64,000 nucleotides of DNA, from the NCBI GenBank assembly GCA_025353725.1, contig JANXOF010000016.1:1-64000 (forward strand), given 5' to 3'. Of the stretch, positions 1-64,000 are shown piece by piece; position 1 is the first letter of the stretch; each line of letters opens with the position of its first letter. The position numbers were made by a program, and so were the translations under genes. The DNA comes from Polyangiaceae bacterium. Its GTDB lineage: Bacteria; Myxococcota_A; Polyangia; Polyangiales; Polyangiaceae. The notes beneath the pieces were generated by a model. The model saw only the letters and a program-made list of their open reading frames with translations. It had not been told where the DNA came from and did no database searches.

Positions 1-135
1 CCGCGTCGTCCGCGTCGTCCGCGTCGTCCGCGTCGTCCGCGTCGTCCGCGTCGTCCGCGTCGTCCGCGTCGTCCGCGTCGTCCGCGTCGTCCGCGTCGTC
101 CGCGTCGTCCGCGTCGTCCGCGTCGTCCGCGTCGT
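1..135. repeat. Tandem repeat, 15 perfect copies of a 9-bp unit
   Basis: The unit CCGCGTCGT is repeated 15 times without error from base 1 to 135, and the array is cut by the window edge, so the true copy number is at least 15. It lies in frame within the RNase E/G gene on the minus strand, where each unit encodes Asp-Asp-Ala. The array is therefore a coding minisatellite and a likely site of copy-number change by slippage that keeps the frame. Confidence 0.97.
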
Positions 136-1066
136 CGTCACCGAGCGAAACTGCAGAGCCTTCGGGAAGCGAACGATGAGAGTCGAGGTCGAGGTCTACC
201 TCGATAGAACCACTCTGCCCGGTGAGAAGCAGTTCGTCAGCGGAACCCTCGGCCGGCGGGATGACAGACTCGGCCCGAAAAGGAAGGGGCTCCACTTTAG
301 GCAACGTCCGCGCAGGGAGCGGATTCGAGCGCGATCGACGCGACGGCCCCGTTGAGGCATCGTCCGAGGAAGCTACCTCGGCGGAAGGAGAACGCCCGCT
401 GGGCGGACGACCATGACGCAACGCCCCACGTCGGCTTTGAGAGGCCCCTTCTTGCCGCGGACCCGCCTCGCGCTGCGGCGGAGCGTTCGATGATTCTTCA
501 GGCCAATTGGCATAGGACACCGTCGCCTCTAGGTCGTGCGGGCCCTCGGGGGTCGGTTCGTCAAGGTCGCCCTGCTCCGACGGAAGAGCGCGTAGGTCAT
601 GCTCTCGCGACGTCGGCGTCACCGCTGAACGATCCTCTAGGAGTGCCGCGGCGGGTGCAACGACGTCCGCCGCGACCGACGCCGTCTCAACCGCCGCAGC
701 CTCCAAGGCCACAGCCTCATCTTCCTCAGAAAGTTCGGCCTCGGACGTCGACGTATGCGCATCGACGACAGGCCCGTCGTCCTTCGTGCGGGCGAGCTTC
801 CGACCGCCGGCCAGATACTCGTCGAAGTCATCTGGCCGAATGAGATCTTCGACGTGCAAGAACGCCGCACGTTCCTGCCCTATATCGATGAACGCAGCCT
901 GCAAGCCTGGCAGTACACGCGTGACTTTGCCGAGGTAGACGTTGCCGACAGTGCTTAATTGCCGACCCTTTCGCTCAATGTGGAGCTCGGCAATAATGCC
1001 GTCTTCGATCAGTGCAGCGCGCGTTTCGCGAAAATCACAACTCAATACGAGGATGTTCTTAGCCAT
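1..1066 (-). CDS. Ribonuclease E/G family protein, N-terminal part (runs off left edge)
   Basis: The frame starts at an ATG at 1066 with GGAAAG upstream and stays open to the window edge (355 codons). Residues 1-75 match the start of the RNase E/RNase G family: the ETRAALIEDG lead-in, then the opening of the S1 RNA-binding domain (GNVYLGKVTRVLPGLQAAF, followed by FLHVED). Known family role: endoribonuclease of rRNA maturation and mRNA decay. From about residue 77 the frame enters at least 255 residues of low-complexity sequence rich in Glu, Asp, Ser, Ala, Pro and Arg, ending at the edge in Asp-Asp-Ala repeats. The rest of S1 and the catalytic domain must lie outside. Whether it is Rne or Rng cannot be decided from this part. 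Confidence 0.88.
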   Translation of the reverse strand, partial: MAKNILVLSCDFRETRAALIEDGIIAELHIERKGRQLSTVGNVYLGKVTRVLPGLQAAFIDIGQERAAFLHVEDLIRPDDFDEYLAGGRKLARTKDDGPVVDAHTSTSEAELSEEDEAVALEAAAVETASVAADVVAPAAALLEDRSAVTPTSREHDLRALPSEQGDLDEPTPEGPHDLEATVSYANWPEESSNAPPQREAGPRQEGASQSRRGALRHGRPPSGRSPSAEVASSDDASTGPSRRSRSNPLPARTLPKVEPLPFRAESVIPPAEGSADELLLTGQSGSIEVDLDLDSHRSLPEGSAVSLGDDDADDADDADDADDADDADDADDADDADDADDADDADDADDADDA

Positions 1067-1969
1067 CGACGAGATATACTTTCCCGCCTGAGGTGAGCAT
1101 CGAGCCACGGCATGCCGGTACCGCGAGTGAACCTGCGCGTTGCCCCACACGAAGCTCGACCCACGCCAAGCTCCGTGCCCGTAATGGAACACAGGCGCGC
1201 CATCAGCGCTGCGTGGTTAAAGTTGTAGTTGGGGGAGCGTGACTCGGTCGACATCTTCAGTACCACCCCCAAAGGGGTGAAAGCTCGTTTGCGCCTCAGG
1301 CGTTGGTCATAACGGGGTGACCTGCACAAGCAGGCAACCTTAGACCGTTGATTTTAAGTTCCGAAACCGGCCCACCTGCGAAATCAATTGGGCAAAACCT
1401 TCGGCAACTCGACGTAGCCGCACGGCTAATCGCGTTCCCTACCTTTGTAGTTACCGGAAGTTACTTCCCGGCGCCATGCGAATCGTCTTGACGCATGCAT
1501 GGCGAAAGCAAGTTCTTCGCAGTCGACCATTCGTTACGCGGTAGTCGGCCGAAGATTATAGGGTAGCGGCCCTGCCACACCCTTCCGCGCTACCGTTGCT
1601 CCGTTTCCGGTCTGGCGGGGTTCACGCTTCCGAGTCGGCAGGGCCACACGCGACAGTGAAAGTTGAGAAGGGCGGCTCAGACACGGCATCAATCGAGTGA
1701 AACGACCTTCGCCGTAACCCACGTTTCTGCCTACCCAACTGTCGGAGGGGTAGGTAGATCCGTTCGGTGGCGGAGTCGAGCAATACCGGCATCAAAGTGA
1801 GCTGCACTAGAGACAAAGTGCGCAAAGGACTTTTTTAGGGCATCGGCATAGACCGACAGGGCGAACCCGCGAAGTTCACGGTTGATCTCTGCGGTCGCGA
1901 TGGCACTGTCCGCACGGCCCGCCGCGCAGGGTCCGAGAGCATCCGTTCGGAAGGCTGGGGGAGGTGGTT
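1067..1969. other. 0.9 kb non-coding interval between RNase E/G and M4 protease genes
   Basis: No convincing gene is seen on either strand; the short open frames lack ribosome sites and family resemblance. It should hold the divergent promoters of the two flanking genes. Three small perfect hairpins cluster 225-270 bases upstream of the RNase E/G start: CACCCC-CAAA-GGGGTG at 1264-1279, CGCCT-C-AGGCG near 1292-1302, and CCTGC-ACAA-GCAGG at 1321-1334. A further inverted repeat (CCGGAAG/CTTCCCGG) lies near 1454-1472. These could belong to a structured mRNA leader, which is inference only. Confidence 0.5.
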
Positions 1970-4333
1970 ATGCATTCGAGGCTCCGTTCGGCTCCATTCT
2001 TGGTCGTCTCGACGTGCATCACTGCGAGCCTCTGGGGGTTCGCTCCCTCCGCTCTCGCCGACCCCTTGCGTAACCTTTCCGTAGCCACGCCAGGTGAAAC
2101 GGGGCACGTGAAAGCGCTCCGCGCCACTCATCCCGCCGCCGTGGAAGCACGAGCCCGACTCTTCGTAGGGATTCGCGCGCCGGCATCTTCGGCGCTCGAC
2201 CCCCTGCGAGCGATGGCGTTCGATCGCGTCGGCAACGCCGACTTGATCGTGCTGTTTGCGCAAATGCACGGGGGGCTGCCGGTCATCGGGCGCGGGGCCG
2301 CCGTTCGGATGTCCCGGAGCGGCGACGAACTCCTCACGAGCGTCGACCTCGAAGGAGAGCTTCCCTCAACAGATCCGAGCCTCTCCGCAGGTGACGCCGC
2401 AGCCATCGGCGCAGGCTACAGTGCGTTCAACGTGACCCGCGAGCACGCCCACTTGGCCGTTTGGCCACTTATGGGAGGAGGTGCACGCCTCGCCTACCTT
2501 GTGCTCCCCTCGGTCCCGGTGGGCGTCGCCCGCGCACCGCGCATCATCGTGGACGCCCAGACCGGGCACGTCCTCGATGCGCGCGACCTTGTGCAGTTTG
2601 CGAAGGCGGAGGTCTTCCGATTCAATCCGACGTCGACCCCTCAACTCGAACAGCTCGAGCTCGCGCTCGCGCCGGGCAAAACGCTCTCGAATCCATTCCT
2701 TGCATCCTACAACTGCATCGATCGCAAGACAGTTCGGGAATTCGACGTCCCAGGCGGCAAGGCCAAGATTCACGTCTGCGACATTGACCAGCTCGCAACG
2801 GCAGACGAGGAGACAGGAGACTTCCTCGCCTACCCGCCGAGCGACCTACCCGGCGAAGCCGCCTCACGCAGCGACGCGTTTTCCGAACTTTCGATGTATT
2901 ATCATGCGGCCAAAGCGTACGACTTCTTCCGCCAGCTGCAGGGCGATTCGGAGGCACAGGTCACGGACGATAAGCCTCTTCGCGTAGTCGCCAATCTGCA
3001 GACACCCGCGGGTATTCTGTCGGGAAACATTGATTCAGCTTCGAACCCGAATACGGCTCTCGACCTCTTCTCGAACGCTTTTTTCTCTCCGGCCGGTGGC
3101 GGTGCAGGCAGCGCGTTCGAGCAGCTCTATGGAGTGAAGGGCGGCGGACTCTGGTTTGGCCAAGGCCCAAGGCGAGACTATGCGTATGACGGCGATGTCG
3201 TTTACCACGAGTTTACTCACGCTGTCGTCGACCACAGCCTGAAACTTGTCGGTTGGCACGTCGACGCGCGCGGAGCCATCGACTCGCCAGGAGCGATGAA
3301 CGAAGCGCTCGCGGACTATTTTTCGTCTGCAATGACCGGCGACCCAAACGTCGGGGAATACGCGTCGCAGGACTTGTCCCAAAGTTCCACCGTCATTCGC
3401 ACCCTCGCGAACGACGACGCTTGCCCGCAATCGCTCATCGGCGAGGTTCATTACGATTCTACGCTCTTTTCGGGAGCACTTTGGACGGCGCGCACATCGC
3501 TTCAAGAAAGCGACCGACGCAGCTTCGACGCCGCTCTCTACAGGGCAATGCGTACGAGTGCAGGCCGCGGTGACCTTGGTTTCGAAGACCTCGCAAAACT
3601 GTTTCTCGTCACACTCGAGATTGACTTACCCGCAGGCGCGAAGGCGCTTGAAGCAAGTATGACTACGCGCGGCATTCTGCCCGCTTGCGAGCGCATTTTC
3701 GAAACGAAAAAAGGGCTCGTCAAAGCTCTCGACCCGTCGGCCGGTGGCTTCGCTTCGCCCGGACTCGAGTCGCTTCCGGTGGGTGAACTCGCACCCGGGA
3801 TGATTCAGATTCATCAGAAAGTGTCAGCGAGTGACGCCAACCTCGAGGTCTCCCTCGCTGCGCCGCGCGCCGGAAGCGCAAGCGGTACGATGAGGAAAAA
3901 TGGCACTTCGTTTGCCCCCGTGGCGCTTGTAAAGTTCGGAAAGCCCGTAACGTGGACGGTGTCTCGAGGCGTCGCGGCTCATGATGCCGACAAGGCAGTC
4001 GCCATGTCGAAAGAAAGTCGCCCGAGCGCCCACTTCGCAATCCCCGAGGGAACAACCGACGCTTATGTGCAAATCGCAAATAAAGGCGATGCCGACGGCG
4101 CGTACAACAATGTCAAACTGGAACTCTCGGCCGCGACCGTTGTCGCACCTCCGAAGCCATCGTCGATCAAAACCCCAGTCGTGCCACCGAGCGCAGAGAG
4201 CACGTCGCCGTCCAAAGGCTGCTCCGCTTCGCCCGCTCCTTCCGCGCCCCCAACGGCTCTTGGCGGAATTGCTTTAGCCGCGTTCGCGCTCGCGGCGGCC
4301 TTCCGAAGACGCCGCGTGCGCAGAAGCTGCTAA
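1970..4333 (+). CDS. Secreted M4-family (thermolysin-like) metalloprotease with MYXO-CTERM-like tail
   Basis: The product has 787 residues. ATG 1970 is chosen because GGGGGAGG sits 5 bases before it; a GTG at 1964 would overlap that site. An N-terminal signal peptide ends near the SALADP stretch. The next 200 residues look like the FTP/PepSY propeptide of M4 proteases. The catalytic zinc site is HEFTH (His413, Glu414, His417) with the third ligand in GAMNEALADY (Glu445), the gluzincin M4 arrangement. The last 40 residues read KGCSAS, a Pro/Ala linker, a hydrophobic helix and an RRRRVRR end, which is the layout of the myxobacterial MYXO-CTERM sorting tail. Family knowledge predicts a zymogen that is exported, surface anchored or released, and degrades extracellular protein. 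Confidence 0.92.
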   Translation: MHSRLRSAPFLVVSTCITASLWGFAPSALADPLRNLSVATPGETGHVKALRATHPAAVEARARLFVGIRAPASSALDPLRAMAFDRVGNADLIVLFAQMHGGLPVIGRGAAVRMSRSGDELLTSVDLEGELPSTDPSLSAGDAAAIGAGYSAFNVTREHAHLAVWPLMGGGARLAYLVLPSVPVGVARAPRIIVDAQTGHVLDARDLVQFAKAEVFRFNPTSTPQLEQLELALAPGKTLSNPFLASYNCIDRKTVREFDVPGGKAKIHVCDIDQLATADEETGDFLAYPPSDLPGEAASRSDAFSELSMYYHAAKAYDFFRQLQGDSEAQVTDDKPLRVVANLQTPAGILSGNIDSASNPNTALDLFSNAFFSPAGGGAGSAFEQLYGVKGGGLWFGQGPRRDYAYDGDVVYHEFTHAVVDHSLKLVGWHVDARGAIDSPGAMNEALADYFSSAMTGDPNVGEYASQDLSQSSTVIRTLANDDACPQSLIGEVHYDSTLFSGALWTARTSLQESDRRSFDAALYRAMRTSAGRGDLGFEDLAKLFLVTLEIDLPAGAKALEASMTTRGILPACERIFETKKGLVKALDPSAGGFASPGLESLPVGELAPGMIQIHQKVSASDANLEVSLAAPRAGSASGTMRKNGTSFAPVALVKFGKPVTWTVSRGVAAHDADKAVAMSKESRPSAHFAIPEGTTDAYVQIANKGDADGAYNNVKLELSAATVVAPPKPSSIKTPVVPPSAESTSPSKGCSASPAPSAPPTALGGIALAAFALAAAFRRRRVRRSC

Positions 4334-4344
4334 CGCTCAGCGCA

Positions 4345-4360
4345 AACCGCTTCCGCGGTT
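4345..4360. terminator. Possible bidirectional terminator hairpin between convergent genes
   Basis: AACCGC-TTCC-GCGGTT forms a perfect 6-bp stem with a 4-base loop, 11 bases after the stop of the M4 protease and touching the stop codon of the convergent gene. There is no U tract on either strand, so intrinsic termination is uncertain. Confidence 0.4.
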
Positions 4361-4946
4361 AGAATGTCCCGCCGAGGCCAACGGTGCCTCCGCCGCGAGC
4401 GGCTCGCGCTTGGGGAACCCACGTCAGCCCGGTCTTTGCTTGCTTCCGCTCAGTCGCAGAAACGCTGAAGCCGACAACGGCGAGTGCTGCTCCGCCTATT
4501 TGGAGCATCGTTGGGACCCAGGCCATCACTGCGATAATATCGTCCAGCCATTGAACGCGTAGAAATTCGCACCCAAGCGCCGAATTTGTACACCCGTCGC
4601 CTCGCGCGGCTAGCTCGCGCGCCCGCGCTTCCGACTGAGCTACCGCGGCTCGGCGATCGGGGTCGGCGCGGTAGAGCGCATGCCCGACAAACGGGATAGC
4701 GAGCTTGAGCTGTGCCGCCCCTCCGCAGTCACGGTCGCAATAGAGTACAGAAAACACGTCGAGGCTGTACCCGAGGACGGCGGCCGAAACGCCAACGAAC
4801 CCCACGACCTTGGCGGGTGACGGCCCTCCGCGGCGGGCCGTCGAAGGGGCCGGTTTCGCTGGCGGTTCGTCAGCTTGAGCGGGCAACGCGAAAGACATCG
4901 AAAGTGAGAGTGCAACCATGATCCCCGCAACCCGAGAGAACAGCAT
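4359..4946 (-). CDS. Exported or membrane protein of unknown function, 195 aa
   Basis: I do not recognise this family. The product begins with a typical signal peptide (MLFSRVAGIMVALSLSMSF, cleavage expected after LPAQA). A Pro/Arg-rich linker follows, then hydrophobic stretches at about residues 47-66 and 140-163. Between them lies a hydrophilic part with Cys pairs (CDRDC near 70; two more Cys near 118 and 125) that could form disulfides. The C-terminus is Gly-rich and ends TVGLGGTF. The layout suggests an inner-membrane protein facing the periplasm. It converges with the M4 protease gene, 25 bases from its stop, and stands alone. Confidence 0.7.
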   Translation of the reverse strand: MLFSRVAGIMVALSLSMSFALPAQADEPPAKPAPSTARRGGPSPAKVVGFVGVSAAVLGYSLDVFSVLYCDRDCGGAAQLKLAIPFVGHALYRADPDRRAAVAQSEARARELAARGDGCTNSALGCEFLRVQWLDDIIAVMAWVPTMLQIGGAALAVVGFSVSATERKQAKTGLTWVPQARAARGGGTVGLGGTF

Positions 4947-5195
4947 TCGCCGAACCTAACGTCCGAGCTCCGACCAAACAAATGACACGAGCTGACCTTT
5001 ACCCGGAGGTCAGCTCAGGACTCGTCCGATGCACGCCTCAACCACCCAAGGCCGAGCGTTCTCGCTTGCTTGAGTAAGGTACCGCTGCTCGGCGAGTCAG
5101 GGCGCGCGGTTGGAGCCCAGGCGCGTTCGTTTGCCCTGAGGGCCGTTACCGTTCTACCGTCCTCGGTTGTGAGTCCGTTATCCGAGGTTGGGTTC

Positions 5196-6008
5196 GTGGC
5201 GCAACGCGAGCTCCGCAAGAGCTTTCGCAGCGCCAAGGGCGTTGTTCTTCTCTTTTTGTCACTTTTGGGGGGCACAGCCGCGACGCTCATCCTTGCCTGG
5301 ATCCAGCAACAGGTCCGAGACAGGCTCCCTGATCCCTCTCCAGAAGGCATGCAGGCGGCGCGCGAAGTCGCGTTGACCGCCGCGTTCGGCGACCCGATGA
5401 CGGGACACTCGCTCGCATTGGCCCCAGAGGTCCTGCTCGCCGTGTTCTTCATCACGGTGTCGCTCACGCCGCTCCTCATCTCGCTCCTCGGCTTTGACAG
5501 CGTTGCAGGGGACCTTCAACACAAGACCGTTCGCTACTGGACGCTCCGAACCCGGCGGGCCTCGTACATGGTTGGAAAGTGGCTCGGTGTTTGGGCGACC
5601 GTATCGGCCATCACCCTAACGATGCACGCCGTCATTTGGGTCGTATGCATCGTTCGCGGCGAAGCCCCGGCGGCGACCACACTAAGTTGGGGAGCGCGAC
5701 TATGGCTTATCACGCTGCCCATGAGTGCCGCCTGGTGCGCGCTGACCACGTTCGTGAGTTCGTTATTCAAAACGCCCATCGTGGCTCTTTTGGCGACCTT
5801 TGCCTCGTTTTTTGGCCTTTGGGTCGTTTACCTGCTCGGCCTTCGCTACGACATCACAGCCCTCACGTATGCCTATCCGAACACGTTTGACAGATTCCTT
5901 ATCCATGCACGCGCGGATCGTTGGATGACCGGTCTTGGGGCGTGCGCATTGATGACGGCACTCTACGTCGGCGCGAGCTCTCTCATCTTTACAAAGAGGG
6001 ACGTATGA
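5196..6008 (+). CDS. ABC-2 type transporter permease
   Basis: This is the membrane subunit of an ABC exporter, judged by about six hydrophobic segments, an N-terminal AQRELRKSFRSAKG entry typical of ABC-2 permeases, a short loop with DSVAGDLQHKTVRYW, and the downstream ATPase. GTG 5196 is preferred as start because GAGG lies 8 bases upstream; the frame also stays open to a TTG at 5070, but that extra stretch is hydrophilic and has no ribosome site. The stop overlaps the start of the ATPase gene (ATGA), so the two are translationally coupled. The substrate cannot be told from sequence. Confidence 0.85.
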   Translation: MAQRELRKSFRSAKGVVLLFLSLLGGTAATLILAWIQQQVRDRLPDPSPEGMQAAREVALTAAFGDPMTGHSLALAPEVLLAVFFITVSLTPLLISLLGFDSVAGDLQHKTVRYWTLRTRRASYMVGKWLGVWATVSAITLTMHAVIWVVCIVRGEAPAATTLSWGARLWLITLPMSAAWCALTTFVSSLFKTPIVALLATFASFFGLWVVYLLGLRYDITALTYAYPNTFDRFLIHARADRWMTGLGACALMTALYVGASSLIFTKRDV

Positions 6009-7030
6009 CGCCCGAGCTCGCCACGAAGCCTGAACCAAACGCCGACCCCGTATTCCTCGTCGAAGGCGCAAAGAAGAGCGCAAAGAAGCCTATCGAAATC
6101 GCGATAAGGCTCACCAAAGTGACGAAGCGATTCGGAGCGAAAACGGCCGTCGAAGGCGTCAGTCTGAAAATCCGCGCCGGATCTGTTTACGGACTCATCG
6201 GCCCGAACGGCGCCGGCAAAACGACAACGTTCTCGATGATGGCTGGGTTTCTCAAGCCCACCGAGGGCGCGATCGAGATACTCGGTTACCCTCCCGACCG
6301 CGTCGACGAACTGCGTTCACGCATCGGCGTCCTCCCTCAGGATGCGTTGCTCCCGGGCGCGGATAAAGTCGGGGAGTTTCTTTTGCACATGGCACGACTT
6401 CAGGGCGTCGCTCCGTCCGGCGTCGAAGCCTCCGCGCGTGAGGTGCTCGAAGAAGTCGAAGGCCGCGACTGGTGGAACGTGAAGTGCGGGGCGCTTTCGC
6501 ACGGAATGGCCAAGCGCGTTCAACTCGCGCAAGCGCTCATCGGTGATCCCGAAGTCGTCCTTCTTGACGAACCCACGGCGGGTCTCGACCCTCGCGTGGC
6601 CTACGAGGTGCGGCAGATCATCAAGTCGCGCAAAGGGCGCTGTACGCTCGTGGTCTCGAGCCACAACCTGGCCGAACTCGAGGAGGTATGCGACAGCGCG
6701 TGCATTCTCGACCGCGGTCGTGTGGTGGCCTCGGGCTCGATGACCGAGCTCACGGCCTCGAGCGAGGAGATTCGAATCAAGCTATCGCCGGGGCCTGCTC
6801 CGATCGCCTTCGTACGCGAACTTCCGATGGTGAAGCGCGTGGAATGGGACGAGGAGCGACGCGACCTCGTCGTCTACTTCGACCGAAGCGGCGGCTCCGT
6901 TGGCACGAGTGTCGACGCAGAGCACGTCATTGGCGCTGTTCTATGGGTTCTCCTACAGAATCAAGCGCGCATTAGCGCCGTATCGAAGGGTCGCGGGCTT
7001 GAACAACGCGTCATGGAGCTCACGGATTGA
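6005..7030 (+). CDS. ABC transporter ATP-binding protein
   Basis: This 341-residue nucleotide-binding subunit has Walker [10 protein letters not shown], signature LSHGMAKRVQLAQAL, Walker B VVLLDEPTAGLDP and the H-loop SSHN. The signature has LSHGM in place of the usual LSGGQ, which is common in the exporter-type ABC-2 ATPases. About 25 polar residues precede the domain, and an extra C-terminal domain of about 90 residues follows, as in CcmA/DRA-type ATPases. The ATG at 6005 overlaps the permease stop and has GAGGG upstream; an in-frame extension to 5921 lies inside the permease gene and is not needed. With the permease it forms an exporter; the next gene is also coupled. Confidence 0.92.
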   Translation: MTPELATKPEPNADPVFLVEGAKKSAKKPIEIAIRLTKVTKRFGAKTAVEGVSLKIRAGSVYGLIGPNGAGKTTTFSMMAGFLKPTEGAIEILGYPPDRVDELRSRIGVLPQDALLPGADKVGEFLLHMARLQGVAPSGVEASAREVLEEVEGRDWWNVKCGALSHGMAKRVQLAQALIGDPEVVLLDEPTAGLDPRVAYEVRQIIKSRKGRCTLVVSSHNLAELEEVCDSACILDRGRVVASGSMTELTASSEEIRIKLSPGPAPIAFVRELPMVKRVEWDEERRDLVVYFDRSGGSVGTSVDAEHVIGAVLWVLLQNQARISAVSKGRGLEQRVMELTD

Positions 7031-7983
7031 AGTCTTCTCGCGGCTCTGCCGAACACGCGCGGATCGACGCCAACCTTGCTGTCGGCTACGAGTTTCCGCC
7101 GCAGACATCGAGCTACGTGGAACGAGACCTCTCGCTGTACGCACTCGGGGTCGGGTTCGGAGCCAGACTCGGCGACGACACGGACCTCGCTTATATCGAC
7201 GAAAGCAACCCTCGCTTTCGAGCACTTCCGACATTCGGCGCGGCGCATGCGCAAGGCGTCTTTTTCGAGATGGCGAAGAGAGGAGTGAAAGCGCCGGGGC
7301 TACATTACGGGCTGGAACGCGTTCTTCATCATGAGCAGTACACGGAGGTAAGGCGTCCGCTGCCCGCGCGCGCGACTCTCACGCACAAGGGAAAAGTCAA
7401 AGCAGTCCTCGACAGAGGTCGCAGTGCTGTCGTTGTGACAGCCATGACGAGCTACGACGACAGCGGGCAAGAACTTGTCTACAACGAGTTCTCCGTTTTG
7501 GTGCGCGGCATGGGCGGCTTTTGCGCCGAGGGCGGGGCAAAGGTTCCGAGCGCCCAGCAAGTGGAAACGCTCGACGTCAGCCAAGTGCTCGCTCGACCCC
7601 CCGACGCTATCGTCGCCGAAACTATTCCCGAAAACCAAGCGATGATCTATCGACTCTCCGGCGATATGAACCGGCTTCACATCGACCCTTTCTTCGCTAA
7701 GAAGTTTGGCTTTAGACGACCGATACTCCACGGACTTTGCACATTTGGCGTAGCCGCTCGGCATCTCGTCAAAGCCCACTCCTCGCGCGGCGGAGGTGAT
7801 CTAAAGAGCCTCCGAGCACGCTTCTCGGGCGTCGTCTTTCCCGGCGAAACGCTTCAAACGGAAATGTGGTTTGAGGCGGCAAATACGATTGTCTTTCAAT
7901 GCCGAGACGTCGCGAGAAAATCCGTCGTTCTCTCGAACGCCGCTGTCGAATTTCACTCTCTCGAGTTGGCAGACGGAACGTAG
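7027..7983 (+). CDS. MaoC-like (R)-enoyl-CoA hydratase 2, double hotdog protein
   Basis: The 318-residue length fits the two-hotdog hydratase-2 family. The second half carries the hydratase-2 signature YRLSGDMNRLHIDPFFA, with the catalytic Asp and His pair, followed by GFRRPILHGL. The first half (VERDLSLYALGVG) is the degenerate hotdog that shapes the acyl pocket. The known family reaction is reversible hydration of trans-2-enoyl-CoA to (R)-3-hydroxyacyl-CoA, in beta-oxidation or PHA supply. The start is a TTG overlapping the ATPase stop (TTGA) with GGAG upstream, so it is the third gene of this operon. Its 3' end overlaps the convergent protease gene by 31 bases. Confidence 0.88.
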   Translation: MKSSRGSAEHARIDANLAVGYEFPPQTSSYVERDLSLYALGVGFGARLGDDTDLAYIDESNPRFRALPTFGAAHAQGVFFEMAKRGVKAPGLHYGLERVLHHEQYTEVRRPLPARATLTHKGKVKAVLDRGRSAVVVTAMTSYDDSGQELVYNEFSVLVRGMGGFCAEGGAKVPSAQQVETLDVSQVLARPPDAIVAETIPENQAMIYRLSGDMNRLHIDPFFAKKFGFRRPILHGLCTFGVAARHLVKAHSSRGGGDLKSLRARFSGVVFPGETLQTEMWFEAANTIVFQCRDVARKSVVLSNAAVEFHSLELADGT

Positions 7984-8852
7984 GCCGAGGAAGTGCCGAG
8001 TGGAGCCGTTTCCCGGACCGCGGTAGGGCCATTAATACGCTCCTGAATCCAAGTCGTAAACGAGCTCACCCGCGCGTACATTCCTGGAAATTTCGGATCC
8101 GCACAGCCCTCTCCCCAGCTAACGATTCCTACCAAGACCTTGCGCCCATTGGCGTCGACGATAAGTGGACCGCCGCTGTCTCCCTGACACGAATCTTTGC
8201 CTGGGGCGGAAGCGCCGATCTGATCGCTAGTGATAACCGTCTGGCTGCCATAAGCCGTTTGCGAAGCCTGATTACTTACAAGGTTTACGTTTACCGTTTG
8301 CAGCCTATCAGGACTTGAGCCGCCCGATCTTCGCGTTCCCCAGCCGGTCACGGTGGCGACCCGCCCGGGATCCGTGAGTCCGGCTCCCGCTTCGCTTGGT
8401 GTTGCGAGCGGAATGGCCTTCGCATTCGGCCCCGAGAGGTCGAGCGGCGCGGAAAGCCGAAGGAGAGTCGCGTCTCTTCCAGACGTCGGGTCGACGAAGC
8501 CCGGGAATGTGATGACCTCTGCCACCGTGCGAATCTGAGCCTGAGTTCGAAGGGCGCTCAAACGAGCGACTCCCGCGGCGACTCGATTACCCTCGCGCAC
8601 TTCGCAATGACTGGCCGTCAAGATCCAATTCGCATTCAAGATAGAGCCGCCGCAGAACTGCTGCAGGGACGAAGAAAGCACGGCGACCTGCCAGGGAGCT
8701 GCCGTGATCGGCGTATTGACGCCACCAACGATAGGGGCTTCGTTCGTTGCGATAGGACCGTCCGCCTCGACCCCCGACCCCTCAATCTGAAGCCCGCAAC
8801 CACTCACCACTACGGCCAGCAAAACGCATTCAACGAGTGACGAATATTTCAT
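7953..8852 (-). CDS. Trypsin-like serine protease (family S1), lipoprotein
   Basis: A type II signal peptide with lipobox VSGC (Cys19) suggests membrane anchoring. Mature trypsin fold features follow: IVGG at 41-44 as the activation N-terminus, His82 in TASHC, Asp127 in GRDATLLRL, Ser226 in GDSGGP, and Asp220 six residues before the serine, which predicts cleavage after Arg or Lys. The catalytic triad is complete, and Cys pairs around His82 and Ser226 fit the usual disulfides. ATG 8852 has GAGGA upstream. The gene is single; about 20 C-terminal residues extend past the protease domain into the overlap with the hydratase gene. Confidence 0.93.
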   Translation of the reverse strand: MKYSSLVECVLLAVVVSGCGLQIEGSGVEADGPIATNEAPIVGGVNTPITAAPWQVAVLSSSLQQFCGGSILNANWILTASHCEVREGNRVAAGVARLSALRTQAQIRTVAEVITFPGFVDPTSGRDATLLRLSAPLDLSGPNAKAIPLATPSEAGAGLTDPGRVATVTGWGTRRSGGSSPDRLQTVNVNLVSNQASQTAYGSQTVITSDQIGASAPGKDSCQGDSGGPLIVDANGRKVLVGIVSWGEGCADPKFPGMYARVSSFTTWIQERINGPTAVRETAPLGTSSAYVPSANSRE

Positions 8853-9023
8853 TCAAGTCCTCACTAGCGATTGGAGCCACTTAGGGCCACCTGACGCAGA
8901 TACCCTAAACCCGACGCGTCCAACTTCAAAAGAATGTTCACGGCTTGCAAGGCGCGGAGACGTCATAGAAATTACCGCAGCAAAGGTATTCTCTACCCTT
9001 CGGTCAGCCTTGCCGGAAAAAGC

Positions 9024-9377
9024 TCAAGCTGCCGGGATTCGATTCACATGTGCCGACTTCTGATCGTCGACGGCACTGTCCGCGCGGCGGTCCGTGACAA
9101 TGTCGAGCGAGAGCGAAAGCGCTTCGCAGATACGGTACGACACGAACAGAGAAGGCCCCACCTCGCCCCGTTCGAGCCGCGCGACGTAGTTCGGCGAGAG
9201 GTCGGCCCGACGAGCCAAAACCGCCTGCGTCCAGCCTCGCTGCTTGCGTATGCGCCGAATGACCTGACCCACCCCCACCTGAAAAGTGCGCGTCGCGTTG
9301 AGCAACTCCGGGGAAGCGAGCGCCGACGGATCTTGGACGGTCACGGCGGGTCTTGAAGACGAAATACCCTTCGCCAT
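9024..9377 (-). CDS. XRE-family helix-turn-helix regulator
   Basis: This 117-residue protein carries an XRE/Cro-type HTH at about residues 35-90 (VIRRIRKQRGWTQAVLARRADLS, read here as two helices, then YVARLERGEVGPSL). No ligand or dimer domain is apparent beyond it. Its start lies 37 bases inside the 3' end of the spermidine-synthase-like gene, so it is probably translated from the same operon mRNA and may regulate it. Target sites cannot be named. Confidence 0.85.
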   Translation of the reverse strand: MAKGISSSRPAVTVQDPSALASPELLNATRTFQVGVGQVIRRIRKQRGWTQAVLARRADLSPNYVARLERGEVGPSLFVSYRICEALSLSLDIVTDRRADSAVDDQKSAHVNRIPAA

Positions 9378-10912
9378 TCTGCGGCCATGTTGTCGTCCGT
9401 AATCACCGTCGCCGAGCGCGTGCGCGTGAGGACGCTGTCGCGCGACTCAAGGCCCTCCGCCTCGGGCGCAGCGTTGATCGTATCGGCGTAAGTCACAAGA
9501 TCATCAAAAAACTTTTGGCCACTCTCAGAGCCGCGATCGATCGCAGGTACGCCGTCAATTGCAAATGTCTTTAGCGTCCGTTCCCAGCGGCTCTTGTCAA
9601 AGGCGAGCGGCGAATCACTCACGGCCATGAAGTTATAGACGCGTAGAGCAAAGGGAAACACGGTAGCGGCCGTCTTTTGAACGTCGTCCGAGGATGTGGA
9701 GTTGAAGTAGAAGAGTCCGCCGAGCTCCATGTGGGCGCGAGCAAGCGTCATAAACTCCGTGGAGAGCAAATCCGTAATGTGCGCGCGCCAATGCCACGTC
9801 GTATTCATCACGATGACGTCGAAACGCTCGTGCGGGTGACGGTTCAGCCAGCGGCGCCCGTCGTCGATGACCACCTCGACCTTTGAGTCGTGGAGAACAC
9901 CGCGAACCTCGGGGTGCGCCTCGATGAGCTGCGTATACCCGGGATTTATTTCGACAATCGTAAGGTGTTCAAGGCCTGGCAAGTGCTGCAGCACCCGCGC
10001 CCAGGACCCCGACGCGAGCCCAATCATCAGAATTCTCTTCGGCGCCGCGTGCATCGCCCCGATCCCGTACGCGCGCATGATGCCGTTACGATCCGAGCGA
10101 ATCGACGTATTAAACCGCCCATCATAGGCGCCGCCTCCGTACACTGTGCCATCCTGCGTGACGGTAATTACGCCGCTTTTCGTCTCGATAATCTCCGCGA
10201 ATTTCGTGTCGTCGCGAAAGTTTTCTTTATAGAGCAATCGCTCCCAAATACGATCGTAAGCACGAGGGGTGAGCGCGACGAGAAGCACCGCAACCACGCC
10301 TGAGGCCACGAGATACTGCGACCGCCTGGCACCTCCAAGATCGGAGAGCAACACAAGCGCGCCGACGAGCGCAAGACCGACGAGCGCCACTGCCAAGCCC
10401 GTGGTCCGTAGAGGCCAGATATCGAAGAAGACAAATCCTGTGAGAAGGCTTCCGGCCGAAGAACCGATGATATTCGCGAGATATACGTAGCTAAGACGCT
10501 GTCCCGCGCGCCCATCGGGAGCGATACCAAAGTGCGCCACGAGAGGTAAAATCGCGCCGAGCAACCCTGCTGCAACGACGACGAGCCCGAGCGCCGCCGG
10601 CCAATCAAGTCCAGTTTTGGCGGTCCATCCGAAGAACGGAACCACCGCCCATGCGGCGACGTTCGCGAGGAGCGCAAAGATCGCAAGACTGCGAAGTTGG
10701 CGCCTGTCACCGCTTTTCACGTCGTCTTTGCAAAAGCCCGCGGCCACGCGCGAACCTATCGCCAATCCGAGCAGGTAAGCCGCGAGAAGCAGACCGAACG
10801 CACCGGGCAATCCCCAGCTCTCGAACGCAATGACTCGGTACCAAACGATCTCGTAGGAAAGCGCGATGAACCCGCTCACCGCGGCAACGACGAGCGCGAG
10901 TGCAAAATTCAT
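9341..10912 (-). CDS. Membrane-fused spermidine-synthase-like protein (second half of split MFS/SpdS)
   Basis: The 523-residue product has an N-terminal six-to-seven helix membrane part (starting MNFALALVVAAVSGFIALSY) fused to a Rossmann methyltransferase-like domain of the spermidine synthase type. In that domain ILMIGLASGSWARVL takes the place of the GGGDG nucleotide loop, VEINPGY binds the ribose and VIDDGRRWL contacts the adenine. The aminopropyltransferase Asp motif (DxxDP) is replaced by MNTTWHWRAHITDLLS, so true spermidine synthesis is doubtful. The ATG at 10912 overlaps the stop of the upstream gene (ATGA); an in-frame extension to 11515 is just the antiframe of that gene. Confidence 0.85.
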   Translation of the reverse strand: MNFALALVVAAVSGFIALSYEIVWYRVIAFESWGLPGAFGLLLAAYLLGLAIGSRVAAGFCKDDVKSGDRRQLRSLAIFALLANVAAWAVVPFFGWTAKTGLDWPAALGLVVVAAGLLGAILPLVAHFGIAPDGRAGQRLSYVYLANIIGSSAGSLLTGFVFFDIWPLRTTGLAVALVGLALVGALVLLSDLGGARRSQYLVASGVVAVLLVALTPRAYDRIWERLLYKENFRDDTKFAEIIETKSGVITVTQDGTVYGGGAYDGRFNTSIRSDRNGIMRAYGIGAMHAAPKRILMIGLASGSWARVLQHLPGLEHLTIVEINPGYTQLIEAHPEVRGVLHDSKVEVVIDDGRRWLNRHPHERFDVIVMNTTWHWRAHITDLLSTEFMTLARAHMELGGLFYFNSTSSDDVQKTAATVFPFALRVYNFMAVSDSPLAFDKSRWERTLKTFAIDGVPAIDRGSESGQKFFDDLVTYADTINAAPEAEGLESRDSVLTRTRSATVITDDNMAAEWRRVFRLQDPP

Positions 10913-11505
10913 GACGCCGCTCCAGTCCGACGATGAGCGACGTACGCAAGAAAACTCACCGTGAGGTTCAAGCACGCGGCGGCGCGCACCGTTCCTTGGA
11001 GTCCAGCGCTCTTCATGACGAATAGCACCGCCGCAGCCGACGCAAACGCCGAGCCGAGCGTATTCACGAAGTAAAGACTGCCGACACTTTTGCCAACGTT
11101 CTTCTGCGTCCGGACCAAGTACGAAACGAGCAGCGGGAGCGTACTGCCCATCAGCAGCGTCGGCAGGAGCACGAGAAGGAACGTCACCACAAACGTAGCG
11201 AATGCGGTCATGCCGAGCGTGATTTCTCCGATCGCGTGAAAGACCTGGAGTGAAACGAGTCCGAACGCTCCGATACCAAGCTCCACGAGCGAAAAGAGGA
11301 GAAGCGCGGGGCGCTTCGGATCTTTCGACACGATGCCGCCTGCGACGCTCCCGACGCCTAGGCCCAGCATGAACGCCGTGACGACCATCGTCACGCTCTC
11401 GATGTTGATTCCGTAAATGGCATACAGAGCGCGCTGCCATACGATTTGATAGAGCAGGGCTGCAAACCCGGAGAGTAGAAAGACCGCGTAAATCCAGGCC
11501 CGCAT
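10909..11505 (-). CDS. MFS-like membrane half of split MFS/spermidine-synthase protein
   Basis: The 198-residue product is almost wholly hydrophobic with about six transmembrane helices. It opens with LLSGFAALLYQIVWQRAL, which repeats the motif at the start of the next gene (SGFIALSYEIVWYR), as expected for the two membrane halves of fused MFS/spermidine-synthase proteins. In most relatives I know these halves are one polypeptide; here they are two coupled genes. It starts 14 bases after the stop of the LOR/SDH-type gene and likely belongs to the same operon. Function is unknown. Confidence 0.8.
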   Translation of the reverse strand: MRAWIYAVFLLSGFAALLYQIVWQRALYAIYGINIESVTMVVTAFMLGLGVGSVAGGIVSKDPKRPALLLFSLVELGIGAFGLVSLQVFHAIGEITLGMTAFATFVVTFLLVLLPTLLMGSTLPLLVSYLVRTQKNVGKSVGSLYFVNTLGSAFASAAAVLFVMKSAGLQGTVRAAACLNLTVSFLAYVAHRRTGAAS

Positions 11506-11519
11506 CGGTTCGCAACCTA

Positions 11520-12590
11520 CTACAGCGCGCGACGGAGCTCGCTCAAGAAGTACTCACAGTCCGTCACGATGCCAACAGCCTGGTGCGTCCCTCGGTCGAC
11601 GAGCTTGATCACGGCTTCTGCGCTCGTATCGACGCAGAACGTCGCGACCGAGGAGGCCAGCATATTTCCAGTGGCGATTCCGTGCAGCGTCGTGCCGACG
11701 ATGAGACCAACCGTCACGCCCTGCACGAGGTCGCGCATCAAATCCGCCGCTAAGAGCGCGTCGCTGATGACGTCGGGAAGAGGTCCGTCATCGCGAATGG
11801 ACCCCGCAAGGACGAAGGGAATGCCCATGCTGACGCACGCATGCATGATTCCACGCGGTATCAGTCCGGTATGCACGGCCGAGGCAATCGAGCCCGCGCG
11901 ACGAATGCGGTTTATCGCACGAAGGTGATGCTGGTGACCGTGCCTGACGTTGCCGCCGTGCGCGAGGTCCATACCGAGCGAAGTGCCGAACATCGCAGCC
12001 TCGATGTCGTGGGCCGCGAGTGCGTTACCGGCGAAAAGCACGTCGATCCACCCGTCACGAACAAGGTGCTCGAGCACGGGCGCACTTCCTGAGTGAACGA
12101 TGGCGGGCCCCCCCACGAAAAGAACTTTCCCGCCTTGCGCACGTGCCGCGCGCATCGCCTCCGCGACGTCGCGCACCAGGCGCGCTTTGGGTCGCTCGGT
12201 CGAGACGCCGGAAGACATAAACCCAAACGACTCGGCGCCCGGACCCGCTAGCGAATCGAGCGCCGGAACGCGAACCCCGGACTCACCGATGACCACGTGG
12301 TCCCCTACCTGCACGGCGTGCATGGGAATACCCACCGCGAACGGCCGCCCGTCGCCGTCTCTACGAACGACGATACCCACGTCCATCTCGATACGCCCGA
12401 CCGGAAGCCACGCGCCGTCGACCCGCACGTCGGTCGGGAAATTCGTGGTCGCATAAAACTCCTCGGGAAACGTGCCTGCCCGATCGGCAGAGACAAGGCG
12501 TGCATCGACGGGGAGGAACGAGGCTTCCGCGTCGCGCGGCGCTTGGTTGTGGCTCACGCGCGCGAGACTACGCGATGAGCCGGCCGACAT
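11520..12590 (-). CDS. TIGR00300/LOR-SDH family protein, possible ornithine cyclodeaminase
   Basis: The 356-residue sequence matches the conserved family first described as the LOR/SDH bifunctional region (TIGR00300). The N-terminal beta-rich part is followed by a Rossmann-like part with VLFVGGPAIVHSG, FAGNALAAHDIE, GTSLGMDLAHGG and GHQHHLRAINRIR. Members from archaea and the C-terminal domain of cyanobacterial ArgZ/AgrE act on ornithine, producing proline with NAD; that function is transferred by family only. It heads a minus-strand operon with the split MFS/spermidine-synthase-like genes and an XRE regulator, and is divergent from the U32 gene with 29 bases between starts, so both promoters are compressed there. 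Confidence 0.8.
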   Translation of the reverse strand: MSAGSSRSLARVSHNQAPRDAEASFLPVDARLVSADRAGTFPEEFYATTNFPTDVRVDGAWLPVGRIEMDVGIVVRRDGDGRPFAVGIPMHAVQVGDHVVIGESGVRVPALDSLAGPGAESFGFMSSGVSTERPKARLVRDVAEAMRAARAQGGKVLFVGGPAIVHSGSAPVLEHLVRDGWIDVLFAGNALAAHDIEAAMFGTSLGMDLAHGGNVRHGHQHHLRAINRIRRAGSIASAVHTGLIPRGIMHACVSMGIPFVLAGSIRDDGPLPDVISDALLAADLMRDLVQGVTVGLIVGTTLHGIATGNMLASSVATFCVDTSAEAVIKLVDRGTHQAVGIVTDCEYFLSELRRAL

Positions 12591-12619
12591 GCGGCGTTTG
12601 CGCTAAAGACACGCGACCC

Positions 12620-15154
12620 ATGACGCAAAACACGCCTCGAACCGACTCTTCGCGCGTGACGCGACCTGAGCTTCTCGCGCCCGCAGGCGACCGAACATCA
12701 CTCGAGGCCGCGGTGCTGGCGGGGGCCGACGCCGTTTACTTTGGGCTCAAAGGGTTTAACGCGCGCGCTCGTGCCACCAACTTCGACGCGGTTGAGCTAG
12801 CCGAGACCATGCGATGGCTCCACGAGCACGGCGCGCGCGGCTATGTGACGCTCAACACGCTCGTGTTCGATGCAGAGTTGGCAAGCGTCGAAGCCGCGAT
12901 TCGGACATGCGCCGATGCAGGCGTCGACGCGCTCATCGTGCAAGACCTCGGGGTCGCCAGGCTGGCGCGAGCGATAGCCCCGCAACTCGCGATTCACGCC
13001 TCGACGCAAATGACATGCACCGATGCGTCGTCCGTCGAGCTCGCTCGTGAGGTGGGCGCCACACGCGTGATTCTCGCACGGGAGCTGTCGTTGGACGACA
13101 TCGCGACGCTTCGGCGAGGCACGGACGTCGAAATCGAGGTGTTCGTTCACGGCGCGCTGTGTATTTCGTATTCGGGTCAATGCCTAACAAGCGAAGCCAT
13201 CGGAGGCCGAAGCGCGAACCGCGGCGCGTGCGCTCAAGCCTGTCGCTTGCCCTATGAACTCGTAGTCGACGGCGAGCTCCGTGACACGAAAGACAAAGCG
13301 TACCTTTTATCACCCGAAGACCTCGAGACGTCGGCGCTCGTGCCGTATTTTGTCCGCGCGGGTATCTCTTCACTCAAAATCGAGGGCCGCCTGAAAGGAC
13401 CCGAGTACGTCGGCGCGACGACGAAACTTTACAGACAAGCCATCGACGCGGCTATCGGCGACGGCATCGCCCCCACAGAGGACGATCGGCGCGCGGCGCT
13501 TCAAACCTTCACGCGCGGGTCTGGACCCGGTTTTTTTCCGGGCGTTGACCACCAACGACTCGTCGAAGGGCGCGCGTGTGACCATCGGGGACTCGAGGTA
13601 GGGCGCTTCCGCGGTATCGAGACGTTTCGAGGCCGCGACGTACTTGCCATTGACGTCGGAATAGAGCTCGCAAAAGGAGATGGCATTCTCGTGGAGGGAG
13701 GTTTTGCAAGTGAGGGCGAACTGGGGGGCCGCGTGTGGACACTTGCCGTAAACGGAGAGGAGGTAGACCGCGCTCGCGCCGGCACTACCGCCTACGTCTG
13801 GCTAGGGCCCGACGTCCGAATCGTCTCGCTGCCCGCCGACCGACGCGTCTTCCGGACGAACCATCCCGCCGGCGCAAAAAAGAACCTCAGCGAGCTCGCG
13901 TCGGGCGGAAGGCGTACGCGCCTCGACTTACGCATTTCAGGGCGTATTGGCGAAGCGTTTAGGCTCGAAGGGCGGACGGCTGCGGGCGCCTTCGCTCACG
14001 TGACGGGAGACGCCGCCGTGGAACAAGCGCGCTCGGCCCCGCTCGACACAGCGGCGTTACGCGACAAGCTCGGCAAACTCGGCGACACCCCATTCGAGCT
14101 CGGCGCACTCGACGTCGGCTTACCCGCAGGCACGATTGTGCCCCTATCTTCGCTCAATCGCGCGCGGCGAGCGCTCGTCGCGGCGCTGTCGGAGACTCTC
14201 CGCGAGGCGGCCGTACATCGCCACGCGACGACCGATGTATCTCACACGCATCTTCTCGCGGCCGCGACCCCACCCGCCCATCGCAAGCCCTCGCCTGGGC
14301 TCTTCGTCTTGTGCAGGAATCTCGAACAAGCCGTCGCCGCTATCGATGCCGGCGCGACGGGCGTGTACCTCGATTTCCTCGAGCTGACAGGCACGGGTGA
14401 CGCGCTGAGGCAACTGCGTGGGCGCGGTGTTTTCGTGGGCGTTGCGCCCCCCCGCATCCGGAAGCCCGGCGAGGAAAAGATCGACCACTACATCGCATCG
14501 CTCGCTCCGGATGCGCTGCTGGTACGCGGTTTGGGCGCACTCCGCGAGCTACCGCATGACGGCTCGGGCCCTCTTGCCATCGGCGATTTCTCACTCAACG
14601 TCACGAACCGGCTCACGGCCGCGGAGGTGTTGAGTCGAGGCCTCGCAGCCTTCACGCCGTCCTTCGATCTCGACGCTTCGCAACTCGTCGACTTGGTCGC
14701 AGCTTCAGCTTCCGGCGTCGCTTTCGGGCCGTGGGCCGAAGTGATTCTTCACCACCCCATGGCGCTTTTTCACATGGAACACTGCGTCATCGCGGCACTT
14801 CTGTCCGACGGCAGTGACCACCGCACGTGTGGCCGCCCGTGCGACCGCCATCGCGTGTCTCTCCGCGACCGCGCAGGCGTCGATCACCCTGTCGAGGCCG
14901 ACGTCGGATGTCGGAATACCGTGTTCCACGCGCGGCCGCAAAGCGCGGTCCAGCTTCTCCCGCAGCTCGCGGCGGCGGGCGTTGCACGCTTTCGCATCGA
15001 GCTCGTTCGCGAAACGGCCGCCGACGTCGCTCGGCTGGTCACGGCCTATCGACGTGCCACCGAAGCCCCAGAGCGCGCCCATGATGTTTGGGCCGAGCTA
15101 CGAACGGAAGGTGGATACGGCGTCGTGAAAGGCTCGCTTCGTATCGTGAGTTAG
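12620..15154 (+). CDS. U32 family protein, RlhA-like (23S rRNA hydroxylation type)
   Basis: The product is 844 residues from ATG 12620. The N-terminal TIM-barrel starts RPELLAPAGDRTSLEAAVLA and includes the U32 signature EVFVHGALCISYSGQCLTS, followed by GGRSANRGACAQACRLPY with the conserved Cys set. The middle matches the DUF3656-type insert. The C-terminal part has a second set of conserved residues (MEHCVIAALLSDG, CGRPC, VGCRNTVFH). E. coli RlhA, the closest characterised relative type, hydroxylates C2501 of 23S rRNA; TrhP relatives modify tRNA. The Cys residues are thought to hold an Fe-S cluster. The protein is longer than RlhA, mainly in the middle. Peptidase activity is unlikely despite the family name. 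Confidence 0.85.
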   Translation: MTQNTPRTDSSRVTRPELLAPAGDRTSLEAAVLAGADAVYFGLKGFNARARATNFDAVELAETMRWLHEHGARGYVTLNTLVFDAELASVEAAIRTCADAGVDALIVQDLGVARLARAIAPQLAIHASTQMTCTDASSVELAREVGATRVILARELSLDDIATLRRGTDVEIEVFVHGALCISYSGQCLTSEAIGGRSANRGACAQACRLPYELVVDGELRDTKDKAYLLSPEDLETSALVPYFVRAGISSLKIEGRLKGPEYVGATTKLYRQAIDAAIGDGIAPTEDDRRAALQTFTRGSGPGFFPGVDHQRLVEGRACDHRGLEVGRFRGIETFRGRDVLAIDVGIELAKGDGILVEGGFASEGELGGRVWTLAVNGEEVDRARAGTTAYVWLGPDVRIVSLPADRRVFRTNHPAGAKKNLSELASGGRRTRLDLRISGRIGEAFRLEGRTAAGAFAHVTGDAAVEQARSAPLDTAALRDKLGKLGDTPFELGALDVGLPAGTIVPLSSLNRARRALVAALSETLREAAVHRHATTDVSHTHLLAAATPPAHRKPSPGLFVLCRNLEQAVAAIDAGATGVYLDFLELTGTGDALRQLRGRGVFVGVAPPRIRKPGEEKIDHYIASLAPDALLVRGLGALRELPHDGSGPLAIGDFSLNVTNRLTAAEVLSRGLAAFTPSFDLDASQLVDLVAASASGVAFGPWAEVILHHPMALFHMEHCVIAALLSDGSDHRTCGRPCDRHRVSLRDRAGVDHPVEADVGCRNTVFHARPQSAVQLLPQLAAAGVARFRIELVRETAADVARLVTAYRRATEAPERAHDVWAELRTEGGYGVVKGSLRIVS

Positions 15155-15248
15155 TGCCGGCTATCGCTCGGGCAGCGCCGCCGATCGTAAGGGCACGGGT
15201 TCTCTCGAAGACCAAAGGATTGGCCGCGGCTGATTTGCGAGCGTACGG

Positions 15249-15590
15249 CTAGCCGCCGATTTCGTCGTGCTTGCGTGCTATTTCCGTAATTAAGTGAGTC
15301 TCGACGGCGCCGAGAAGGCCGAACTGGACGCCCATGCCACCACCGTTGACCCAGCGAACGATGCCCGGAAGCGAGACGGCGCTCTGGGCACCGGGCAACG
15401 TGAGCTCAAGGACCACTGCGGTACCAAAGCTCAAAGGTGAGTCGGTCTCGCAGAAGGTCCCACCCAGCGAGATATCTCGGCAAAACCCTTCGCGCGTCAA
15501 GGTGCTTCCCTGACTCGCAAATAGCGCCGGACGATTCAAAGGGGCGCGGGCGTAGCGGCGCTTCTCAATGCGGTCAGAGCGATCAGGCAC
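15249..15590 (-). CDS. PilZ domain protein (c-di-GMP receptor)
   Basis: This single-domain protein of 113 residues has both PilZ motifs: RRYARAPL (RxxxR type) near residue 11 and DISLGGTF (D/NxSxxG) near residue 40, then GIVRWVNGGGMGVQF as the closing strands. It is predicted to bind cyclic-di-GMP and act as a small cytoplasmic adaptor. The GTG start at 15590 has GAGGA 6 bases upstream. No target gene is adjacent. A GGDEF cyclase and a processive glycosyltransferase elsewhere in the window are possible partners by theme only. Confidence 0.9.
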   Translation of the reverse strand: MPDRSDRIEKRRYARAPLNRPALFASQGSTLTREGFCRDISLGGTFCETDSPLSFGTAVVLELTLPGAQSAVSLPGIVRWVNGGGMGVQFGLLGAVETHLITEIARKHDEIGG

Positions 15591-15660
15591 GGAATGTCCT
15601 CCTCGATTCGAGCGGCCTTCGCCCGAGCGTTTGCGCGAGCCTCAATGCTACCATCCTCGG

Positions 15661-16740
15661 GTGACGTCCGACGACAACCAAGGCGTATCGGCTCCCGCTT
15701 CGAGGGCCGCCCCACCTCCCGACCCCCGCGTCGTGAAGGCACTCGCCGAAGCCCGCGATGCCGCCGAGCGTGCAAACCTAAAGCTAGAACCAAACGGTTC
15801 GAAGGGCGCTCGTTGGCTAGCCCTTGTACCCGTGACCGCGGGCCTTCTGACCATGCTCCTGATGATGCCGCGCGCCGCCCCACCGATGGATATCCCACTT
15901 CCACGTATCGACATGCGGGCGCTCGACGCTGTCCGAGCGGACGATCAAAGCCGCGCGGCCGAGGCGCGCGACCACCGCCTTCCCAGCGAAGTTCTCGTCG
16001 TAGGCACGTCCCTTCGCGCGCTCAATAAGGCGATGGCAAAGAACGCGACGGACGAGGAGATAGGTACGGCCCGGAACGCGCTCGACTCCGCTTTCCGCGC
16101 ACTCGCCCCCGACGGTGAGAAGGCGTTCGACATGCTGCGTACGCTGCGCGCGTTTCAGCTCGAGGCCTTCCTCGCTGAGGTCGAAAAATTCGAGACCACC
16201 GGCGTGATGACCGACGAGCTCGACGAACTCGCAGGCGGATTTATCGATCGAATGTACGCCGCCGGGTGGCTCGAGAACGGCAAGGTAATCCTCGACGAGA
16301 GCGAGAGACGCGCCGCATACAAGCTGGTCTGGACGGCGCAAGTCGGTGCCGAACGCATGCAAGCACTGGCCCTTAGCATCGATGAGCAGCGTGCGCTTTA
16401 CACACTTTACTTGCGGCACCCTCACGCACCGGAGGCCCAGCGAGCGTCGTACGAATCCCAGCGCGGCGCCGCACGAGACACCGCGGCGTGCGCGCGTGCT
16501 GTTGCGCAGGAAAAACTCGCGGTCGACCAGTGGCGACTCGAAAAGGTAAAACGCCTCGGCGACATCGACCCTCTCTATCCCGCGGCCTACGCGCTCGGCG
16601 TCGCCTACTACCGCATCGGTCGCTACGACGCGTCGGCCGAGGCCTTCCGTGCGTGGATTGAAAAGCACCCGGGCGGTCCACTCGACCTTCGCGCCCGCAA
16701 TCACCTCAAAGCGGCCCTCGAAGCTTACGGGCCGACCTAG
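15661..16740 (+). CDS. TPR-like membrane-anchored protein of unknown function
   Basis: The product is 359 residues from a GTG at 15661. A short Pro/Ala-rich cytoplasmic start precedes one transmembrane helix (ALVPVTAGLLTMLLMMPRA) at about 60-80. The rest is helical and ends in a recognisable tetratricopeptide pair (YPAAYALGVAYYRIGRYDAS, then AFRAWIEKHPGG). It is probably a periplasmic scaffold. It sits 3 bases before the response regulator gene, suggesting that it and the two-component pair share one mRNA and possibly one pathway. The frame is also open upstream to 15568, but that overlaps the divergent PilZ start and is not favoured. Confidence 0.75.
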   Translation: MTSDDNQGVSAPASRAAPPPDPRVVKALAEARDAAERANLKLEPNGSKGARWLALVPVTAGLLTMLLMMPRAAPPMDIPLPRIDMRALDAVRADDQSRAAEARDHRLPSEVLVVGTSLRALNKAMAKNATDEEIGTARNALDSAFRALAPDGEKAFDMLRTLRAFQLEAFLAEVEKFETTGVMTDELDELAGGFIDRMYAAGWLENGKVILDESERRAAYKLVWTAQVGAERMQALALSIDEQRALYTLYLRHPHAPEAQRASYESQRGAARDTAACARAVAQEKLAVDQWRLEKVKRLGDIDPLYPAAYALGVAYYRIGRYDASAEAFRAWIEKHPGGPLDLRARNHLKAALEAYGPT

Positions 16741-16743
16741 CCG

Positions 16744-17466
16744 ATGATCCGCGTGCTGCTCGTCGACGACGATCGCGCTCTCGCACGGCTCCTTACGGAT
16801 TATCTTGCGTCGCACGACGTCGTCGTAACGCACGTGGAGAGCGGATCCGAAGCGCTCGCGGTGCTCGCGGCCGCGACGTTTGACGTGGTTCTCCTCGACG
16901 TGATGCTTCCGAGCGTCGATGGCTTCGAAGTATGCCGACAAATCCGCTTAGTTCACGATGTTCCACTCATCATGCTCACCGCGCGCGGCGACGATACGGA
17001 CCGAATCCGCGGTTTGGAGCTTGGCGCCGACGACTATGTCGCGAAGCCCTTTAATCCGCGTGAACTCCTCGCGCGCGTACGAGCTGTGATGCGGCGCGCC
17101 CCTCAGCCCGGGGCGCTCGGGGATTTGCCTTCGCCCGCCCGCGAGGCGATAGTGATAGGGCCAGTCACGATCGATTGCGCGGCGCGCGTGGTCCTACGAA
17201 ATGGCGAAGAAATCTCGCTCACGGCCTTCGAGTACCGAATCCTTGTGGTGCTCGCGCGGCACGCGGGCGAGACCGTGACACGCGAGGAACTCGCGACAGA
17301 GGTTCGGGAACCGAGCGAAGCAAAGGCCACGTACGACCCAAGCGTCGACCGTTCCTTGGACGTTCACGTAGGGCGCCTCCGTCAGAAGCTTGAAGTCAAC
17401 CCGAAGGAGCCACGCCTCATCAAGTCCGTTCGCGGCGTGGGGTATGTCATGGCGACGCCCGCGTGA
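16744..17466 (+). CDS. OmpR/PhoB-family response regulator
   Basis: The receiver domain has the acidic pocket LLVDDD, phospho-acceptor Asp52 in VVLLDVMLP, Thr79 and Lys101 (VAKPF). The C-terminal winged helix is of the OmpR type (SLTAFEYRILVVLARHAGETVTREEL, DVHVGRLRQKL, SVRGVGYVM). All switch residues are present. Its stop overlaps the GTG start of the kinase gene (GTGA), so the pair is cotranslated. It should bind direct-repeat promoter sites, which cannot be seen here. Confidence 0.94.
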   Translation: MIRVLLVDDDRALARLLTDYLASHDVVVTHVESGSEALAVLAAATFDVVLLDVMLPSVDGFEVCRQIRLVHDVPLIMLTARGDDTDRIRGLELGADDYVAKPFNPRELLARVRAVMRRAPQPGALGDLPSPAREAIVIGPVTIDCAARVVLRNGEEISLTAFEYRILVVLARHAGETVTREELATEVREPSEAKATYDPSVDRSLDVHVGRLRQKLEVNPKEPRLIKSVRGVGYVMATPA

Positions 17467-18812
17467 AGTCACGCATCGGCCGCCTGCAAGCGCGCCTCTT
17501 GCTCTGGTTCCTTGCCGCGATCGTCCTGGCGCTCCTAGCGAGCGTGGTCACTACGCTTCTCACACGCGCGGAGAGCGAGCCTCCTACGCGCGTCGTCTCG
17601 AAGCACGTCCAGCGCCGCCTCGCAAAAATATGGGATGACCCGCTAGCCACCGACGCGTACGTCAGAGACCTCCGCGAAGCGACCGGACTCGACATGCGCC
17701 TACGTCGCGAACCCGAGCTGCTCGGCGGGGAAAGCGGCCGAGGCCACGGCGGCAGCATCGTCTTTGACGACAACGTCGCTTACGTCCCTATCGTACGGGG
17801 AGGGGCCGCACTCGGAGTCTTAGAACTCCGCACGGGCAGCCCCGCCCCCAAGCTTTGGAGAGTGATAGCCGCTCTTGTTGCGGCGCTCGCTGTCCTCGGC
17901 GCGGTCGCGCGTAGCGTGTCAAAAAGCCTTGCCCAACCGCTTGAGCATCTCGCCCGGACCGCCGAGCGCTTCGGCGGAGGCGACCTCAACGCACGGACAG
18001 AAATCGAGGCGATGCCGCGCCGCTGGGTGGCCGAGGAGGTTCGCGACGTCGGCCGCGCGTTCGACGGCATGGCCGACCGCATCGCGCGCGTGGTCATTGA
18101 CCAACGCGAGCTGCTTGCGGCCATTAGCCACGAGCTTCGGTCGCCCCTTAGCCGTGCACGTATCGCCCTTGAGATCGCCCGCGAGCGCACATGCCCGCAG
18201 GCCTCCCACGACGAAGTAGAACGACAGCTTATCTCGATGGACGCCATCCTTGGTGATCTCCTCGCCTCAGCACGCGCGGGCCTCTCGGATGTGCACCTCG
18301 AGGACGTCGACCTTATGGTTTGGCTACAGTCGCGCATCCGCATGGAGACTCAAGGTCCCATCGCACTCACACGCGCGGCAGGCACCGAGGCGGTCCGCGT
18401 GACCGTGGACACGGCACTTCTCGGACGTGCCCTTCACAATCTTTTCGCAAACGGCTGGAACCACGGTCACCCCGCGACGGCGTCGATCGATGTCACGGTC
18501 TCCGTGGCCTCTGGGTGCGCGCGCGTCGCCATTCGCGACCACGGGCCAGGGTTCGACGAGGCGATTTTACCGCGCGCCTTCGAGCCGTTTGTAAAGAGCG
18601 GCGACTCCGCACGCTCACCCGGATCGCAAGGCATCGGTCTCGGACTTTCGTTAGTCCGGCGAATCGTCGAGGCACACGGCGGAACGATCGCGGCCGCCAA
18701 TGTCACGCAAGGCTCCGCCTCGGTGGGAGCAGAGGTTGCGTTCCAGCTTCCCCTCGCCTCCGCGAGATTCGAAGATGAGCTCAAATTGCACGCCCTACCG
18801 CCGATCGACTAG
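17463..18812 (+). CDS. Membrane sensor histidine kinase
   Basis: The 449-residue kinase has transmembrane helices at about 11-34 and 133-150 flanking a short periplasmic sensor of about 100 residues. A HAMP domain, a HisKA box with His223 in ISHELRSPLSRARI, and an HATPase domain follow: the N box FANGWNHG, DHGPGFD, and GIGLGLSLVRRIVEAHGG. It is the cognate kinase of the overlapping OmpR-type regulator and resembles the CpxA/EnvZ layout of envelope sensors. The ligand is unknown. The signal-peptidase homologue starts 12 bases downstream. Confidence 0.93.
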   Translation: MKSRIGRLQARLLLWFLAAIVLALLASVVTTLLTRAESEPPTRVVSKHVQRRLAKIWDDPLATDAYVRDLREATGLDMRLRREPELLGGESGRGHGGSIVFDDNVAYVPIVRGGAALGVLELRTGSPAPKLWRVIAALVAALAVLGAVARSVSKSLAQPLEHLARTAERFGGGDLNARTEIEAMPRRWVAEEVRDVGRAFDGMADRIARVVIDQRELLAAISHELRSPLSRARIALEIARERTCPQASHDEVERQLISMDAILGDLLASARAGLSDVHLEDVDLMVWLQSRIRMETQGPIALTRAAGTEAVRVTVDTALLGRALHNLFANGWNHGHPATASIDVTVSVASGCARVAIRDHGPGFDEAILPRAFEPFVKSGDSARSPGSQGIGLGLSLVRRIVEAHGGTIAAANVTQGSASVGAEVAFQLPLASARFEDELKLHALPPID

Positions 18813-18824
18813 CGTGCAAAGCCC

Positions 18825-19442
18825 ATGCTTCGCAGTCTCGTGTGGCTAAGCGCGATGGCGGCGGCGTGCGGTGTGCTCCTCTACTTATTCGTGCTCGATA
18901 CGTGGATCATCCCCAAGGGCGATCCGGTGCTGGCCGCAGCACTTCAGCCTACACTCGCGCCTGAAGATCGAATTTTAACGCGCCGTGGTACGCGTCCACC
19001 ACGAGGCGTGCTTGCGCGTTGCAGGCGACCCGACAACGCGACGAGCTATGTCATTGGTCGCCTTTTCGGGCTCGAGGGCGACACCATCGAAGTAAACAAC
19101 GAGCGCGTCGCGGTCGACGGCAAAAGCGTTCCGGCGCGCTTCGGATGCGGGTCGGTTTACGTCGTTCACCCTGTTTCCGGCGCGACGGTCGGCTTGACGT
19201 GCAGCGTCGAAGACAGCGGCACCTCCACGTACGGCGTCCTCGTGCATCCAGGACACCGGGAACGTCAGCGCGTCGCAAGGGTGGCAACAGGAAAGGCTTA
19301 CATCGTAAGCGATAACCGACACTTTCACCTTGATTCACGTGATTTCGGCCAGGTCGACGTCGCGACCTGTGAGCCCGTCATCGCTCGGCTCTGGGGCGCA
19401 CGATTCTCGGATGCGTCCCGACGATTCAACATCCTCTGGTGA
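18825..19442 (+). CDS. Signal peptidase I (S26) homologue lacking both catalytic residues
   Basis: The N-terminal transmembrane helix (residues 5-24) and the S26 boxes are recognisable: AALQPTLAPEDRIL matches box B (SMxPTLxxGDxIL), YVIGRLFGLEGDTIEV matches box D (YxKRVxGLPGDxI), and SDNRHFHLDSRDFGQV matches box E (GDNRxxSxDSRxFG). In box B Ala39 stands where the nucleophilic Ser should be, and in box D Gly78 stands where the general-base Lys should be. Cleavage by the Ser/Lys mechanism therefore looks impossible, while the fold motifs are kept. It has four Cys in the outer domain. It follows the two-component genes in the same direction, which suggests a regulatory or chaperone-like role. This is inference. 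Confidence 0.85.
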   Translation: MLRSLVWLSAMAAACGVLLYLFVLDTWIIPKGDPVLAAALQPTLAPEDRILTRRGTRPPRGVLARCRRPDNATSYVIGRLFGLEGDTIEVNNERVAVDGKSVPARFGCGSVYVVHPVSGATVGLTCSVEDSGTSTYGVLVHPGHRERQRVARVATGKAYIVSDNRHFHLDSRDFGQVDVATCEPVIARLWGARFSDASRRFNILW

Positions 19443-19476
19443 CCCGTCGTTTTTTGGTAAGCTCCGGCAGCCCGCG

Positions 19477-20511
19477 ATGAACCTCGAGATTGGCATTGTC
19501 TGCGCAGGGTGTGAGGCCTACTCGGTCCTCGGTACGCTCGCGTGCGAATCCTGCGGAAATCCGGTCTCGCTTGTCATGCCTGTGGCGCCTGCCGCTCTCG
19601 AGGCCTCGAGCGCCTCATTCCCCGAACTCGCGCCGGAACCTGCGAGTACAGAGGCCACAGCCCCCGTCGCGCGGTCCTCGAGCCGACCGACGAAGTCATC
19701 CAAAGCAAAGCTTTCCGTCGAGGAACTTATGGATCAAGCCAAGAACTTCGTGTGCCGTTCATGCTCGACCGCCGTACCGCTGGGGCACAAGTTCTGCGGC
19801 CGGTGCGGTGCCGGCTTGCCTCCTGAAATCCTCCAGGCGAGGACCCAATTCTTCGGGCAGCTTCAGACGCCGGGTAAAGCAAAGCTCATTCTGATTCGCG
19901 GCGAGGGGGTCGAGGGTCTGAGCTACCAACTCAATGCGGAAGAGCACATGGTCGGTCGTCTTGGTCAGCTCGTGTTTCCCGACGATCCGTTTGTGTCGCC
20001 CAAGCACGCCAACTTTCTTTACCGCGAAGGCAAACTCTTCGTGAAGGACGAAGGCTCACTCAACGGCGTTTATTTACGGGTCAAAGGCACAATCGACGTG
20101 GAACCCGGCGATTATTTTCTTGCAGGTGAGCAAGTGTTCCGCGTCGATGCGACCGTGAAAACCAGCGACCAACCCGGCCCCGACGGCACGTACTTTTACT
20201 CGTCGCCGAAGCATCAGAGTCCGTTTCGAATGACTCAAATTCTCCAGGGCGGGTCGGCGGGTATGACGGTTTGCGCGCGCGGATCGAGCTTGCAAATCGG
20301 CCGTGAGGGCGGCGACCTCAACTTTCCGAGTGATCTCTACATGAGCGCCGCACATTGCAAGGTCGAGGAGGCGGCCGGACGGCTCATGCTGACCGACTTG
20401 AATAGCCGAAATGGAAGCTATGTGCGACTGCAGGCTGAGCGTGAGCTCTCCCACGGCGATTACGTTTTCATTGGACGAAAGCTGCTGCGGGTGGAGATTA
20501 CGGCAGCTTAG
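19477..20511 (+). CDS. Zinc-ribbon and double-FHA domain protein
   Basis: The product is 344 residues from ATG 19477. It opens with a Cys4 zinc ribbon (Cys9, 12, 23, 26), then an Ala/Pro/Ser linker, and a second ribbon (CRSCSTAVPLGHKFCGRCG). Two forkhead-associated domains follow. The first has GRLGQLVFPDDPFVSPKHA and EGSLNGVYLR; the second has IGREGGDLNFPSDLYMSAAH and DLNSRNGSYVR. FHA domains bind phosphothreonine, so this is a likely cytoplasmic reader of Ser/Thr kinase signals. It is 34 bases behind the dead signal peptidase gene and probably the last gene of that operon. Confidence 0.9.
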   Translation: MNLEIGIVCAGCEAYSVLGTLACESCGNPVSLVMPVAPAALEASSASFPELAPEPASTEATAPVARSSSRPTKSSKAKLSVEELMDQAKNFVCRSCSTAVPLGHKFCGRCGAGLPPEILQARTQFFGQLQTPGKAKLILIRGEGVEGLSYQLNAEEHMVGRLGQLVFPDDPFVSPKHANFLYREGKLFVKDEGSLNGVYLRVKGTIDVEPGDYFLAGEQVFRVDATVKTSDQPGPDGTYFYSSPKHQSPFRMTQILQGGSAGMTVCARGSSLQIGREGGDLNFPSDLYMSAAHCKVEEAAGRLMLTDLNSRNGSYVRLQAERELSHGDYVFIGRKLLRVEITAA

Positions 20512-20529
20512 CGCCGGCGTTTGGAGTGC

Positions 20530-21957
20530 CTAGCGGCGCACTCCGCGCTGACGTGGAAACGAACTGGTTCGACGCGGCTCACGTGTCGCGGACGTAGGCA
20601 TCGCCTCACGGCGGAGCACTTCGAGTGCGCTGGTGCTCTCACCGCGTGAGGCAAGGACAAGCTCAGCAACCTCGAGTGCAGGCAAAAACAGTTCCGTCCG
20701 TGTAAACCGACCGCTTCTACCTGCGATAATACGAGGCACCATCACCACGATGCGACGGATCGCGTCGGCAATGCGACGTGGCATTGCGATTCGGTCGATG
20801 ACCGGTTCGAGAAAATCGTTCACGGCACTCACGAGGTCGCGCATGCCTTGAGCCGCTTCTTCCAGCGGGTCGTAGAAGAGAGCTGTCATCAAGACGATAT
20901 CGTCAAGCGCGCCGCCAGCCCGCGTTCGCTCATCGATCAGGCGCATCTTCTTGAAAAAGCGAAAGCTGCCCCCCGCGGTCGCTTCGTCGTCATCGAGAAA
21001 CGCCGACAGCTCGGGCATGAGAACGGCCATCGCTCCCATTTCCCACATAAGCCACATCGAACGATGCGAACTGCCCATACGCATCAACCTGAGAATCTCC
21101 TCGAAGATGCGCGGCCGAGCGGCACGTGCGAGCTCGAAGCGGCTTCCCACCATGGCGTCGTAGACGGCGGGGTCAATGCCTAGGTCAAGGCGCGCCGCAA
21201 ACTTGATAGCGCGAAGGATTCGCACGGGGTCTTCGCGGAACCGCACCGCAGGTTCACCTATCGTACGAATCGTCTTGGCCTGGATATCCGGCATCCCGCC
21301 GCACCAGTCGAGGACTTGCCGGCGATCGAGGTCGTAAAACAAGGCATTGATCGTAAAGTCGCGGCGAAGCGCGTCTTCGTGAGCCTCACCGAACACGTTG
21401 TCGCTTCGAATCAGGAGATCGTCGTCCAGGTCCTCGGCATCGCCGTCGCCCGATAAGGACGTGGGGTTCCTGCGAAACGTAGCGACCTCGACCACCTTGC
21501 CGCCGCCAAAAAGGACATGAGCGAGCCGAAAGCGCCGCCCGATGATCCGGCAATTCCGAAAGAGCGACCGGACGTCGTCAGGCCGGGCACTGGTGGCCAC
21601 GTCAAAGTCCTTCGGACGGCCGCCTAGCAATAAGTCGCGCACGCAACCGCCCACGAGGTACGCCTGAAACCCGGCTCGCTCGAGACGTTGTACGACGCGC
21701 GCGGCGTCGGCATCAATCGATGCCTCGTCGAGTGGAGCATCGTGACGCAGAAGTCCGGTCGCGTCGTGACGCTCGCCATCGTGATCGCGCTCGGAGCGCT
21801 TGGCCCCATGACGGTTATCCTCCCCATGGTGTGAGGGATGGTGTGACCGGCCCGAACGTGCCGGGCGCTCGGAGGTCTCCACGTCGGCTGCGACGGTGAA
21901 CGAGGGAAGGTCCGGCGGGGACGGTAAGTCGGGGTTGGACGCGTTACGGCGGCGCAT
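20530..21957 (-). CDS. pcnB: Poly(A) polymerase / CCA-type nucleotidyltransferase, PcnB-like
   Basis: The class II nucleotidyltransferase head has LVGGCVRDLLLGGRPKDFDV with the catalytic Asp pair, then the polymerase-specific IIGRRFRLAHV, the neck motif RRDFTINALFYD, and EDPVRILRAIKFAARL. The RRFRLAHV stretch favours poly(A) polymerase over CCA enzyme. Its role is to add 3' A tails that feed mRNA decay. About 75 N-terminal residues are disordered and rich in His, Arg and Asp (SHHPSHHGEDNRHG), and the C-terminus is Arg-rich, which may aid RNA binding. It converges with the FHA gene (18 bases between stops). Confidence 0.9.
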   Translation of the reverse strand: MRRRNASNPDLPSPPDLPSFTVAADVETSERPARSGRSHHPSHHGEDNRHGAKRSERDHDGERHDATGLLRHDAPLDEASIDADAARVVQRLERAGFQAYLVGGCVRDLLLGGRPKDFDVATSARPDDVRSLFRNCRIIGRRFRLAHVLFGGGKVVEVATFRRNPTSLSGDGDAEDLDDDLLIRSDNVFGEAHEDALRRDFTINALFYDLDRRQVLDWCGGMPDIQAKTIRTIGEPAVRFREDPVRILRAIKFAARLDLGIDPAVYDAMVGSRFELARAARPRIFEEILRLMRMGSSHRSMWLMWEMGAMAVLMPELSAFLDDDEATAGGSFRFFKKMRLIDERTRAGGALDDIVLMTALFYDPLEEAAQGMRDLVSAVNDFLEPVIDRIAMPRRIADAIRRIVVMVPRIIAGRSGRFTRTELFLPALEVAELVLASRGESTSALEVLRREAMPTSATREPRRTSSFPRQRGVRR

Positions 21958-22314
21958 GACTGAGGGCTAGTTGGACATCGAGCGTGAAGTTCGGAAACCG
22001 AACGGATACGGACCTGGGACCTGTGAATCTTGAAACCTAGCAAGCGCGCTTCGGGGTGCCGTGGGCGCCCCTCGTCGACGACGGTCGTGACCCTATCAGT
22101 CCGCTTGATCGCCTGCAACGAAGGGATCTGTCAGTCGACGGATCGACCTTCGTCAAGTTCCGTGCCGCAACCCGTTGACGCCCCGCCTCGTGTGATTAGT
22201 TTGGGCGCAACCGATTCAGGGTACGCCGGAGAAACGCGAATTTAGTCGCGCGCCTCTTCACATGAGTGAGCGTGACTCGATAACGGATTTTTGAGTGCGG
22301 AGGTAAACACGGCC
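21958..22314. other. Divergent promoter region of pcnB and dnaK
   Basis: No credible gene is seen in about 360 bases. A CTTGAAA at 22029-22035 resembles a heat-shock sigma -35 element, but no matching CCCCAT-like -10 follows, and no CIRCE inverted repeat (TTAGCACTC/GAGTGCTAA) is present upstream of dnaK. The control of dnaK therefore cannot be assigned. Confidence 0.4.
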
Positions 22315-24243
22315 ATGGGCAAGATCATCGGAATCGACCTCGGAACGACCAACAGCTGCGTGGCTGTCATGGAGGGCCGCGAGCCCAAGGTAATCGTCAA
22401 CGAGGAGGGCTCGCGCATCACGCCGAGCGTTGTTGCGTGGGACGACAAGGGAGAAGTCCTCGTCGGTCAAATCGCCAAGCGGCAAGCGGTCACCAACCCG
22501 CAGAACACGATCTACAGTGCCAAGCGGTTCATTGGTCGTCGCTTCGATGAGGTCCAAGAAGAGACTAAACGCATGCCGTACACCATCGTGCGCGCAGACA
22601 ACGGCGACGTCGCGTTTGACGTGCGTGGCAAAAAAGTGAGCCCCCAGGAGGTCAGCGCAAAGATCCTCCAGAAGCTGAAAAAAGCCGCGGAGGACTACCT
22701 CGGCGAGAAGGTTACCGAGGCCGTCATCACGGTACCCGCCTACTTCAACGACGCGCAGCGCCAAGCCACGAAGGACGCCGGGAAGATCGCCGGTCTCGAA
22801 GTAAAGCGCATCGTCAACGAGCCTACGGCTGCCGCACTCGCGTACGGACTTGACAAGAAAAAAGACGAGGTCATTGCCGTTTACGACTTCGGCGGTGGCA
22901 CTTTCGACATCTCGATCCTCGAGGTTGGCGACAACGTCGTCCAGGTCATCTCGACCAACGGTGACACGCACCTCGGTGGCGACGACGTCGACAACCTCAT
23001 CATCGACTGGCTGGCCGCAGAGTTCAAAAAGTCGCAAGGCATTGATCTTGCTAGAGACAAGATGGCCCTTCAGCGGCTGAAAGAGGCAGGGGAGAAGGCA
23101 AAAATCGAGCTCTCGAGCACACCCGAGACGTCGATTAACCTTCCGTTCATCACGGTCGGCCCTGGTGGTCCGGTCCACCTCGACATGAAGCTCTCGCGAG
23201 CGAAGCTCGAGCAAATGATGACCCCTCTCATCGAGCGGTCGATGGATTCAGTCAAAAAAGCGCTGCAAGACGCGAAGAAGTCCCCGAAGGACATCGTTGA
23301 GGTCGTCCTGGTGGGCGGGTCGACGCGCATCCCGCTCGTTAAAGAGACGGTCAAAAAGTTCTTCGGCCGAGACCCACACCAGGGCGTGAACCCCGACGAG
23401 GTCGTGGCGATCGGCGCAGCGGTTCAGGCCGGCGTTCTCTCAGGCGACGTCAAGGACATGGTCCTTCTCGACGTCACGCCGCTTTCGCTCGGCATCGAAA
23501 CCCTCGGCGGCGTTATGACGACCATGATCCCGCGCAACACGACGATCCCCACGCAGAAGAAGGAAATCTTCTCCACGGCAGGTGATAACCAGCCGTCCGT
23601 AGAGGTTCACGTGCTCCAGGGAGAACGCACGGAAGCTCGCTACAACCGCACGCTCGGCAAGTTTCACCTTGAGGGAATCATGCCCGCCCCCCGCGGAGTG
23701 CCGAAGGTCGAAGTAGCTTTCGATATCGACGCGAACGGTATTCTTTCCGTCCACGCCAAAGACATGGCGACCGGTAAGGACCAGAAGGTCACGATTACGT
23801 CGAACTCGGGCCTCAGCGACAGTGACATCCAAAAGATGGTGAAAGAGGCCGCTGAGCACGAGTCAGAGGACAAGGAGCGGCGCGAGCAGATCGAGCGACG
23901 CAACAAGCTCGACAATCTTTGTTACACGCTCGAGAAGATGATGTCCGAGAACAAGGACAAGCTTCAGGCCGCCGACATCAGCACTCTCGAGGGTCTTATC
24001 AAGGACGGCCGTGGCGCGATCGAGAAGCAAGACGACTCTCAAGTTGCGGACGTGCTCGCCAAGCTCGAGAAGGAAGCTCATCGACTCGCTGGGGCGATGT
24101 ACGAAGGCGCGGGCAACGGTAGTGATGGCCCTCCTGGAGGGTCAGAGGCAAACGGAGCCGATGGCGCGTCGGCGTCGACGCCGGCCGACAAGAAGAAGGA
24201 CGGCGGAGTGATTGATGCAGAGTTCGAGGAGAGCGCGAGCTAG
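22315..24243 (+). CDS. dnaK: Chaperone DnaK (Hsp70)
   Basis: The full-length Hsp70 has 642 residues. The ATPase domain starts [17 protein letters not shown] and contains [33 protein letters not shown] and [13 protein letters not shown]. The substrate-binding domain includes [18 protein letters not shown], and the C-terminus ends [10 protein letters not shown], the usual DnaK tail. ATG 22315 has GGAGGT about 10 bases upstream. The chaperone works with DnaJ and GrpE, but neither gene is adjacent, so this is a single-gene unit with its own terminator. Confidence 0.98.
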
Positions 24244-24272
24244 GAGAGCGCACTCAGACTAGCTGGCAGCAC

Positions 24273-24318
24273 GAAACCGCAGGGGCTTGTCACCAAGCCC
24301 GCTGCGGTTTCTTTTTTT
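24273..24318 (+). terminator. Rho-independent terminator of dnaK
   Basis: A near-perfect stem of about 17 pairs is formed by GAAACCGCAGGGGCTTG (24273-24289) and its complement at 24294-24311, with a 4-base loop TCAC. It is followed directly by a run of seven T on the plus strand. It lies 30 bases after the dnaK stop. Confidence 0.93.
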
Positions 24319-24442
24319 ATTTCGGGCACGACTAACGCTTTACACAGCAGCAGCGCGAACCCCGCATATCGGAGCTTACGCGTGTCGCGTCCGCCTCAGC
24401 TTGCCCCTTCTCGCTACCCGATGACTGGGGCGACGACGGCTT

Positions 24443-24739
24443 TCAAGCGAAAGGTGCGTTGTCGTCAGCCTCGCTGCCGGCGCTCACGCTGCGGCTGGAC
24501 AAGGGCGCAGAGACGGACACCATCGCTGCGAGAAGTTCCTCGTCGCTTGCGTGGAGCTCGACGACCTCGGATTGCTCCAAAATCCAGTCCGCAACCTCCG
24601 TCGGCTCCGCATTCTCGTTGAGACGTGATGCCAAGCGTGTCGCGAAGGAGTTCCTCGCGCGAGACGTCGCCAGCTCCAGAAGCTTGCCTCCGAGAAGCAG
24701 GTCAGTGAGCGATAGGCCTCGCTCGGCGGTCCAATCCAT
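24443..24739 (-). CDS. Small hypothetical protein, 98 aa
   Basis: I do not recognise a family. From ATG 24739 (GAAGGG about 12 bases upstream) the product is acidic and helical, with MDWTAERGLSLTDLLLGG at the start, a middle reading VADWILEQSEVVELHAS, and a Ser-rich disordered C-terminus. A GTG at 24760 would add seven residues. It has no signal peptide or membrane helix. It lies downstream of the GGDEF gene on the same strand, about 140 bases from its stop, and may be cotranscribed. The reading on the opposite strand is a low-complexity shadow. Confidence 0.5.
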   Translation of the reverse strand: MDWTAERGLSLTDLLLGGKLLELATSRARNSFATRLASRLNENAEPTEVADWILEQSEVVELHASDEELLAAMVSVSAPLSSRSVSAGSEADDNAPFA

Positions 24740-24882
24740 ATCGTTTTTAGAGCCCTTCACGAGGCGGCAGCCTACTCAAATACGAGGGCTTAGCGAGTTT
24801 TTCGAAAGTGGCGAGCCAACTTTGTTGCCGCCCCGTCACGCCGCGATGCAGCTGACCACAAACTCTCCCCTCCCGTTTTGGC

Positions 24883-25662
24883 CTAGGCAGTCTTGCCGCC
24901 ACGCTCCTCCACTCGAAGAGACGCTTGAGGACACAAATTCGCAAGCGCTTCGACCCGATTGCGCCCTCCCGACTTCGCGAGGTAGAGCGCACGGTCCGCC
25001 GCCTCGAAAAGCATGCTGGGAGTAGGTAACGCAAGGCTGTCGAGGTCGGCGATACCGACCGAAACCGTCACGGCTGAGTCGAGCGGCGCCCCCAGCTCGG
25101 CCGCCCTGCGCGCGAGCTCCGAGCGAAGACGATAAGCGACAATCTTGGCTTCCGACAAGCGAGTACGGGGAAGGAGCACGGCAAATTCATCGCCGCCGAA
25201 ACGTGCTGCCACGTCGCGCGAGCGGCATGTCGCGCGTAAGACCTCACCCACCAACAGAAGCGCCCGATCGCCGCACCGATGCCCATAAGTGTCGTTCAGG
25301 GATTTCAGGCGATCCAAGTCGATCAACAGGACGGACAGGGGCATTCGCGACTGGATGGCACGTCCGACCTCGACCTCGAGCGACGCCTCCCAGTGTCGAC
25401 GATTTCCTACACAAGTCATCGGATCTTGAAGGGCTTTCCGCTCAAGCGAATCGAGACTTTGACCGAGCCGGACCCCCAAGACGCCTAGAACCACCGCCGC
25501 GACGAGGAAGGTGGTCGGCCCGCCCCCGAGGGAGGAGAGTCGGGCGAGCACCGACCCGCCCACGGCAATGGCAAGCGCCAGCACGATGCCTGCCACGGCG
25601 AAGCGCAATCGGGATGCCCCAGGCGCATCTCGCAGTAGAGACGTCTCCCCGACGCTAGACAT
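24883..25662 (-). CDS. Diguanylate cyclase (GGDEF) with two transmembrane helices
   Basis: The product is about 259 residues from ATG 25662, preceded by a purine-rich GGGGACGGGGAA. Two hydrophobic helices (FAVAGIVLALAIAVGGSVLA, then TTFLVAAVVLGVLGVRLG) anchor a full GGDEF domain: DPMTCVGNRRHWEASL, LLIDLDRLKSLNDTYGHRCG, and an intact active site RFGGDEFAVLLP. No sensory domain precedes the membrane part, so the helices themselves or partners may set activity. It is predicted to make cyclic-di-GMP at the inner membrane. The frame is open to 25824, but that stretch has no ribosome site. Confidence 0.9.
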   Translation of the reverse strand: MSSVGETSLLRDAPGASRLRFAVAGIVLALAIAVGGSVLARLSSLGGGPTTFLVAAVVLGVLGVRLGQSLDSLERKALQDPMTCVGNRRHWEASLEVEVGRAIQSRMPLSVLLIDLDRLKSLNDTYGHRCGDRALLLVGEVLRATCRSRDVAARFGGDEFAVLLPRTRLSEAKIVAYRLRSELARRAAELGAPLDSAVTVSVGIADLDSLALPTPSMLFEAADRALYLAKSGGRNRVEALANLCPQASLRVEERGGKTA

Positions 25663-25872
25663 TTCCCCGTCCCCTCGGTCAAACCCCATAAGACCACACT
25701 GTACGAGAATTGAGAGCGAGGGCGAGGGCGAAACTCCCGACTGTTTGACGGTAGGAGATCGTGCGGCAAGGCTCCGCGGGGTCATCGCGATTCTCTCAGG
25801 TACTTTTATCAAAGGCCAGTTCACGAGCGCGAGGCGCGCAGACGTGCGGGCGATGAGGAGAACTTACCTTTG

Positions 25873-27273
25873 ATGCTGTCTGAACGAACATCGCGACATA
25901 GCGCTCGAGCAGCTCCCATGCGTCACTCGGTGCCGCTCGACATTCTGGTCGTCGATGACGAGGACGCTACACGCCTCAGCCTGACGTATGCGCTGTCGGA
26001 TACCGGCCACAGAGTGACCGAAGCGCAAGACGGTGAGGAGGCGATAGCACTCGTTGCTGAGCGTATCTTCGACGTCGCGATACTCGATGTTCGGCTCCCG
26101 AAGGTAGACGGCTTAACAATCTTCCGTCGGCTGCGCCAGAAGTCGCCGAGCACCTCGGTCATTCTTATGACCGCATTTGCAACTATCCCTGATGCCGTCG
26201 CCTCGCTCCGCGACGGCGCGTACGACTACGTGACAAAGCCCTTCGACCCGGAGGAGTTCTCTCTTCGCGTGATAGGGCACATCGCCGAACATCGCGCGCT
26301 CCGGCAGGAACTCGAGGAAGCTCGCAAACTCGTTGCGAGCCGAGACGCGGGAGCTCCGATTATTGGCCATACACCGTTGATGCAGCAGCTCATCGAACGA
26401 ATCAACACTGTCGCCCAGAGCGATGCCCCCGTTCTCATTTGCGGTGAGAGCGGAACAGGAAAGGATCTCATCGCGCACACGTTGCACGCGCGCAGTCCAC
26501 GAAGAAATGCGGCCTTCATTGCGGTAAATTGCGCGGCATTCCCCGAGGCGCTCATCGAAGCGGAGCTCTTTGGCCACGAGCGTAGTGCATTCACTGGCGC
26601 GTTGCGCCAGCGCGAGGGCCGCTTCAAGGCCGCCGATGGCGGAACGCTTCTCCTGGATGAAGTCTCGGAGCTTCCGTTGCCTGCACAAGCCAAACTACTT
26701 CGCGTGCTCGAAGAAGGCGTCATCGAACCACTTGGAGCAAGCCTGTCGTTGCCCGTAAACGTTCGCGTGCTCTCCGCCACAAATGGCGACCTAAAAACGC
26801 TAGTCGCTCAAGGAAAGTTCCGCGAGGACCTGTACTTTCGAATCAACGTTCTCGACCTCACAATTCCGCCGCTACGCGATCGACGCGCGGATATGCCACT
26901 TCTCATGGCTCATTTTCTCCGCCGCTTTTACCCCGGGCGAATCCCGCCGAGCATCGCGCCCCGAGCCTGGAGTGCGCTCACTCGATACGCCTTTCCTGGC
27001 AACGTCCGGGAGTTTGCTCACGCGATCGAGCGCGCTGTCGTTCTTGCGCACGGAAGCGAAATCGACCTCCCCCACCTCCCTTCGGACATCGTCGACGCGG
27101 TCTCAACGTTAGGCGACTCAGACCTTGCCTTCGAGGCACTCGGAAGCGCCACGAAGGCGTTCGAGAAGGAGCACATCCTTCGTGCGATGCGACTTGCCGG
27201 CGGCGCGATGGAAGAGGCCGCAAAACTCCTCGGAATTTCGGAAAGAGCCTTACGTCAAAAACTACGCAACTAA
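25873..27273 (+). CDS. NtrC-family sigma-54-dependent response regulator
   Basis: The receiver domain (ILVVDDEDATRLSLTYAL, phospho-Asp in VAILDVRLPKVDG, Lys in VTKPFDP) is followed by the AAA+ sigma-54 interaction domain. That has Walker A GESGTGKD, the L1 loop ERSAFTGA (first Gly of the canonical GAFTGA replaced by Ser), Walker B GGTLLLDEV, and an Arg-rich sensor stretch. A Fis-type HTH at the end reads AAKLLGISERALRQKL. The ATG at 25873, 12 bases after AGGAG, is favoured; ATG 25918 is an alternative. It activates RNA polymerase with sigma-54. The convergent soluble kinase (19 bases away) is a plausible partner. Confidence 0.93.
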   Translation: MLSERTSRHSARAAPMRHSVPLDILVVDDEDATRLSLTYALSDTGHRVTEAQDGEEAIALVAERIFDVAILDVRLPKVDGLTIFRRLRQKSPSTSVILMTAFATIPDAVASLRDGAYDYVTKPFDPEEFSLRVIGHIAEHRALRQELEEARKLVASRDAGAPIIGHTPLMQQLIERINTVAQSDAPVLICGESGTGKDLIAHTLHARSPRRNAAFIAVNCAAFPEALIEAELFGHERSAFTGALRQREGRFKAADGGTLLLDEVSELPLPAQAKLLRVLEEGVIEPLGASLSLPVNVRVLSATNGDLKTLVAQGKFREDLYFRINVLDLTIPPLRDRRADMPLLMAHFLRRFYPGRIPPSIAPRAWSALTRYAFPGNVREFAHAIERAVVLAHGSEIDLPHLPSDIVDAVSTLGDSDLAFEALGSATKAFEKEHILRAMRLAGGAMEEAAKLLGISERALRQKLRN

Positions 27274-27292
27274 CCGACTTCAATCAAAAACT

Positions 27293-28075
27293 TTACGGTA
27301 ACGACGGCCCCTCACTCGGAAAAGAAAGCGTCACGGTCGTGATCTCGTTCGGGCGAGAGTCCACGACCATTTCACCTTCGTGCGCGAGAACGAAACCACG
27401 AACGATGGCAAGCCCAAGCCCCGCGCCGACTCTACTCGCGCGGGTCGCATGCCAGTGACGGTCGTCGAGGTTTTCTAGCTCCTCTAAACTCAGCCCCGGA
27501 CCGCAATCGACGATCGCAAAGCTCACCCGGCCTTCGCTCAGCGAGGCCGAGAGCGTGACCGTACTGCCTGGAGGCGCATGCTGAACGGCATTCTCAACGA
27601 CGTGTCCAATCGCTCTCAAAATCCGATCGCGATCGCAACGAAACGTAACTCGCGGGTCGGGTTTGAGAACCGCGAGCCGCACTTTCATGGCTCGCAGAGC
27701 GGAGCTCGCAGCCTCTGCAGCAAGCTCTAAGATTTCGGCGGCATCGTGCAACCCGGGCCGAAGTTCGAGGGAATTTTCCTCGATTTCCGCGAGATCTTTG
27801 AAGTTGCGAAGGAGGCGGTCCATTTGCGCACACGACCGAAGCATGGCCTCGAGAATCGCAACCGCCCGCATGCTTTGGGGCCCCGACGGTGTCGTCTGAA
27901 GGACGAAGTTGGCGCCCATCGTAACGGCGGCAAGCGGTGCACGAAGGTCATGACAGATCAGCGCCAACAGCGGGTCTTTCGCACGTCTTTCCGAGTTCGC
28001 AGCCTCGGCGCGCGTCGACACTTTCTTCTCGCTGTCCTGAAACCCTGCGGCCTCGTGTGGGGTGTTACGCGGCAT
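27293..28075 (-). CDS. Soluble histidine kinase
   Basis: This 260-residue kinase has no membrane helix and no separate sensor domain. The HisKA box is ICHDLRAPLAAVTMGANF, with His in the HDLRAP variant. The HATPase domain has GHVVENAVQHAPPG (N box), DCGPGLS and GAGLGLAIVRGFVLAHEG. About 30 polar residues precede the H box. Input must come from another protein or from the short N-terminus. It faces the NtrC-type regulator gene tail to tail, so the two could form a pair although they are not in one operon. Confidence 0.9.
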   Translation of the reverse strand: MPRNTPHEAAGFQDSEKKVSTRAEAANSERRAKDPLLALICHDLRAPLAAVTMGANFVLQTTPSGPQSMRAVAILEAMLRSCAQMDRLLRNFKDLAEIEENSLELRPGLHDAAEILELAAEAASSALRAMKVRLAVLKPDPRVTFRCDRDRILRAIGHVVENAVQHAPPGSTVTLSASLSEGRVSFAIVDCGPGLSLEELENLDDRHWHATRASRVGAGLGLAIVRGFVLAHEGEMVVDSRPNEITTVTLSFPSEGPSLP

Positions 28076-28382
28076 GGGTCTCGCTACCCTACGACGCCAC
28101 GCACGCGCGTCGATGCGACGACGCGACGCAAGGCACCAGGCCGCACACTCCCTGCCGCTGAACCCTGCGCAAGGAGGTAAGAGTGCCAGCCCTAAAAGAC
28201 GCGTTCGGCAGCACCTGCCTTGTGTGCCACGCTTAGTTTCGGTATGAGACGAGCAGTTCGGGTCTGTTCGAGAGAGAAGCGGGCCTTATGCGCCTGGAGA
28301 CACCGAACTTTTCTAGATTTCTATTTCCGCTACTGTCTCAAGACTCCTTCACTTTTTCACAAGCTCTCACATTCTCAAGTTT
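28076..28382. other. Intergenic region upstream of the soluble kinase and tRNA-Arg
   Basis: No gene is seen on either strand. The stretch should contain the promoter of the minus-strand kinase near 28080-28150 and of the tRNA near 28330-28380, the latter lying in a locally AT-richer segment (28300-28380). No specific promoter boxes can be assigned with confidence. Confidence 0.4.
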
Positions 28383-28456
28383 GCGCCCGTAGCTCAGCTG
28401 GATAGAGCGACGCCCTCCGGAGGCGTAGGTCAGAGGTTCGAATCCTCTCGGGCGTG
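28383..28456 (+). tRNA. tRNA-Arg, anticodon CCG
   Basis: A full cloverleaf can be drawn. The acceptor is GCGCCCG (28383-28389) with CGGGCGT (28449-28455), giving one G-U at the first pair. The D stem is GCTC/GAGC, and the anticodon stem ACGCC/GGCGT encloses the loop CTCCGGA, so the anticodon is CCG at 28417-28419 and reads CGG arginine codons. The T stem is AGAGG/CCTCT with loop TTCGAAT. The discriminator is G28456 and the next bases are CCT, so the terminal CCA is not encoded and must be added by a nucleotidyltransferase. Confidence 0.97.
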
Positions 28457-28878
28457 CCTCGTTTTCGAAGGCCACGTGCAAGGCGTGGTGGCGAAGAGTC
28501 CGCGCGACGATTCTCGAAGCGGGCTATGTCCGCGGCCTGTCCGCCTTGCGAGGCCGAAGCGAGAGGCTCGCGGAGCGTGCTCATTCAATCCCGTATGACA
28601 CCGCTGTCGTAGGCGACGTGACTTAATCGCGCCAGCGTGGACGGGGCGGCCTGCGTCGAGTGCCGTATTTCACGAAAAATCAAGAGCAGGCTCGACGGCA
28701 GAAACATGGCCCGCGAGTTGCTCCTCGAAGCATCCAACGTGGACCCACGCATCCTCCATCTACTGTTGCCGCTTTGGGGTGTCGCTTTCGTCGCAGGGTT
28801 CGTGATGATGGCATGTCGACCTTAGCGGCTCACGCCCCAGGCGATGCACCGCGCGCGTCAACGAAACACGCGTCGCTT
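28457..28878. other. Region after tRNA-Arg with no clear gene
   Basis: About 420 bases. A frame from ATG 28706 to 28825 would encode 39 residues with one hydrophobic helix (ILHLLLPLWGVAFVAGFVMM). It could be a small membrane protein, but there is no good ribosome site. A short inverted repeat CCACG/CGTGG lies just behind the tRNA. No integrase or repeated tRNA end (attachment site) is visible. Confidence 0.35.
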
Positions 28879-29454
28879 CTAACCAGCCTGAAGAAATGGC
28901 TCCCACTCGTGGTACTTCGTCGCCGCGCCTAAGAGAATCTGCGCCGTCATCGACCATTTTGGTCGAAATGGACGGCGCGCGAGCCGCATGTTCGCTTCAT
29001 CCGGCGTCTTCCAACCCTTGCGAAGGTTGCAAACCCGGCACGCGGTAACGAGGTTTTCCCACGTATCGGCGCCACCTCGAGACTTCGGCATGACGTGGTC
29101 GATGTTCAGCTCGCGGAGAGGTGGTTGCTTCCCGCAGTACTGGCATTGCTGCTGGTCGCGGAACATCACATTTCGGCGCGTGAGCCTCACGGCGACGCGC
29201 GGCGTGCGGTCGTAGCGGTGAAGGTGCAAAACCCGGGGAATACGTAGCGCACCGCCGATAATCGGCAAGGCCTCGTCGTCGTCAAGCGGCGTGAGCCTTC
29301 GCCATTCTTCGAAGTCATATTCTTCTCCATTCGCGTCGAGCGCTCGCGCCGAGTCTCCGTAAAGCAGGACAAATGCCCTCTTGACCGTCGACAGCTGCAC
29401 TGGGGCAAAAACTCGATTGAGAATGAGTACGGGCTGCGAAAGAATGTCGGTCAT
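28879..29454 (-). CDS. HNH endonuclease family protein
   Basis: The 191-residue product carries a C-terminal HNH finger: CQYCGKQPPLRELNIDHV, then RGGADTWENLVTAC and RVCNLRKG, giving two CxxC pairs for zinc, the DH general-base pair, the central Asn and the final Asn. The N-terminal 90 residues (LSQPVLILNRVFAPVQLSTV) match the usual partner region of this widespread stand-alone HNH group. Members are found across free-living bacteria outside restriction or phage loci, and their real role is poorly known. No methylase or phage gene is adjacent. Confidence 0.9.
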   Translation of the reverse strand: MTDILSQPVLILNRVFAPVQLSTVKRAFVLLYGDSARALDANGEEYDFEEWRRLTPLDDDEALPIIGGALRIPRVLHLHRYDRTPRVAVRLTRRNVMFRDQQQCQYCGKQPPLRELNIDHVMPKSRGGADTWENLVTACRVCNLRKGWKTPDEANMRLARRPFRPKWSMTAQILLGAATKYHEWEPFLQAG

Positions 29455-29602
29455 CGAAGTTCCGGGGCCTTTCTAAAGCCTAGCACCCGTTTGAACGCCA
29501 CGACGGATCGCGGTTCATCCACAGCGCCGCTTGCTGTTCTGCTCGCACATCGACAGGCACGGGTTTGACCCTAGACACGATGCAGCTAGTGTGGGGAGTC
29601 CG

Positions 29603-30223
29603 ATGAGCGTTCGAGAGAGCACTGAGCCGAGTTCGCCTTTAGACATGCAGCACGACGTGGCTGAGGCTTCACCGAGCCAGCCGGCACTCGAAGTTCCGCA
29701 GCGCCGACGTGATCGCGAGGCTGACGGAGACAACGACGCCGAGGCGTCACGTAAGCGCCTCCTACTTCTCGTACCTCTGGTGATGGCCGCGGCGGCGATC
29801 GTCGCACTCGTGCTCGTCGGCATGCAAGACAAGGGCGTTTACTCGAAAGACGTCGATGTCCTACTCGCCGAAAAAGCAAAATTCGTCGGCAAGCCCGTTC
29901 GCGTGGAAGGTAATCTCGTTCACGGCTCACTCGTTAAACGCGAAACGCCCTGCGAGTATCGGTTCACAATCGAGAAGAAGGGAGTCGAGATTCCCGTTCG
30001 CTACGCGAAGTGCATTGTACCGGACACATTTCGCGACGTCCCCGGTGTCGAGATCGGCGTTACCGTCGAGGGAGAGCTCCTCGGCGATAGCTCTCTCGAG
30101 GCCAACGCTGTCCTCGCCAAGTGCCCCAGCAAATACGAGATGAAGCAGAAATCGGCGAACGGCGAGAAGATGCCGCACGCGGGCGCTGCCCTTCCCATCG
30201 CACCTGGCCCTGCTCCACTCTGA
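29603..30223 (+). CDS. ccmE: CcmE-like haem chaperone, Cys-variant (CxxxY)
   Basis: The 206-residue product has a long charged cytoplasmic start of about 50 residues, one membrane helix (51-73), and an OB-fold periplasmic domain matching CcmE/CycJ (FVGKPVRVEGNLVHGSL, then YRFTIEKKG and VEGELL). In ordinary CcmE the haem is bound covalently by a His in LAKHDENY. Here the same place reads LAKCPSKY, so Cys174 replaces His and Tyr178 is kept. This CxxxY form is known from archaea and some deltaproteobacterial lineages with a variant cytochrome c maturation system. ATG 29603 has GGGGAG upstream. No other ccm gene is in the window. Confidence 0.88.
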   Translation: MSVRESTEPSSPLDMQHDVAEASPSQPALEVPQRRRDREADGDNDAEASRKRLLLLVPLVMAAAAIVALVLVGMQDKGVYSKDVDVLLAEKAKFVGKPVRVEGNLVHGSLVKRETPCEYRFTIEKKGVEIPVRYAKCIVPDTFRDVPGVEIGVTVEGELLGDSSLEANAVLAKCPSKYEMKQKSANGEKMPHAGAALPIAPGPAPL

Positions 30224-30235
30224 TAAAGTTTTTCT

Positions 30236-30859
30236 GTGTCCGGCGCCCTTCCCTGGCTCGAACGTTTTGCGTCGCAACGCGGACTCCGCTACGAGGCCGA
30301 GACTGACGAGCGGTGGCTTCGCGCGTGGGAGCCCTACACTACGCTCAGGACGCCGAACCGGTACGAGCACGCCCTCCATGCGACCGGCGGAACAGGCAGC
30401 GTGAGCTTCGCCCGCGCGGTGGTCGATCCGCGCGCCACGTCGACGGTCGGTCGCGCGCTTCCTCGCGCTGGAGAGGTCGGGACTTGGCTCGCCATCGTCC
30501 AAGACATACGAATCTCGGCGAGCGCGGCGACCACCAATGATTTTAGTGGTGTTTTCGGCGAGCCCCTCGAACTCGCGTCCTGGAAAAGACGACCGAGCGG
30601 CGACCCCACGTTTGACCATTCCTTCGCTTCCTTTGCGGAGACTGCGGATGAGCTTTCCAGGGCTCTTACGCCAAGCTTGCGAAAGCTGCTCGTTGGGTGG
30701 CACACGCCCCTCCATGCAGAGCTCCGTCCCGGCGGCTTTGTGCTCGCGGCAGTGGCGCTATCCGCCAACGAACAAGGGATCGCGTGGCTGGTCGATGCCG
30801 TCCAACTCTTTGGCGACAAGGCGACGAAGCTAGCCCGGTATCCCTCAGGTCCCCTATGA
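30236..30859 (+). CDS. Hypothetical cytoplasmic protein, 207 aa
   Basis: Not recognised. It starts at a GTG 12 bases after the ccmE stop. It has no signal peptide, membrane helix or known motif. The sequence is mixed alpha/beta, with ALPWLERFASQRGLRYEAE at the start and a charged C-terminus ending LARYPSGPL. Its position between ccmE and the TPR lipoprotein-like gene on the same strand suggests cotranscription. The codon pattern matches neighbours, so it is probably a real gene. Confidence 0.7.
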   Translation: MSGALPWLERFASQRGLRYEAETDERWLRAWEPYTTLRTPNRYEHALHATGGTGSVSFARAVVDPRATSTVGRALPRAGEVGTWLAIVQDIRISASAATTNDFSGVFGEPLELASWKRRPSGDPTFDHSFASFAETADELSRALTPSLRKLLVGWHTPLHAELRPGGFVLAAVALSANEQGIAWLVDAVQLFGDKATKLARYPSGPL

Positions 30860-30875
30860 TGGTGCCCTATTCGTG

Positions 30876-31847
30876 ATGTCCTCGAGATCCATAAAGGTCA
30901 CCAAACCCGTTTCGTCCTGCCTGCCCTGCCTGCGCCGTCTGCCGTGTCTGCGCCGGGCACGAACGGAGCCTTCGACGCTGGCCTGTGTGGCGCTCGCCGT
31001 CTTGACGGCAGTGCCGAGCTTAGCGTCGGCGCAGCCCACCTCGGGGTCACTTAGCTACCCAGCCGCTTGCACAAGCGTCGCTCCGGCAGAAAGCGACCGC
31101 GCCCACACGCTCTATCAAGCCGGTAAGGCGTATTACGACGACGCGAGCTACGACTCGGCGATTACCCAGTTCCGCGAATCGTATAAAAAAGATTGTACGA
31201 AGCACGAGCTTCTTATCATCATTTCACGCGCTCACGAGCTAAAAGCTGACCGTGTGACGGCCGTAGAGGCGCTGGAGGAATACCTGCGACGGGTTCCAAA
31301 CTCGCCGGACGCGCAGCAGCACCGCACACGCATCGAGAACCTTCGCAAGCAGCTGGCGATGCAGCCCCCAGCCGCCCCGCCCACGGCAGCGATGGCAGGC
31401 AGCACGGCACTCGCAACAGTGTCGCCTCCGGTACCGGCGCCATCGCAGAACGACGCGCAAGGGCACACGCTTCTTCCTTGGCTAGTCGTCGGAGCCGGTG
31501 GGGCGGCGGTTGTCACGGGCGCGATACTTCTCGCGGTGAAGCCCGCTGTTCCTGTCAACTGCAACGAAAGTACTGGGAATTGCAAAACGGCCACGGGTGG
31601 AACACCGGAAGAAAACGCGGCTCAATCATCGAAAGAGAAAGATAAAGCGGGGCTCAGTGTGGGCCTAGGGCTTGGCGGAATGGTAACGATCATCGCTGGC
31701 GCCGGTTTGATCGCTGGTGGGTTGCTTTGGCACTTCGTCGAGCCCACAAGCTCCGGCGCCAAGACGAGCCAACGAGGCGCCAAACCCCACCTCGAGCCGC
31801 GCGTGGCGCCCGGTTACGCGGGAGTTTCTTGGGGAGGTGTTTTCTGA
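30876..31847 (+). CDS. TPR-containing exported protein
   Basis: The N-terminus has a long basic n-region with a duplicated LPCLRR hexapeptide, then a signal-peptide core ending in SLASAQP. Residues 55-130 hold TPR-type helices (AHTLYQAGKAYYDDASYDSA, AITQFRESYKKDC, VEALEEYLRRVPNSP). A Pro/Ala linker precedes a C-terminal pair of hydrophobic helices (LLPWLVVGAGGAAVVTGAIL; LGLGGMVTIIAGAGLIAGGL) around a short Cys-containing loop. This is a common myxobacterial architecture of unknown function. GTG 30873 directly precedes the ATG used here. Its stop overlaps the next gene. Confidence 0.78.
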   Translation: MSSRSIKVTKPVSSCLPCLRRLPCLRRARTEPSTLACVALAVLTAVPSLASAQPTSGSLSYPAACTSVAPAESDRAHTLYQAGKAYYDDASYDSAITQFRESYKKDCTKHELLIIISRAHELKADRVTAVEALEEYLRRVPNSPDAQQHRTRIENLRKQLAMQPPAAPPTAAMAGSTALATVSPPVPAPSQNDAQGHTLLPWLVVGAGGAAVVTGAILLAVKPAVPVNCNESTGNCKTATGGTPEENAAQSSKEKDKAGLSVGLGLGGMVTIIAGAGLIAGGLLWHFVEPTSSGAKTSQRGAKPHLEPRVAPGYAGVSWGGVF

Positions 31848-32614
31848 GCGCGTCGCCGGCCGGTTCGTGCGTCTTGCGTTCGCGGGCCGGCGCTGGCGGG
31901 GGATTGCTTTTGTTTACACTCGAGGTGTCGGCTGAGCTAGCCGCGGCCTACGTCACGGCAGGCCAGTACATCGAAGTCCTCACGCCATCGGGAAGAGGCT
32001 ATTTCGTGCTCGCGGGCGACGTAGGAGCACGACCGTGGGAACTCCTCGTAAAAGTCGCTGGCGAGGCTGCGGAGAGCCTGAGCCGGCTTCCGGTCGGGTC
32101 GACCTTAGCCGTCCGAGGGCCGCTCGGTGCTGGATTTCCCGTCGAGCAAGTCGAGCAAGTCGAGCAAGTCGAGCAAACGGAGTCTAGCCACGTCGCCGTG
32201 GCCGTCGTCGGTAGCGCTGTCTCCGTCGCGCGTGCGTTCGTACGCCAACGCATCCGCGACGGCGTCGCCACGAGCACTCACCTCTTCGTAGGAGTTCGCT
32301 CGGTCGACGAGCTACCGCTCATGGACGAGATTGAGGGTTGGGCCGAACGCGGAGTTCCCGTGGTTCTCTGCCTCTCCCGTACGGAAGAACACGACCGATC
32401 GCTGGTTTTTCCGAAAGCTAGCCGTGCCCATGGCTACGTCCAGCGAGCGCTTCGCCTCGCGCTCGAAGACGGACAATTGCCCCACGGAACACGCGTGATC
32501 GCCGCGGGCCCTAACGCGATGCTCGCCGAGGTGCGCGAGCTTGCGGTTCAGTCGCGAGCCGACGGCGCGGCGATTACGGTGGGCCCCCGGATCGAAGTGC
32601 TGACGAACGTTTGA
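31844..32614 (+). CDS. Flavin/NAD oxidoreductase-like protein (ferredoxin-reductase fold)
   Basis: A FAD-binding beta-barrel (AGQYIEVLTPSGRGYFVLAG, then VRGPLGAGFPV) is followed by an NAD-binding Rossmann half (VAVAVVGSAVSVARAFV, VIAAGPNAMLAEV), as in dihydroorotate dehydrogenase electron-transfer subunits and ferredoxin-NADP reductases. The C-terminal Cys cluster of PyrK is absent. The FAD motif RxYS is RGYF here, so flavin binding may differ. The two domains are joined by four Val-Glu-Gln repeats. The start is uncertain: a strong GGGGAGG stands 6 bases before a CTG at 31844 that overlaps the TPR stop; TTG 31874 is the alternative. Confidence 0.72.
   Translation: MSASPAGSCVLRSRAGAGGGLLLFTLEVSAELAAAYVTAGQYIEVLTPSGRGYFVLAGDVGARPWELLVKVAGEAAESLSRLPVGSTLAVRGPLGAGFPVEQVEQVEQVEQTESSHVAVAVVGSAVSVARAFVRQRIRDGVATSTHLFVGVRSVDELPLMDEIEGWAERGVPVVLCLSRTEEHDRSLVFPKASRAHGYVQRALRLALEDGQLPHGTRVIAAGPNAMLAEVRELAVQSRADGAAITVGPRIEVLTNV
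32141..32176. repeat. Four perfect 9-bp repeats inside the oxidoreductase gene
   Basis: GTCGAGCAA is repeated four times without error in the coding frame, encoding Val-Glu-Gln four times, exactly at the junction between the FAD and NAD domains. It is a hydrophilic linker likely to vary in length by slippage. Confidence 0.95.
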
Positions 32615-32704
32615 CACACTTGGGCATTCGAGCTTCTCCCTCCCGATGGCGTCGGGTAGCCTTCGTAGTGAATGGGTAACGCATCCGAACTGCCGAGGGG
32701 CGGA

Positions 32705-34612
32705 ATGCGCCAGGGCGGCAAAGAAGAGCTGCGAGCATCGCTCCTCAAAACTTACTTGCTGCGCATCCGCGCGGAAAAAGGAGAACGAGCCGTTCGGAGC
32801 GTGCTTTCGAACGCGGGCGTGGACCCCAGCGTGGTCGACAACGAAACCGGTTGGATAAGCTCGCTCGCTGCAAAACGAGCGCTTCGCGGGATTTGCGAAC
32901 TCCTCGGGATGGATGCGCTGCGCGATCGGGGCGCTTGGGTGACTCACGCCGAGGCACTCGGCGCAATGGTTCGCATGTTACGCGCGGCAGAGCATCCGAT
33001 CGACGCGTACGCCTACCTTGCCGAGAACGCTCGCGAGGCCACGCGCCTCGGGACCTGGGAGTTAGCCGCCGACGCGAGTTCCGGGGCCGAGAAAGACACG
33101 CGAAGCAAAGACGGTTTGCGGCCAGAGGAGGCCGCCGCTTCTACGCAAGGGTCGAGCAAAACCAACGTGGAAAAATCCCGCATTCGCGCCGCGCGCTTGG
33201 TGTACCGGCCACGAACGGACGGGTACGACGACCCTTCGACTCCGGACGCACAGACGGAAGTACTTTTTTGCGCGGCCCGCGAAGGTGAACTCAGTGGAAT
33301 TCCGCGCATCTGGGGACTCGCGGGCGCTCGCGTGACCCACGAATCCTGCCTCGCGAAAGGCCAAGACTCGTGCACCTACCTCGTAAGTTGGGATGTGCCG
33401 GCGACCCACAGCATGACGGCTGTAGCGGCGATGGGCGCGGCGGTGGTGACCGGGTCAGCGGTGGCCATACCAGGGGGTCCTGTCGCTGGCGCACTCGGCG
33501 CACTGCTCGCGGGGGCACTGGGCGCCGGCGTCGCACGGATGTGGGAGCGCGGCAAACGAGACGGCGCTTCACGGGCATTCGAAAAGAACCGTATTGCGGC
33601 GCTCGAGCGAGGCCTCGACCTAAAGGGCGAGGCAACGAGCACGGCCGTTCCTGGTGAGCTGACGGGAACCGTGCTTGGCGGCAAGTACCGAATTCTCAAG
33701 AAGATAGGCTCGGGAGGAATCGGCGTTGTCTACGCGGCGCAGCACACCACGCTTGGGCACGAGGTGGCCGTAAAGGTGTTGCGCGGAGCTGCGGCCAAAG
33801 ACGGGGGCGAGATTGCTCGCCTCCGCCGCGAAGCCTACATCCAAGTCCATATCGATCACCCGAACGTCGCGCGCGTTCACGACCTCGACCAAATGCCGGA
33901 CGGCTCGATGTACGTCGTCATGGAACGCCTGCACGGTCGCTCGCTTGCCGATAAGCTCTCGCGGGAGCATATCATTGCTCCTGGATTCGCTATTCCAGTG
34001 TTCATCGGCGTCTGTCGCGCGCTCGCGGCGGCGCACAAGCAGGGCGTCGTGCACCGCGACTTGAAACCGGGAAACGTGTTCCTCCTCGACGACGGGCCGC
34101 CAAAAGTACTCGACTTCGGAATGAGCAAGCTCACGAGCGCCGAGTCACTCACGCAAGCGGGTTACACGCTCGGCACGCCTGAATACATGGCGCCGGAGCA
34201 ATGCATCGGGGCGAACGTTGTCGCGCAGACAGACCTCTACGCGTTCGGCGTGCTGATGTACGAAGCACTGACGGGCGAACTACCCATCATTGCGCAAAGT
34301 CGTCGCGAGCTGCTCGACTTACATCAGCGGCAGATCCCACTGCCCATGAGGCAGCGGCGGGATGACCTGGAAATTCCTGACGCCTTGGATCAAATCGTCA
34401 TGAAGTGCCTAAAAAAGCGTATCAATGACCGGCCACGGAGCGCTGAAGAGCTCGAAGCGATGCTCGAGGCGATCCCGCTCGACGGCCTCAGGGTGAGCTA
34501 CGCGCCGCGCCCAAGGCGCTCGCAGCCGATTGCGCCTGCCGAGAAAGACTCGGGCACACTTCCGGGGCTCACCAGCGCGCCTCCGCCGCCTGTCCCGTCG
34601 GGTGAGCTTTAG
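32705..34612 (+). CDS. Ser/Thr protein kinase with N-terminal sensor-like region
   Basis: From ATG 32705 (GAGGGG 4 bases upstream; ATG 32672 is an alternative) the product has 635 residues. The kinase domain lies in the second half: GGKYRILKKIGSGGIGVVY glycine loop, EVAVKVL Lys, VVHRDLKPGNVFL catalytic loop, VLDFGMSKL (DFG) and GTPEYMAPEQ. All catalytic residues are present. Before it is a Gly/Ala-rich hydrophobic segment (ALGALLAGALGAGVARMW) that may enter the membrane. The first 230 residues end with THESCLAKGQDSCTYLVSW, resembling the Cys-containing end of V4R-like ligand-binding domains (tentative). A Pro-rich tail follows. A double-FHA protein gene converges 12 bases away. Confidence 0.92.
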   Translation: MRQGGKEELRASLLKTYLLRIRAEKGERAVRSVLSNAGVDPSVVDNETGWISSLAAKRALRGICELLGMDALRDRGAWVTHAEALGAMVRMLRAAEHPIDAYAYLAENAREATRLGTWELAADASSGAEKDTRSKDGLRPEEAAASTQGSSKTNVEKSRIRAARLVYRPRTDGYDDPSTPDAQTEVLFCAAREGELSGIPRIWGLAGARVTHESCLAKGQDSCTYLVSWDVPATHSMTAVAAMGAAVVTGSAVAIPGGPVAGALGALLAGALGAGVARMWERGKRDGASRAFEKNRIAALERGLDLKGEATSTAVPGELTGTVLGGKYRILKKIGSGGIGVVYAAQHTTLGHEVAVKVLRGAAAKDGGEIARLRREAYIQVHIDHPNVARVHDLDQMPDGSMYVVMERLHGRSLADKLSREHIIAPGFAIPVFIGVCRALAAAHKQGVVHRDLKPGNVFLLDDGPPKVLDFGMSKLTSAESLTQAGYTLGTPEYMAPEQCIGANVVAQTDLYAFGVLMYEALTGELPIIAQSRRELLDLHQRQIPLPMRQRRDDLEIPDALDQIVMKCLKKRINDRPRSAEELEAMLEAIPLDGLRVSYAPRPRRSQPIAPAEKDSGTLPGLTSAPPPPVPSGEL

Positions 34613-34624
34613 CCGGCGACAACG

Positions 34625-35632
34625 CTAGTGGAGGACCCAAACGAGGCCCGCAAGACTCGCGGCAATAACGCCTAACGACAGCGTGACGACGAGGGCATCC
34701 GTCATGGTCCAAACTCGCTTTTGACGAAGTATGCGAGGCAGAAGGGAGGTGTCGACGGCCACTTCAGCCACGGGCGCCGAGCCCTGGGCGGACGCAGGGG
34801 CAACCATGCGTGGAGACGTGGCAAGCGAGCCCGCAACATCAACCGCCTCGACCCCGCGCGGCGATGGGGGAATGTCTTCTTCGCGCATCGCTTCGTCCGC
34901 CGCAGCCTCGAGCTCGGCCAACGCTGCACTCACGGGCTCGTCGAGCGCGAGGACCGTCGTGCCGATTCGCACCATCGTCGGTGCGCGCCATAGGACGTCG
35001 CGGTCGGGGGAGATTTGTTGCTCACCGAGAAATACTCCGTTGCGCGACCCGAGATCGCGGAGCAGCGTCTGGCCGCCGCGCAGCGCGATGGCGATGTGCT
35101 CGCGCGAGGTATCGGCGTCCGCGAGAGGAAGGTCGCACGTCTCGGAACGCCCTATAATGTAGGCTCTTCCCTCCTCCGCGAGCCTCAGCTCCTCTCCGAT
35201 ATCGGGACCCTCGGCGACACGCACCTTCGCCGTCGTGTCGTCACCGACGGCGTCCATGGCGCGCTGCACCAGCGCGAACGCGAGGTCCCTGGTCGCAAGT
35301 CCGAGGTCCGGTGTGGCAGCCTTGTGGCCCACACTCAACTCGAGCCAGACGCGACCTACCCGAACCAAATCGCCCGTTCTGACGGTGCGCGGTGATTGCG
35401 GCGGCAGCCGAACGCCGCCTACCCACGTCCCATTGGTACTGCCCTCGTCAACGAGAGAGTAGTCGTTCCCGTTGGTGCGAAGGGTCGCGTGACGTGTGCT
35501 GACACTCGGGTCGGGCAGTCTTACGTCGCTGCCGTTCCCGCGCCCGATGACCACGCGTGGACCATCGAAAGTCAACGACGGCTGCTCTGGGCGCGGCCCA
35601 CTCGCCGTTCGCACCACGACGGTAATGGGCAT
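34625..35632 (-). CDS. Double-FHA protein with C-terminal membrane anchor
   Basis: The first FHA domain has VVIGRGNGSDVRLPDPSVS, RHATL and EGSTNGTWV; the second has YIIGRSETCDLPLADADTS, REHIAI and DLGSRNGVFL. Both keep the Arg, Ser/Thr and Asn residues that bind phosphothreonine. A long Ala/Pro/Glu linker leads to a single hydrophobic helix at the very end (ALVVTLSLGVIAASLAGLVW), so the protein is tail-anchored with the FHA domains in the cytoplasm. It lies tail to tail with the Ser/Thr kinase gene and may read its phosphorylation. This pairing is inference from position. Confidence 0.9.
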   Translation of the reverse strand: MPITVVVRTASGPRPEQPSLTFDGPRVVIGRGNGSDVRLPDPSVSTRHATLRTNGNDYSLVDEGSTNGTWVGGVRLPPQSPRTVRTGDLVRVGRVWLELSVGHKAATPDLGLATRDLAFALVQRAMDAVGDDTTAKVRVAEGPDIGEELRLAEEGRAYIIGRSETCDLPLADADTSREHIAIALRGGQTLLRDLGSRNGVFLGEQQISPDRDVLWRAPTMVRIGTTVLALDEPVSAALAELEAAADEAMREEDIPPSPRGVEAVDVAGSLATSPRMVAPASAQGSAPVAEVAVDTSLLPRILRQKRVWTMTDALVVTLSLGVIAASLAGLVWVLH

Positions 35633-35638
35633 AGGGCG

Positions 35639-36610
35639 TCAGGTCACAGTACGGCCTGGAAGCGCTCGCGCAAGAGAGTCCGCCTGACGCTCGACCCAAG
35701 CGATCACGTCCTCGGCCACGTCGCGATCTTCGTGCTGGCTAAGCTGCTGAATGCCCGTCGGTGACGTGACGTTCACTTCCGTGAGTTTGCCGCCGATGAC
35801 GTCCAACCCAACGAAGATGAGGCCGTCTTTCTTCAACCGCGGCGCGATATCCTCGACCATCGCCTGCTCCTCGCGCGTGAGCCGCACGGCCTCGACGCTA
35901 CCCCCGACGTGAATGTTCGAACGAAAGTCATCGCCGCGCGGAATGCGGTTGATAGCGCCGAGAACCTCACCGTCCAGCAGGAGCACTCGCTTGTCACCTT
36001 TCTCCACCGCAGGCAGAAACTCTTGCACCATGGCAAGGCGCGAGCCCTCAGCTGTCACGCTTTGCACGATAGCGCGCGCGTTTTTGTCATTCGGAAGCAA
36101 CATCATCACGCCCGCACCGCCTGCGCCGTCGAGTGGCTTGATGACGCCTCGACCGCCGACCTCCTTCACGAAATCGAAGATCTGCTCTTCGTTCGCGGCC
36201 ACCATGGTGCGCGGCATATGCCTCGCGAAGTGGAGCGCATAGAGCTTCTCGTTGGCCTCACGTAATCCACGCGGATCGTTCATGATCACTGTACGATCCC
36301 GCGCACGCTCGAGCATGAGCGTGGCGTATAGGTACGGAGTGTCGAAGGGCGGATCTTTTCGGATGAAGACTGCATCGACATCAGCCAGCTTCACTTTTTC
36401 GGGCTCGCCAAACGCGCTGTGTGGCGCGACGTCGCTCACCGTGAGGCGACGAACGCGTGCGAAAACATCACCATCCGCGACGAAAAGGTCGCGCATCTCG
36501 CAATGCAGTGAAAGATGGCCACGCTTCTGCGCGGCGCGTTGAAAGGCGAAGGTCGTGTCTTTGTCCGCGAGGACGCGATCCATGGGATCCATGACGTACA
36601 CAAACCGCAT
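35639..36610 (-). CDS. gshB: Glutathione synthase
   Basis: The 323-residue ATP-grasp enzyme aligns with bacterial GshB throughout: YVMDPMDRVLADKDTTFAFQ at the start, FIRKDPPFDTPYLYAT, MNDPRGLREANEKLYAL, VIKPLDGAGGAGVMML, and the C-terminal VNVTSPTGIQQL that binds Mg-ATP. The reaction joins gamma-glutamylcysteine with glycine to give glutathione. No gshA is near. The FHA gene starts 6 bases after its stop on the same strand, so the two may share an mRNA. Confidence 0.96.
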   Translation of the reverse strand: MRFVYVMDPMDRVLADKDTTFAFQRAAQKRGHLSLHCEMRDLFVADGDVFARVRRLTVSDVAPHSAFGEPEKVKLADVDAVFIRKDPPFDTPYLYATLMLERARDRTVIMNDPRGLREANEKLYALHFARHMPRTMVAANEEQIFDFVKEVGGRGVIKPLDGAGGAGVMMLLPNDKNARAIVQSVTAEGSRLAMVQEFLPAVEKGDKRVLLLDGEVLGAINRIPRGDDFRSNIHVGGSVEAVRLTREEQAMVEDIAPRLKKDGLIFVGLDVIGGKLTEVNVTSPTGIQQLSQHEDRDVAEDVIAWVERQADSLARALPGRTVT

Positions 36611-36690
36611 GAGCGAAGTCCCTCGCTTCGCAGCCTAGTGTGACCAGAGAGCCTCGTGCAACACGACCGTCGAAGGCAGTCGCTGTCGCG

Positions 36691-37653
36691 CTAGTCGCGT
36701 TCGACCGCAGCGACGAGATTTGCTGAGCTTTCGGCGTCTAAGTCGCTCGCCAACGCGTAGCCCACACCGCCATGCTGCGTGACCGCAACCGAATACCCGT
36801 CGGTTCGACCCACACGGACTTCGGCAGTGCCGACCGCACGCGGTGCGAGGTTGGAGCCCCCAATCTGCACCTTCCGCGGGTCGTAAACGAACAGCGTCAT
36901 ACGTTGCACGCCTCCGTTTGTTTGCTGCATCTCGTACTGAAGCATCGCCGCGCGCTCGCCGCCGTGAACGGGCACGAGGCGACCGCCGACGAACCGCGCA
37001 CTGCCACCGCTTTGAGTAATCTGCTGACGAACGCGAACGGGCACACCAACGTACCGCTCGAACTGGCGAACTTGCGTCGGGTCCTGTTGTTCCGGAGGAA
37101 CCGGACGTGAATGCTGAGCCACGAAGTCCCTAAGAAGGTCGTCGTTCAAGCCGGCAGGCACCACGGTATTCAGCATCCCATCGATCACGGGCTGCCTTGC
37201 CGCAGCCCCCCACGCCAACACCAACGCAGCGGCGCTCGCGAGAGGCAAAAACGTACGCCAGTGACGCAGGACGGAGAGCTTACGGTCTTCGGCTGCCGTA
37301 CTCTCCCCCGTAGCACTAAGGCTGGGTCCGACGGTCGCCTTCGGAAGAGCGCTCGCCCTCCCCAGTTCAATCGGTTGAAAGGGCGCTGGCGCGTCGACCC
37401 ATCCGCGACTGGCCTGACGCGCCAATTCGCCGCCCATGGCGGACAGCACCCGCGCTCGAACATCGTCCGGTGTGGCCCTTCGAACGGAGCGTTTCATCGA
37501 GCCGCGAAGGGCTCGGTCGAGCGCGAGTCGCTCTCGGCATATTTCACACGACGCGACGTGGCCTTCGACTTCCAGTGTTTTGACGGGCTCGAGCTCACCG
37601 TCAAGGTGTGACCCCAGAAGCAATCCGATGGGCTTACACGCGTCGGCGGACAT
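36691..37653 (-). CDS. Zinc-finger anti-sigma factor, membrane bound
   Basis: The N-terminal ZAS-type domain has His32-x3-Cys36-x2-Cys39 (GHVASCEICRERLALDRALR), which should wrap the sigma factor encoded just upstream. A single membrane helix (LASAAALVLAWGAAARQ) lies near residue 140. The periplasmic part of about 160 residues includes RFVGGRLVPVHGGERAAMLQ and QQTNGGVQRMTLFVYD, the layout of the putative anti-sigma factor group with a periplasmic sensor. The start lies 2 bases after the sigma stop, so expression is coupled. Confidence 0.88.
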   Translation of the reverse strand: MSADACKPIGLLLGSHLDGELEPVKTLEVEGHVASCEICRERLALDRALRGSMKRSVRRATPDDVRARVLSAMGGELARQASRGWVDAPAPFQPIELGRASALPKATVGPSLSATGESTAAEDRKLSVLRHWRTFLPLASAAALVLAWGAAARQPVIDGMLNTVVPAGLNDDLLRDFVAQHSRPVPPEQQDPTQVRQFERYVGVPVRVRQQITQSGGSARFVGGRLVPVHGGERAAMLQYEMQQTNGGVQRMTLFVYDPRKVQIGGSNLAPRAVGTAEVRVGRTDGYSVAVTQHGGVGYALASDLDAESSANLVAAVERD

Positions 37654-37655
37654 CG

Positions 37656-38363
37656 CTAGGCAGCTCCCCGCTTCTTCGCGCGAAACGCGGCCAGGTCCTC
37701 TACGGTACCGTGGTTCGTCGACGGCGAGGACGAGGAAGGCTGGGCGTACGCCGCGACCTCTCGCGCCTCGGAGAGAGGCTCGCCCTTGACGATGCCGAGC
37801 GCGATCGCGTGGTTGTAGAGTGACCGTTGCAAGAGCTTGCGACCGCGGTGAAGGCGACTCATCACCGTTCCGATGGGGCAGCCCATAATCTGGGCGATTT
37901 CCTCATAACTAAACTCCTCGACGTCGCACAAGATGACCGCAATCTTGAAGTCCGTAGGAAGCGCGTCTAGCGCGCGCCGAACTTCACTCTCTACGATCGG
38001 CTGGAGCGCTTGCTGCTCGGGGTCGCGTAGGTGGCGCATGGTCGATGCACCCACCCAGCCATCCACCAGAGGGTCTGCGTCAGGCCCCTCAATGACCGAG
38101 CGTTCAAGACCACCGCGACGATATTTATTGATAAACGTGTTCGTGAGGATTCGAAACAGCCAGGCCTTAAGGTTTGTACCAGAGCGAAACTGGTCCCGGG
38201 CCCGCATCGCTTTCACCAGCGTGTCTTGGACGAGGTCTTCGGCCTCCGTTGGGTTTCGCGTGAGCTTGCACGCGACTCCGTAGAGGGGGTCAAGGTAGCT
38301 GACCGCCTCCTCCGCAAAACTATCGGTCTCTTTGGCTTTTGAGGACAATGCGGGAAAGCTCAT
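37656..38363 (-). CDS. ECF-type RNA polymerase sigma factor
   Basis: Region 2 shows AEDLVQDTLVKAMRARDQF and GTNLKAWLFRILTNTFINKY; region 4 shows ALDALPTDFKIAVILCDVEE and YEEIAQIMGCPIGTVMSRLH, with the HTH that reads the -35 element. The layout matches group IV (ECF) factors close to RpoE/SigH. An unusual Ser/Pro-rich C-terminal extension of about 40 residues follows region 4. The adjacent ZAS anti-sigma gene indicates control by sequestration at the membrane. Auto-regulation is usual but no promoter could be matched. Confidence 0.93.
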   Translation of the reverse strand: MSFPALSSKAKETDSFAEEAVSYLDPLYGVACKLTRNPTEAEDLVQDTLVKAMRARDQFRSGTNLKAWLFRILTNTFINKYRRGGLERSVIEGPDADPLVDGWVGASTMRHLRDPEQQALQPIVESEVRRALDALPTDFKIAVILCDVEEFSYEEIAQIMGCPIGTVMSRLHRGRKLLQRSLYNHAIALGIVKGEPLSEAREVAAYAQPSSSSPSTNHGTVEDLAAFRAKKRGAA

Positions 38364-38489
38364 CGTAGGGGCGCGGCCTTTCTCGGGGGCGACCGGGAAA
38401 CCTCGCGACCTGCGCAGGTATTCCCTCGGTGTAGCAGGGTAACGATGCGACGCGAGGCGCGCAGCTCACGCTAATGGAAGAAGTCGACG

Positions 38490-39116
38490 CTAGTCTTTGG
38501 GAGCTTGATTCGAGCTCAAGCTGACTTTGAGTTTCTCCTCGAGCTCTTCGATACGCGCATTCAAGCGCCTGATTTCCTGCTGCAGCTGCTGCCAAGGCAA
38601 AAAGCTCGGGAGCACCGCGCGGACCCGCTCGTCAATCTTGTGCTGCCAGTCTTCGAGCGTCTCTTTGGCCTGGTCAACAAGACTCGGCCCGGGAACGACC
38701 GGCTCCGCCGAAGCGTCGACCAGCTTCGACCCATCTCCTTTGGAAGCCCCCGGAATGAGACGACCGATCGGGCCTTCGCGCAAATCGCTGAGGACCTTTT
38801 CCGTGCGCTGATGGATGAGCTCTTTGAGCGTCTGGAGCGGAACGCTTCGGCTCGAAGTCGCCTTCTGCTTTTGCTGTTCGTAGATAATCTGCGCGAGGGT
38901 CACCTCAGTGAGGTCCTCTTTCGTGTTGTTATCGATGATTTGTACGTCTTCGCCAGAGCGCACCATTTCGGCAATCTGCAAGAGCGTGACGTACCGGCTG
39001 TCTTTCGTATCGTAGAGCTTCCGATTGGAATACCGTTTGATGGTGCGCCGCGGCTTTTCCGAAGCCGACGCGCCTTCCGGCGCCTTCTGAATTTCGGGGT
39101 CGGGCTTGCTATCCAC
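38490..39116 (-). CDS. phaR: Polyhydroxyalkanoate synthesis regulator, PhaR-like
   Basis: Start GTG 39116 is fixed by AAGGAG 6 bases upstream; the frame is open to 39281 but that part lies under the divergent gene. The 208-residue protein carries the PHA accumulation regulator DNA-binding domain ([20 protein letters not shown], then [16 protein letters not shown] and [14 protein letters not shown]). A C-terminal coiled coil ([19 protein letters not shown]) follows. In known systems PhaR represses phasin genes and binds PHA granules. In Myxococcota this domain often occurs without a full pha operon, and none is visible here. Confidence 0.9.
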
Positions 39117-39185
39117 GGGTGCTCCTTTTCCGTAAGATACATGAACGCGCTCTCGTTCGGCGTGTTCTCTGGCGGGTAAACCAAC

Positions 39186-40025
39186 GTGCGCGAATGTCTT
39201 TCCATGAAGGGCGTGACAGCCGGCTACCCAACGGGCGCGGCTTCGCCTCCCGGCCTCGCGAAGGTTCAAGAGAAACACCAACTAAACGACGTCGACATGC
39301 GCGTTTGCGCGGGCGAACTGGTGTGCGTGCTCGGCCCCAATGGAGCAGGCAAAACGACCCTCATACGGGTCGCGTCTGGAATGCTCGAGGCGCAGACCGG
39401 TGAAGTCAGGCTTTTGGGGTCGGCGATGGCCAAGCGACTTCGTGGTGACGTCGCGCGGTGCCTTGCCGTGGTCGAACAGCAGCAGGAGCTTTCCGTGGGC
39501 TTTACGGTGCGCGAAGTGGTCGCGATGGGTCGCGCACCGCACCAGGGCCCGTGGATGCGTTTGTCCGAGCTCGACGAGATGGCGATCCAAAGCGCACTCG
39601 ACCGCTGCGATGTGACCTCACTCGCGGATCGGCCGGCGAACGCCTTGAGTGGCGGCGAACAGAAGCGCGTCGCGATAGCGCGCGCATTAACGCAGTCGCC
39701 GCAGGTGCTGCTTCTCGACGAGCCCGGCGCATTTCTCGACGTGAAGCATCAGCTCGACCTCTACGAATTGCTTGCGATCGAAGTCAAAAATCGAGACCTC
39801 GCGTGCTTGGTCGTCATGCACGACCTCAACATTGCCGCACAGTTTGCCCATCGGGTTATTCTCATGAAAGGCGGGCGCGTCGTCGCTGAAGGAACCGTCG
39901 ACGAGGTCATGACCTGGAAGACACTCAAAGAAACGTTCGATACGGACCTTTATTGCGGTGTTAACGAGCTGACCGGCGCCCGCTTTTTCTTGCCGATGCG
40001 ACGCGAGGGACCCGCGCGTGGTTAG
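39186..40025 (+). CDS. ABC transporter ATP-binding protein, FecE/HmuV-like
   Basis: The 279-residue ATPase has Walker [11 protein letters not shown] loop [13 protein letters not shown], signature [15 protein letters not shown] and Walker [13 protein letters not shown], with the H loop VMHDLN. The overall pattern is that of the FecCD/BtuCD importer class for siderophores, haem or cobalamin. The usual DEPTxxLD is DEPGAFLD here. No permease or binding-protein gene is adjacent, so the partner subunits must lie elsewhere. It is divergent from phaR with 69 bases between starts. GTG 39186 is the longest start; ATG 39204 is equally possible. Confidence 0.87.
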
Positions 40026-40612
40026 AGGACCTGCCGAACGAGGCGCTCGAGATCGGAGTCGCTCGTCATGCCGTGACGAACCGCAACGATCTTTCCTTCT
40101 TTGGAAACGACGATGAGCGTAGGTAAGTTTTCAACGTGGTACGCGTTCGCGATAGTGTTGCCTTCATCATAAACCATCGGGAAATTAAGGCCTTTTTTCT
40201 TTGCGAAACGAGCTGCGAGACCCTCAGCGTCGCTCGTGTTCACGCCGATAACGACAAGGCCTTTATCCTTAAAGCGCTGCGCGATTCCGTTGACAATAGG
40301 AGACTGCGCCTGACAGGGACCACACCACGTGGCCCAGAAATCGAGAATGACCGGGTGACCACGGAGCTTACTCATCGTGAGCCCGCTGTCCGCAGGGTCA
40401 GGCGCATTCGCGACGAAGGTCGTCGTAAAGTCGGCCGCTTCCTCGCTCCCTGACGCCTTTCCGAAGCTTTGCGTCAGTCGCGGGAGAATGGCGAAGCCCG
40501 CCGCCAGGGCGACAGCCGCGAGCATGATTCGGGCCGTGTGAGCAGGGCTTTCTCTCACGAAAGTCGAGGACCCTTGAGGACGCCAATCGGACGGAGTGCC
40601 GCTACCTGCCAT
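40022..40612 (-). CDS. TlpA/ResA-like thiol-disulfide oxidoreductase
   Basis: From ATG 40612 the product has 196 residues: a polar start, one membrane helix (MLAAVALAAGFAILPRL) and a periplasmic thioredoxin fold. The active site is FWATWCGPCQAQ, followed by VVIGVNTSDA and the cis-Pro loop VENLPTLIVV. Such proteins keep apocytochrome c or other periplasmic thiols reduced, and CcmE in this window may belong to the same process, although the genes are 10 kb apart. Its last four bases overlap the stop of the convergent ABC gene. Confidence 0.92.
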   Translation of the reverse strand: MAGSGTPSDWRPQGSSTFVRESPAHTARIMLAAVALAAGFAILPRLTQSFGKASGSEEAADFTTTFVANAPDPADSGLTMSKLRGHPVILDFWATWCGPCQAQSPIVNGIAQRFKDKGLVVIGVNTSDAEGLAARFAKKKGLNFPMVYDEGNTIANAYHVENLPTLIVVSKEGKIVAVRHGMTSDSDLERLVRQVL

Positions 40613-40791
40613 GCGCTTTCTTGTAGCACGCGGCGCCTCTGTCTTTATGCTAGGGGCGAGCATCTATGGCTCAACGATTTCGTGCCGTGGTGCCAAGCTC
40701 AGGAAGCCGTCGAACAGCCTTTTAGAACGGGAGGCTCCGCGAACTCTCAACCGTGCCGCGATGCGGAGCCAGCTGAACGGTTTATGCTTCG

Positions 40792-41424
40792 ATGCTCTCG
40801 TTGCGGAGAATCTCTCGGCGGTCGCCTAGGCCAGGGAAGGTTCCCGCTTCCGCTCCGTATGTGGTCGAGAAGCGTGCCCCGCTCTTCAGCTATCTCCAGC
40901 AGATAGCGGAGGACCGCGATCGGCAGCGTCTTCCGATCATGCCGCAGGCAAAGCTCACGTACGATAATTTTCGCGCGAGTGGCTCTGGAGGCGCGGCGGT
41001 TCTCGATTGGCTCAACGCTACCAAGAACTATTCCCTTGAGAGCGGCGTCGGAATCGAGTTCGGCGCTCCTTCCAATTCGTCGATTACGGCGTGTGGCTCT
41101 GCAGGTCTCTTTCAGAACGTAGGATTCGAATTCGACGCGCAAGAGGGCGACCGAATCGACGCCACGGTCACCACCGAGAACGTCTCAACGGGCGAGGTGG
41201 CGCGCGGTGTCTCCGGCGCAGATGCGGTACCACTGGTTAGGCTCCTTCTTCGCGAGACCACCCCAGGTACGCTTCGCCCAATCGGTGATCCCGCCGTTCG
41301 CGTCGCGGGCACTCAGCGGAGCCGGTGGGCCGGCATTGCGCCTTCGAGTGGTCGCTATGCGATAGGCGTCTTTCAGACGGGCCAGGTGTGCCTCAAGTCC
41401 TCGGTCTCGCTCGCAGCCCGCTAA
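40792..41424 (+). CDS. Hypothetical protein, start uncertain
   Basis: Not recognised. The frame from ATG 40792 has no ribosome site, and stops lie just upstream in the same frame (near 40777). The better-looking protein begins after about residue 17. It contains LTYDNFRASGSGGAAVLDWL, then SSITACGSAGLFQNVGFEF and QTGQVCLKSSVSLAAR. It has the look of a secreted beta-rich domain, with two Cys, but no signal peptide is attached. Either the true start is ATG 40936 or the 5' end of an exported gene has been lost. Confidence 0.45.
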   Translation: MLSLRRISRRSPRPGKVPASAPYVVEKRAPLFSYLQQIAEDRDRQRLPIMPQAKLTYDNFRASGSGGAAVLDWLNATKNYSLESGVGIEFGAPSNSSITACGSAGLFQNVGFEFDAQEGDRIDATVTTENVSTGEVARGVSGADAVPLVRLLLRETTPGTLRPIGDPAVRVAGTQRSRWAGIAPSSGRYAIGVFQTGQVCLKSSVSLAAR

Positions 41425-41483
41425 CGCCGTGCCCCGGGAGGAACGCCGAGTCGACCTGAGACGAGGTTTGCGCGCGCGCTCGC

Positions 41484-41675
41484 TCAGCATGCACGACACC
41501 CGGGGGACGCGACGGGTGGATCGTTGGATCCTCGAGTGGCCGCGCTGATCTCACCCGGCGTTATCGGTCTAACGAACTTTCGCTCATGTCGCGGCTGGTA
41601 CGCCAGGTGCTCACCAATGGCTACCACGCACGCTTCGCAGACCGTGCTCATGCTTAGCTCGACGCCTAGGTTCAC
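41484..41675 (-). CDS. Possible small Cys-containing protein, 63 aa
   Basis: Weakly supported. It begins 22 bases after the stop of the NtrY-like kinase gene on the same strand and would encode a basic protein with two CxxC pairs (STVCEACVVAIG near the start, GCRAC at the end). That is compatible with a zinc finger. There is no clear ribosome site and no recognised family. Otherwise the interval 41425-41697 holds nothing identifiable. Confidence 0.3.
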   Translation of the reverse strand: MNLGVELSMSTVCEACVVAIGEHLAYQPRHERKFVRPITPGEISAATRGSNDPPVASPGCRAC

Positions 41676-41697
41676 GTGCTCCGTCTTACCCGAGTCG

Positions 41698-43392
41698 TTA
41701 CGGGTTGACCGTTTCGACGCCCTGTTGGAGCGCTCGCTCTCGCGCTTCCCTCGCGGCGGCGGCGATGCTCAAGATCTTCATGCCCGGAAGCCGTAGAACG
41801 AACCGCGCTCCGCCGAGTCGGTGGCTCACGGTCGCCTCAATTTCCCCGCCGTGCTCCACCACAACCTTCTTGACGATCGCGAGACCAAGGCCCGTTCCGT
41901 CCGATTTCGTCGTAAAATAAGGGTCAAAAATGCGCCCGCGCACGGAATCGATAATGCCAGGGCCGTCATCTTCGACGACGATTCGCGCGCCGTCTCCTTC
42001 GCGTTCCGCGCTCACCACGACGTGACCCAGCACGCTGTCACCTCCAGAGGCGTGAGCGTCGTGCTCCGAGGCCGCTTTGCGTGTGTTGGCGTCGCGAATG
42101 GCCTGTACGGAATTGCGGACCAAGTTCACCAAGACACGCCGAAGCATCTGGCGGTCGACGGCCACGCGTATCGGCGCCTCCGGCAAGTCCCAACGGATTT
42201 CGACGTTCTGCGTCGCAAGCGGTTCATTGTCCGCCGAGCCCTCACCAAGCGAGGGATCCTCGAGGTGACCTAGCTGAGCTTCGCAATCCCGGAGAAAGTC
42301 GACGAGGTTTGCCTCTACCAGCTCGGCATGCGGCAGGCGCGCAAAGTTGGAAAAATTCCCGACCAAGCGGCGCAACGTACCCACCTCCTCCTCGACAATT
42401 TCCAACGTCAAATCAAGAAGTTGGCGATATCGAGGGTCGTCTCCCGCGTATTTTTTGTGGCACTCCTGCACCGCAAGTTGGATGGGCGTGAGTGGGTTTT
42501 TGATCTCATGGGCGAGACGTTGCGCCATGTCCTGCCAAGCGCCAACGCGCTGCAAGAACTCGATGCGCGCACGAGACTGCGCCATCTCCGCGATCATGCG
42601 ATTGAACGTGCGCGCAAGATCCGTGAGTTCGTCGCTGCCCGTCACTGGAACGCGGACTGAGAGATCCCCTTGTGCGACGACGTTGATCGCGGCGCCGAGA
42701 CGGTTGATTCGCTTCGTTAAACCGCGCGCCAACGCAGAGCCAAGGACAATCGTCATCAGCGCCGTGATGCCAAGGAGAATGGCGAAAACGCGAATATAAC
42801 CTTGATAGAGCTCGACGCGCGAGGTTTCGAGCTGGTGGTAGCGCGAGACCACGACGCCAGCGCTTTCGAGTTCGTCCATCCGTTTGCGCGAAACGGCAAA
42901 CGTCGCCACGAGTGTGGGCGCGCCGTCATCGTCGCTGAAGGCGCGTTTTATCTGGAGGCTTCGCTCCGTCGCCGCGTCGACAGGCCTACCGCGGTCTCGG
43001 CGCGACAGAACCTGGCCGCTCGCGTCCTCCACTGAAAGCGTGGCGAGGTCGGGAAATTGCGGAAAGACGGCGTCGACCTCCGATTCAAGGCTTTCGATGT
43101 CGTGCCTTTTCGCGGCGTCACGCATGACGGGGTTTGCGACCATGGCCACCGTTTGGTGCTTCAAGTCGTCTTTAACCGCCTTTACGTAGTCTTTATAGAT
43201 GTCGACTCCGCGGTCGAGTTGCTCGCCAACTTCCGGGTTAAACCAAATGGCGGCGGCTTGGCGAAACATCGAGGTCGCCAGGTAAAGCGCCACGGCAAGC
43301 GGCACCATCGTGGTGACGAGGATGACAGTCGCGAGGCGCCTCTCCGTCTTCCCCGCGAGAATCCGGCGGAGCCACGCTCGAAGGACCCTCAT
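41698..43392 (-). CDS. NtrY-like membrane sensor histidine kinase
   Basis: The 564-residue kinase has an N-terminal helix (VILVTTMVPLAVALYLATSM), a large periplasmic sensor of about 150 residues, a second helix (VFAILLGITALMTIVLGSAL) and a HAMP domain (LTKRINRLGAAINVVAQGDL). The HisKA region is QRLAHEIKNPLTPIQLAV, typical of NtrY, and the HATPase has LVRNSVQAIRD, DDGPGI and GTGLGLAIVKKVVVEHGG. ATG 43392 overlaps the stop of the gene upstream (ATGA). No response regulator is adjacent, so the partner, probably NtrC/NtrX-like, is elsewhere. Confidence 0.93.
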   Translation of the reverse strand: MRVLRAWLRRILAGKTERRLATVILVTTMVPLAVALYLATSMFRQAAAIWFNPEVGEQLDRGVDIYKDYVKAVKDDLKHQTVAMVANPVMRDAAKRHDIESLESEVDAVFPQFPDLATLSVEDASGQVLSRRDRGRPVDAATERSLQIKRAFSDDDGAPTLVATFAVSRKRMDELESAGVVVSRYHQLETSRVELYQGYIRVFAILLGITALMTIVLGSALARGLTKRINRLGAAINVVAQGDLSVRVPVTGSDELTDLARTFNRMIAEMAQSRARIEFLQRVGAWQDMAQRLAHEIKNPLTPIQLAVQECHKKYAGDDPRYRQLLDLTLEIVEEEVGTLRRLVGNFSNFARLPHAELVEANLVDFLRDCEAQLGHLEDPSLGEGSADNEPLATQNVEIRWDLPEAPIRVAVDRQMLRRVLVNLVRNSVQAIRDANTRKAASEHDAHASGGDSVLGHVVVSAEREGDGARIVVEDDGPGIIDSVRGRIFDPYFTTKSDGTGLGLAIVKKVVVEHGGEIEATVSHRLGGARFVLRLPGMKILSIAAAAREARERALQQGVETVNP

Positions 43393-44336
43393 GGTCCCCA
43401 CCAGAGCAGTTCGAAGCTCCGGAGCTGCTTGTCTTGAGAGAGAAGGATTTCGATCTTCCCCTCGCCGCTTTGCGCCACGCGGAGGATCGGCTCGGGGAAC
43501 TTGTCACACGGCCAGAACGCGCTTTTCTCAAAGCCTGATTTGCTCATCCAAAAGGCGTGTAAGCCGTGCTCGTTGTGACCATGAAGAATCACCATGCGGC
43601 CATCGCCGACCATCGTGAACGCGAGGTGCTCGAAACGGAGCTCCTCGAAACGCTCGGGGCTAGGGAAATCGGTACCGACGTCGCGTAGCTCCGGCAAGTG
43701 AGCGCGGAGATACTTGTAGAACGCATCGTATCGCGGACGTTTGAGGCGTGGCAGCACACGGCCGACGTCGGCGAACAGCGGAAGGTCTTCAGGCTTCGAG
43801 CGCGGCACTTCGACGTGCGTGCGGTAGCGATCGGCGAGCGTCATGGAAGCGTCGTCGGCAAGCGACTTCAACCACCAATGAAAGATCGGCAGCTCGCCTT
43901 GCCCGAGGTACGAGTCGATGTATACGAGGCTCTCCCAGAGCGGCCTTCGCACGGCCCAGCGCCCACGATGCGAGCGCACGATGCACGCGCCGACGTACGA
44001 GGCTCCGTGGACGACAAAGTTGAAAAGCGCGTTGTCCGAGGTACCTTTCTGGCCCGTCGCTTTCAGCCGATCGCGCTGGGTCGCGTCTAGGGCGGCTGAG
44101 AGTCGGTGCACGCTCGCGTCGCTGTAGTCGAGCTCGAGTCGCGACGTCGGCAGACCAAGGGCCACCGGGGCATTCGCGGCGAAGACCGCAGCCGCGTCGT
44201 CGAGATGTGCGAGAATTGCTGGGTTATTCGCGGGATTTGCGTCGATAGATCGCGCGCCGCCGAGATCAGTCTGTGCGTCCTCCGGGTAAAGCGGGAGGAA
44301 CCATTCGCGAAAGAGCGATTCGGCCGTCAGGGTCAT
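43389..44336 (-). CDS. Hypothetical protein coupled to NtrY-like kinase, 315 aa
   Basis: Not recognised. The soluble protein has no signal peptide or membrane helix. It includes AESLFREWFLPLYPEDAQT at the start, DSYLGQGELPIFHWWLKSL in the middle and GHNEHGLHAFWMSKSGFE near the end. The many aromatic and His residues suggest a globular enzyme-like or ligand-binding fold. The kinase start overlaps its stop, so it is translated in step with the kinase and may provide input or a scaffold for it (inference). Confidence 0.75.
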   Translation of the reverse strand: MTLTAESLFREWFLPLYPEDAQTDLGGARSIDANPANNPAILAHLDDAAAVFAANAPVALGLPTSRLELDYSDASVHRLSAALDATQRDRLKATGQKGTSDNALFNFVVHGASYVGACIVRSHRGRWAVRRPLWESLVYIDSYLGQGELPIFHWWLKSLADDASMTLADRYRTHVEVPRSKPEDLPLFADVGRVLPRLKRPRYDAFYKYLRAHLPELRDVGTDFPSPERFEELRFEHLAFTMVGDGRMVILHGHNEHGLHAFWMSKSGFEKSAFWPCDKFPEPILRVAQSGEGKIEILLSQDKQLRSFELLWWGP

Positions 44337-44470
44337 CGCACCTGTTTAGGCGCGAATCCGCGTGACGTCAGCTCACAGCGACCGCAGCGATGACAGTGAG
44401 AGCATCGGCTACGCCAGTCATCCGCTACCAGCCCGGCGTCGCAGGCCCCGCGGCGGCGACACTGCATCGC

Positions 44471-44855
44471 CTACAGGATGCGGAGCTCGGTGCGAAACGC
44501 ACGCAGCGCGTCGTGCTGGTCTTCGAGCACCGCCTAGTGGGCGACGCGACCCAGGTCGACCTCCGGCAGGACGCCGCTCGAAGAGAGGAGGCCGTAGGCT
44601 TGGTCGTGCAGGCCGAGGATCCGAAAAGCCCCTGCCTCGAAGATCCAGATCTCGCGGACGCCAAGGCCTCGATAGACGTCAAGCTTGTCGATCGACCCGT
44701 TGGTCATCACGACCTCGAGGGCGATATCGGGGATCGCGCGGTCGCCGCCGCGGCAATAACATTCATCGGCTCAAGGCCGCGCTCCCTGTCTTCCGTGCGA
44801 AACGTCGTCGAGCCGTAATCCGTGAGCGCGATCATGCGGAGCTGGCGATTCACCC
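44471..44855 (-). pseudogene. Uma2-family (DUF820) nuclease pseudogene
   Basis: The reading on the minus strand is recognisably Uma2, but broken. From 44855 one frame reads LTDYGSTTFRTEDRERGLEP; at about 44767 the frame must shift by one base to continue DECYCRGGDRAIPDIALEVV, then SIDKLDVYRGLGVREIWIFE and LPEVDLGRVAH. A TAG at 44534-44536 interrupts it, and the family's usual end (EDQHDALRAFRTELRIL) follows in the same frame to a stop at 44471. The N-terminal 80 or so residues are missing. Three defects (5' truncation, frameshift, nonsense codon) mark a decayed copy of this PD-(D/E)xK fold family. Confidence 0.82.
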
Positions 44856-44979
44856 CTAGAGGTTTATCAGCGCTCGAAGCGGTCGCGCAAGCGAGCGCGC
44901 CGCTTGCTGCTGGCATGTAAGTGCGCGTTACGCTCTCGTCCCGGAGACAACGAGGAACGTGCGAAGCGTTTTCGCGACT

Positions 44980-45489
44980 TCAGCGCGCCGCGACACCCGC
45001 TGGAGATTTAACTCGGTCGTGAACGCCCGCCACGGGCTCCGGTGTTTCGCCTTTGATAACGGCCTTTACCGCCTCGAAGGCGTATTGAATGCCTTTGACG
45101 CCGGCGTTATCCCAAAACTCTGCGTCTTGCACGTTCACCTTGATCAGGGTGATCGTCGGGTCGTCTTTGCCCTCAGGAAACCACACCTTCCAAGTGTCCT
45201 TCCATAGCGCATCAATGCGTGCGCGATCATGCACGAGCGCCGACGTGCCGCTGAGCGCAACGAACTTTTGAGCACTCTGAAGGGTTACCGATACTCGAGA
45301 ATCGGTGCGAACCTCCTGGGCCTTTGGCGAGTCGTTCGATGTCACAAACCACATCGTGCTGGCGCCTTCGATTTCGGCTATCGCCATGGGGCGAGCGTGA
45401 TTTTGGTCGCCTATGCGTGTCAGGAGCATTGCCGTATCGAAGGACTCGAGGAGCTCAGCTAAGTGCTTGGTCTTTTCAATCTCGCCCAT
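44980..45489 (-). CDS. Pyridoxamine 5'-phosphate oxidase-like FMN-binding protein (general stress protein 26 type)
   Basis: The 169-residue split-barrel protein has FDTAMLLTRIGDQNHARPMA, then IEGASTMWFVTSNDSPKAQE, VSVTLQSAQKFVALSG and LWKDTWKVWFPEGKDDPTIT. The pattern is that of the general stress protein 26 group (PNPOx-like, putative FMN or F420 binders). True PdxH specificity motifs are absent. ATG 45489 is chosen because GAGG lies 6 bases upstream; an in-frame ATG at 45501 would overlap that site. It stands alone. Confidence 0.87.
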   Translation of the reverse strand: MGEIEKTKHLAELLESFDTAMLLTRIGDQNHARPMAIAEIEGASTMWFVTSNDSPKAQEVRTDSRVSVTLQSAQKFVALSGTSALVHDRARIDALWKDTWKVWFPEGKDDPTITLIKVNVQDAEFWDNAGVKGIQYAFEAVKAVIKGETPEPVAGVHDRVKSPAGVAAR

Positions 45490-45501
45490 GGGAAACCTCA
45501 T

Positions 45502-45884
45502 TTAAAAAGTTCGTTGCGGCCTGAATGCGGTCGCGTCGGAACTCATGCGAGGCTCGTGCCGGCAGCGATGCTGCACATCGGCAAGGAATATTCGCACTCG
45601 AGCTGGCGCTGGGGTCCGGTTTGCGCTGGCTAGGGTGCAGCGACCTGCCCCGTTTGGTGCTCAAGCGTGTCAGATGATCCCGGTAGGCTACGGATAGGCA
45701 GCAGGTTGGGTCGCGGACGATACGGGTGGTAAGGCGGGCGCAACGGTGCGCCTGCCTCGGGCAAGCCGCTCTCAGCTTGCCTGCGCCCTTTAATGTCCGC
45801 TTCAACGTCATCCTGCGCTTTTGCAAGTCACTTTACGGAACAGGCGTTGCGTGATCCGGTTACGATAAGCTATCGCTCTTCGCA
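45502..45884. other. Non-coding interval with a strong nested hairpin
   Basis: No convincing gene in 380 bases. At 45736-45788 there is a notable structure. GGGCGCA (45736-45742) pairs with TGCGCCC (45782-45788), and inside it GGCAAGC (45760-45766) pairs with GCTTGCC (45775-45781) around an 8-base loop. The two 3' arms are contiguous, so the helices can stack with a 17-base bulge on the 5' side. TTTAATG follows. It may be a terminator-like or regulatory RNA element. Confidence 0.5.
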
Positions 45885-46367
45885 ATGAACCTCAATGCCT
45901 TGCCCTGTGTCGCGTTCGCGGCTGTTCTTTTTGCCTGTTCGAATAGCAACGATACGTCTGCCGCCGACGCGGCAACCGCGCCTGGGAACGTTAGTGTGGA
46001 GGCCGGTGCGGCGACCCCGGCCGATGCTGGAGCGAGCGATTCCGCAACGCCTGCGCTTACCGACGCGTCATCAGCGCAGGGAAAAGCGTGTTTGGATGAC
46101 GGGAGCAATGGGCCAGGGGTTCCGTTCACTTGCGACGTGTTGCCCGCCGGCCTTAGCGAGCAGGAAATTACCACGGTATGTGGAGCCTTCAAGGTGGTAG
46201 CAAATTGCCCCGCCGATAAGCGCACGTACCGCTGTGGAAACGCGAAGTCCTTCGTGTTGCCCTCCGCGCGCACGGAACGACTCTACTACCTCAGCAAGGT
46301 GCCGGCCTCGGAGAAGGCCGTGCGGGCGGACTGCACGGGACGCGACGGAAGCTACAGTGAGCTTTGA
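45885..46367 (+). CDS. Lipoprotein of unknown function, 160 aa
   Basis: The signal peptide ends in a lipobox (AAVLFAC, Cys18). A disordered Ala/Asp/Ser/Thr-rich linker of about 45 residues follows, then a small Cys-rich domain (KACLDDGS, FTCDVLPAG, TTVCGAFKVVANCPADKRTY, RCGNAKSF, ADCTGRDGS). Six or more Cys suggest disulfides. This lipobox plus linker plus Cys-rich domain design is frequent in Myxococcota. No function can be given. Confidence 0.78.
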   Translation: MNLNALPCVAFAAVLFACSNSNDTSAADAATAPGNVSVEAGAATPADAGASDSATPALTDASSAQGKACLDDGSNGPGVPFTCDVLPAGLSEQEITTVCGAFKVVANCPADKRTYRCGNAKSFVLPSARTERLYYLSKVPASEKAVRADCTGRDGSYSEL

Positions 46368-46387
46368 ATCTCGGCTAGCCTAAGGGC

Positions 46388-47374
46388 GTGTTGACGGAGG
46401 ACGTTCGCTTCGAGGGATGGACGACCACGACCTGGACGCGGTTTCTGCACTTGTGGAAGCCGCGCGCGACCGCCGATCGCGAGCCCACGCGGCCGCGCGG
46501 GGGCGTGATTGCCATTCATGAGGGCGGCAAGCTTCGCAAACTAATGCACACACGCACGGGGAGGCTTGATCCGCGAGGGCCATGGCCAGTGCCACTGCCA
46601 GAACTTGCGGCCCTGCACCACGCGAGCTGGGCGCTTGAAGCCCGTGCGGGGTCCCTCGAAGACGTGATGGAGCGCTTTGGCGCGCGGTTACGACGTCACG
46701 ACGACATCACTTCGCAGGCGTTGCTCGTGGTCCAGATCGTCCGCGAGATGATGCACGAGGGAGCAATCGAGCGTTGGCCTAAGCTTCTCCAAGGCGTGCC
46801 AACCCCGAGCGAGGCCGTGGTCCGACGCACGCTTGATACGCTTTGCCCCGATGGTCACGCGATGGTTCTGGGGTTGTTTGATCACGGAAAACTTTGGACT
46901 GCGGGTATCGCACGGCGACGCGGAAAAGGCTTTGACGTGCTTGCCGGCCCGGACGAGCTGACGTCACGCATGGGCGTCCTTTCGGGCGATTGGCGCCGCG
47001 ACTACCGTCACGTAGCGCGTGCCGTCGAAGAGGAGTACGCACCCGTCGCGATGGGCTGTTTCGCCGAAGTCGATCGCTTTCGCGAGCTTCAGGTCGACCC
47101 GCGCCCGGGTGCGTGGGGCAGGGCTTCACTCGTTCGCGACATTATCTTGTCGCCTACGCCGCTCGGCGTTCGACTCGCGCTAGGCGCGGATGGCGCGCGC
47201 TTCGCGTACGAGGGATTTCGCTCGCTTATGTCGCGCCAGGAGTCGCTCAAGCGTCTCGAGCCCTACCTCGAACGCGCGCGCAACAGGGTCGCCGCCGTCG
47301 CCGGCGACGCGAGCGTTACGCACTCGCTTGGGTTCGATCCGCTCGCCCTTCTTCGAGCCCTTTTGCGACGCTAG
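46388..47374 (+). CDS. Hypothetical protein, 328 aa
   Basis: Not recognised. It starts at GTG 46388 and encodes a soluble, mostly alpha-helical protein without signal peptide. Notable parts are GGVIAIHEGGKLRKLMHTRT, GLFDHGKLWTAGIARRRGKG and VAMGCFAEVDRFRELQVDP. Codon use resembles neighbouring genes, which supports a real gene. It begins 20 bases after the lipoprotein gene and could be cotranscribed with it. Its last four bases overlap the stop of the convergent lipoprotein gene. Confidence 0.7.
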   Translation: MLTEDVRFEGWTTTTWTRFLHLWKPRATADREPTRPRGGVIAIHEGGKLRKLMHTRTGRLDPRGPWPVPLPELAALHHASWALEARAGSLEDVMERFGARLRRHDDITSQALLVVQIVREMMHEGAIERWPKLLQGVPTPSEAVVRRTLDTLCPDGHAMVLGLFDHGKLWTAGIARRRGKGFDVLAGPDELTSRMGVLSGDWRRDYRHVARAVEEEYAPVAMGCFAEVDRFRELQVDPRPGAWGRASLVRDIILSPTPLGVRLALGADGARFAYEGFRSLMSRQESLKRLEPYLERARNRVAAVAGDASVTHSLGFDPLALLRALLRR

Positions 47375-47799
47375 CGCTCGGGCGACGCGTCTTTTGGCGC
47401 TACGGGATTCGGGTGGGCGGAACCACCGTCGGACAGACACGTGTCGTTGCGAGCCAGAGCGGCCAGTGCCGGAGCGCACCCGGGATCAACGCCAGACGTG
47501 TCAAAGTCAATGGCGGAGGGATACGGCGAACACATGGTCGCCACGTAGACGGATCGCGCGACCCCAGGGCGAAACTGAATGAGGCAGATAGGCGCGCAAT
47601 CACCCTTCGAATCGCCCGCCACGACGTCAAGGCTCGATGAGGTCCCCAAGCAATCGCGGCTCTCGAGGTAGTAACGTCCGAGGTATACGTGAGTGCCGTC
47701 ACCGCACGCCGACAAATGCACAATGCATATACTTGCGAACGCCCCAAGCAACGCCGCAGCCGCGCCGGCTCGAACACGCGCGCGGCCGCGGGTCGTCAC
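47371..47799 (-). CDS. Small lipoprotein of unknown function, 142 aa
   Basis: The GTG start overlaps the aspS stop (GTGA). The signal peptide ends in lipobox HLSAC (Cys32). The mature part has about six Cys (RDCLGTSS, GDCAPICLIQ, ATMCSPYPS, PGCAPAL, NDTCLSDGG), probably disulfide bonded, and a Pro-rich end. No family is recognised. Translational coupling to an aminoacyl-tRNA synthetase gene is likely a matter of gene packing. Confidence 0.75.
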   Translation of the reverse strand: MTTRGRARVRAGAAAALLGAFASICIVHLSACGDGTHVYLGRYYLESRDCLGTSSSLDVVAGDSKGDCAPICLIQFRPGVARSVYVATMCSPYPSAIDFDTSGVDPGCAPALAALARNDTCLSDGGSAHPNPVAPKDASPER

Positions 47800-49682
47800 G
47801 TCGGGGGCTCGACAACCCGAATATGGAGTTCCTTCAACTGGGACGCGTCGACCTTGTTTGGCGCGTCGGTCATCTGGTCGGTGCCTTTTTGCGTTTTCGG
47901 GAAAGGAATCACGTCGCGTAAGCTCTGGGCACCAGAAAGGAGCATCGCGAGGCGATCCATACCTACAGCGATGCCGCCGTGCGGAGGCGCGCCGAACCGG
48001 AGAGCGTCGAGGAGAAACCCGAACTTCTCGCGTGCCTCCTCGTCTTCGATCCCGAGCGCGCGGAAGACTTTGGCTTGAATCTCAGGATCATGAAGACGAA
48101 TCGAACCGCCGCCTATCTCAAACCCGTTAAGGACAAGGTCATAGCGGTAACAGAGGACTTTTCCAGGATCCGTGTCGAGCATTTCGACGCACTCGTCATG
48201 CGGTCGGGTAAACGCATGATGGGCCGCAGCCCAATGCTTCGTGTCTTCGTCGTACTCGAAGAGCGGCGGATTGATGACCCAAAGGAGCTCGAATTTGCCG
48301 CCGTGGCCCGTGTCAGGGATGAGCGCGAGCTTCTTCGCGAGGTGAACGCGGAGGTTCGCCATGACGGTCTGCACCACGGCCTCTTTGCCAAATTGGAAGA
48401 ACAGGAGATCGCCCTCCTTGGCGCCCGTTCGCTCGTTTACAGCGACGCGAAACTCAGGAGTGACTGTCTTGCCGAGCGGAGATTGCGCCCAATTGCCTGC
48501 CGCGTCGATCTTCGCGCGCGCCAGGCCCTTCGACCCCATGCCCTTGACGAAGTCTTCCAACTTGTCGAGCTCCGCGCGGGACAGCTCCGCCGCGTACTCT
48601 GCGGGAACGCGCATCGTTTTCACGATCTCCGTCGGGAGATCACGACGGTACGCGCCACTTGTGAACTTGTCCGCAATATCCTTGAAAAACGGGATTCCGC
48701 CGCCTGCGTGGTCGACAGCCAGATCGGTGACGTCCGTATGGGGCATTCCGAAGCGCAAATCAGGCTTATCGTTTCCGTACGTCGCCATCGACTCGGCAAA
48801 CGGCATCTGGGGAAACCGACCACTTGGGTACTTCTCTAAGAGGTCGATGCCCGCAACGTCTTTCCAGATTTTGAAGATCATGCCTTCCATGATCTTGAAG
48901 ATGTCGTCTTGGTTCACGAACGACATCTCGACGTCGATTTGCGTGAACTCGGGCTGCCTGTCGACGCGAAGCGCCTCGTCACGGAAGCACTTTACGATTT
49001 GGAAATACCGGTCGAAACCGGCCACCATGTAGAGCTGCTTGAAGAGCTGAGGACTCTCGGCGAGCGCGTAAAACTTGCCCGCACTCATGCGGCTCGGCAC
49101 CAAGAAGTTCCGCGCGCCGCCCGGCGTGTACTTGACCATAAAAGGCGTCTCGAGCTCGAGAAAACCTTGCGCGTCGAAGTAGCTGCGGACGGTTTGGTTA
49201 ATCCGATGACGAACACGCAACGTTTTTTGCAAAGGCGCGCGGCGGAGATCGAGGTAGCGATATTGAAGCCGCTTCTCTTCGCCCGTGTCGATCTCGTCTT
49301 GAATCTCAAACGGAGGCGTATCGGCTTTATTGAAGATTGTGAGCTCGATCGCGCGGACCTCGATGTCACCCGTGGCGAGCTTCGGGTTTTTGTTGCCGCC
49401 GCGGCTCGTCACGACCCCGCGAACGCCGATCACCCACTCCGTGCGGACGGTTTGTGCGCACTCGTAGGCCTCGGGTGAAAGCGTGCCGTGCGCGCCTTCG
49501 AGGTTCGGGTCGAACACGACCTGGGTGACGCCTTCGCGATCGCGGAGGTCGAAGAAGACGCATCCCCCGTGATCGCGGTAGCTCGCGACCCAGCCGAAGA
49601 GAACGACCTCTTTGCCCTCGTCTGTCGCGCGGAGGTCGCCGTTGAAGTGCGTGCGTTTCAGCTCGTCGATGAACCGTGCCAT
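47796..49682 (-). CDS. aspS: Aspartate--tRNA ligase (probably non-discriminating)
   Basis: The 628-residue bacterial-type AspRS has an N-terminal OB-fold anticodon domain (VLFGWVASYRDHGGCVFFDL), class II motif 1 around VRSYFDAQGFLELETPFM, motif 2 FRDEALRVDRQPEFTQID, a GAD insertion domain and motif 3 GMDRLAMLL. The reaction charges tRNA with Asp. His in the RDHGG stretch is the residue associated with relaxed, non-discriminating enzymes that also charge tRNA-Asn, in organisms with GatCAB. ATG 49682 is the family start; an extension to 49700 adds only six residues. Confidence 0.97.
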   Translation of the reverse strand: MARFIDELKRTHFNGDLRATDEGKEVVLFGWVASYRDHGGCVFFDLRDREGVTQVVFDPNLEGAHGTLSPEAYECAQTVRTEWVIGVRGVVTSRGGNKNPKLATGDIEVRAIELTIFNKADTPPFEIQDEIDTGEEKRLQYRYLDLRRAPLQKTLRVRHRINQTVRSYFDAQGFLELETPFMVKYTPGGARNFLVPSRMSAGKFYALAESPQLFKQLYMVAGFDRYFQIVKCFRDEALRVDRQPEFTQIDVEMSFVNQDDIFKIMEGMIFKIWKDVAGIDLLEKYPSGRFPQMPFAESMATYGNDKPDLRFGMPHTDVTDLAVDHAGGGIPFFKDIADKFTSGAYRRDLPTEIVKTMRVPAEYAAELSRAELDKLEDFVKGMGSKGLARAKIDAAGNWAQSPLGKTVTPEFRVAVNERTGAKEGDLLFFQFGKEAVVQTVMANLRVHLAKKLALIPDTGHGGKFELLWVINPPLFEYDEDTKHWAAAHHAFTRPHDECVEMLDTDPGKVLCYRYDLVLNGFEIGGGSIRLHDPEIQAKVFRALGIEDEEAREKFGFLLDALRFGAPPHGGIAVGMDRLAMLLSGAQSLRDVIPFPKTQKGTDQMTDAPNKVDASQLKELHIRVVEPPT

Positions 49683-49796
49683 GGCGTCGTTGTATATCAC
49701 GAGCCCGCGGCGACGGTCGCATCGGGCTCACCGGACCGGATCTGCGTCGGCGGAAACTTTCCGGTGTCGCGAACCGCGAGTAGAGTTCTACATCGA

Positions 49797-51590
49797 ATGG
49801 AGTCGAGCGGACGCCCCGGCTGGACGCGCTTCGATGGCCTGGTGCTCGCAGCGTCGACGCTTCTCCCGGCGCTGCTTGCGGGGGCGGGACTCGCCTCGGA
49901 GACCCCCGCGTCGCACGACGACGGCGTCGTGCGCGTGGTCGGGCTTGGGTGGACCGGGCTGTTTCGAGGACTCGAAGCGATGCTCGGCGCCATGGCGTTT
50001 GCGCTTCCTCTCGGAACGCGCGCCCTACGCGCGGGCGTCGTGAGCGCCGGGGTGGCCGCGGCTTGCGGGGCGCTTACGTTTGGCATCGCGCGGGGCCTGA
50101 CGCATGCCGCATTTCCCCGCGCCACGTCGCCTCGATTGACTTCCGTGGCCTGTGGTGTCGCGGCACTCGCGGCCACACTTTCGCCCGTGTGGCAGGTCGA
50201 GGCCTCGGCCCCCGCGGGTTCGGTCGTCGGCGCGGCGATTATTCTTAGTGGCCTCGCAAGAGCTCAGCGCGAAGCCCGTGGCTCGGATGCGCGAACGATG
50301 GCGCTGCTCCTCGGCTTGGCCGTCAGCTACGAGCCACTTGTCCTTTTGGCGACGATAGCCGCCGTCGGGCCATGGGTAGCGCCTGCCGTAAGGAGACGCT
50401 TTTTGTGTCGGCGGACTCTCGTCGACGCCGCGCCCGCGTTTGTCATGGGCCTCGTGCCGATAGCGTTCGCGGCGCTTCTAAGGACGCGAACCCCTGAGGT
50501 TGCACTGACATGGGCGGGCCTCTTTGCTTCTCCCTTCGGGGAAGGCGACAGGTTGAAAGTCGGAATTCGCGCCTTTGCGTCCCTCGAGATCGGCGCCGTC
50601 GTGCTTATGGCCGCGACCGTCGGCGTTTTCGTCGCGGCACGGGCAAAACCCGCGCGAGTGCACCTCGCGTCGGCCGCGGCGGTCGTTGCCGTCGGACTGC
50701 TCGCGCTGGTCGTCGGGGCGCCAAGCGGTCCCGCGCACGTTTCGGCGGTCGTCCTTGCCGCAACAGCCGCACTCCACGCGATCGCCGCACTCGCGCTCAC
50801 CGCCGTGGTCCTCGCTATCCGGCAAGCCCCCGTTCCTCTCGCTCAGGCGAGCGCGTCTTTGGTTCTGCTTCTCGAACTGGTGATTCCCGTACAGGCGGCC
50901 GATGACACGTCGACCCGGCGAGGCGCACGATTCCTCCGCGCATCGACGCTTTGGAACGAAATCGCGTGGGGTACGGCTCCTCCGGCCGCGGTCGTGCTGG
51001 TCTCTCAAGAGGCGCTGATGCGCCGCATCGCGGCGGCTAGGGCCACAGGAGCGATGCGCGCAGATTTGCTTGTGGTGCCGACCTTCGCGAGCTCGTCGCG
51101 CACGACGGCTCACGCGCTCAGGGCGGAGCCGAAATTGACTGCAATCTACCGCGATTTGGCACTCGGCAGCACGCCCGAGGAACTTTCCCTTGCGACACTC
51201 GCAACCGAACGTCCGACGCTCGCCACGTTCGAACCGCTTTGGGACCGGAGCCTTGCGCGTCATTTCGTGCCGTTAGGGCTTCTCACGAAGTTCGAGCCGG
51301 AGCCGCGTGGCGACGCCGAACGTCGAGCGGCGCTCGAGGCGTTCGCTTCCGGCAAACGTCGGCTGCTAAGCGCGATAGTGCTCAAGCCAGACGTGGATCT
51401 CGCGCGAACCACGGCTCATTTGCTACGCGCGCGCGCCATCGGGATGGCAACATGCGGGGACCGCGAGGTGCTTTCTCGCGCGCTCGATGACCTCCGGCCG
51501 TTCGCGCCCGACGATCAGGTCGCAACCCAACTCGTCCGAAGGCTTATTACGCGAAAAGGCGCCATCGACGTCCGCGATCTCGCCCCCTGA
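49797..51590 (+). CDS. Multi-spanning membrane protein of unknown function, 597 aa
   Basis: From ATG 49797 the first 370 residues contain about ten hydrophobic helices (for example LVLAASTLLPALLAGAGLAS, AAACGALTFGIARGL, TMALLLGLAVSYEPLVLLAT, LLALVVGAPSGPAHVSAVVL). The last 180 residues are soluble and probably periplasmic. The helix pattern recalls GT-C/DUF2723-like glycosyltransferases, but the acidic catalytic motif after helix 1 is not clear (DDGVVRVVGLGWTGLFRGLE). It is divergent from aspS, and nothing downstream overlaps it. Function is not assigned. Confidence 0.75.
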   Translation: MESSGRPGWTRFDGLVLAASTLLPALLAGAGLASETPASHDDGVVRVVGLGWTGLFRGLEAMLGAMAFALPLGTRALRAGVVSAGVAAACGALTFGIARGLTHAAFPRATSPRLTSVACGVAALAATLSPVWQVEASAPAGSVVGAAIILSGLARAQREARGSDARTMALLLGLAVSYEPLVLLATIAAVGPWVAPAVRRRFLCRRTLVDAAPAFVMGLVPIAFAALLRTRTPEVALTWAGLFASPFGEGDRLKVGIRAFASLEIGAVVLMAATVGVFVAARAKPARVHLASAAAVVAVGLLALVVGAPSGPAHVSAVVLAATAALHAIAALALTAVVLAIRQAPVPLAQASASLVLLLELVIPVQAADDTSTRRGARFLRASTLWNEIAWGTAPPAAVVLVSQEALMRRIAAARATGAMRADLLVVPTFASSSRTTAHALRAEPKLTAIYRDLALGSTPEELSLATLATERPTLATFEPLWDRSLARHFVPLGLLTKFEPEPRGDAERRAALEAFASGKRRLLSAIVLKPDVDLARTTAHLLRARAIGMATCGDREVLSRALDDLRPFAPDDQVATQLVRRLITRKGAIDVRDLAP

Positions 51591-51702
51591 GCCTTACGCA
51601 CTCAGGGCGCGAATGTCATACGCGCGAGAACCGAGTCGCATTCACTCTCCGAGTGATTGTGCAACCGTCGTTAGTGGCACTGAAGTTGCTCCTACTCTGG
51701 CC

Positions 51703-52224
51703 ATGAATGGTAAAGGTATTCTTCGGTCTCCACTTTCGCGCGCTGCGTTTCTCACCTTCGCCGTCCTCGCAACCGTCGCAACAAGTTCTCCTTCTTGGTC
51801 TCTCGCGAGCGAAGCTATCAATGAAGACGTGGAGCTCGCGCCGGGCGCCACGTTCGTGCGTAAGGTCCAATACGAAGCAAGTCACAGGACGACGCTGACA
51901 ACGAGGGTCTCAGGAACTTCCGAACTGGGCGCTAAGATTCGAATCTTTCAAGCCGGCGCCCTTCCCTCCTGCAGCGCCGAAGAGGTTTACGTTCCTGCCG
52001 CATCGGGAAAGTGGACATACTCGGCCTACGACGGAAGGCCGCTTGACCGCGTCGTTCAGGTAACGTCGTCTTGCGTAGACGAGCGAGGAACCTTCACAGT
52101 CAGCGTCAGAAACGAAGGCACGTCGAGCGCCGACGTTCACGTCAACGTAGTTGCCACCATCGGAGAAGACGGCCACGGCGACCAACCCGACGGCGCCTTC
52201 GTACGCGCGAGCGTTGTTCCGTGA
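51703..52224 (+). CDS. Secreted protein of unknown function, 173 aa
   Basis: ATG 51703 begins a signal peptide (RAAFLTFAVLATVATSSPSW, cleavage near LAS). The mature part of about 140 residues is beta-rich with paired Cys (LPSCSAEEVY and VTSSCVDERGTF). It contains repeated strand-like segments such as TTLTTRVSGTSELGAKIRIF and GTFTVSVRNEGTSSADVHVN, suggesting an Ig-like or pre-peptidase-C-like fold. Its stop overlaps the GTG start of the next membrane gene (GTGA). Confidence 0.7.
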   Translation: MNGKGILRSPLSRAAFLTFAVLATVATSSPSWSLASEAINEDVELAPGATFVRKVQYEASHRTTLTTRVSGTSELGAKIRIFQAGALPSCSAEEVYVPAASGKWTYSAYDGRPLDRVVQVTSSCVDERGTFTVSVRNEGTSSADVHVNVVATIGEDGHGDQPDGAFVRASVVP

Positions 52225-52721
52225 GCTCACTTCGGCCGCTGACGGTCATCGCGGTGATCATCATGGTCGTCAACGACCACATTCTCAAACATGCATGGCC
52301 AGGGTTCATCACAGGCAAGCTTTCGGATATCGTTGGGATGATCTATTTCCCGTGTTTACTGCACATACTTTTGTGGATTTTGCTTTCGAAGAAAGTCGCG
52401 CCGACCCCGACGCGGCTCGACAATTCGCTGCTGTTCGTTTGCTTCGTGACTGCCATCGTTTTCTCACTCACGAAAACGACGGCCTTCGGTAACGAGGCGT
52501 ACCGCGTGGCTTGGGGCGCGATGCAATGGCCTTGGTCGGCGTTCCGCGCAGCTCTGCGAGGCGCGACAATTCCAGGACTTGCGCGCGTGGGGCTTGTGCG
52601 CGATCCAACCGATCTCCTTGCGGTTCCATTCGCCGCCTTGGCATTTGCGTCGGGGCGGACGCCTCCTGCACCTACACCTACGGGAGCGACTGCCTTAGAG
52701 GCTAATACGGCTGGCAGTTGA
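52221..52721 (+). CDS. Small integral membrane protein, 166 aa
   Basis: GTG 52221 overlaps the stop of the secreted-protein gene. About four helices are seen (LTVIAVIIMVVND; YFPCLLHILLWILL; SLLFVCFVTAIVFSL; DLLAVPFAALAFA). A conserved-looking entry reads NDHILKHAWPGFITGKLSDI, which I recall from an unnamed family of bacterial membrane proteins with the same lead motif. Function unknown. Its end overlaps the convergent PIG-L gene by 20 bases. Confidence 0.68.
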   Translation: MSSLRPLTVIAVIIMVVNDHILKHAWPGFITGKLSDIVGMIYFPCLLHILLWILLSKKVAPTPTRLDNSLLFVCFVTAIVFSLTKTTAFGNEAYRVAWGAMQWPWSAFRAALRGATIPGLARVGLVRDPTDLLAVPFAALAFASGRTPPAPTPTGATALEANTAGS

Positions 52722-54156
52722 CTTGGTCGGGTGGCGCGTTCGAGACCGCAATCGACGTACCCATGAAAAGCGGGTGAGGGTCGACGGCGAGACCGAAGAA
52801 CTCGCCGTCACGACGAAGCGTCAGCTCTGAGACGCCGCCGTCGTCGGGACGAACATCGGCATCGATTTCGAGCGTGTGGGCCGTCTTGTGCGACGACGCG
52901 GGCACAACCCAACGCCGAAGAACGCGCACCTCGGAGCGTTCGTTCCAGCGCTCCAAAATGAGCGCACCGAGCGTGCTCCGCAACACATACTCACCCCGTG
53001 CTCCGCGGAGCACTTCGAACGAGCTGTCTTCTTCCGCACGTCGAACGATGCAGCGGATTGGGCTCTTTTGCACCATTTCGCGCCACGACGTGCGACCGCT
53101 CGTTTGCCATTCGAGGGCGCTGCTCACGGCACCGAGAAGCGGGGTTCGCGCGCGGCGGAGACGGCCCTCGACGTCACGTTCGAGCGCTTCTGGGAAAAAC
53201 GGCTCACGGGCGCGCACGAAAGAAAAGAGGTAACTAAGATTCGGGAAAAGCGATCCGGTCTGCGACGCGTATTCGGCAATAGCCTGAAACTTAGGATTAG
53301 CGGTACGAGACGAACTGAGCATCGATGCGGGAACGGGCAAGAGCTCCAACGGAGCGTAGGCAGCGAGGGACGCGGGCAGCGCAGGCGCGTCTTCGGAGGG
53401 CGCAAACCTTACTTCGGCGCAGGGTGGTTCTCCCGCCGCCGTAGGCCAGCAGCCGCCGATGTGAACAAGCGCGCGGTGAAGGCGGGGAGCCGGCAAGGAA
53501 GAGCGTTCGAGCGCCCGGCGGACGTAGGCGTACGTAAACGCATGATCCGGGTGCTCGTCGATAGGATGAGACACGTAAACGTCGTGCGGTCGAAGGCGGT
53601 CGAGAAGCGACGCCAAGTCGAACGTGAGCGATTCCGATAGGTAGCGCGCCGGCTGTCCCGTAAGCCATGAATGGACGTCTATCTTTCTATGGCCTCGATG
53701 CGCGTACGTCGTATTCCCAACGTCACATTGACCAGTGCCGTCACGCCGCTCCAATGGCGGGAGCGGCACTTCACCGAGCTCGCCAAGGTGACCGTCGGGG
53801 TATCCGAGGAAGAAGATATCCTGTTCGCGCACGCCGAGGTGCGCCATCGCGGCGACGGTTTCGTCCTCGCGCCTCCACCCGTCACGCTCGCATGATAAGT
53901 CGCCGTTCGTCACCACCAGGACGGCCACCCTCCGCCCCGATGCGGCCTCGCGTGCGATGACGCCGGCAGCCATAATTGCCTCGTCGTCGGGGTGCGGGGC
54001 GACGATGAGGACGTCGACGACCGGAACCCTGTCCTCGACATAGGTTGCTGATTCTTGAACACGGGCGGCGCGTGGCGCGCACGCCCAAAGGCTGAGCCCT
54101 AGTGCCGCGACGGCTAAACATCCGCGTCGAAAGGTAAGCGGGAGACATGGCGACAT
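52702..54156 (-). CDS. PIG-L family deacetylase, lipoprotein
   Basis: A lipobox (SLWAC, Cys26) anchors the protein. The PIG-L/LmbE zinc site is complete: APHPDDE (residues 53-59) near the start and HPIDEHPDHAFT further on. This family removes N-acetyl groups from GlcNAc-type sugars. The C-terminal 250 residues extend well past the usual 230-residue domain and include AEYASQTGSLFPNLSYLFSF, perhaps a substrate-specific lobe. The location outside the inner leaflet suggests action on exported polysaccharide or envelope glycolipid. A GT2 synthase gene is divergent from it. Confidence 0.9.
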   Translation of the reverse strand: MSPCLPLTFRRGCLAVAALGLSLWACAPRAARVQESATYVEDRVPVVDVLIVAPHPDDEAIMAAGVIAREAASGRRVAVLVVTNGDLSCERDGWRREDETVAAMAHLGVREQDIFFLGYPDGHLGELGEVPLPPLERRDGTGQCDVGNTTYAHRGHRKIDVHSWLTGQPARYLSESLTFDLASLLDRLRPHDVYVSHPIDEHPDHAFTYAYVRRALERSSLPAPRLHRALVHIGGCWPTAAGEPPCAEVRFAPSEDAPALPASLAAYAPLELLPVPASMLSSSRTANPKFQAIAEYASQTGSLFPNLSYLFSFVRAREPFFPEALERDVEGRLRRARTPLLGAVSSALEWQTSGRTSWREMVQKSPIRCIVRRAEEDSSFEVLRGARGEYVLRSTLGALILERWNERSEVRVLRRWVVPASSHKTAHTLEIDADVRPDDGGVSELTLRRDGEFFGLAVDPHPLFMGTSIAVSNAPPDQVNCQPY

Positions 54157-54270
54157 GGCGATAGTTCAGGCGAGGGGCGGGTTACATCGCATGAAAGAGA
54201 AAGTCTTCCAAGGTGCGAGCGCGCTCGCACGAGCGTTCGCAGCGCGATCGACTAGACTCGAAGGCCCTTC

Positions 54271-55602
54271 ATGAAGCTCTTCCGTTCAGGAGTCGTCCGC
54301 CGAGCGCTGCTCGCGTCGCTCGGTCTTTTCCCTCTCCTTGGCGCCGTGATTAGCGTCGTTTGGATGGTCCTCGCGATGGGCGAACCAGGCGCGAGCGGCT
54401 TGACCAAGCTTGCCACGTGGACGCGCGCGATGCTCTCAAGCCCAATCGGCGTATTGGTGCTTGTCCAATCCGCCTATACCGCGCTGCTTAGTCTGCTTTG
54501 GACGCGCTACCGAACCTACGAGGCCCCGGAAGGAGCGGTCTGGCCGCGGGTGAGCGTTGTTATCCCGGCGTTCAACGAAGGACCAATGGTCGAACGAAGC
54601 ATTCGCTCCGTAGCGAATTGTGAATACCCGAAAGACCTACTCGAGATTATCGTGGTCGACGACGGCTCGCGCGACGATACGTTCTTCCACATTCAACGAT
54701 TGAGACGCGAATATCCCACTCTGGTCAAACTCGTTCGATTCAAGGGTAACAAAGGCAAACGAGAGGCACTCTGCTCTGGGTTTCGCGCGGCGACGGGAGA
54801 AATTCTGGTCACCATCGACTCCGACAGTGAAATCGAGGCTCGGACAATCCATGAAATGGTCGTCCCTTTTCTTGCAAACGCCGACGTAGGCGCCGTTGCC
54901 GGACGGGTAGCCGTTCTTAATCGAGATACAAACATTAGCCGCATGCTCGAGGTACAATATGCACTGGCTTTCGATTTTGGCCGCGCCGCGCAGTCGACCT
55001 ACGGCGCAGTAGCTTGCTGTCCCGGCGCGCTTTCTTCGTTTCGACGCGAAGCGGTGATGCCGTTCCTTGACGAGTGGTCGAATCAGATGTTTCTCGGCAG
55101 ACCCGTGAATCACGGCGAAGACCAAGCGCTTACAAACCTTGTCCTCCGTCAGGGCTACGACACCGTCTACCAACGCACGGCGGTCATCAACACCCTGGCT
55201 CCCGTCACGTATGGGCAAATGTCTCGCATGTTCGTCCGTTGGGACCGCAGTTATATCGTCGAAGGCTTTAGTTTCGCGAAGTTCATGTTTACGCGATACC
55301 GCGCGAAGAACCGAATGCTTCCGATTGTGACGTTCCTCGTGTCGAACTTGCGACTTTTCTTGTTCTTCTTCGCGCTACTCAGCCTACCAACAGCCTTCCG
55401 CACGGAGCTGACGGTCGTGTTTCATTCGGGCGTCGCATTGCTCGTCGGCGCACTCTTCACGGCTCTCTACTACCTGCGCGTCGAACGAAGCTTCCGGTTC
55501 CTATACGGCGTTCTGTATGCCGTGTTTAGCCTACTACTCTTACAGTGGATCCTGCCGTGGGCACTTATCACGGTGCGCGACGAGCGTTGGGGCACGCGAT
55601 GA
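54271..55602 (+). CDS. Processive GT2 glycosyltransferase (hyaluronan/poly-GlcNAc synthase-like)
   Basis: The 443-residue protein has two N-terminal helices, a cytoplasmic GT-A domain and three or four C-terminal helices. GT2 motifs are present: VSVVIPAFNEGPMVERSIRS, IIVVDDGSRDDT, GNKGKREAL, TIDSDSE (DxD), GEDQALTNLVL, and the processivity motif RMFVRWDRS, which takes the place of QxxRW. It resembles HasA/NodC/PgaC, which polymerise and export a sugar chain. Such enzymes are often controlled by c-di-GMP. The PIG-L lipoprotein gene next door, divergent by 115 bases, could deacetylate the product, as PgaB does for poly-GlcNAc. This link is inference. Confidence 0.9.
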   Translation: MKLFRSGVVRRALLASLGLFPLLGAVISVVWMVLAMGEPGASGLTKLATWTRAMLSSPIGVLVLVQSAYTALLSLLWTRYRTYEAPEGAVWPRVSVVIPAFNEGPMVERSIRSVANCEYPKDLLEIIVVDDGSRDDTFFHIQRLRREYPTLVKLVRFKGNKGKREALCSGFRAATGEILVTIDSDSEIEARTIHEMVVPFLANADVGAVAGRVAVLNRDTNISRMLEVQYALAFDFGRAAQSTYGAVACCPGALSSFRREAVMPFLDEWSNQMFLGRPVNHGEDQALTNLVLRQGYDTVYQRTAVINTLAPVTYGQMSRMFVRWDRSYIVEGFSFAKFMFTRYRAKNRMLPIVTFLVSNLRLFLFFFALLSLPTAFRTELTVVFHSGVALLVGALFTALYYLRVERSFRFLYGVLYAVFSLLLLQWILPWALITVRDERWGTR

Positions 55603-55751
55603 CCGTCGCGAGCAGATAGGACTGCTCCGGTCCGCAGACGATCCGCAGAGGGAAAAAGGTCCAGGCTCGACGCGAAGTCAGCTTCCGAAGACCCACGAAA
55701 GGCAGGGAAAGGCCGCGCGGACGACGGCCCGAGAGTTGCTCCGCAGGTGTC

Positions 55752-56774
55752 ATGTCTCTCCGAACCTGGCTACCTTTGCCTACGCCGCCCGCGACACTCG
55801 GCCTAAGTTTAGCTCTCTCGCTCGTGGTGGCCTGCAGTAGCGGAAACACCTCTGAATTCGCGATTCCGTCTGCGGGTGGTACGTCGGAGGATCCTCCTTC
55901 GCAAGGCTCGTTCGCGAACAATGACGGTGGCGCTCCTGCAGAGGCCGGGGTGGCGGCATTGCCAGCTAATTTCATCAAAACGGAGTCCGGCGGCTATGCC
56001 CTCGGACCCGCCCTCACCCGCGATGGCGGCGACGCGGTCGCGAGCCGCAACGCACCTGCACCCGGCGTGAATTGCAACTTACTCGTCGGGGTCGTGCGCG
56101 ACTTCAAAGGGAAAGACGTCGGCGGACACCCTGACTTTCAAGCCTTCGGGGGAAAAAAACCGACGATTGGGCTAGTCGCGCCTGCGCTCAATAGCGCGCG
56201 TAAGCCCACCTACGCCTCGGCGTGCGAGAGCGCCAATCTAGGCAACAAAGAGGCGTGCCCTTATGGCCCGATGACCACGAATAAGCCAGCATTCAACCAA
56301 TGGTATACGTTTGCGGAGGAGGTCAATAAGCCGTATATTCTTTACCTGCAGCTCGTTTCGAATGGCTCATCCGTCTCGACATTCGCAAGCAAAAGATTTT
56401 TTCCGCTCGACGGCGCTGGCTGGCAAGACGCGAATCCCGACGAAGACAAGAAGCTTCGCAACTTCGGCTTTACCACTGAACTTCATACTCAATTTATTTA
56501 CGCCGGAGGCGAGTCTTTTACGTTCACTGGCGACGACGATCTTTGGGTGTTTATCAATGGAAAGTTAGCTATCGATCTCGGCGGTCTTCATCCTGCCGCG
56601 AACGCAACGGTCAACCTCGACGAGGCTGCACTCCACCTTGGGCTCACGAAGGGGCGCAGCTATTCACTCGAACTGTTTCACGCCGAGCGTCACGCGGATA
56701 AGTCGAACTTCCGTATCGATACGAATCTAGCGTTTACCGACTGCGGTTCCGCGCTGCCCGACAGCCCCAAATAG
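55752..56774 (+). CDS. Fibro-slime domain lipoprotein (PA14-like)
   Basis: The lipobox VVACSSG (Cys28) follows a signal peptide. A disordered linker leads to a fibro-slime domain (TIGR02148): VGVVRDFKGKDVGGHPDF, a PAFNQWYTF stretch, KRFFPLDGAGWQD, FGFTTELHTQFIYAGGESF, FTGDDDLWVFINGKLAIDLG and ELFHAERHADKSNFRIDT. The DDDLWVFING and HAERH motifs are intact. The domain is typical of surface and extracellular-matrix proteins in Myxococcota and Dictyostelium, probably binding sugars with calcium. It follows the GT2 gene by 150 bases on the same strand. Confidence 0.92.
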   Translation: MSLRTWLPLPTPPATLGLSLALSLVVACSSGNTSEFAIPSAGGTSEDPPSQGSFANNDGGAPAEAGVAALPANFIKTESGGYALGPALTRDGGDAVASRNAPAPGVNCNLLVGVVRDFKGKDVGGHPDFQAFGGKKPTIGLVAPALNSARKPTYASACESANLGNKEACPYGPMTTNKPAFNQWYTFAEEVNKPYILYLQLVSNGSSVSTFASKRFFPLDGAGWQDANPDEDKKLRNFGFTTELHTQFIYAGGESFTFTGDDDLWVFINGKLAIDLGGLHPAANATVNLDEAALHLGLTKGRSYSLELFHAERHADKSNFRIDTNLAFTDCGSALPDSPK

Positions 56775-56823
56775 AGGTCGTGCCGGGTTGTCGTTTCCCG
56801 CGTCCAACCGATGGAACGCGCGC

Positions 56824-57852
56824 TCAAAGCGCCTTTAGCGAAAGCAAACGCGCATGAACCACCCGCCGCGGCCTCGCGTTGATGTCAGCCACGTCAAACC
56901 GCGCAATCGTCACGGTTTTAACCACCGTGGGCAAGCCACCTGTCGGCGCGTTTTCCGTGACTCTAACCTGGCTACCCTCAAACACCGGAGTGACGGGAAC
57001 GCTCGCGCCACTGGGAAGCCGTATGTCCGATTCGAGGCGAATCGTGAGCTCCGCGCCTTTCGCGCCGCGAAGGGAGAGCTTTTCCTTTCGAAGCGCTGCT
57101 ACCGCCCGCCTTCGCGCGTCACTCCAAGCGCCCGCGTCACCAGACGAACTCAGAAGGCGAACGTCAACGACCGCGCCATCCGCGTTGACGACGGCGAGGA
57201 GCGTCGCAACGCCGCGCATGGGAGCAAGTCCGCTCGTCGCAGCCTCTTCGAGCGCTTTGAGGACCGGGCCTTCGGGGCCAAGTCCCAGCTCCACGTCGCG
57301 CGCTCGCGCGGCGGCAGATAGCGAACGCTCGACCGCAACTTTAGACTCCGATGCGGACGGCGCCTCGGGCGCGGACGACCACACTGCTCGCGTTTCTGCT
57401 CGCGACTCGCCCGCATCGGCCTGTTCAACAAAGAAATGGAGGCCTGCACCAAGCCCTGCGAGAGGCACCGCCGACACGATGGGGCTGCGAAAAGTTCCGA
57501 ATGTTACTCCCGCGGAACCCGTACGGATCGCGTCCGGAAGGGCCGCAGCGGTCGCGACTGTCGCGGACGGCACCACGAGTCGTTGCACGGAAGCGAAAGG
57601 TTTTCCTGCTTTCTCCAAAGAAGCGGTCGCGCGCGCGGTCGAATCAGCCGCCGCGTAGAAGGGCAAGCGTTCTTCCGCGGTTGCGAGGTCGAAGAGCGCG
57701 ACGGCAGGGTCATCCGGAAGCAAAGGCTCGTGTCTCCGCGGTTGCTCGCCTACGAGCGCGCCGAGCAACGCGGCATGCGTGACCGCAGCGAAAGCCAGCG
57801 CGGTCGTCGGGCGAGTCGTGTTCCCGAATCGCGCCTTCGCTCCTGTCTTCAC
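56824..57852 (-). CDS. TonB-like periplasmic protein, 342 aa
   Basis: The GTG start overlaps the stop of the large NTPase gene (GTGA), so the two are coupled. An N-terminal helix (TTALAFAAVTHAALLGALVG) anchors the protein in the inner membrane, as in TonB. A long linker follows. Residues of about 215-275 read GVATLLAVVNADGAVVDVRL, then SDARRRAVAALRKEKLSL, which is the pattern of the TonB C-terminal domain. The rest of the C-terminus is beta-rich. It could transduce signals or force across the periplasm; no ExbB/ExbD is here. The TonB assignment is moderate. Confidence 0.65.
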   Translation of the reverse strand: MKTGAKARFGNTTRPTTALAFAAVTHAALLGALVGEQPRRHEPLLPDDPAVALFDLATAEERLPFYAAADSTARATASLEKAGKPFASVQRLVVPSATVATAAALPDAIRTGSAGVTFGTFRSPIVSAVPLAGLGAGLHFFVEQADAGESRAETRAVWSSAPEAPSASESKVAVERSLSAAARARDVELGLGPEGPVLKALEEAATSGLAPMRGVATLLAVVNADGAVVDVRLLSSSGDAGAWSDARRRAVAALRKEKLSLRGAKGAELTIRLESDIRLPSGASVPVTPVFEGSQVRVTENAPTGGLPTVVKTVTIARFDVADINARPRRVVHARLLSLKAL

Positions 57853-60800
57853 GGCAAAGGCCGCGCGATCGGGAACGCGTTCAAGCTCGTTTGCGCGCGA
57901 AGTACGCGGCGTACCGCGCCTTCGGGAAGCGAGTAGGCGTCTGGCGAAGTGAGGTCGCCGTGAGGGACGAGGAGCCCGCTCTCATCCAACAGTTGAATCG
58001 TGACGTGGGCGGCCTCCTCAGCGCGGCGTTCGAGCTCCTCCGCAGCAAGCGTGTGGTCGATTCCCGTGCTTACGAAGTCTTCCGCGATGCGGGTTTTTGC
58101 GAGGACTTGAAGCTCGAAGGCGGAGACACTTTCCTCGCGCGCCAGGCGACGAAGAAGCACGCCGGCGACCGTCGCACGAGCGGCGATCTCGCTCTCGACC
58201 CACACGCGTACGGGGGACCCCTCACGCGCCTCGCGCTCGATGGCTTCGGTGGCGCCCTCAATGCCCACTTCGACCGCGCCAAGGCTACCTTGCCGTGCGC
58301 GCTCCGGATCGTAGAGTTCGAGAACCGAGGCACCGATGCGACGGAGCAAGAGCGGTACGCCTTGTGACTCTTCGACGATCCGCTTGAGCGCCGCCTCGGA
58401 AAAGCGAATGCCTTGGCGCGCGCCTAGGCTTCGCATCATCGTCGTTGCCGCGTCGTCACCGAGGCACGGAACGCAGACACGCTGAAAACTCCCCATAATG
58501 GACTGGTTCGCGAGCGTGCGAAGTGGCGCCCAAAGCAAAGGGTGAATGGCGCTCCCGAGAAGCACGCCCACGGGTGACCCCCCTTCGGCTCGCCCGTGAG
58601 CGTCACCGACAGCGCTTTTCAAACGGCCTATCACAATAGCGAGAACGTCGAGCGCGTGAGCGAGCTTCGTCGGCCCAACAGCCAGTACCTGCTCGACCTC
58701 ATCGAGAATGATGAGCAGTGGCGGCGGCCGACCCGACGCCTCACGGCATGCGCGTGAGAAATCCCGAAGCCAAAGCGTGAGCGTCGCCGCGTCGAGCGTC
58801 GCATTCGCATCCGGCGCGGGTCTCATCGCAGCCGTTGGCCAACGCGAGCGCGCGGACTCCTCGAGCGAGAGGCAGATGTAGCGAAGGATGGCGTTCACGG
58901 CGACGGCCGGGTTGTCGTCGTGACCGATTTCGTGATCGAACCCGGCGAGGTCGACGTACGCGGACGGCCCGGGAAGGCGGCGAGCGACCTCGAGCGTGAG
59001 CGACGACTTACCAAAGCGACGGAGGCCGGTCACCACCGTCCAATGTCCCGCCTGCGCGGAGGCGAGCAAGCCCGAAACCAAACGCTCTCGATTGAAAAAT
59101 TGAGCGGACGAGGTGATGCGCCCGCGAAGCTCAAACGGGTTTCCGCGGAGCGACGACTGCTCCACGAGGTCCAGCACGTCGTGCGCACTCTTCGACCATC
59201 GCGCGCGGCTCACGGCGATTGGGAGAATCTGCACGGCGCGCGAACCGCCTTTCGCCGCCCACTCGAGCATCGCGCGAATCGCGGACAAGTCGGGTGAGGC
59301 GTCGTCGTCGTGCTCGAGTAGCACCACGGAGGCTCCGGCTCGCCGCGCGACGAACGCCGCGTGGTTGACGTCGCGCTCCAGAACGCGCGTGCCTTTCGGT
59401 GTTCGAACGACGAGCGCCGTCGTTCCCCACTGCTCCCATGCCGCGTCCGACGGGAGCGCAAGCTCGAGAGCGTCGTAACGCGAGGGGAGCAGGTTTCGCA
59501 GGCGGTCCGCACGCGAAGAAAGGCCTATCGCCTCGAAAAATGCGCTCGTGTCACGCGCCCACGAGGCGTAGGAAGTCCTCGCTGCGCGCAGGCGCCTCGC
59601 CCATACGGCAGCCCCAAACAGCGCCGCGAGCAAAAGCAACGATCCCACAAGCTTGCGCGAGCGTGTCGACCACGTCTCTTGCAGACGAAGGACAAGCGCA
59701 CAGTCATACGCCGCGTCGGACGCAAGCTCGCCGCACCGCAGGCAGCGCGCGTCCGTGAGCCCTATCAGCGCGCAGGCCGACCCGCCTCGACTCACGTGAG
59801 AAAACCATTCGCCGGTCGTTTGCGAAGCGTCGTAACGCACCGCCTCAACGGGACGCGACGAGCGCGCGTCGACGCGAAAGGGCGGACCGTCCGTCCCCTC
59901 GCCGAAGCCACGCGCGAAGAGAGCGAGACGGCTCAGCGCGTCCGCGAACGTAGCGGGGTCTCCGCGCCGCTCTTCGCAATGGGCGCGAAGCCGAGCCATC
60001 AACGTTGCAGGGGCGTCTTTATCCGTGCCAACGGCCTCGTCGGGCGACGGGGGATGCACGAACGCGCCGTCGATCGACGCGGACTTTCCCTCCCAAAGAA
60101 GGCGGGCGTAATCCGCGCAAAGACGTAGCGGCGCACCCGCGTCATCGAGCGGCTTCGACGCAAGCGCCGTCCACGCCGAAACGGCGACGTCGAACTCGTG
60201 CGAAGGCACGGCGCACGTCGACGGGGCAGGCATCGTTTGCATCGAGCGCACGGCGCGAGCGCAGGTAGCGGCGCTGGAACCCTCGACCCACTGTTTTTTG
60301 ATCGCGTCGACTTTCTCAAGCTTTGCGGCGGTGAGAGACCGAGCGGGCGGGAGCGTCGCCGCTAGCCACACGCCGTACGGTGCACGCTCGGTGGCGTCGT
60401 CCAGGTAACATGCGAAGAGCTTTGCCTGCGCGGCTTCGGCAATTTCACGCCACGGGTCGACGCCCTTTGCGATGTGCGGCGTTGGGAAGTCTTCAATCCA
60501 CGGCGCGATGGACTCCGGCGTGAGAGCTCCGCATTCCGTCGCCCAAACCTCCTGGACGCGACGCTGCACGACCAGCGAACCGCTCGACTCAAGCAGCTGC
60601 TGAATCTGGCGCGCGCGACCGCATTCGAGAGCGTCTGCGGCCCCCGCGCCACACGGCGCCGCGATTTGAAACGCACGCACGAGGTGCATCGCCGCGCTTA
60701 GTGGAGCGCCCGCAGGCCCAGCGACTGCCGCGTGAGCGTGTTGAGCTTCAGCGATGAGGTCGGCGTCGAGCGGCGAAGCACTCGCAAACCAGGCGTCTAT

Positions 60801-61463
60801 CGCAACGCCGTTGCGCCCTCGAAGCTGTTCCCACGAACGGGGCGCGACGATCTTCAACGCCTCAATAAGCAGCCGTCGATGAAAAAGCCTGCCGCCTCCG
60901 CCCTTCGTAAACCGCTGGAGCGAGCGTTCAATCGGCGTGTTCCCGCCGCGCGCGCGGGGCAGCGCATCTGTCTCACCCGATTGGTAAGACGCTATCTGGC
61001 CAAGCCACGCCGAGGCGTTCGTCCAGCCGCTAAACGTGCCGTCTAAGCGCGTTTGCTGCTCTGGTGACACACATCCCGTGTCGGTCCCGCCGCGCGATTG
61101 GCCGCGCGCGAGATTGTCCGCGAACGCAGCCGTGGCCGTACACAGATGCTCGCGATCTTTGACGCACGTCTTCGAAGCCACGGCGCTCTGGTCGAGTCTC
61201 TCCGCCGTTGAGGCGAGCTCTTGCTTACAAACGAGTCCGTCGCGCTCTGCCGTGACTGCACTGCGCTGAGCCTCGACCACCGCGCGCTGCGACGCTTCGA
61301 GCGCACGCAGCTCAAGCTCACACGTCGCCCCGGCGTCCAACGCAAGCACGCGCTGCGCATGCGCTGGCGTTGGCCAGCACAACCCGCACGCCAGGATGCC
61401 CATCGCGATGGGCCGCGCGACACCTAGCGCCTTAGGAAAACAGTGCATGGCGCGGACTGACAT
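57849..61463 (-). CDS. Transmembrane STAND/AAA-type NTPase with Cys-rich periplasmic domain, 1204 aa
   Basis: A signal peptide (residues 1-36, AHA-Q cleavage) starts the protein. Residues 37-603 are exported, helical, and contain about 17 Cys, including CLRC at 574-577. One membrane helix spans about 604-622 (KLVGSLLLLAALFGAAVWA). A cytoplasmic alpha/beta region of about 120 residues follows, then an NTPase core: FFNRERLV, Walker A GLRRFGKSSL (813-822) and Walker B PLLIILDEVEQVL (Asp921-Glu922), then GVLLGSAIHPLLW. A helical/winged C-terminal part completes it. GxRRxGKSSL is typical of STAND-like AAA ATPases. The start overlaps the membrane gene upstream by 40 bases and its stop overlaps the TonB-like gene. 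Function unknown; a signal-transducing ATPase is inferred. Confidence 0.82.
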   Translation of the reverse strand: MSVRAMHCFPKALGVARPIAMGILACGLCWPTPAHAQRVLALDAGATCELELRALEASQRAVVEAQRSAVTAERDGLVCKQELASTAERLDQSAVASKTCVKDREHLCTATAAFADNLARGQSRGGTDTGCVSPEQQTRLDGTFSGWTNASAWLGQIASYQSGETDALPRARGGNTPIERSLQRFTKGGGGRLFHRRLLIEALKIVAPRSWEQLRGRNGVAIDAWFASASPLDADLIAEAQHAHAAVAGPAGAPLSAAMHLVRAFQIAAPCGAGAADALECGRARQIQQLLESSGSLVVQRRVQEVWATECGALTPESIAPWIEDFPTPHIAKGVDPWREIAEAAQAKLFACYLDDATERAPYGVWLAATLPPARSLTAAKLEKVDAIKKQWVEGSSAATCARAVRSMQTMPAPSTCAVPSHEFDVAVSAWTALASKPLDDAGAPLRLCADYARLLWEGKSASIDGAFVHPPSPDEAVGTDKDAPATLMARLRAHCEERRGDPATFADALSRLALFARGFGEGTDGPPFRVDARSSRPVEAVRYDASQTTGEWFSHVSRGGSACALIGLTDARCLRCGELASDAAYDCALVLRLQETWSTRSRKLVGSLLLLAALFGAAVWARRLRAARTSYASWARDTSAFFEAIGLSSRADRLRNLLPSRYDALELALPSDAAWEQWGTTALVVRTPKGTRVLERDVNHAAFVARRAGASVVLLEHDDDASPDLSAIRAMLEWAAKGGSRAVQILPIAVSRARWSKSAHDVLDLVEQSSLRGNPFELRGRITSSAQFFNRERLVSGLLASAQAGHWTVVTGLRRFGKSSLTLEVARRLPGPSAYVDLAGFDHEIGHDDNPAVAVNAILRYICLSLEESARSRWPTAAMRPAPDANATLDAATLTLWLRDFSRACREASGRPPPLLIILDEVEQVLAVGPTKLAHALDVLAIVIGRLKSAVGDAHGRAEGGSPVGVLLGSAIHPLLWAPLRTLANQSIMGSFQRVCVPCLGDDAATTMMRSLGARQGIRFSEAALKRIVEESQGVPLLLRRIGASVLELYDPERARQGSLGAVEVGIEGATEAIEREAREGSPVRVWVESEIAARATVAGVLLRRLAREESVSAFELQVLAKTRIAEDFVSTGIDHTLAAEELERRAEEAAHVTIQLLDESGLLVPHGDLTSPDAYSLPEGAVRRVLRAQTSLNAFPIARPLP

Positions 61464-63193
61464 GAGAACAAGGGCTGGAATTCAGACTGAGCAAGAAATG
61501 CAGCTCTCGTGAGATCGCCAACGATCAGCATACGGACCGAGCGATCCGCCACCACGCGCTCGATAAAGTCACGCGGCGCATCGGCGGCCAACCAGCGTGC
61601 GTCATGCGAAAGGTCGGTCGGCCACGCAAGGTAGGGCAGGTCGAGCGAGTCGTCGAACGCGACGGTCTCATGGTGCAGGACGTGGGCATGGGCATCGAGG
61701 AACTTGGTAGGTCGGCCATCCGCACCGACGGCGCGTGCGCGCGCGGCGGGTGCCATAGCGAGATACTCGAAAAGCGGCGGACCGTCGCCCGAAAGGCCAC
61801 GCCCGGCGTAACCAACTGAAAGGAGTGCGGAAGCAGCCGCAAGCCATAGCACCGACCTGCCGACGCGCCCTTCGAGATCGCGCATCGAGGATGCCGCGAG
61901 TGCAAGCAAGACGGCGGGAAAGGCGAAGACGTAGCGCGCGATGGCGGGATCTGGCGACGCAAGGGTGGCGGCCAAAGCCACGAGGAGAGGGACTGAACGA
62001 CGACGAAACGCAGCCATACACGCAAAAGGAAGCGCCACAAGAAAGACGACGCCAAGGCCTCCGAAACGCATGTCAAACGCCGGCGGAGCACTGAGGCTGC
62101 TCCACGAGCGCAGGATACGCAACAATCCGCGTCCTTCAAGGTGCGGTGCGGCCGCGCCCGATTCGAGGAGAAAGCGCATGGGCAAAACGCCCGAGAGATG
62201 GAGCGGGCCAACGTTCACTTGCACTGGCCAAATGGGATTACCGTGCCGCGCGAAGTTGACGACGTAGGACTCCGCGCCGAGGAACAGAATGGTTATCACC
62301 GCGACGGCAAGCGTCTTACGCCGCCCGTCACGCCAACCTCGAATGGCAACGATCGCGAAAAGAAGCACAGTTCCTAGTGGTGCGTTGGGCTTCGACCCGA
62401 GGAACAACCCAAGCGAAACGCCCGCGAGCAATACGTTGCGTGCCGTCGCCGGAGCGAGCACAAAACAGACGCTCGCCAGGAGCAGCGAAGCCGACGCGAC
62501 ATCTACGTAATTCGTCGGAAGCTGCAGGAAGACTGCAGGCAAGGTCAGCCACGCGAGACCTGCCGCAACTGCATGGTCACGGCGCGCACCGAAGTCTCGA
62601 GCAAGCGTCGCGATGGCTAAAGCGCCCAGCAGTCCGAAAGGGATTTGGGCTGCGTCGACCAGGCGATCATCGGGCAGCATCGCGCGCCACGCGAGAAAGA
62701 CGTGTTCAACGACATGCGGATACGTAGATATATAAAATAGGTCGGGGGGAACGTCTGCAAAGGAGCCGTGCTGCAACACGAAATCGACATACGGCAAATG
62801 ATAGCCGAGCGAGTCCCACTGCCAGACGGGCAACAGGTACGCCGCCGCAAGGCACACCATCAACGCGGCGACGGAGAGAACCACCAGCGGCGAGCTCTCT
62901 ACGGTAACGAGTTGGCGCCACGGGAGAGCGAGCTTCCACTCACGCCGCCACGCGCAAAGCGCGACCGTTCCCACGAGAAGCACCCCGAAGAGACTCGCTT
63001 GGCGGACCCATCCAAAAGCCCCAAGAAGACGCACTACGGTCCCAAGGAGCCCAAGACCCAGAATCGCGCCGCCGAGAACCTGTCGCCGGGGTTCATCCGC
63101 GAAGAGTGTCGCTCCAAGCCGCATGACGACGACCGCGAACAGCGCGAGCGCGAGCGGCAACACGCCCCAAGCCGTAGACAACAAGGTGGCCAT
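61424..63193 (-). CDS. GT-C-like integral membrane protein
   Basis: From ATG 63193 the product has 589 residues, with about eleven helices and a soluble C-terminal region of 120 residues. Between helices the stretch LPVWQWDSLGYHLPYVDFVL contains the Asp and Tyr typical of the first periplasmic loop of GT-C glycosyltransferases (Trp-Asp-Ser-x-x-Tyr-His), and FISTYPHVVEH carries further His residues. The donor would be a lipid-linked sugar, but neither activity nor substrate is shown. TTG 63232 gives a longer reading. It is the first gene of the operon with the NTPase. Confidence 0.75.
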   Translation of the reverse strand: MATLLSTAWGVLPLALALFAVVVMRLGATLFADEPRRQVLGGAILGLGLLGTVVRLLGAFGWVRQASLFGVLLVGTVALCAWRREWKLALPWRQLVTVESSPLVVLSVAALMVCLAAAYLLPVWQWDSLGYHLPYVDFVLQHGSFADVPPDLFYISTYPHVVEHVFLAWRAMLPDDRLVDAAQIPFGLLGALAIATLARDFGARRDHAVAAGLAWLTLPAVFLQLPTNYVDVASASLLLASVCFVLAPATARNVLLAGVSLGLFLGSKPNAPLGTVLLFAIVAIRGWRDGRRKTLAVAVITILFLGAESYVVNFARHGNPIWPVQVNVGPLHLSGVLPMRFLLESGAAAPHLEGRGLLRILRSWSSLSAPPAFDMRFGGLGVVFLVALPFACMAAFRRRSVPLLVALAATLASPDPAIARYVFAFPAVLLALAASSMRDLEGRVGRSVLWLAAASALLSVGYAGRGLSGDGPPLFEYLAMAPAARARAVGADGRPTKFLDAHAHVLHHETVAFDDSLDLPYLAWPTDLSHDARWLAADAPRDFIERVVADRSVRMLIVGDLTRAAFLAQSEFQPLFSCQSAPCTVFLRR

Positions 63194-63314
63194 CAGGCAC
63201 CGCGGTTTACTGCCCTCTCGCCGCCCAGCCAAGCAAGCGTCACGAAAGCCAGTAAAATTGAGCGTTACTCATCGGCTAGCCTGCTGCGCGACAGCGGGGC
63301 CTGCACGCCCCCCC

Positions 63315-63527
63315 TTACTGAGCGATAAATTTGGCACGAAACAGATACGCGGGCGTCACTTTCCTTACGATGTCTTCCAAAAGGTCGGTCATCGCAGGCC
63401 GTCGAGACGAGCTGTAACAAGGCGCACCGAGCGGGTCCTCGTTAGATAATTCAGCGTTTTTTCGGAGCCCTAGCAAGTCTGTCGCAAACTCTTTTCGCGG
63501 CACGAAAGTTGCTATGTCTGCTCCCAT
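63315..63527 (-). CDS. Possible small protein, 70 aa
   Basis: ATG 63527 has a near-ideal ribosome site (GGGAG with six bases spacing). The product is basic with a helical C-terminus (PAMTDLLEDIVRKVTPAYLF) and one Cys, and has no known family. It is divergent from the glutamine-synthetase-like gene, 142 bases between starts, and lies 121 bases upstream of the membrane-protein operon. The same frame is open back to 63812, but that part lies over the GS-like gene. Nothing else is seen in 63194-63669. Confidence 0.45.
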   Translation of the reverse strand: MGADIATFVPRKEFATDLLGLRKNAELSNEDPLGAPCYSSSRRPAMTDLLEDIVRKVTPAYLFRAKFIAQ

Positions 63528-63669
63528 GAAGCTCTCCCTGCTCTCCGTCTCGCCCGGCGAAACCTCCATGAAGCTCGGTCTACTGTTTGACGGCGACGTA
63601 AGCCGCACCGCCTGACACAAGGCCTGCAACGCCTGCGCGACCTCCGCGGAGGGTGATACCTTCGACGCG

Positions 63670-64000
63670 ATGAAGGCCGCAACGACCAAGGCAAGGTTTG
63701 AGGAGCACAAAGTCCGTACCGGCCACGAGATTCGCAAGGTCAAGGTGGGCGGCTTCGACGTCGACGGCGTTCTCCGGGGCAAGTTCGTCTCACTCGAAAA
63801 ATTCTGGAACATGGTCGATCACGGGTTCGGCTTTTGCGACGTCGTTTTCGGTTGGGACATCGGCGATGTTCTCTACGACAACGCCAAAGTGACGGGCTGG
63901 GACACGGGTTATCCGGATGCTCACGCCACCATCGATTTGTCGACGCTTCGCTTTCCGCCCGGCGAGCCCGATACGGCTATCTTCCTGGTCGACTTTGTAA
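63670..64000 (+). CDS. Glutamine synthetase family protein, N-terminal part (runs off right edge)
   Basis: The frame from ATG 63670 is open to the window edge (110 codons). It matches the beta-grasp domain of glutamine-synthetase-family enzymes: FDVDGVLRGKFVSLEKFW, GFGFCDVVFGWDIGDVLYDN, TGYPDAHATIDLSTL and a closing FLVDF. The DGVLRGK entry is more like the PuuA/gamma-glutamylpolyamine synthetase and GlnA-like branch than classical GlnA. It would join an amine to glutamate with ATP; the substrate needs the missing catalytic part. GGAGGG lies rather far (16 bases) upstream. Confidence 0.88.
   Translation, partial: MKAATTKARFEEHKVRTGHEIRKVKVGGFDVDGVLRGKFVSLEKFWNMVDHGFGFCDVVFGWDIGDVLYDNAKVTGWDTGYPDAHATIDLSTLRFPPGEPDTAIFLVDFV

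Follow-up and report, generated by a model that had tools for sequence, protein, structure and literature searches.

The CpxP-CpxA system is an envelope-stress two-component system with a periplasmic accessory protein. Inactive paralogues of signal peptidase I are known singly in Gram-positive bacteria, as SipA and SpsA. SipA, which acts in pilus assembly in Streptococcus pyogenes (PDB 4n31 and 4k8w), has the signal peptidase I fold without the catalytic dyad; as described in PMC4049620, its peptide-binding cleft is conserved, and published assays showed no binding of signal peptides to it. SpsA of Staphylococcus aureus is described in PMC12445088 as an inactive, dispensable paralogue beside the active SpsB. 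In the open-licence literature, we found no report of an inactive signal peptidase in myxobacteria.

The window analysed here is the whole stretch of 64,000 nucleotides at the start of contig JANXOF010000016.1 of a Polyangiaceae bacterium. The initial annotation described five collinear genes with overlaps or gaps of at most 34 bases and three signalling chemistries side by side; both descriptions are borne out by the coordinates, spacings and domain matches. The genes occupy positions 15661-20511 of the forward strand and encode, in order, a TPR membrane protein, an OmpR-type response regulator, a membrane histidine kinase, a pseudo-signal-peptidase I (SP, used here for both gene and protein) and a zinc-ribbon/double-FHA protein, spaced by a gap of 3, an overlap of 4, a gap of 12 and a gap of 34 bases. 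The TPR gene (15661..16740) has a GTG start, and its product carries a single C-terminal TPR that matches TPR_16 below the Pfam cut-off (E 4.7e-05). This protein probably has some 50 residues in the cytoplasm, a single membrane helix and a helical domain ending in the TPR. Its structure model, built on only 7 sequences, has a mean pLDDT of 84.0 and found nothing at E <= 0.001 in a fold search, the best matches being TPR folds at 2.6e-02.

The regulator (16744..17466; Response_reg 107.8 bits, Trans_reg_C 76.6 bits) and the kinase (17463..18812; periplasmic sensor domain, HAMP, HisKA and HATPase) have the make-up of an OmpR-type two-component system, a receiver/winged-helix protein beside a HAMP/HisKA/HATPase protein, and among the 183 genomes of the order, 28 have an orthologue of the kinase (E <= 2.1e-58). 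The most conserved of the five is the FHA protein (19477..20511; ATG start; two FHA stretches, PF00498, 59.3 bits; DZR 28.5 bits), present in 258 of 289 genomes of the class (E <= 1e-50). What we take to be the regulator's receiver Asp, the kinase H-box and the GR, SxxH and NG residues of both FHA domains are all in place; with both its domains and their binding residues there, the FHA protein is a putative phospho-Thr reader. Divergent from the TPR gene lies a PilZ-domain gene (15249..15590, reverse strand; Pfam PilZ 47.6 bits), the product of which is likely to bind c-di-GMP. The divergent PilZ-TPR pair recurs in genomes G163, G164, G162, G129 and G103, and is an older, family-wide arrangement. 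A convergent poly(A)-polymerase/CCA-transferase-type gene (20530..21957, reverse strand; PolyA_pol 115.8 bits) lies outside the unit; a gene of this type is close to the FHA gene in many loci of the family. A role in anti-phage defence was considered and rejected, as PADLOC gave no match for the four of the five proteins submitted (the regulator was left out).

The initial annotation called the signal peptidase homologue dead, and the alignment upholds this. SP (18825..19442, forward strand) has one N-terminal membrane helix and the LepB fold, and its sequence was aligned to the true LepB of this genome, one Sorangium LepB and solved signal peptidases. Four active-site positions are replaced (E. 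coli numbering): S90A at A39, K145G at G78, G272S at S162 and S278H at H168. The general-base Lys is present in 0 of 83 aligned SP relatives versus 2 of 2 true LepB controls. The fold is intact: the structure model (pLDDT 87.0) matches E. coli LepB at a Foldseek E of 3.2e-09 and superposes on 1t7d with a VIA Z of 18.6 over 171 residues (rmsd 2.4). SP thus has the fold of signal peptidase I and neither the Ser nor the Lys of an active enzyme, and to judge from these residues it is catalytically void. The stretch ahead of the Ser site is 7-10 residues long in the family versus 2; where these 5 to 8 extra residues are inserted, the SP model has a short helix, which may block or cover the cleft. 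SP nevertheless clears the cut-offs of Pfam Peptidase_S26 (49.4 versus 22.9 bits) and of the NCBIfam model for signal peptidase I (50.7 versus 47 bits), so automatic annotation would label it an active enzyme.

Gene order was compared over 67 rows of the family, a chosen subset of the family genomes matched by SP, and over 16 SP loci read out of those matched in other families of the order. The true LepB entries L163 (G127) and L111 (G163) stand outside the SP counts, L161 takes the place of the shorter L112, and L113 is an unused placeholder; contig ends make 3 of the 67 rows not assessable for the FHA gene and 1 for the kinase, and the protease discussed below was scored on the same 66. Of the 66 assessable family loci, 19 (the window included) have the kinase gene immediately upstream of SP; identical profiles gave 0 of 16 for the loci from the other families. 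These 19 loci represent 18 genomes, because L041 and L045 are two copies in the draft genome G123; with so many, the kinase-SP order is not due to chance. SP-FHA adjacency is commoner (53 of 64 assessable loci), seven family loci have TPR and SP without the kinase, and in family f5 a different HisKA/HATPase gene is directly upstream of SP. The PilZ-TPR pair and the SP-FHA pair both occur elsewhere in the family where the kinase is absent. Between them, the clade of the window's genus has a response regulator and kinase. Several flanking genes had no Pfam match. Among 20 loci outside the SP-FHA arrangement, no gene regularly accompanies the FHA gene, although it is often followed by a second FHA gene.

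The kinase and FHA genes are also kept without SP in five genomes (G118, G119, G144, G145 and G146), which on the tree amounts to at least two losses; SP is dispensable. Two genomes with the kinase at a contig end (G074 and G111) were left out of both tallies. In G075, match coordinates place a partial SP next to the kinase. The initial annotation had the unit built around the dead peptidase, which these loci do not support: the peptidase gene lies largely away from the two-component genes, as that annotation had said would count against it. SP is probably a supplement to the sensor and not what the sensor is built on.

Nor does the idea of a single transcript fare well. A -10-like TAGCGT (18810..18815, forward strand), which here overlaps the kinase stop codon, precedes SP, and a TAAGCT in TTTTTTGGTAAGCTC (19458..19463, forward strand) precedes the FHA gene; both are pattern matches. 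Outside the TPR-only group, 53 of 60 family loci have a TANNNT ahead of SP; it is missing at 2 of 19 SP loci of the kinase clade. Ahead of the FHA gene, 18 of 18 kinase-clade loci have one, and it is also seen there in G118, G119 and G144, which lack SP; across the whole family, the FHA element is not universal (31 of 53 loci). The TA of a TANNNT may belong to a stop codon, as it does at the window's SP. The starts of the regulator and the kinase, which come after stop codons as well, served as controls and had the element in 2 of 16 and 0 of 17 loci; the TPR start stands outside this comparison because the TPR profile begins well inside the gene. A TTG 16-19 bases before the element was seen at 19 of 55 SP loci versus 2 of 55 at control spacing, and at 2 of 31 FHA loci versus 1 of 31, which makes the FHA element the weaker promoter candidate. 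A sigma-70 consensus scan gave no match. With conserved -10-like elements of their own, SP and the FHA gene look like separate transcription units, and the one-unit claim of the initial annotation is doubtful; the separate promoters that it had named as a refutation are seen in good part, as these candidate elements.

Our tentative preference, held at somewhat less than even confidence, is that the TPR protein and SP are accessory, non-cleaving periplasmic inputs to a kinase-FHA core, and that the locus was put together from older pieces in this clade, rather than being a single operon around a dead enzyme. Both proteins would face the periplasm. Extended peptides, either unprocessed signal peptides or segments near the membrane, would lie uncut in the SP cleft, and SP and the TPR domain would jointly control the kinase by way of its periplasmic domain. 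The regulator would then set transcription, and the FHA protein would read Thr-phosphorylated partners in the cytoplasm, which would link Ser/Thr kinases to the pathway. A kinase-FHA core can do without SP.

We infer this mechanism of input to the kinase, and mere neighbourhood is nearly as likely. In the latter case TPR-regulator-kinase, SP and FHA would be three separately transcribed units brought together by history, and SP would have no role in the kinase pathway. The -10-like elements argue for this, as do the spread of SP-FHA through the family without the kinase, the company of SP with unrelated genes elsewhere and the class-wide presence of the FHA gene whether or not SP is there. Against it, the kinase-SP order is retained across several genera despite strong sequence divergence, and losses in one pair of genomes speak for a link. 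The sister genomes G118 and G119 (SH-aLRT 100) branch beside the window's lineage, and SP is absent from both. G118 (98% complete) also gave no TPR protein match, and its kinase lacks the part corresponding to 17628..17843 (forward strand; approximately residues 56-127, the larger part of the periplasmic sensor domain); by alignment the deletion is in frame, and the reading frame is open across the junction. The G118 co-loss concerns one lineage with a small genome, from which many genes may have gone. The sensor domain is intact in G119 and g42, which lack SP, so the domain does not need SP. These losses lend some support to an envelope sensor, as the initial annotation had suggested; the TPR-SP pairs that persist without the kinase also support it, and the different kinase beside SP in f5 gives some support. 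The graded natural deletions (G119, G118 and g42 against intact relatives) offer a direct route to testing the SP/TPR input to the kinase.

It is decidedly unlikely that SP, apart from any signalling, modulates proteolysis, competing for or chaperoning proteins that the true LepB or a trypsin-like protease of the periplasm would act on. Of the 66 assessable family loci, 22 have a gene for a trypsin-like protease immediately before SP, most SP relatives being accompanied by a protease or by other genes, and the genome codes for a true LepB (L001) with Ser and Lys, a pairing with a precedent in SpsA and SpsB as described in PMC12445088. However, the protease is not adjacent to SP in the window's clade, and the true lepB is on another contig.

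The family-wide residues bear on a further possibility. The Ser is retained in 60 of 64 family members, Ala standing in the window, G124, G110 and G068; position 272 is Ser in 63 of 64; and position 278 is His in 39 and Pro in 22 of 64. That SP is alive in most relatives, using its Ser with another base, and that the window's copy lost even that, would account for a Ser kept without Lys, which pure scaffolding does not explain, and for the His at position 278 in 24 of 24 members of the kinase/TPR clade, but it is very improbable given the four Ala copies, the Pro in 22 of 40 other rows, which rejects a fixed replacement base, and the Ser at position 272, where a small residue is needed beside Lys145 according to PMC4049620. 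The idea of a decaying relic is rejected: all 11 close pairs that were tested gave a dN/dS under 1 (range 0.06-0.79), and box E and four cysteines are kept. SP is under purifying selection.

SP is a member of a widespread family of presumably non-cutting look-alikes, large, old and constrained, in these Gram-negative bacteria. Standard models name these proteins signal peptidase I, an annotation trap, and the family is a ready set for asking what the signal-peptidase fold does without cutting. As a rather speculative extension, Lys-less signal peptidases may have been reused across the class Polyangia as non-cleaving receptors for signal or membrane-near peptides, here with a TPR partner reporting to a kinase. 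If so, the kinase would read the load of unprocessed secreted protein, and once the receptor is lost, the TPR partner and the periplasmic domain of the kinase could go too.

Set beside the described systems, SP shares with LepB the fold, the N-terminal membrane helix and the DNR....DSR box, but the window's copy lacks the Ser, the Lys, Gly272 and Ser278. The likeness to Cpx lies in an OmpR-type regulator, a HAMP kinase with a periplasmic domain and a possible periplasmic partner coded next door; here, however, the partner is a pseudo-peptidase and often absent, and membership is rejected by the NCBIfam scores (CpxR 168.3 against a cut-off of 341; CpxA 116.1 against 486). SpsA resembles SP by description, and the account in PMC12445088 describes no two-component link. 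A close counterpart is SipA, which matches SP in sequence (E 4.1e-06) and fold (Z 11.9), SP too having its dyad replaced in an intact signal peptidase I fold. The Lys145 position is Gly in both proteins, and the Gly272 and Ser278 positions are replaced in both, as PMC4049620 describes for SipA. At the Ser position, SipA has Asp, the window's SP has Ala and most SP relatives have Ser. SipA is coded in a pilus cluster, whereas the neighbours of SP are the TPR, regulator, kinase and FHA genes, with no sortase or pilus cluster, and the SP family is further set apart from SipA by its insertion of 5-8 residues ahead of the Ser site and its four conserved cysteines.

Five genes follow one another on the forward (+) strand of the window at 15661-20511, encoding a TPR membrane protein (TPR), an OmpR-type regulator, a HAMP/HisKA/HATPase membrane histidine kinase, a signal-peptidase homologue (SP) and a zinc-ribbon double-FHA protein (FHA). 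The spacings in order are a 3-base gap, a 4-base overlap and gaps of 12 and 34 bases, confirming the initial annotation's observation of a same-strand row with gaps or overlaps of at most 34 bases. The row is flanked upstream by a divergent PilZ gene and downstream by a convergent CCA/poly(A) polymerase gene. The source is contig 92 of a 6.6 Mb draft genome; Labilithrix sp. drafts and Sorangium cellulosum are among the relatives compared.

Judged from its sequence, SP is a dead peptidase on the LepB fold. The structure model (mean pLDDT 87.0, pTM 0.81, from 22 sequences) has this fold, with E. coli LepB structures as top Foldseek matches (E 3.2e-09) and a VIA-align superposition on LepB of Z 18.6 over 171 residues (rmsd 2.4). 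In the alignment, the window SP carries Ala, Gly, Ser and His at LepB positions S90, K145, G272 and S278, whose roles are taken from PMC4049620; the catalytic Ser and Lys are replaced, in keeping with the initial annotation's description of the homologue as catalytically void. None of the 83 relatives in the alignment has the Lys, whether they are the 64 family members, the 3 from that family's divergent genus g2 or the 16 from the order's other families; both true LepB controls retain it. The residue is likewise missing from 9 additional relatives read by eye, among them 7 members of f20, a family that lies outside the order. The window SP represents one lineage within a large family of signal peptidases that lack the Lys. 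The nucleophile Ser (window position 39) is retained in 60/64 family SPs despite the loss of Lys in all, and the gene is under constraint, with dN/dS below 1 in 11/11 close pairs (range 0.06 to 0.79). Residues C66, C108, C126 and C182 of the window SP (18825-19442) are kept in nearly all family SPs, which suggests two periplasmic disulfides. The window's genome holds a second Peptidase_S26 gene (L002, C13:295685-296203, 124.1 bits).

The initial annotation placed the dead peptidase at the centre of a signalling operon, perhaps an envelope or secretion-stress sensor. That interpretation is supported in part: the five collinear genes and the dead peptidase stand, but a unit built around it is not supported, as the kinase precedes SP in only 19 of 66 assessable family loci and SP is lost from five kinase-FHA genomes. 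FHA is far more constant than SP, occurring in 172/183 genomes of the order (E <= 1e-40) and 258/289 of the class (E <= 1e-50), against SP matches in 148/183 (E <= 1e-5), a count including at least one genome (G127) whose match is true LepB only. TPR matches 107/183 genomes of the order, and the kinase orthologue is confined to 28/183 (E <= 2.1e-58).

Among 67 family loci read closely, FHA lies no more than 1.5 kb downstream of SP in 53 of the 64 assessable for it, a trypsin-like protease lies upstream in 22/66, and TPR alone in 7; the TPR-SP pair persists without the kinase in genera g4, g23, g31 and g2. In protease-group loci (e.g. L056 3332-8390), found in much of the window's family, proB-like and trypsin-like serine protease genes precede SP-FHA in the kinase's place. 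The SP tree, a quick one with many weak forks, gathers the kinase loci, together with every TPR-only locus outside g2, in one group of 24 (SH-aLRT 85) and the protease loci in a separate group of 40 (SH-aLRT 91); kinase presence on it requires four changes. With the same profiles, neither the kinase orthologue nor FHA adjoins SP at 16 loci from other families, where its neighbours are thiG and thiE, a different kinase (family f5) or varied genes. In the f5 loci L098 [7135-8190 (-)] and L095-L097 that histidine kinase gene is the immediate upstream neighbour of the Lys-less SP, its identity Pfam-checked in L098 only. The divergent PilZ-TPR pair, an older module, occurs without SP in L151, L152, L160, L148 and L205 (Sorangium and others). 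Outside the family a second FHA gene often lies 3' of the first (L173, L178, L180, L183, L184, L191).

Regulator, kinase and FHA without an intervening SP occur in G118 and G119, of the window's genus, and in G144, G145 and G146, of genus g42. A profile search gave a single weak match in each (E 3.2e-11 to 8.2e-9), presumably true LepB. The regulator-plus-kinase tree joins G118 and G119 as a sister pair (SH-aLRT 100) adjacent to the window and G126 and puts g42 on a separate branch, which implies a minimum of two losses of SP. TPR and the full kinase sensor domain are retained in G119 (100% complete). In G118 (98% complete) no TPR match was found, and the kinase (L145 6463-7554) is an open frame from which roughly residues 56-127, and with them most of the periplasmic domain, are deleted in frame; its kinase core and its two membrane helices remain.

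A more fitting description of the locus than an operon centred on a dead peptidase is a core of kinase and FHA to which TPR and SP form a removable input. We tentatively propose, at somewhat less than even confidence, that TPR and SP serve the kinase as an accessory input from the periplasm, with FHA as the constant cytoplasmic partner. The analysis establishes the gene layout, the dead site, the constraint, the pattern of modules and the losses, whereas the topology, the binding of peptides, the contacts and the signal are inferred. Loss of SP first, then of TPR and the sensor domain, fits a single periplasmic input, but the G118 pattern comes from one lineage with a small genome. Nearly as likely, if short of probable, is the chief rival, in which separate units merely neighbour one another. 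TANNNT lies within 45 bases upstream of FHA in 18/18 kinase-clade loci and of SP in 17/19, against 2/16 for the regulator, 0/17 for the kinase and 1681/38000 random 45-mers from these loci. Across the kinase, protease and other groups it precedes SP in 53/60 family loci, and in only 2/7 TPR-only loci; TTG lies 16-19 bases further upstream in 19/55, versus 2/55 at a control distance. These candidate elements favour the view that SP and FHA each have a promoter of their own, and make a single transcript doubtful. Because scanning the window for the sigma-70 consensus gave no match, they are a footprint and no proven promoter.

For the accessory input we favour, the nearest worked example is SipA, the Streptococcus pyogenes pseudo-signal peptidase, which shares with SP the fold and the Lys to Gly replacement. 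According to PMC4049620, SipA is essential for pilus polymerisation and is a proposed peptide binder, yet binding of peptides went undetected. Carrying this peptide-binding model over to SP unchanged is disfavoured: unlike SipA, family SPs have an insertion before the Ser site that may shut the cleft.

Follow-up and report, generated by a model that had tools for sequence, protein, structure and literature searches.

A membrane-spanning STAND-type NTPase paired with a processive polysaccharide synthase in Myxococcota

A STAND-type NTPase core related to plant and animal immune receptors occurs in Myxococcota within a membrane protein whose gene is constantly paired with one kind of GT2 polysaccharide synthase, and this constancy suggests that the NTPase controls or assembles a polysaccharide machine. 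Work on STAND NTPases has centered on cytosolic sensors that act in immunity, cell death, and transcription; the one described here crosses the inner membrane and has a one-to-one pairing with a synthase of a sugar polymer in two Myxococcota families. We consider the partnership of NTPase and GT2 to be strongly evidenced, and no published pairing of a STAND NTPase with a polysaccharide synthase was found in the open-licence literature searched. The locus lies in a window of 64,000 nucleotides (the whole stretch of DNA analyzed), which is the first part of a 213-kb contig from a 6.6-Mb Polyangiaceae genome. Its genes and the parts of the central protein are as follows.

52702..54156, minus strand: PIG-L family de-N-acetylase, putative lipoprotein (PF02585, E 2e-24; lipobox LSLWAC)
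54271..55602, plus strand: predicted HAS/NodC-like processive GT2 polysaccharide synthase (matches to PDB entries and to the NodC model; co-occurrence)
56824..57852, minus strand: TonB-like protein (GTG start, 342 aa; overlaps the NTPase stop by 4 bases)
57849..61463, minus strand: transmembrane STAND-type NTPase gene (1204 aa)
61424..63232, minus strand: GT-C-like polytopic membrane protein (TTG start, 602 aa; an ATG at 63193 gives 589 aa)
61353..61463, minus strand: NTPase protein, signal peptide, residues ~1-37 (hydrophobic segment 12-30; ends in CWPTPAHAQ, with a cleavage-like AHA-Q site read from the sequence)
59655..61352, minus strand: NTPase protein, exported half, residues 38-603 (coiled coil at ~46-161, then an all-helical solenoid-like region; 12-16 conserved Cys)
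59589..59654, minus strand: NTPase protein, single transmembrane helix, residues ~604-625, followed by basic residues (hydrophobic segment 604-622)
59154..59504, minus strand: NTPase protein, cytoplasmic alpha/beta domain, residues ~654-770 (structure model; mean pairwise identity 0.62)
58284..59117, minus strand: NTPase protein, STAND-type NTPase core, residues ~783-1060 (AAA_16; fold search)
59001..59027, minus strand: NTPase protein, Walker A GLRRFGKSS, residues 813-821 (alignment)
58689..58715, minus strand: NTPase protein, Walker B, residues 917-925, with D921, E922, E924, and Q925 (alignment)
57879..58283, minus strand: NTPase protein, C-terminal winged-helix region, residues ~1061-1195 (structure model and fold search)

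The three minus-strand open reading frames reported in the first-pass annotation are present as claimed, with junction overlaps of 40 bases and then of 4 bases (GTGA). The genes were called on high-GC DNA with a simple in-house caller; full-length NTPase orthologs at 43-66% identity exclude chance reading frames. As a conserved unit, the three-gene block did not hold. The TonB-like gene never recurs with the NTPase, the GT-C gene does so only in part, and the constant companion is instead the GT2 synthase, which lies 2.2 kb away on the opposite strand, outside 56824-63193, and had been overlooked, as had the PIG-L deacetylase beside it.

One transmembrane helix divides the central protein into a Cys-rich half led by a signal peptide and a cytoplasmic half flanked by basic residues. 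An AlphaFold2 model built with 22 orthologs (mean pLDDT of 79.8 for residues 38-1204, and of 84.8 for the exported half alone) places in order a long coiled coil, a helical solenoid-like region, the membrane helix, the alpha/beta domain, the NTPase, and the winged helix, with a continuous helix of ~60 residues (586-645) crossing the membrane. In the exported half, 12-16 Cys are conserved across the 22 ortholog rows. C564 and C574 come and go as a pair: 15 rows have both, and the remaining 7 have neither. This pattern is as expected for a disulfide in an oxidizing compartment, and the exported half is apparently disulfide-bonded. Searches of solved structures returned no convincing fold for it: the best Foldseek match had an E value of 0.13, and the best VIA match, with a Z score of 6.6 over 63 residues, is within the background for helical models. 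The lack of a PDB match is no proof of a new fold. Thus, the proposal that a STAND-type NTPase is joined by one helix to a large exported half is borne out by motifs, fold, and topology, and nothing in these searches makes the exported half a known enzyme.

The NTPase core itself is intact and not degenerate, because its motifs are kept and it is the best-conserved part of the protein (mean pairwise identity of 0.71, and 0.83 around Walker A, versus 0.36-0.45 for the exported half). Walker A is kept in all 22 rows but for a single F-to-M change; Walker B (hhhhDExEQ) is invariant in 22/22; and the GVPLLLRR (GxP) motif is kept throughout, with conservative changes. The earlier proposal could have failed on a degenerate NTPase behind a known exported enzyme, and neither was found. 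AAA_16 was matched in 22/22 orthologs, with the window protein itself at 29.4 bits, below the curated cutoff of 32.6, and nSTAND1 in 5/22, with the window protein at 15.2 bits against a cutoff of 27.1. In the fold search (VIA), the closest structures were 2qen (Z 16.6), RPP1 (16.1), WRR4A (15.7), NRC4 (15.3), and CED-4 (14.2), each aligned over ~285-320 residues with the winged helix included. These top ranks comprise ATPase_2 proteins and STAND proteins of the NLR/CED-4 kind, with ORC/Cdc6 close behind, so that the placement of the clade is approximate. A sequence search of the PDB with the NTPase profile gave no match, nor did one with the GT-C profile. What the protein shares with STAND/ATPase_2 members such as plant NLRs, CED-4, SSO1545, and PABY2304 is the NTPase plus winged helix (~290 residues, Z 14-17), together with the Walker A, Walker B, and GxP motifs. 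It differs from them in having a signal peptide, a transmembrane helix, and a 570-residue exported half in place of the usual cytoplasmic sensor repeats, and an extra alpha/beta domain between membrane and NTPase. An NTP-dependent oligomerization switch is putative for this core.

The window NTPase as a single query gave no match, and an alignment-based scan of contigs gave 21 loci; carriers include Polyangiaceae, Myxococcaceae, Archangium, and other Myxococcota MAGs. Nearly all of the genomes compared are MAGs, and the search tools apply candidate filters, so that absences are not absolute. In the family of the window, 10/108 genomes carry the NTPase and the same 10 carry a GT2 scoring >800 bits, the next-best GT2s in that family scoring <380 bits. 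Carriers in this first family include three complete genomes of 12-14 Mb (G081, G082, and G083). Starting from a Myxococcaceae MAG, a second family was surveyed, in which 15/96 genomes have the NTPase and exactly those 15 have the GT2. Across a sample of 377 genomes from the phylum, a GT2 scoring >550 bits is present in 5 genomes, matching those with the NTPase, counted as the full-length protein or, for G070, as its NTPase-less form. The G070 ortholog (766 aa) lacks the NTPase core in frame, whether through true loss or through an error of assembly. Three further matches in the phylum (G406, G158, and G303; E ~1e-6) are not orthologs, as they cover a short NTPase stretch in other proteins. 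Identical genome sets would arise by chance with probabilities of ~1e-14 in the first family and ~1e-17 in the second under an assumption of independence that fails, as the genomes are related; the patchy distribution keeps the coupling striking despite this kinship.

The two genes are also linked physically. In 24/28 loci the GT2 gene is close to that of the NTPase, and for the 4 others it is found elsewhere in the same genome (4/4). They stand side by side in G412 and G469, which belong to other families of the class. In Myxococcia-type loci the GT2 gene comes after the NTPase gene in the same orientation, the two overlapping by 4 bases in four loci, and NTPase and GT2 often form one operon there. 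Polyangia loci mostly have the two genes convergent, and they are therefore not one transcript.

The partner is predicted to be a HAS/NodC-like processive synthase. It matches solved hyaluronan synthases in the PDB (E 6e-37), and most of its length aligns with the NodC model (E 1e-55). With 189 bits against the 550-bit cutoff of the NodC equivalog TIGR04242 (NCBIfam), it is best classed as a NodC relative and not as NodC. Its likeness to class I HAS and NodC extends over the catalytic and membrane parts and includes the DDG, DSD (DxD), and GED motifs, the xxRW motif, the C-terminal membrane part, and the C-terminal WGTR. It is unlike them at the QxxRW position, where RW is kept and Q is replaced by M (MxxRW) in nearly all rows read, and in its constant association with a STAND NTPase. 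To our knowledge, HAS and NodC function without such a partner. The C terminus RDERWGTR is invariant or near-invariant in the NTPase-linked GT2s, which form one clade in the tree with 100/98 support.

Other genes near the NTPase are less constant, as seen when the neighborhoods of all orthologs were gene-called and clustered. The GT-C gene adjoins the NTPase in 9/12 Polyangia-class loci, often with a 25-base overlap, and is mostly missing from the 16 other loci. It was rejected as an obligate partner because G057, G412, G469, and almost all Myxococcia-type loci have no GT-C gene next to the NTPase. Its label is weakly evidenced, by topology (at least 9 hydrophobic segments) and by the WDSLGYHLP motif, in which W137, D140, and Y144-H145 are invariant; no curated GT-C family in Pfam or NCBIfam scored above cutoff, and DUF2079 was matched by 1/8 members (E 0.009). 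Where the GT-C gene is missing, a membrane protein of the sulfatase superfamily resembling LtaS/MdoB is often present; no NTPase locus was seen to have both. PIG-L lies within ~10 kb of the NTPase in 9/11 genomes checked, each genome having 0-5 PIG-L genes, and in G062 the PIG-L gene comes immediately after the NTPase gene, with the same orientation and a gap of 2 bases. The TonB-like label is likewise weakly evidenced, with 18.7 bits for the TonB C-terminal domain against a cutoff of 27.1 and Pfam also below cutoff. That gene appears to be genome-specific, without a relative in any other orthologous neighborhood; it thus drops out as a component of the system, and TonB-dependent energy coupling is rejected with it. 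Related GT2 clusters with PIG-L, in G045 (which also has GT-C), G001, and G002, carry no NTPase, so that the NTPase seems to be a control or assembly component added to a single synthase lineage.

We think it probable that the locus encodes a synthase-dependent surface polysaccharide system, so far confined to Myxococcota, with the transmembrane STAND NTPase as regulator or assembly factor of the synthase/export complex. As hyaluronan synthase or NodC does, the GT2 would polymerize a sugar polymer and translocate it through the inner membrane. The lipoprotein PIG-L enzyme would probably de-N-acetylate the polymer, and the GT-C protein, or in other genomes the LtaS/MdoB-like phosphoglycerol transferase, would probably decorate it outside the membrane, before it left by a putative outer-membrane export route. 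The NTPase would be a dedicated partner of the synthase, presumably in contact with it, although co-occurrence does not show such contact. Its disulfide-rich helical periplasmic half may contact or sense the polymer, the modifying enzymes, or the state of the envelope; the periplasmic state would be relayed inward through one helix to the STAND NTPase, which would swap ATP and ADP, oligomerize, and so switch on or assemble the synthase/export complex. Set against this reading are HAS and NodC, which are not known to need such a partner, the kinship of the genomes compared, the GT2/GT-C/PIG-L clusters without the NTPase, the mostly convergent genes of Polyangia, the NTPase-less G070 (if not misassembled), and the lack of a recognized conserved exporter gene nearby.

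Three kinds of known machines offer the closest functional parallels, one of them being ExeA, which is taken up below. The Pga system also has a deacetylase, as does the window locus with its PIG-L gene. Like the synthase-dependent Pga, Bcs, and Alg machines, the locus combines a processive synthase with a helical periplasmic part (core parts and TPR scaffolds are described in PMC9601211), whereas here the helical part shares one polypeptide with an NTPase, and no gene for a beta-barrel exporter was recognized nearby. PCP-2a/Wzc proteins with their BY-kinases may work in a similar way, as they have a large helical periplasmic domain joined to a cytoplasmic P-loop domain, are paired with polysaccharide synthesis, and control export through their oligomeric state (PMC12004946). 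However, no sequence similarity to PCP-2a/Wzc was found, and membership is rejected, as it requires two transmembrane helices and a BY-kinase; the window protein has one helix and a STAND NTPase, and its system is of the synthase type and not Wzx/Wzy.

If the NTPase does switch the synthase, this would be a new route of polysaccharide control, and the STAND fold would gain a new function. A tentative extension, which we would not yet favor, is that an inner-membrane STAND NTPase whose sensor half is exported acts as an obligatory ATP-driven switch of a processive synthase, a class of control distinct from c-di-GMP, BY-kinase, and co-polymerase. The locus points to an uncharacterized surface polymer, possibly containing N-acetylhexosamine, in social, predatory bacteria; the main exopolysaccharide described for Myxococcus xanthus is made by a Wzx/Wzy system (PMC12004946).

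Among other explanations, a role in envelope assembly like that of ExeA/GspA is unlikely yet deserves the most weight. The periplasmic half would then bind or space peptidoglycan or an outer-membrane exporter, oligomerization of the NTPase would install an exit channel for the polymer, and the synthase would not be switched. ExeA, which assembles a secretin, has the same plan of a single transmembrane helix, a cytoplasmic AAA-type ATPase, and a large periplasmic domain (PMC4098917). The long coiled coil predicted in the exported half could span the periplasm, and the TonB-like protein of the window is similar to ExeB-type partners, though in layout only. However, the order of domains from N to C terminus in ExeA is the reverse of that in the window protein, which counts against such a role, and the NTPase is tied to glycan genes and not to a type II secretion system. 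Pfam matches of 22 orthologs include no peptidoglycan-binding domain in the exported half, which argues against membership in ExeA/GspA, even if a very divergent domain could escape; nor was a conserved outer-membrane exporter gene recognized in the ortholog neighborhoods.

We regard as improbable that the protein is an outside-in receptor whose exported half senses a ligand and whose STAND NTPase and winged helix alter gene expression or another cytoplasmic output, with the GT2 as one target. The combination of STAND core and winged helix does resemble regulators, and the faster evolution of the exported half is often seen in receptors. However, the winged helix in STAND proteins is normally a switch arm and not a DNA binder, no other output domain was found, no regulator is conserved nearby, and the strict one-to-one pairing is with a single enzyme. 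It is also improbable, and somewhat more so, that NTPase and GT2 merely travel together on a surface-polysaccharide island while acting independently. Such an island would suit the patchy distribution and the variability of the other genes, but it fits poorly with the several loci in which the NTPase and GT2 genes overlap within one operon, and with the 4 genomes that have kept both although the two genes now lie apart.

Least credible is a role in antiphage defense or conflict, as is the case for many STAND NTPases in multicellular bacteria: the distribution is patchy and such NTPases are common in conflict systems (PMC7159879, PMC8195603), but the presumed sensor half is exported, the conserved neighbors are glycan enzymes with no defense neighborhood, no effector, protease, or nuclease domain was found, and the best PADLOC match is trivial (E 0.006, 13.5 bits), which leaves no known defense family. 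Of the three functions offered in the first-pass annotation, surface assembly fares best, and defense is unsupported.

Two minor observations concern gene starts. Met6 (61448) is the likely true start of the window NTPase, because the overlap with the GT-C gene is then 25 bases, which is also the overlap at the NTPase/GT-C junction of six orthologous loci. At the other end of the block, the coordinate 63193 at which the earlier annotation stopped is the ATG start of the GT-C-like gene.

The HAS/NodC-like polysaccharide synthase (GT2) that constantly accompanies the transmembrane NTPase shares two sequence features across its clade. In the window copy (54271-55602, +) and its orthologs, M stands in place of the Q of QxxRW and the C-terminal end falls exactly at RDERWGTR, each in nearly all rows read, whereas GT2 relatives not linked to the NTPase differ in these features. 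Between GT2 and the TonB-like gene, the window carries a gene that was not seen in any of the orthologous loci:

Window 55752-56774: secreted protein with a fibro-slime domain (TIGR02148, E 3e-32)

The NTPase ortholog of G070 (L021:3097-5397) is called at 766 aa; its exported half and transmembrane helix are fused in frame straight onto the C-terminal winged helix, and residues ~630-1062 (the alpha/beta domain and NTPase) are absent. It is flanked on either side by intact GT-C and GT2 genes, and the absence reflects either a real loss or an assembly error. In G469, the NTPase gene (L101:8800-12506) reads in two frames near profile position 1010, a frameshift either in the gene or in the assembly. 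G412 and this genome also have a second NTPase between the transmembrane NTPase and GT2:

L078:9435-10499 and L101:7770-8867: soluble AAA_16/AAA_22-type NTPase (354 and 365 aa, respectively)

Other neighbors differ among loci. In G081 (L017:5639-15000), the GT-C-like gene is duplicated in tandem, and the stretch from GT2 to the NTPase includes an additional PMT_2 glycosyltransferase. At Myxococcia-type loci, the PIG-L de-N-acetylase gene is adjoined by two other genes:

L106:4799-6525, L109, L110, L121, L123: conserved membrane-protein genes (~405 and ~167 aa)

Neither product matched Pfam or NCBIfam; the ~405-aa protein appears GT-C-like by eye. L107 and L108 share a conserved cluster upstream of, and divergent from, the NTPase gene, which includes an NnrS-like protein and an AMP-binding ligase.
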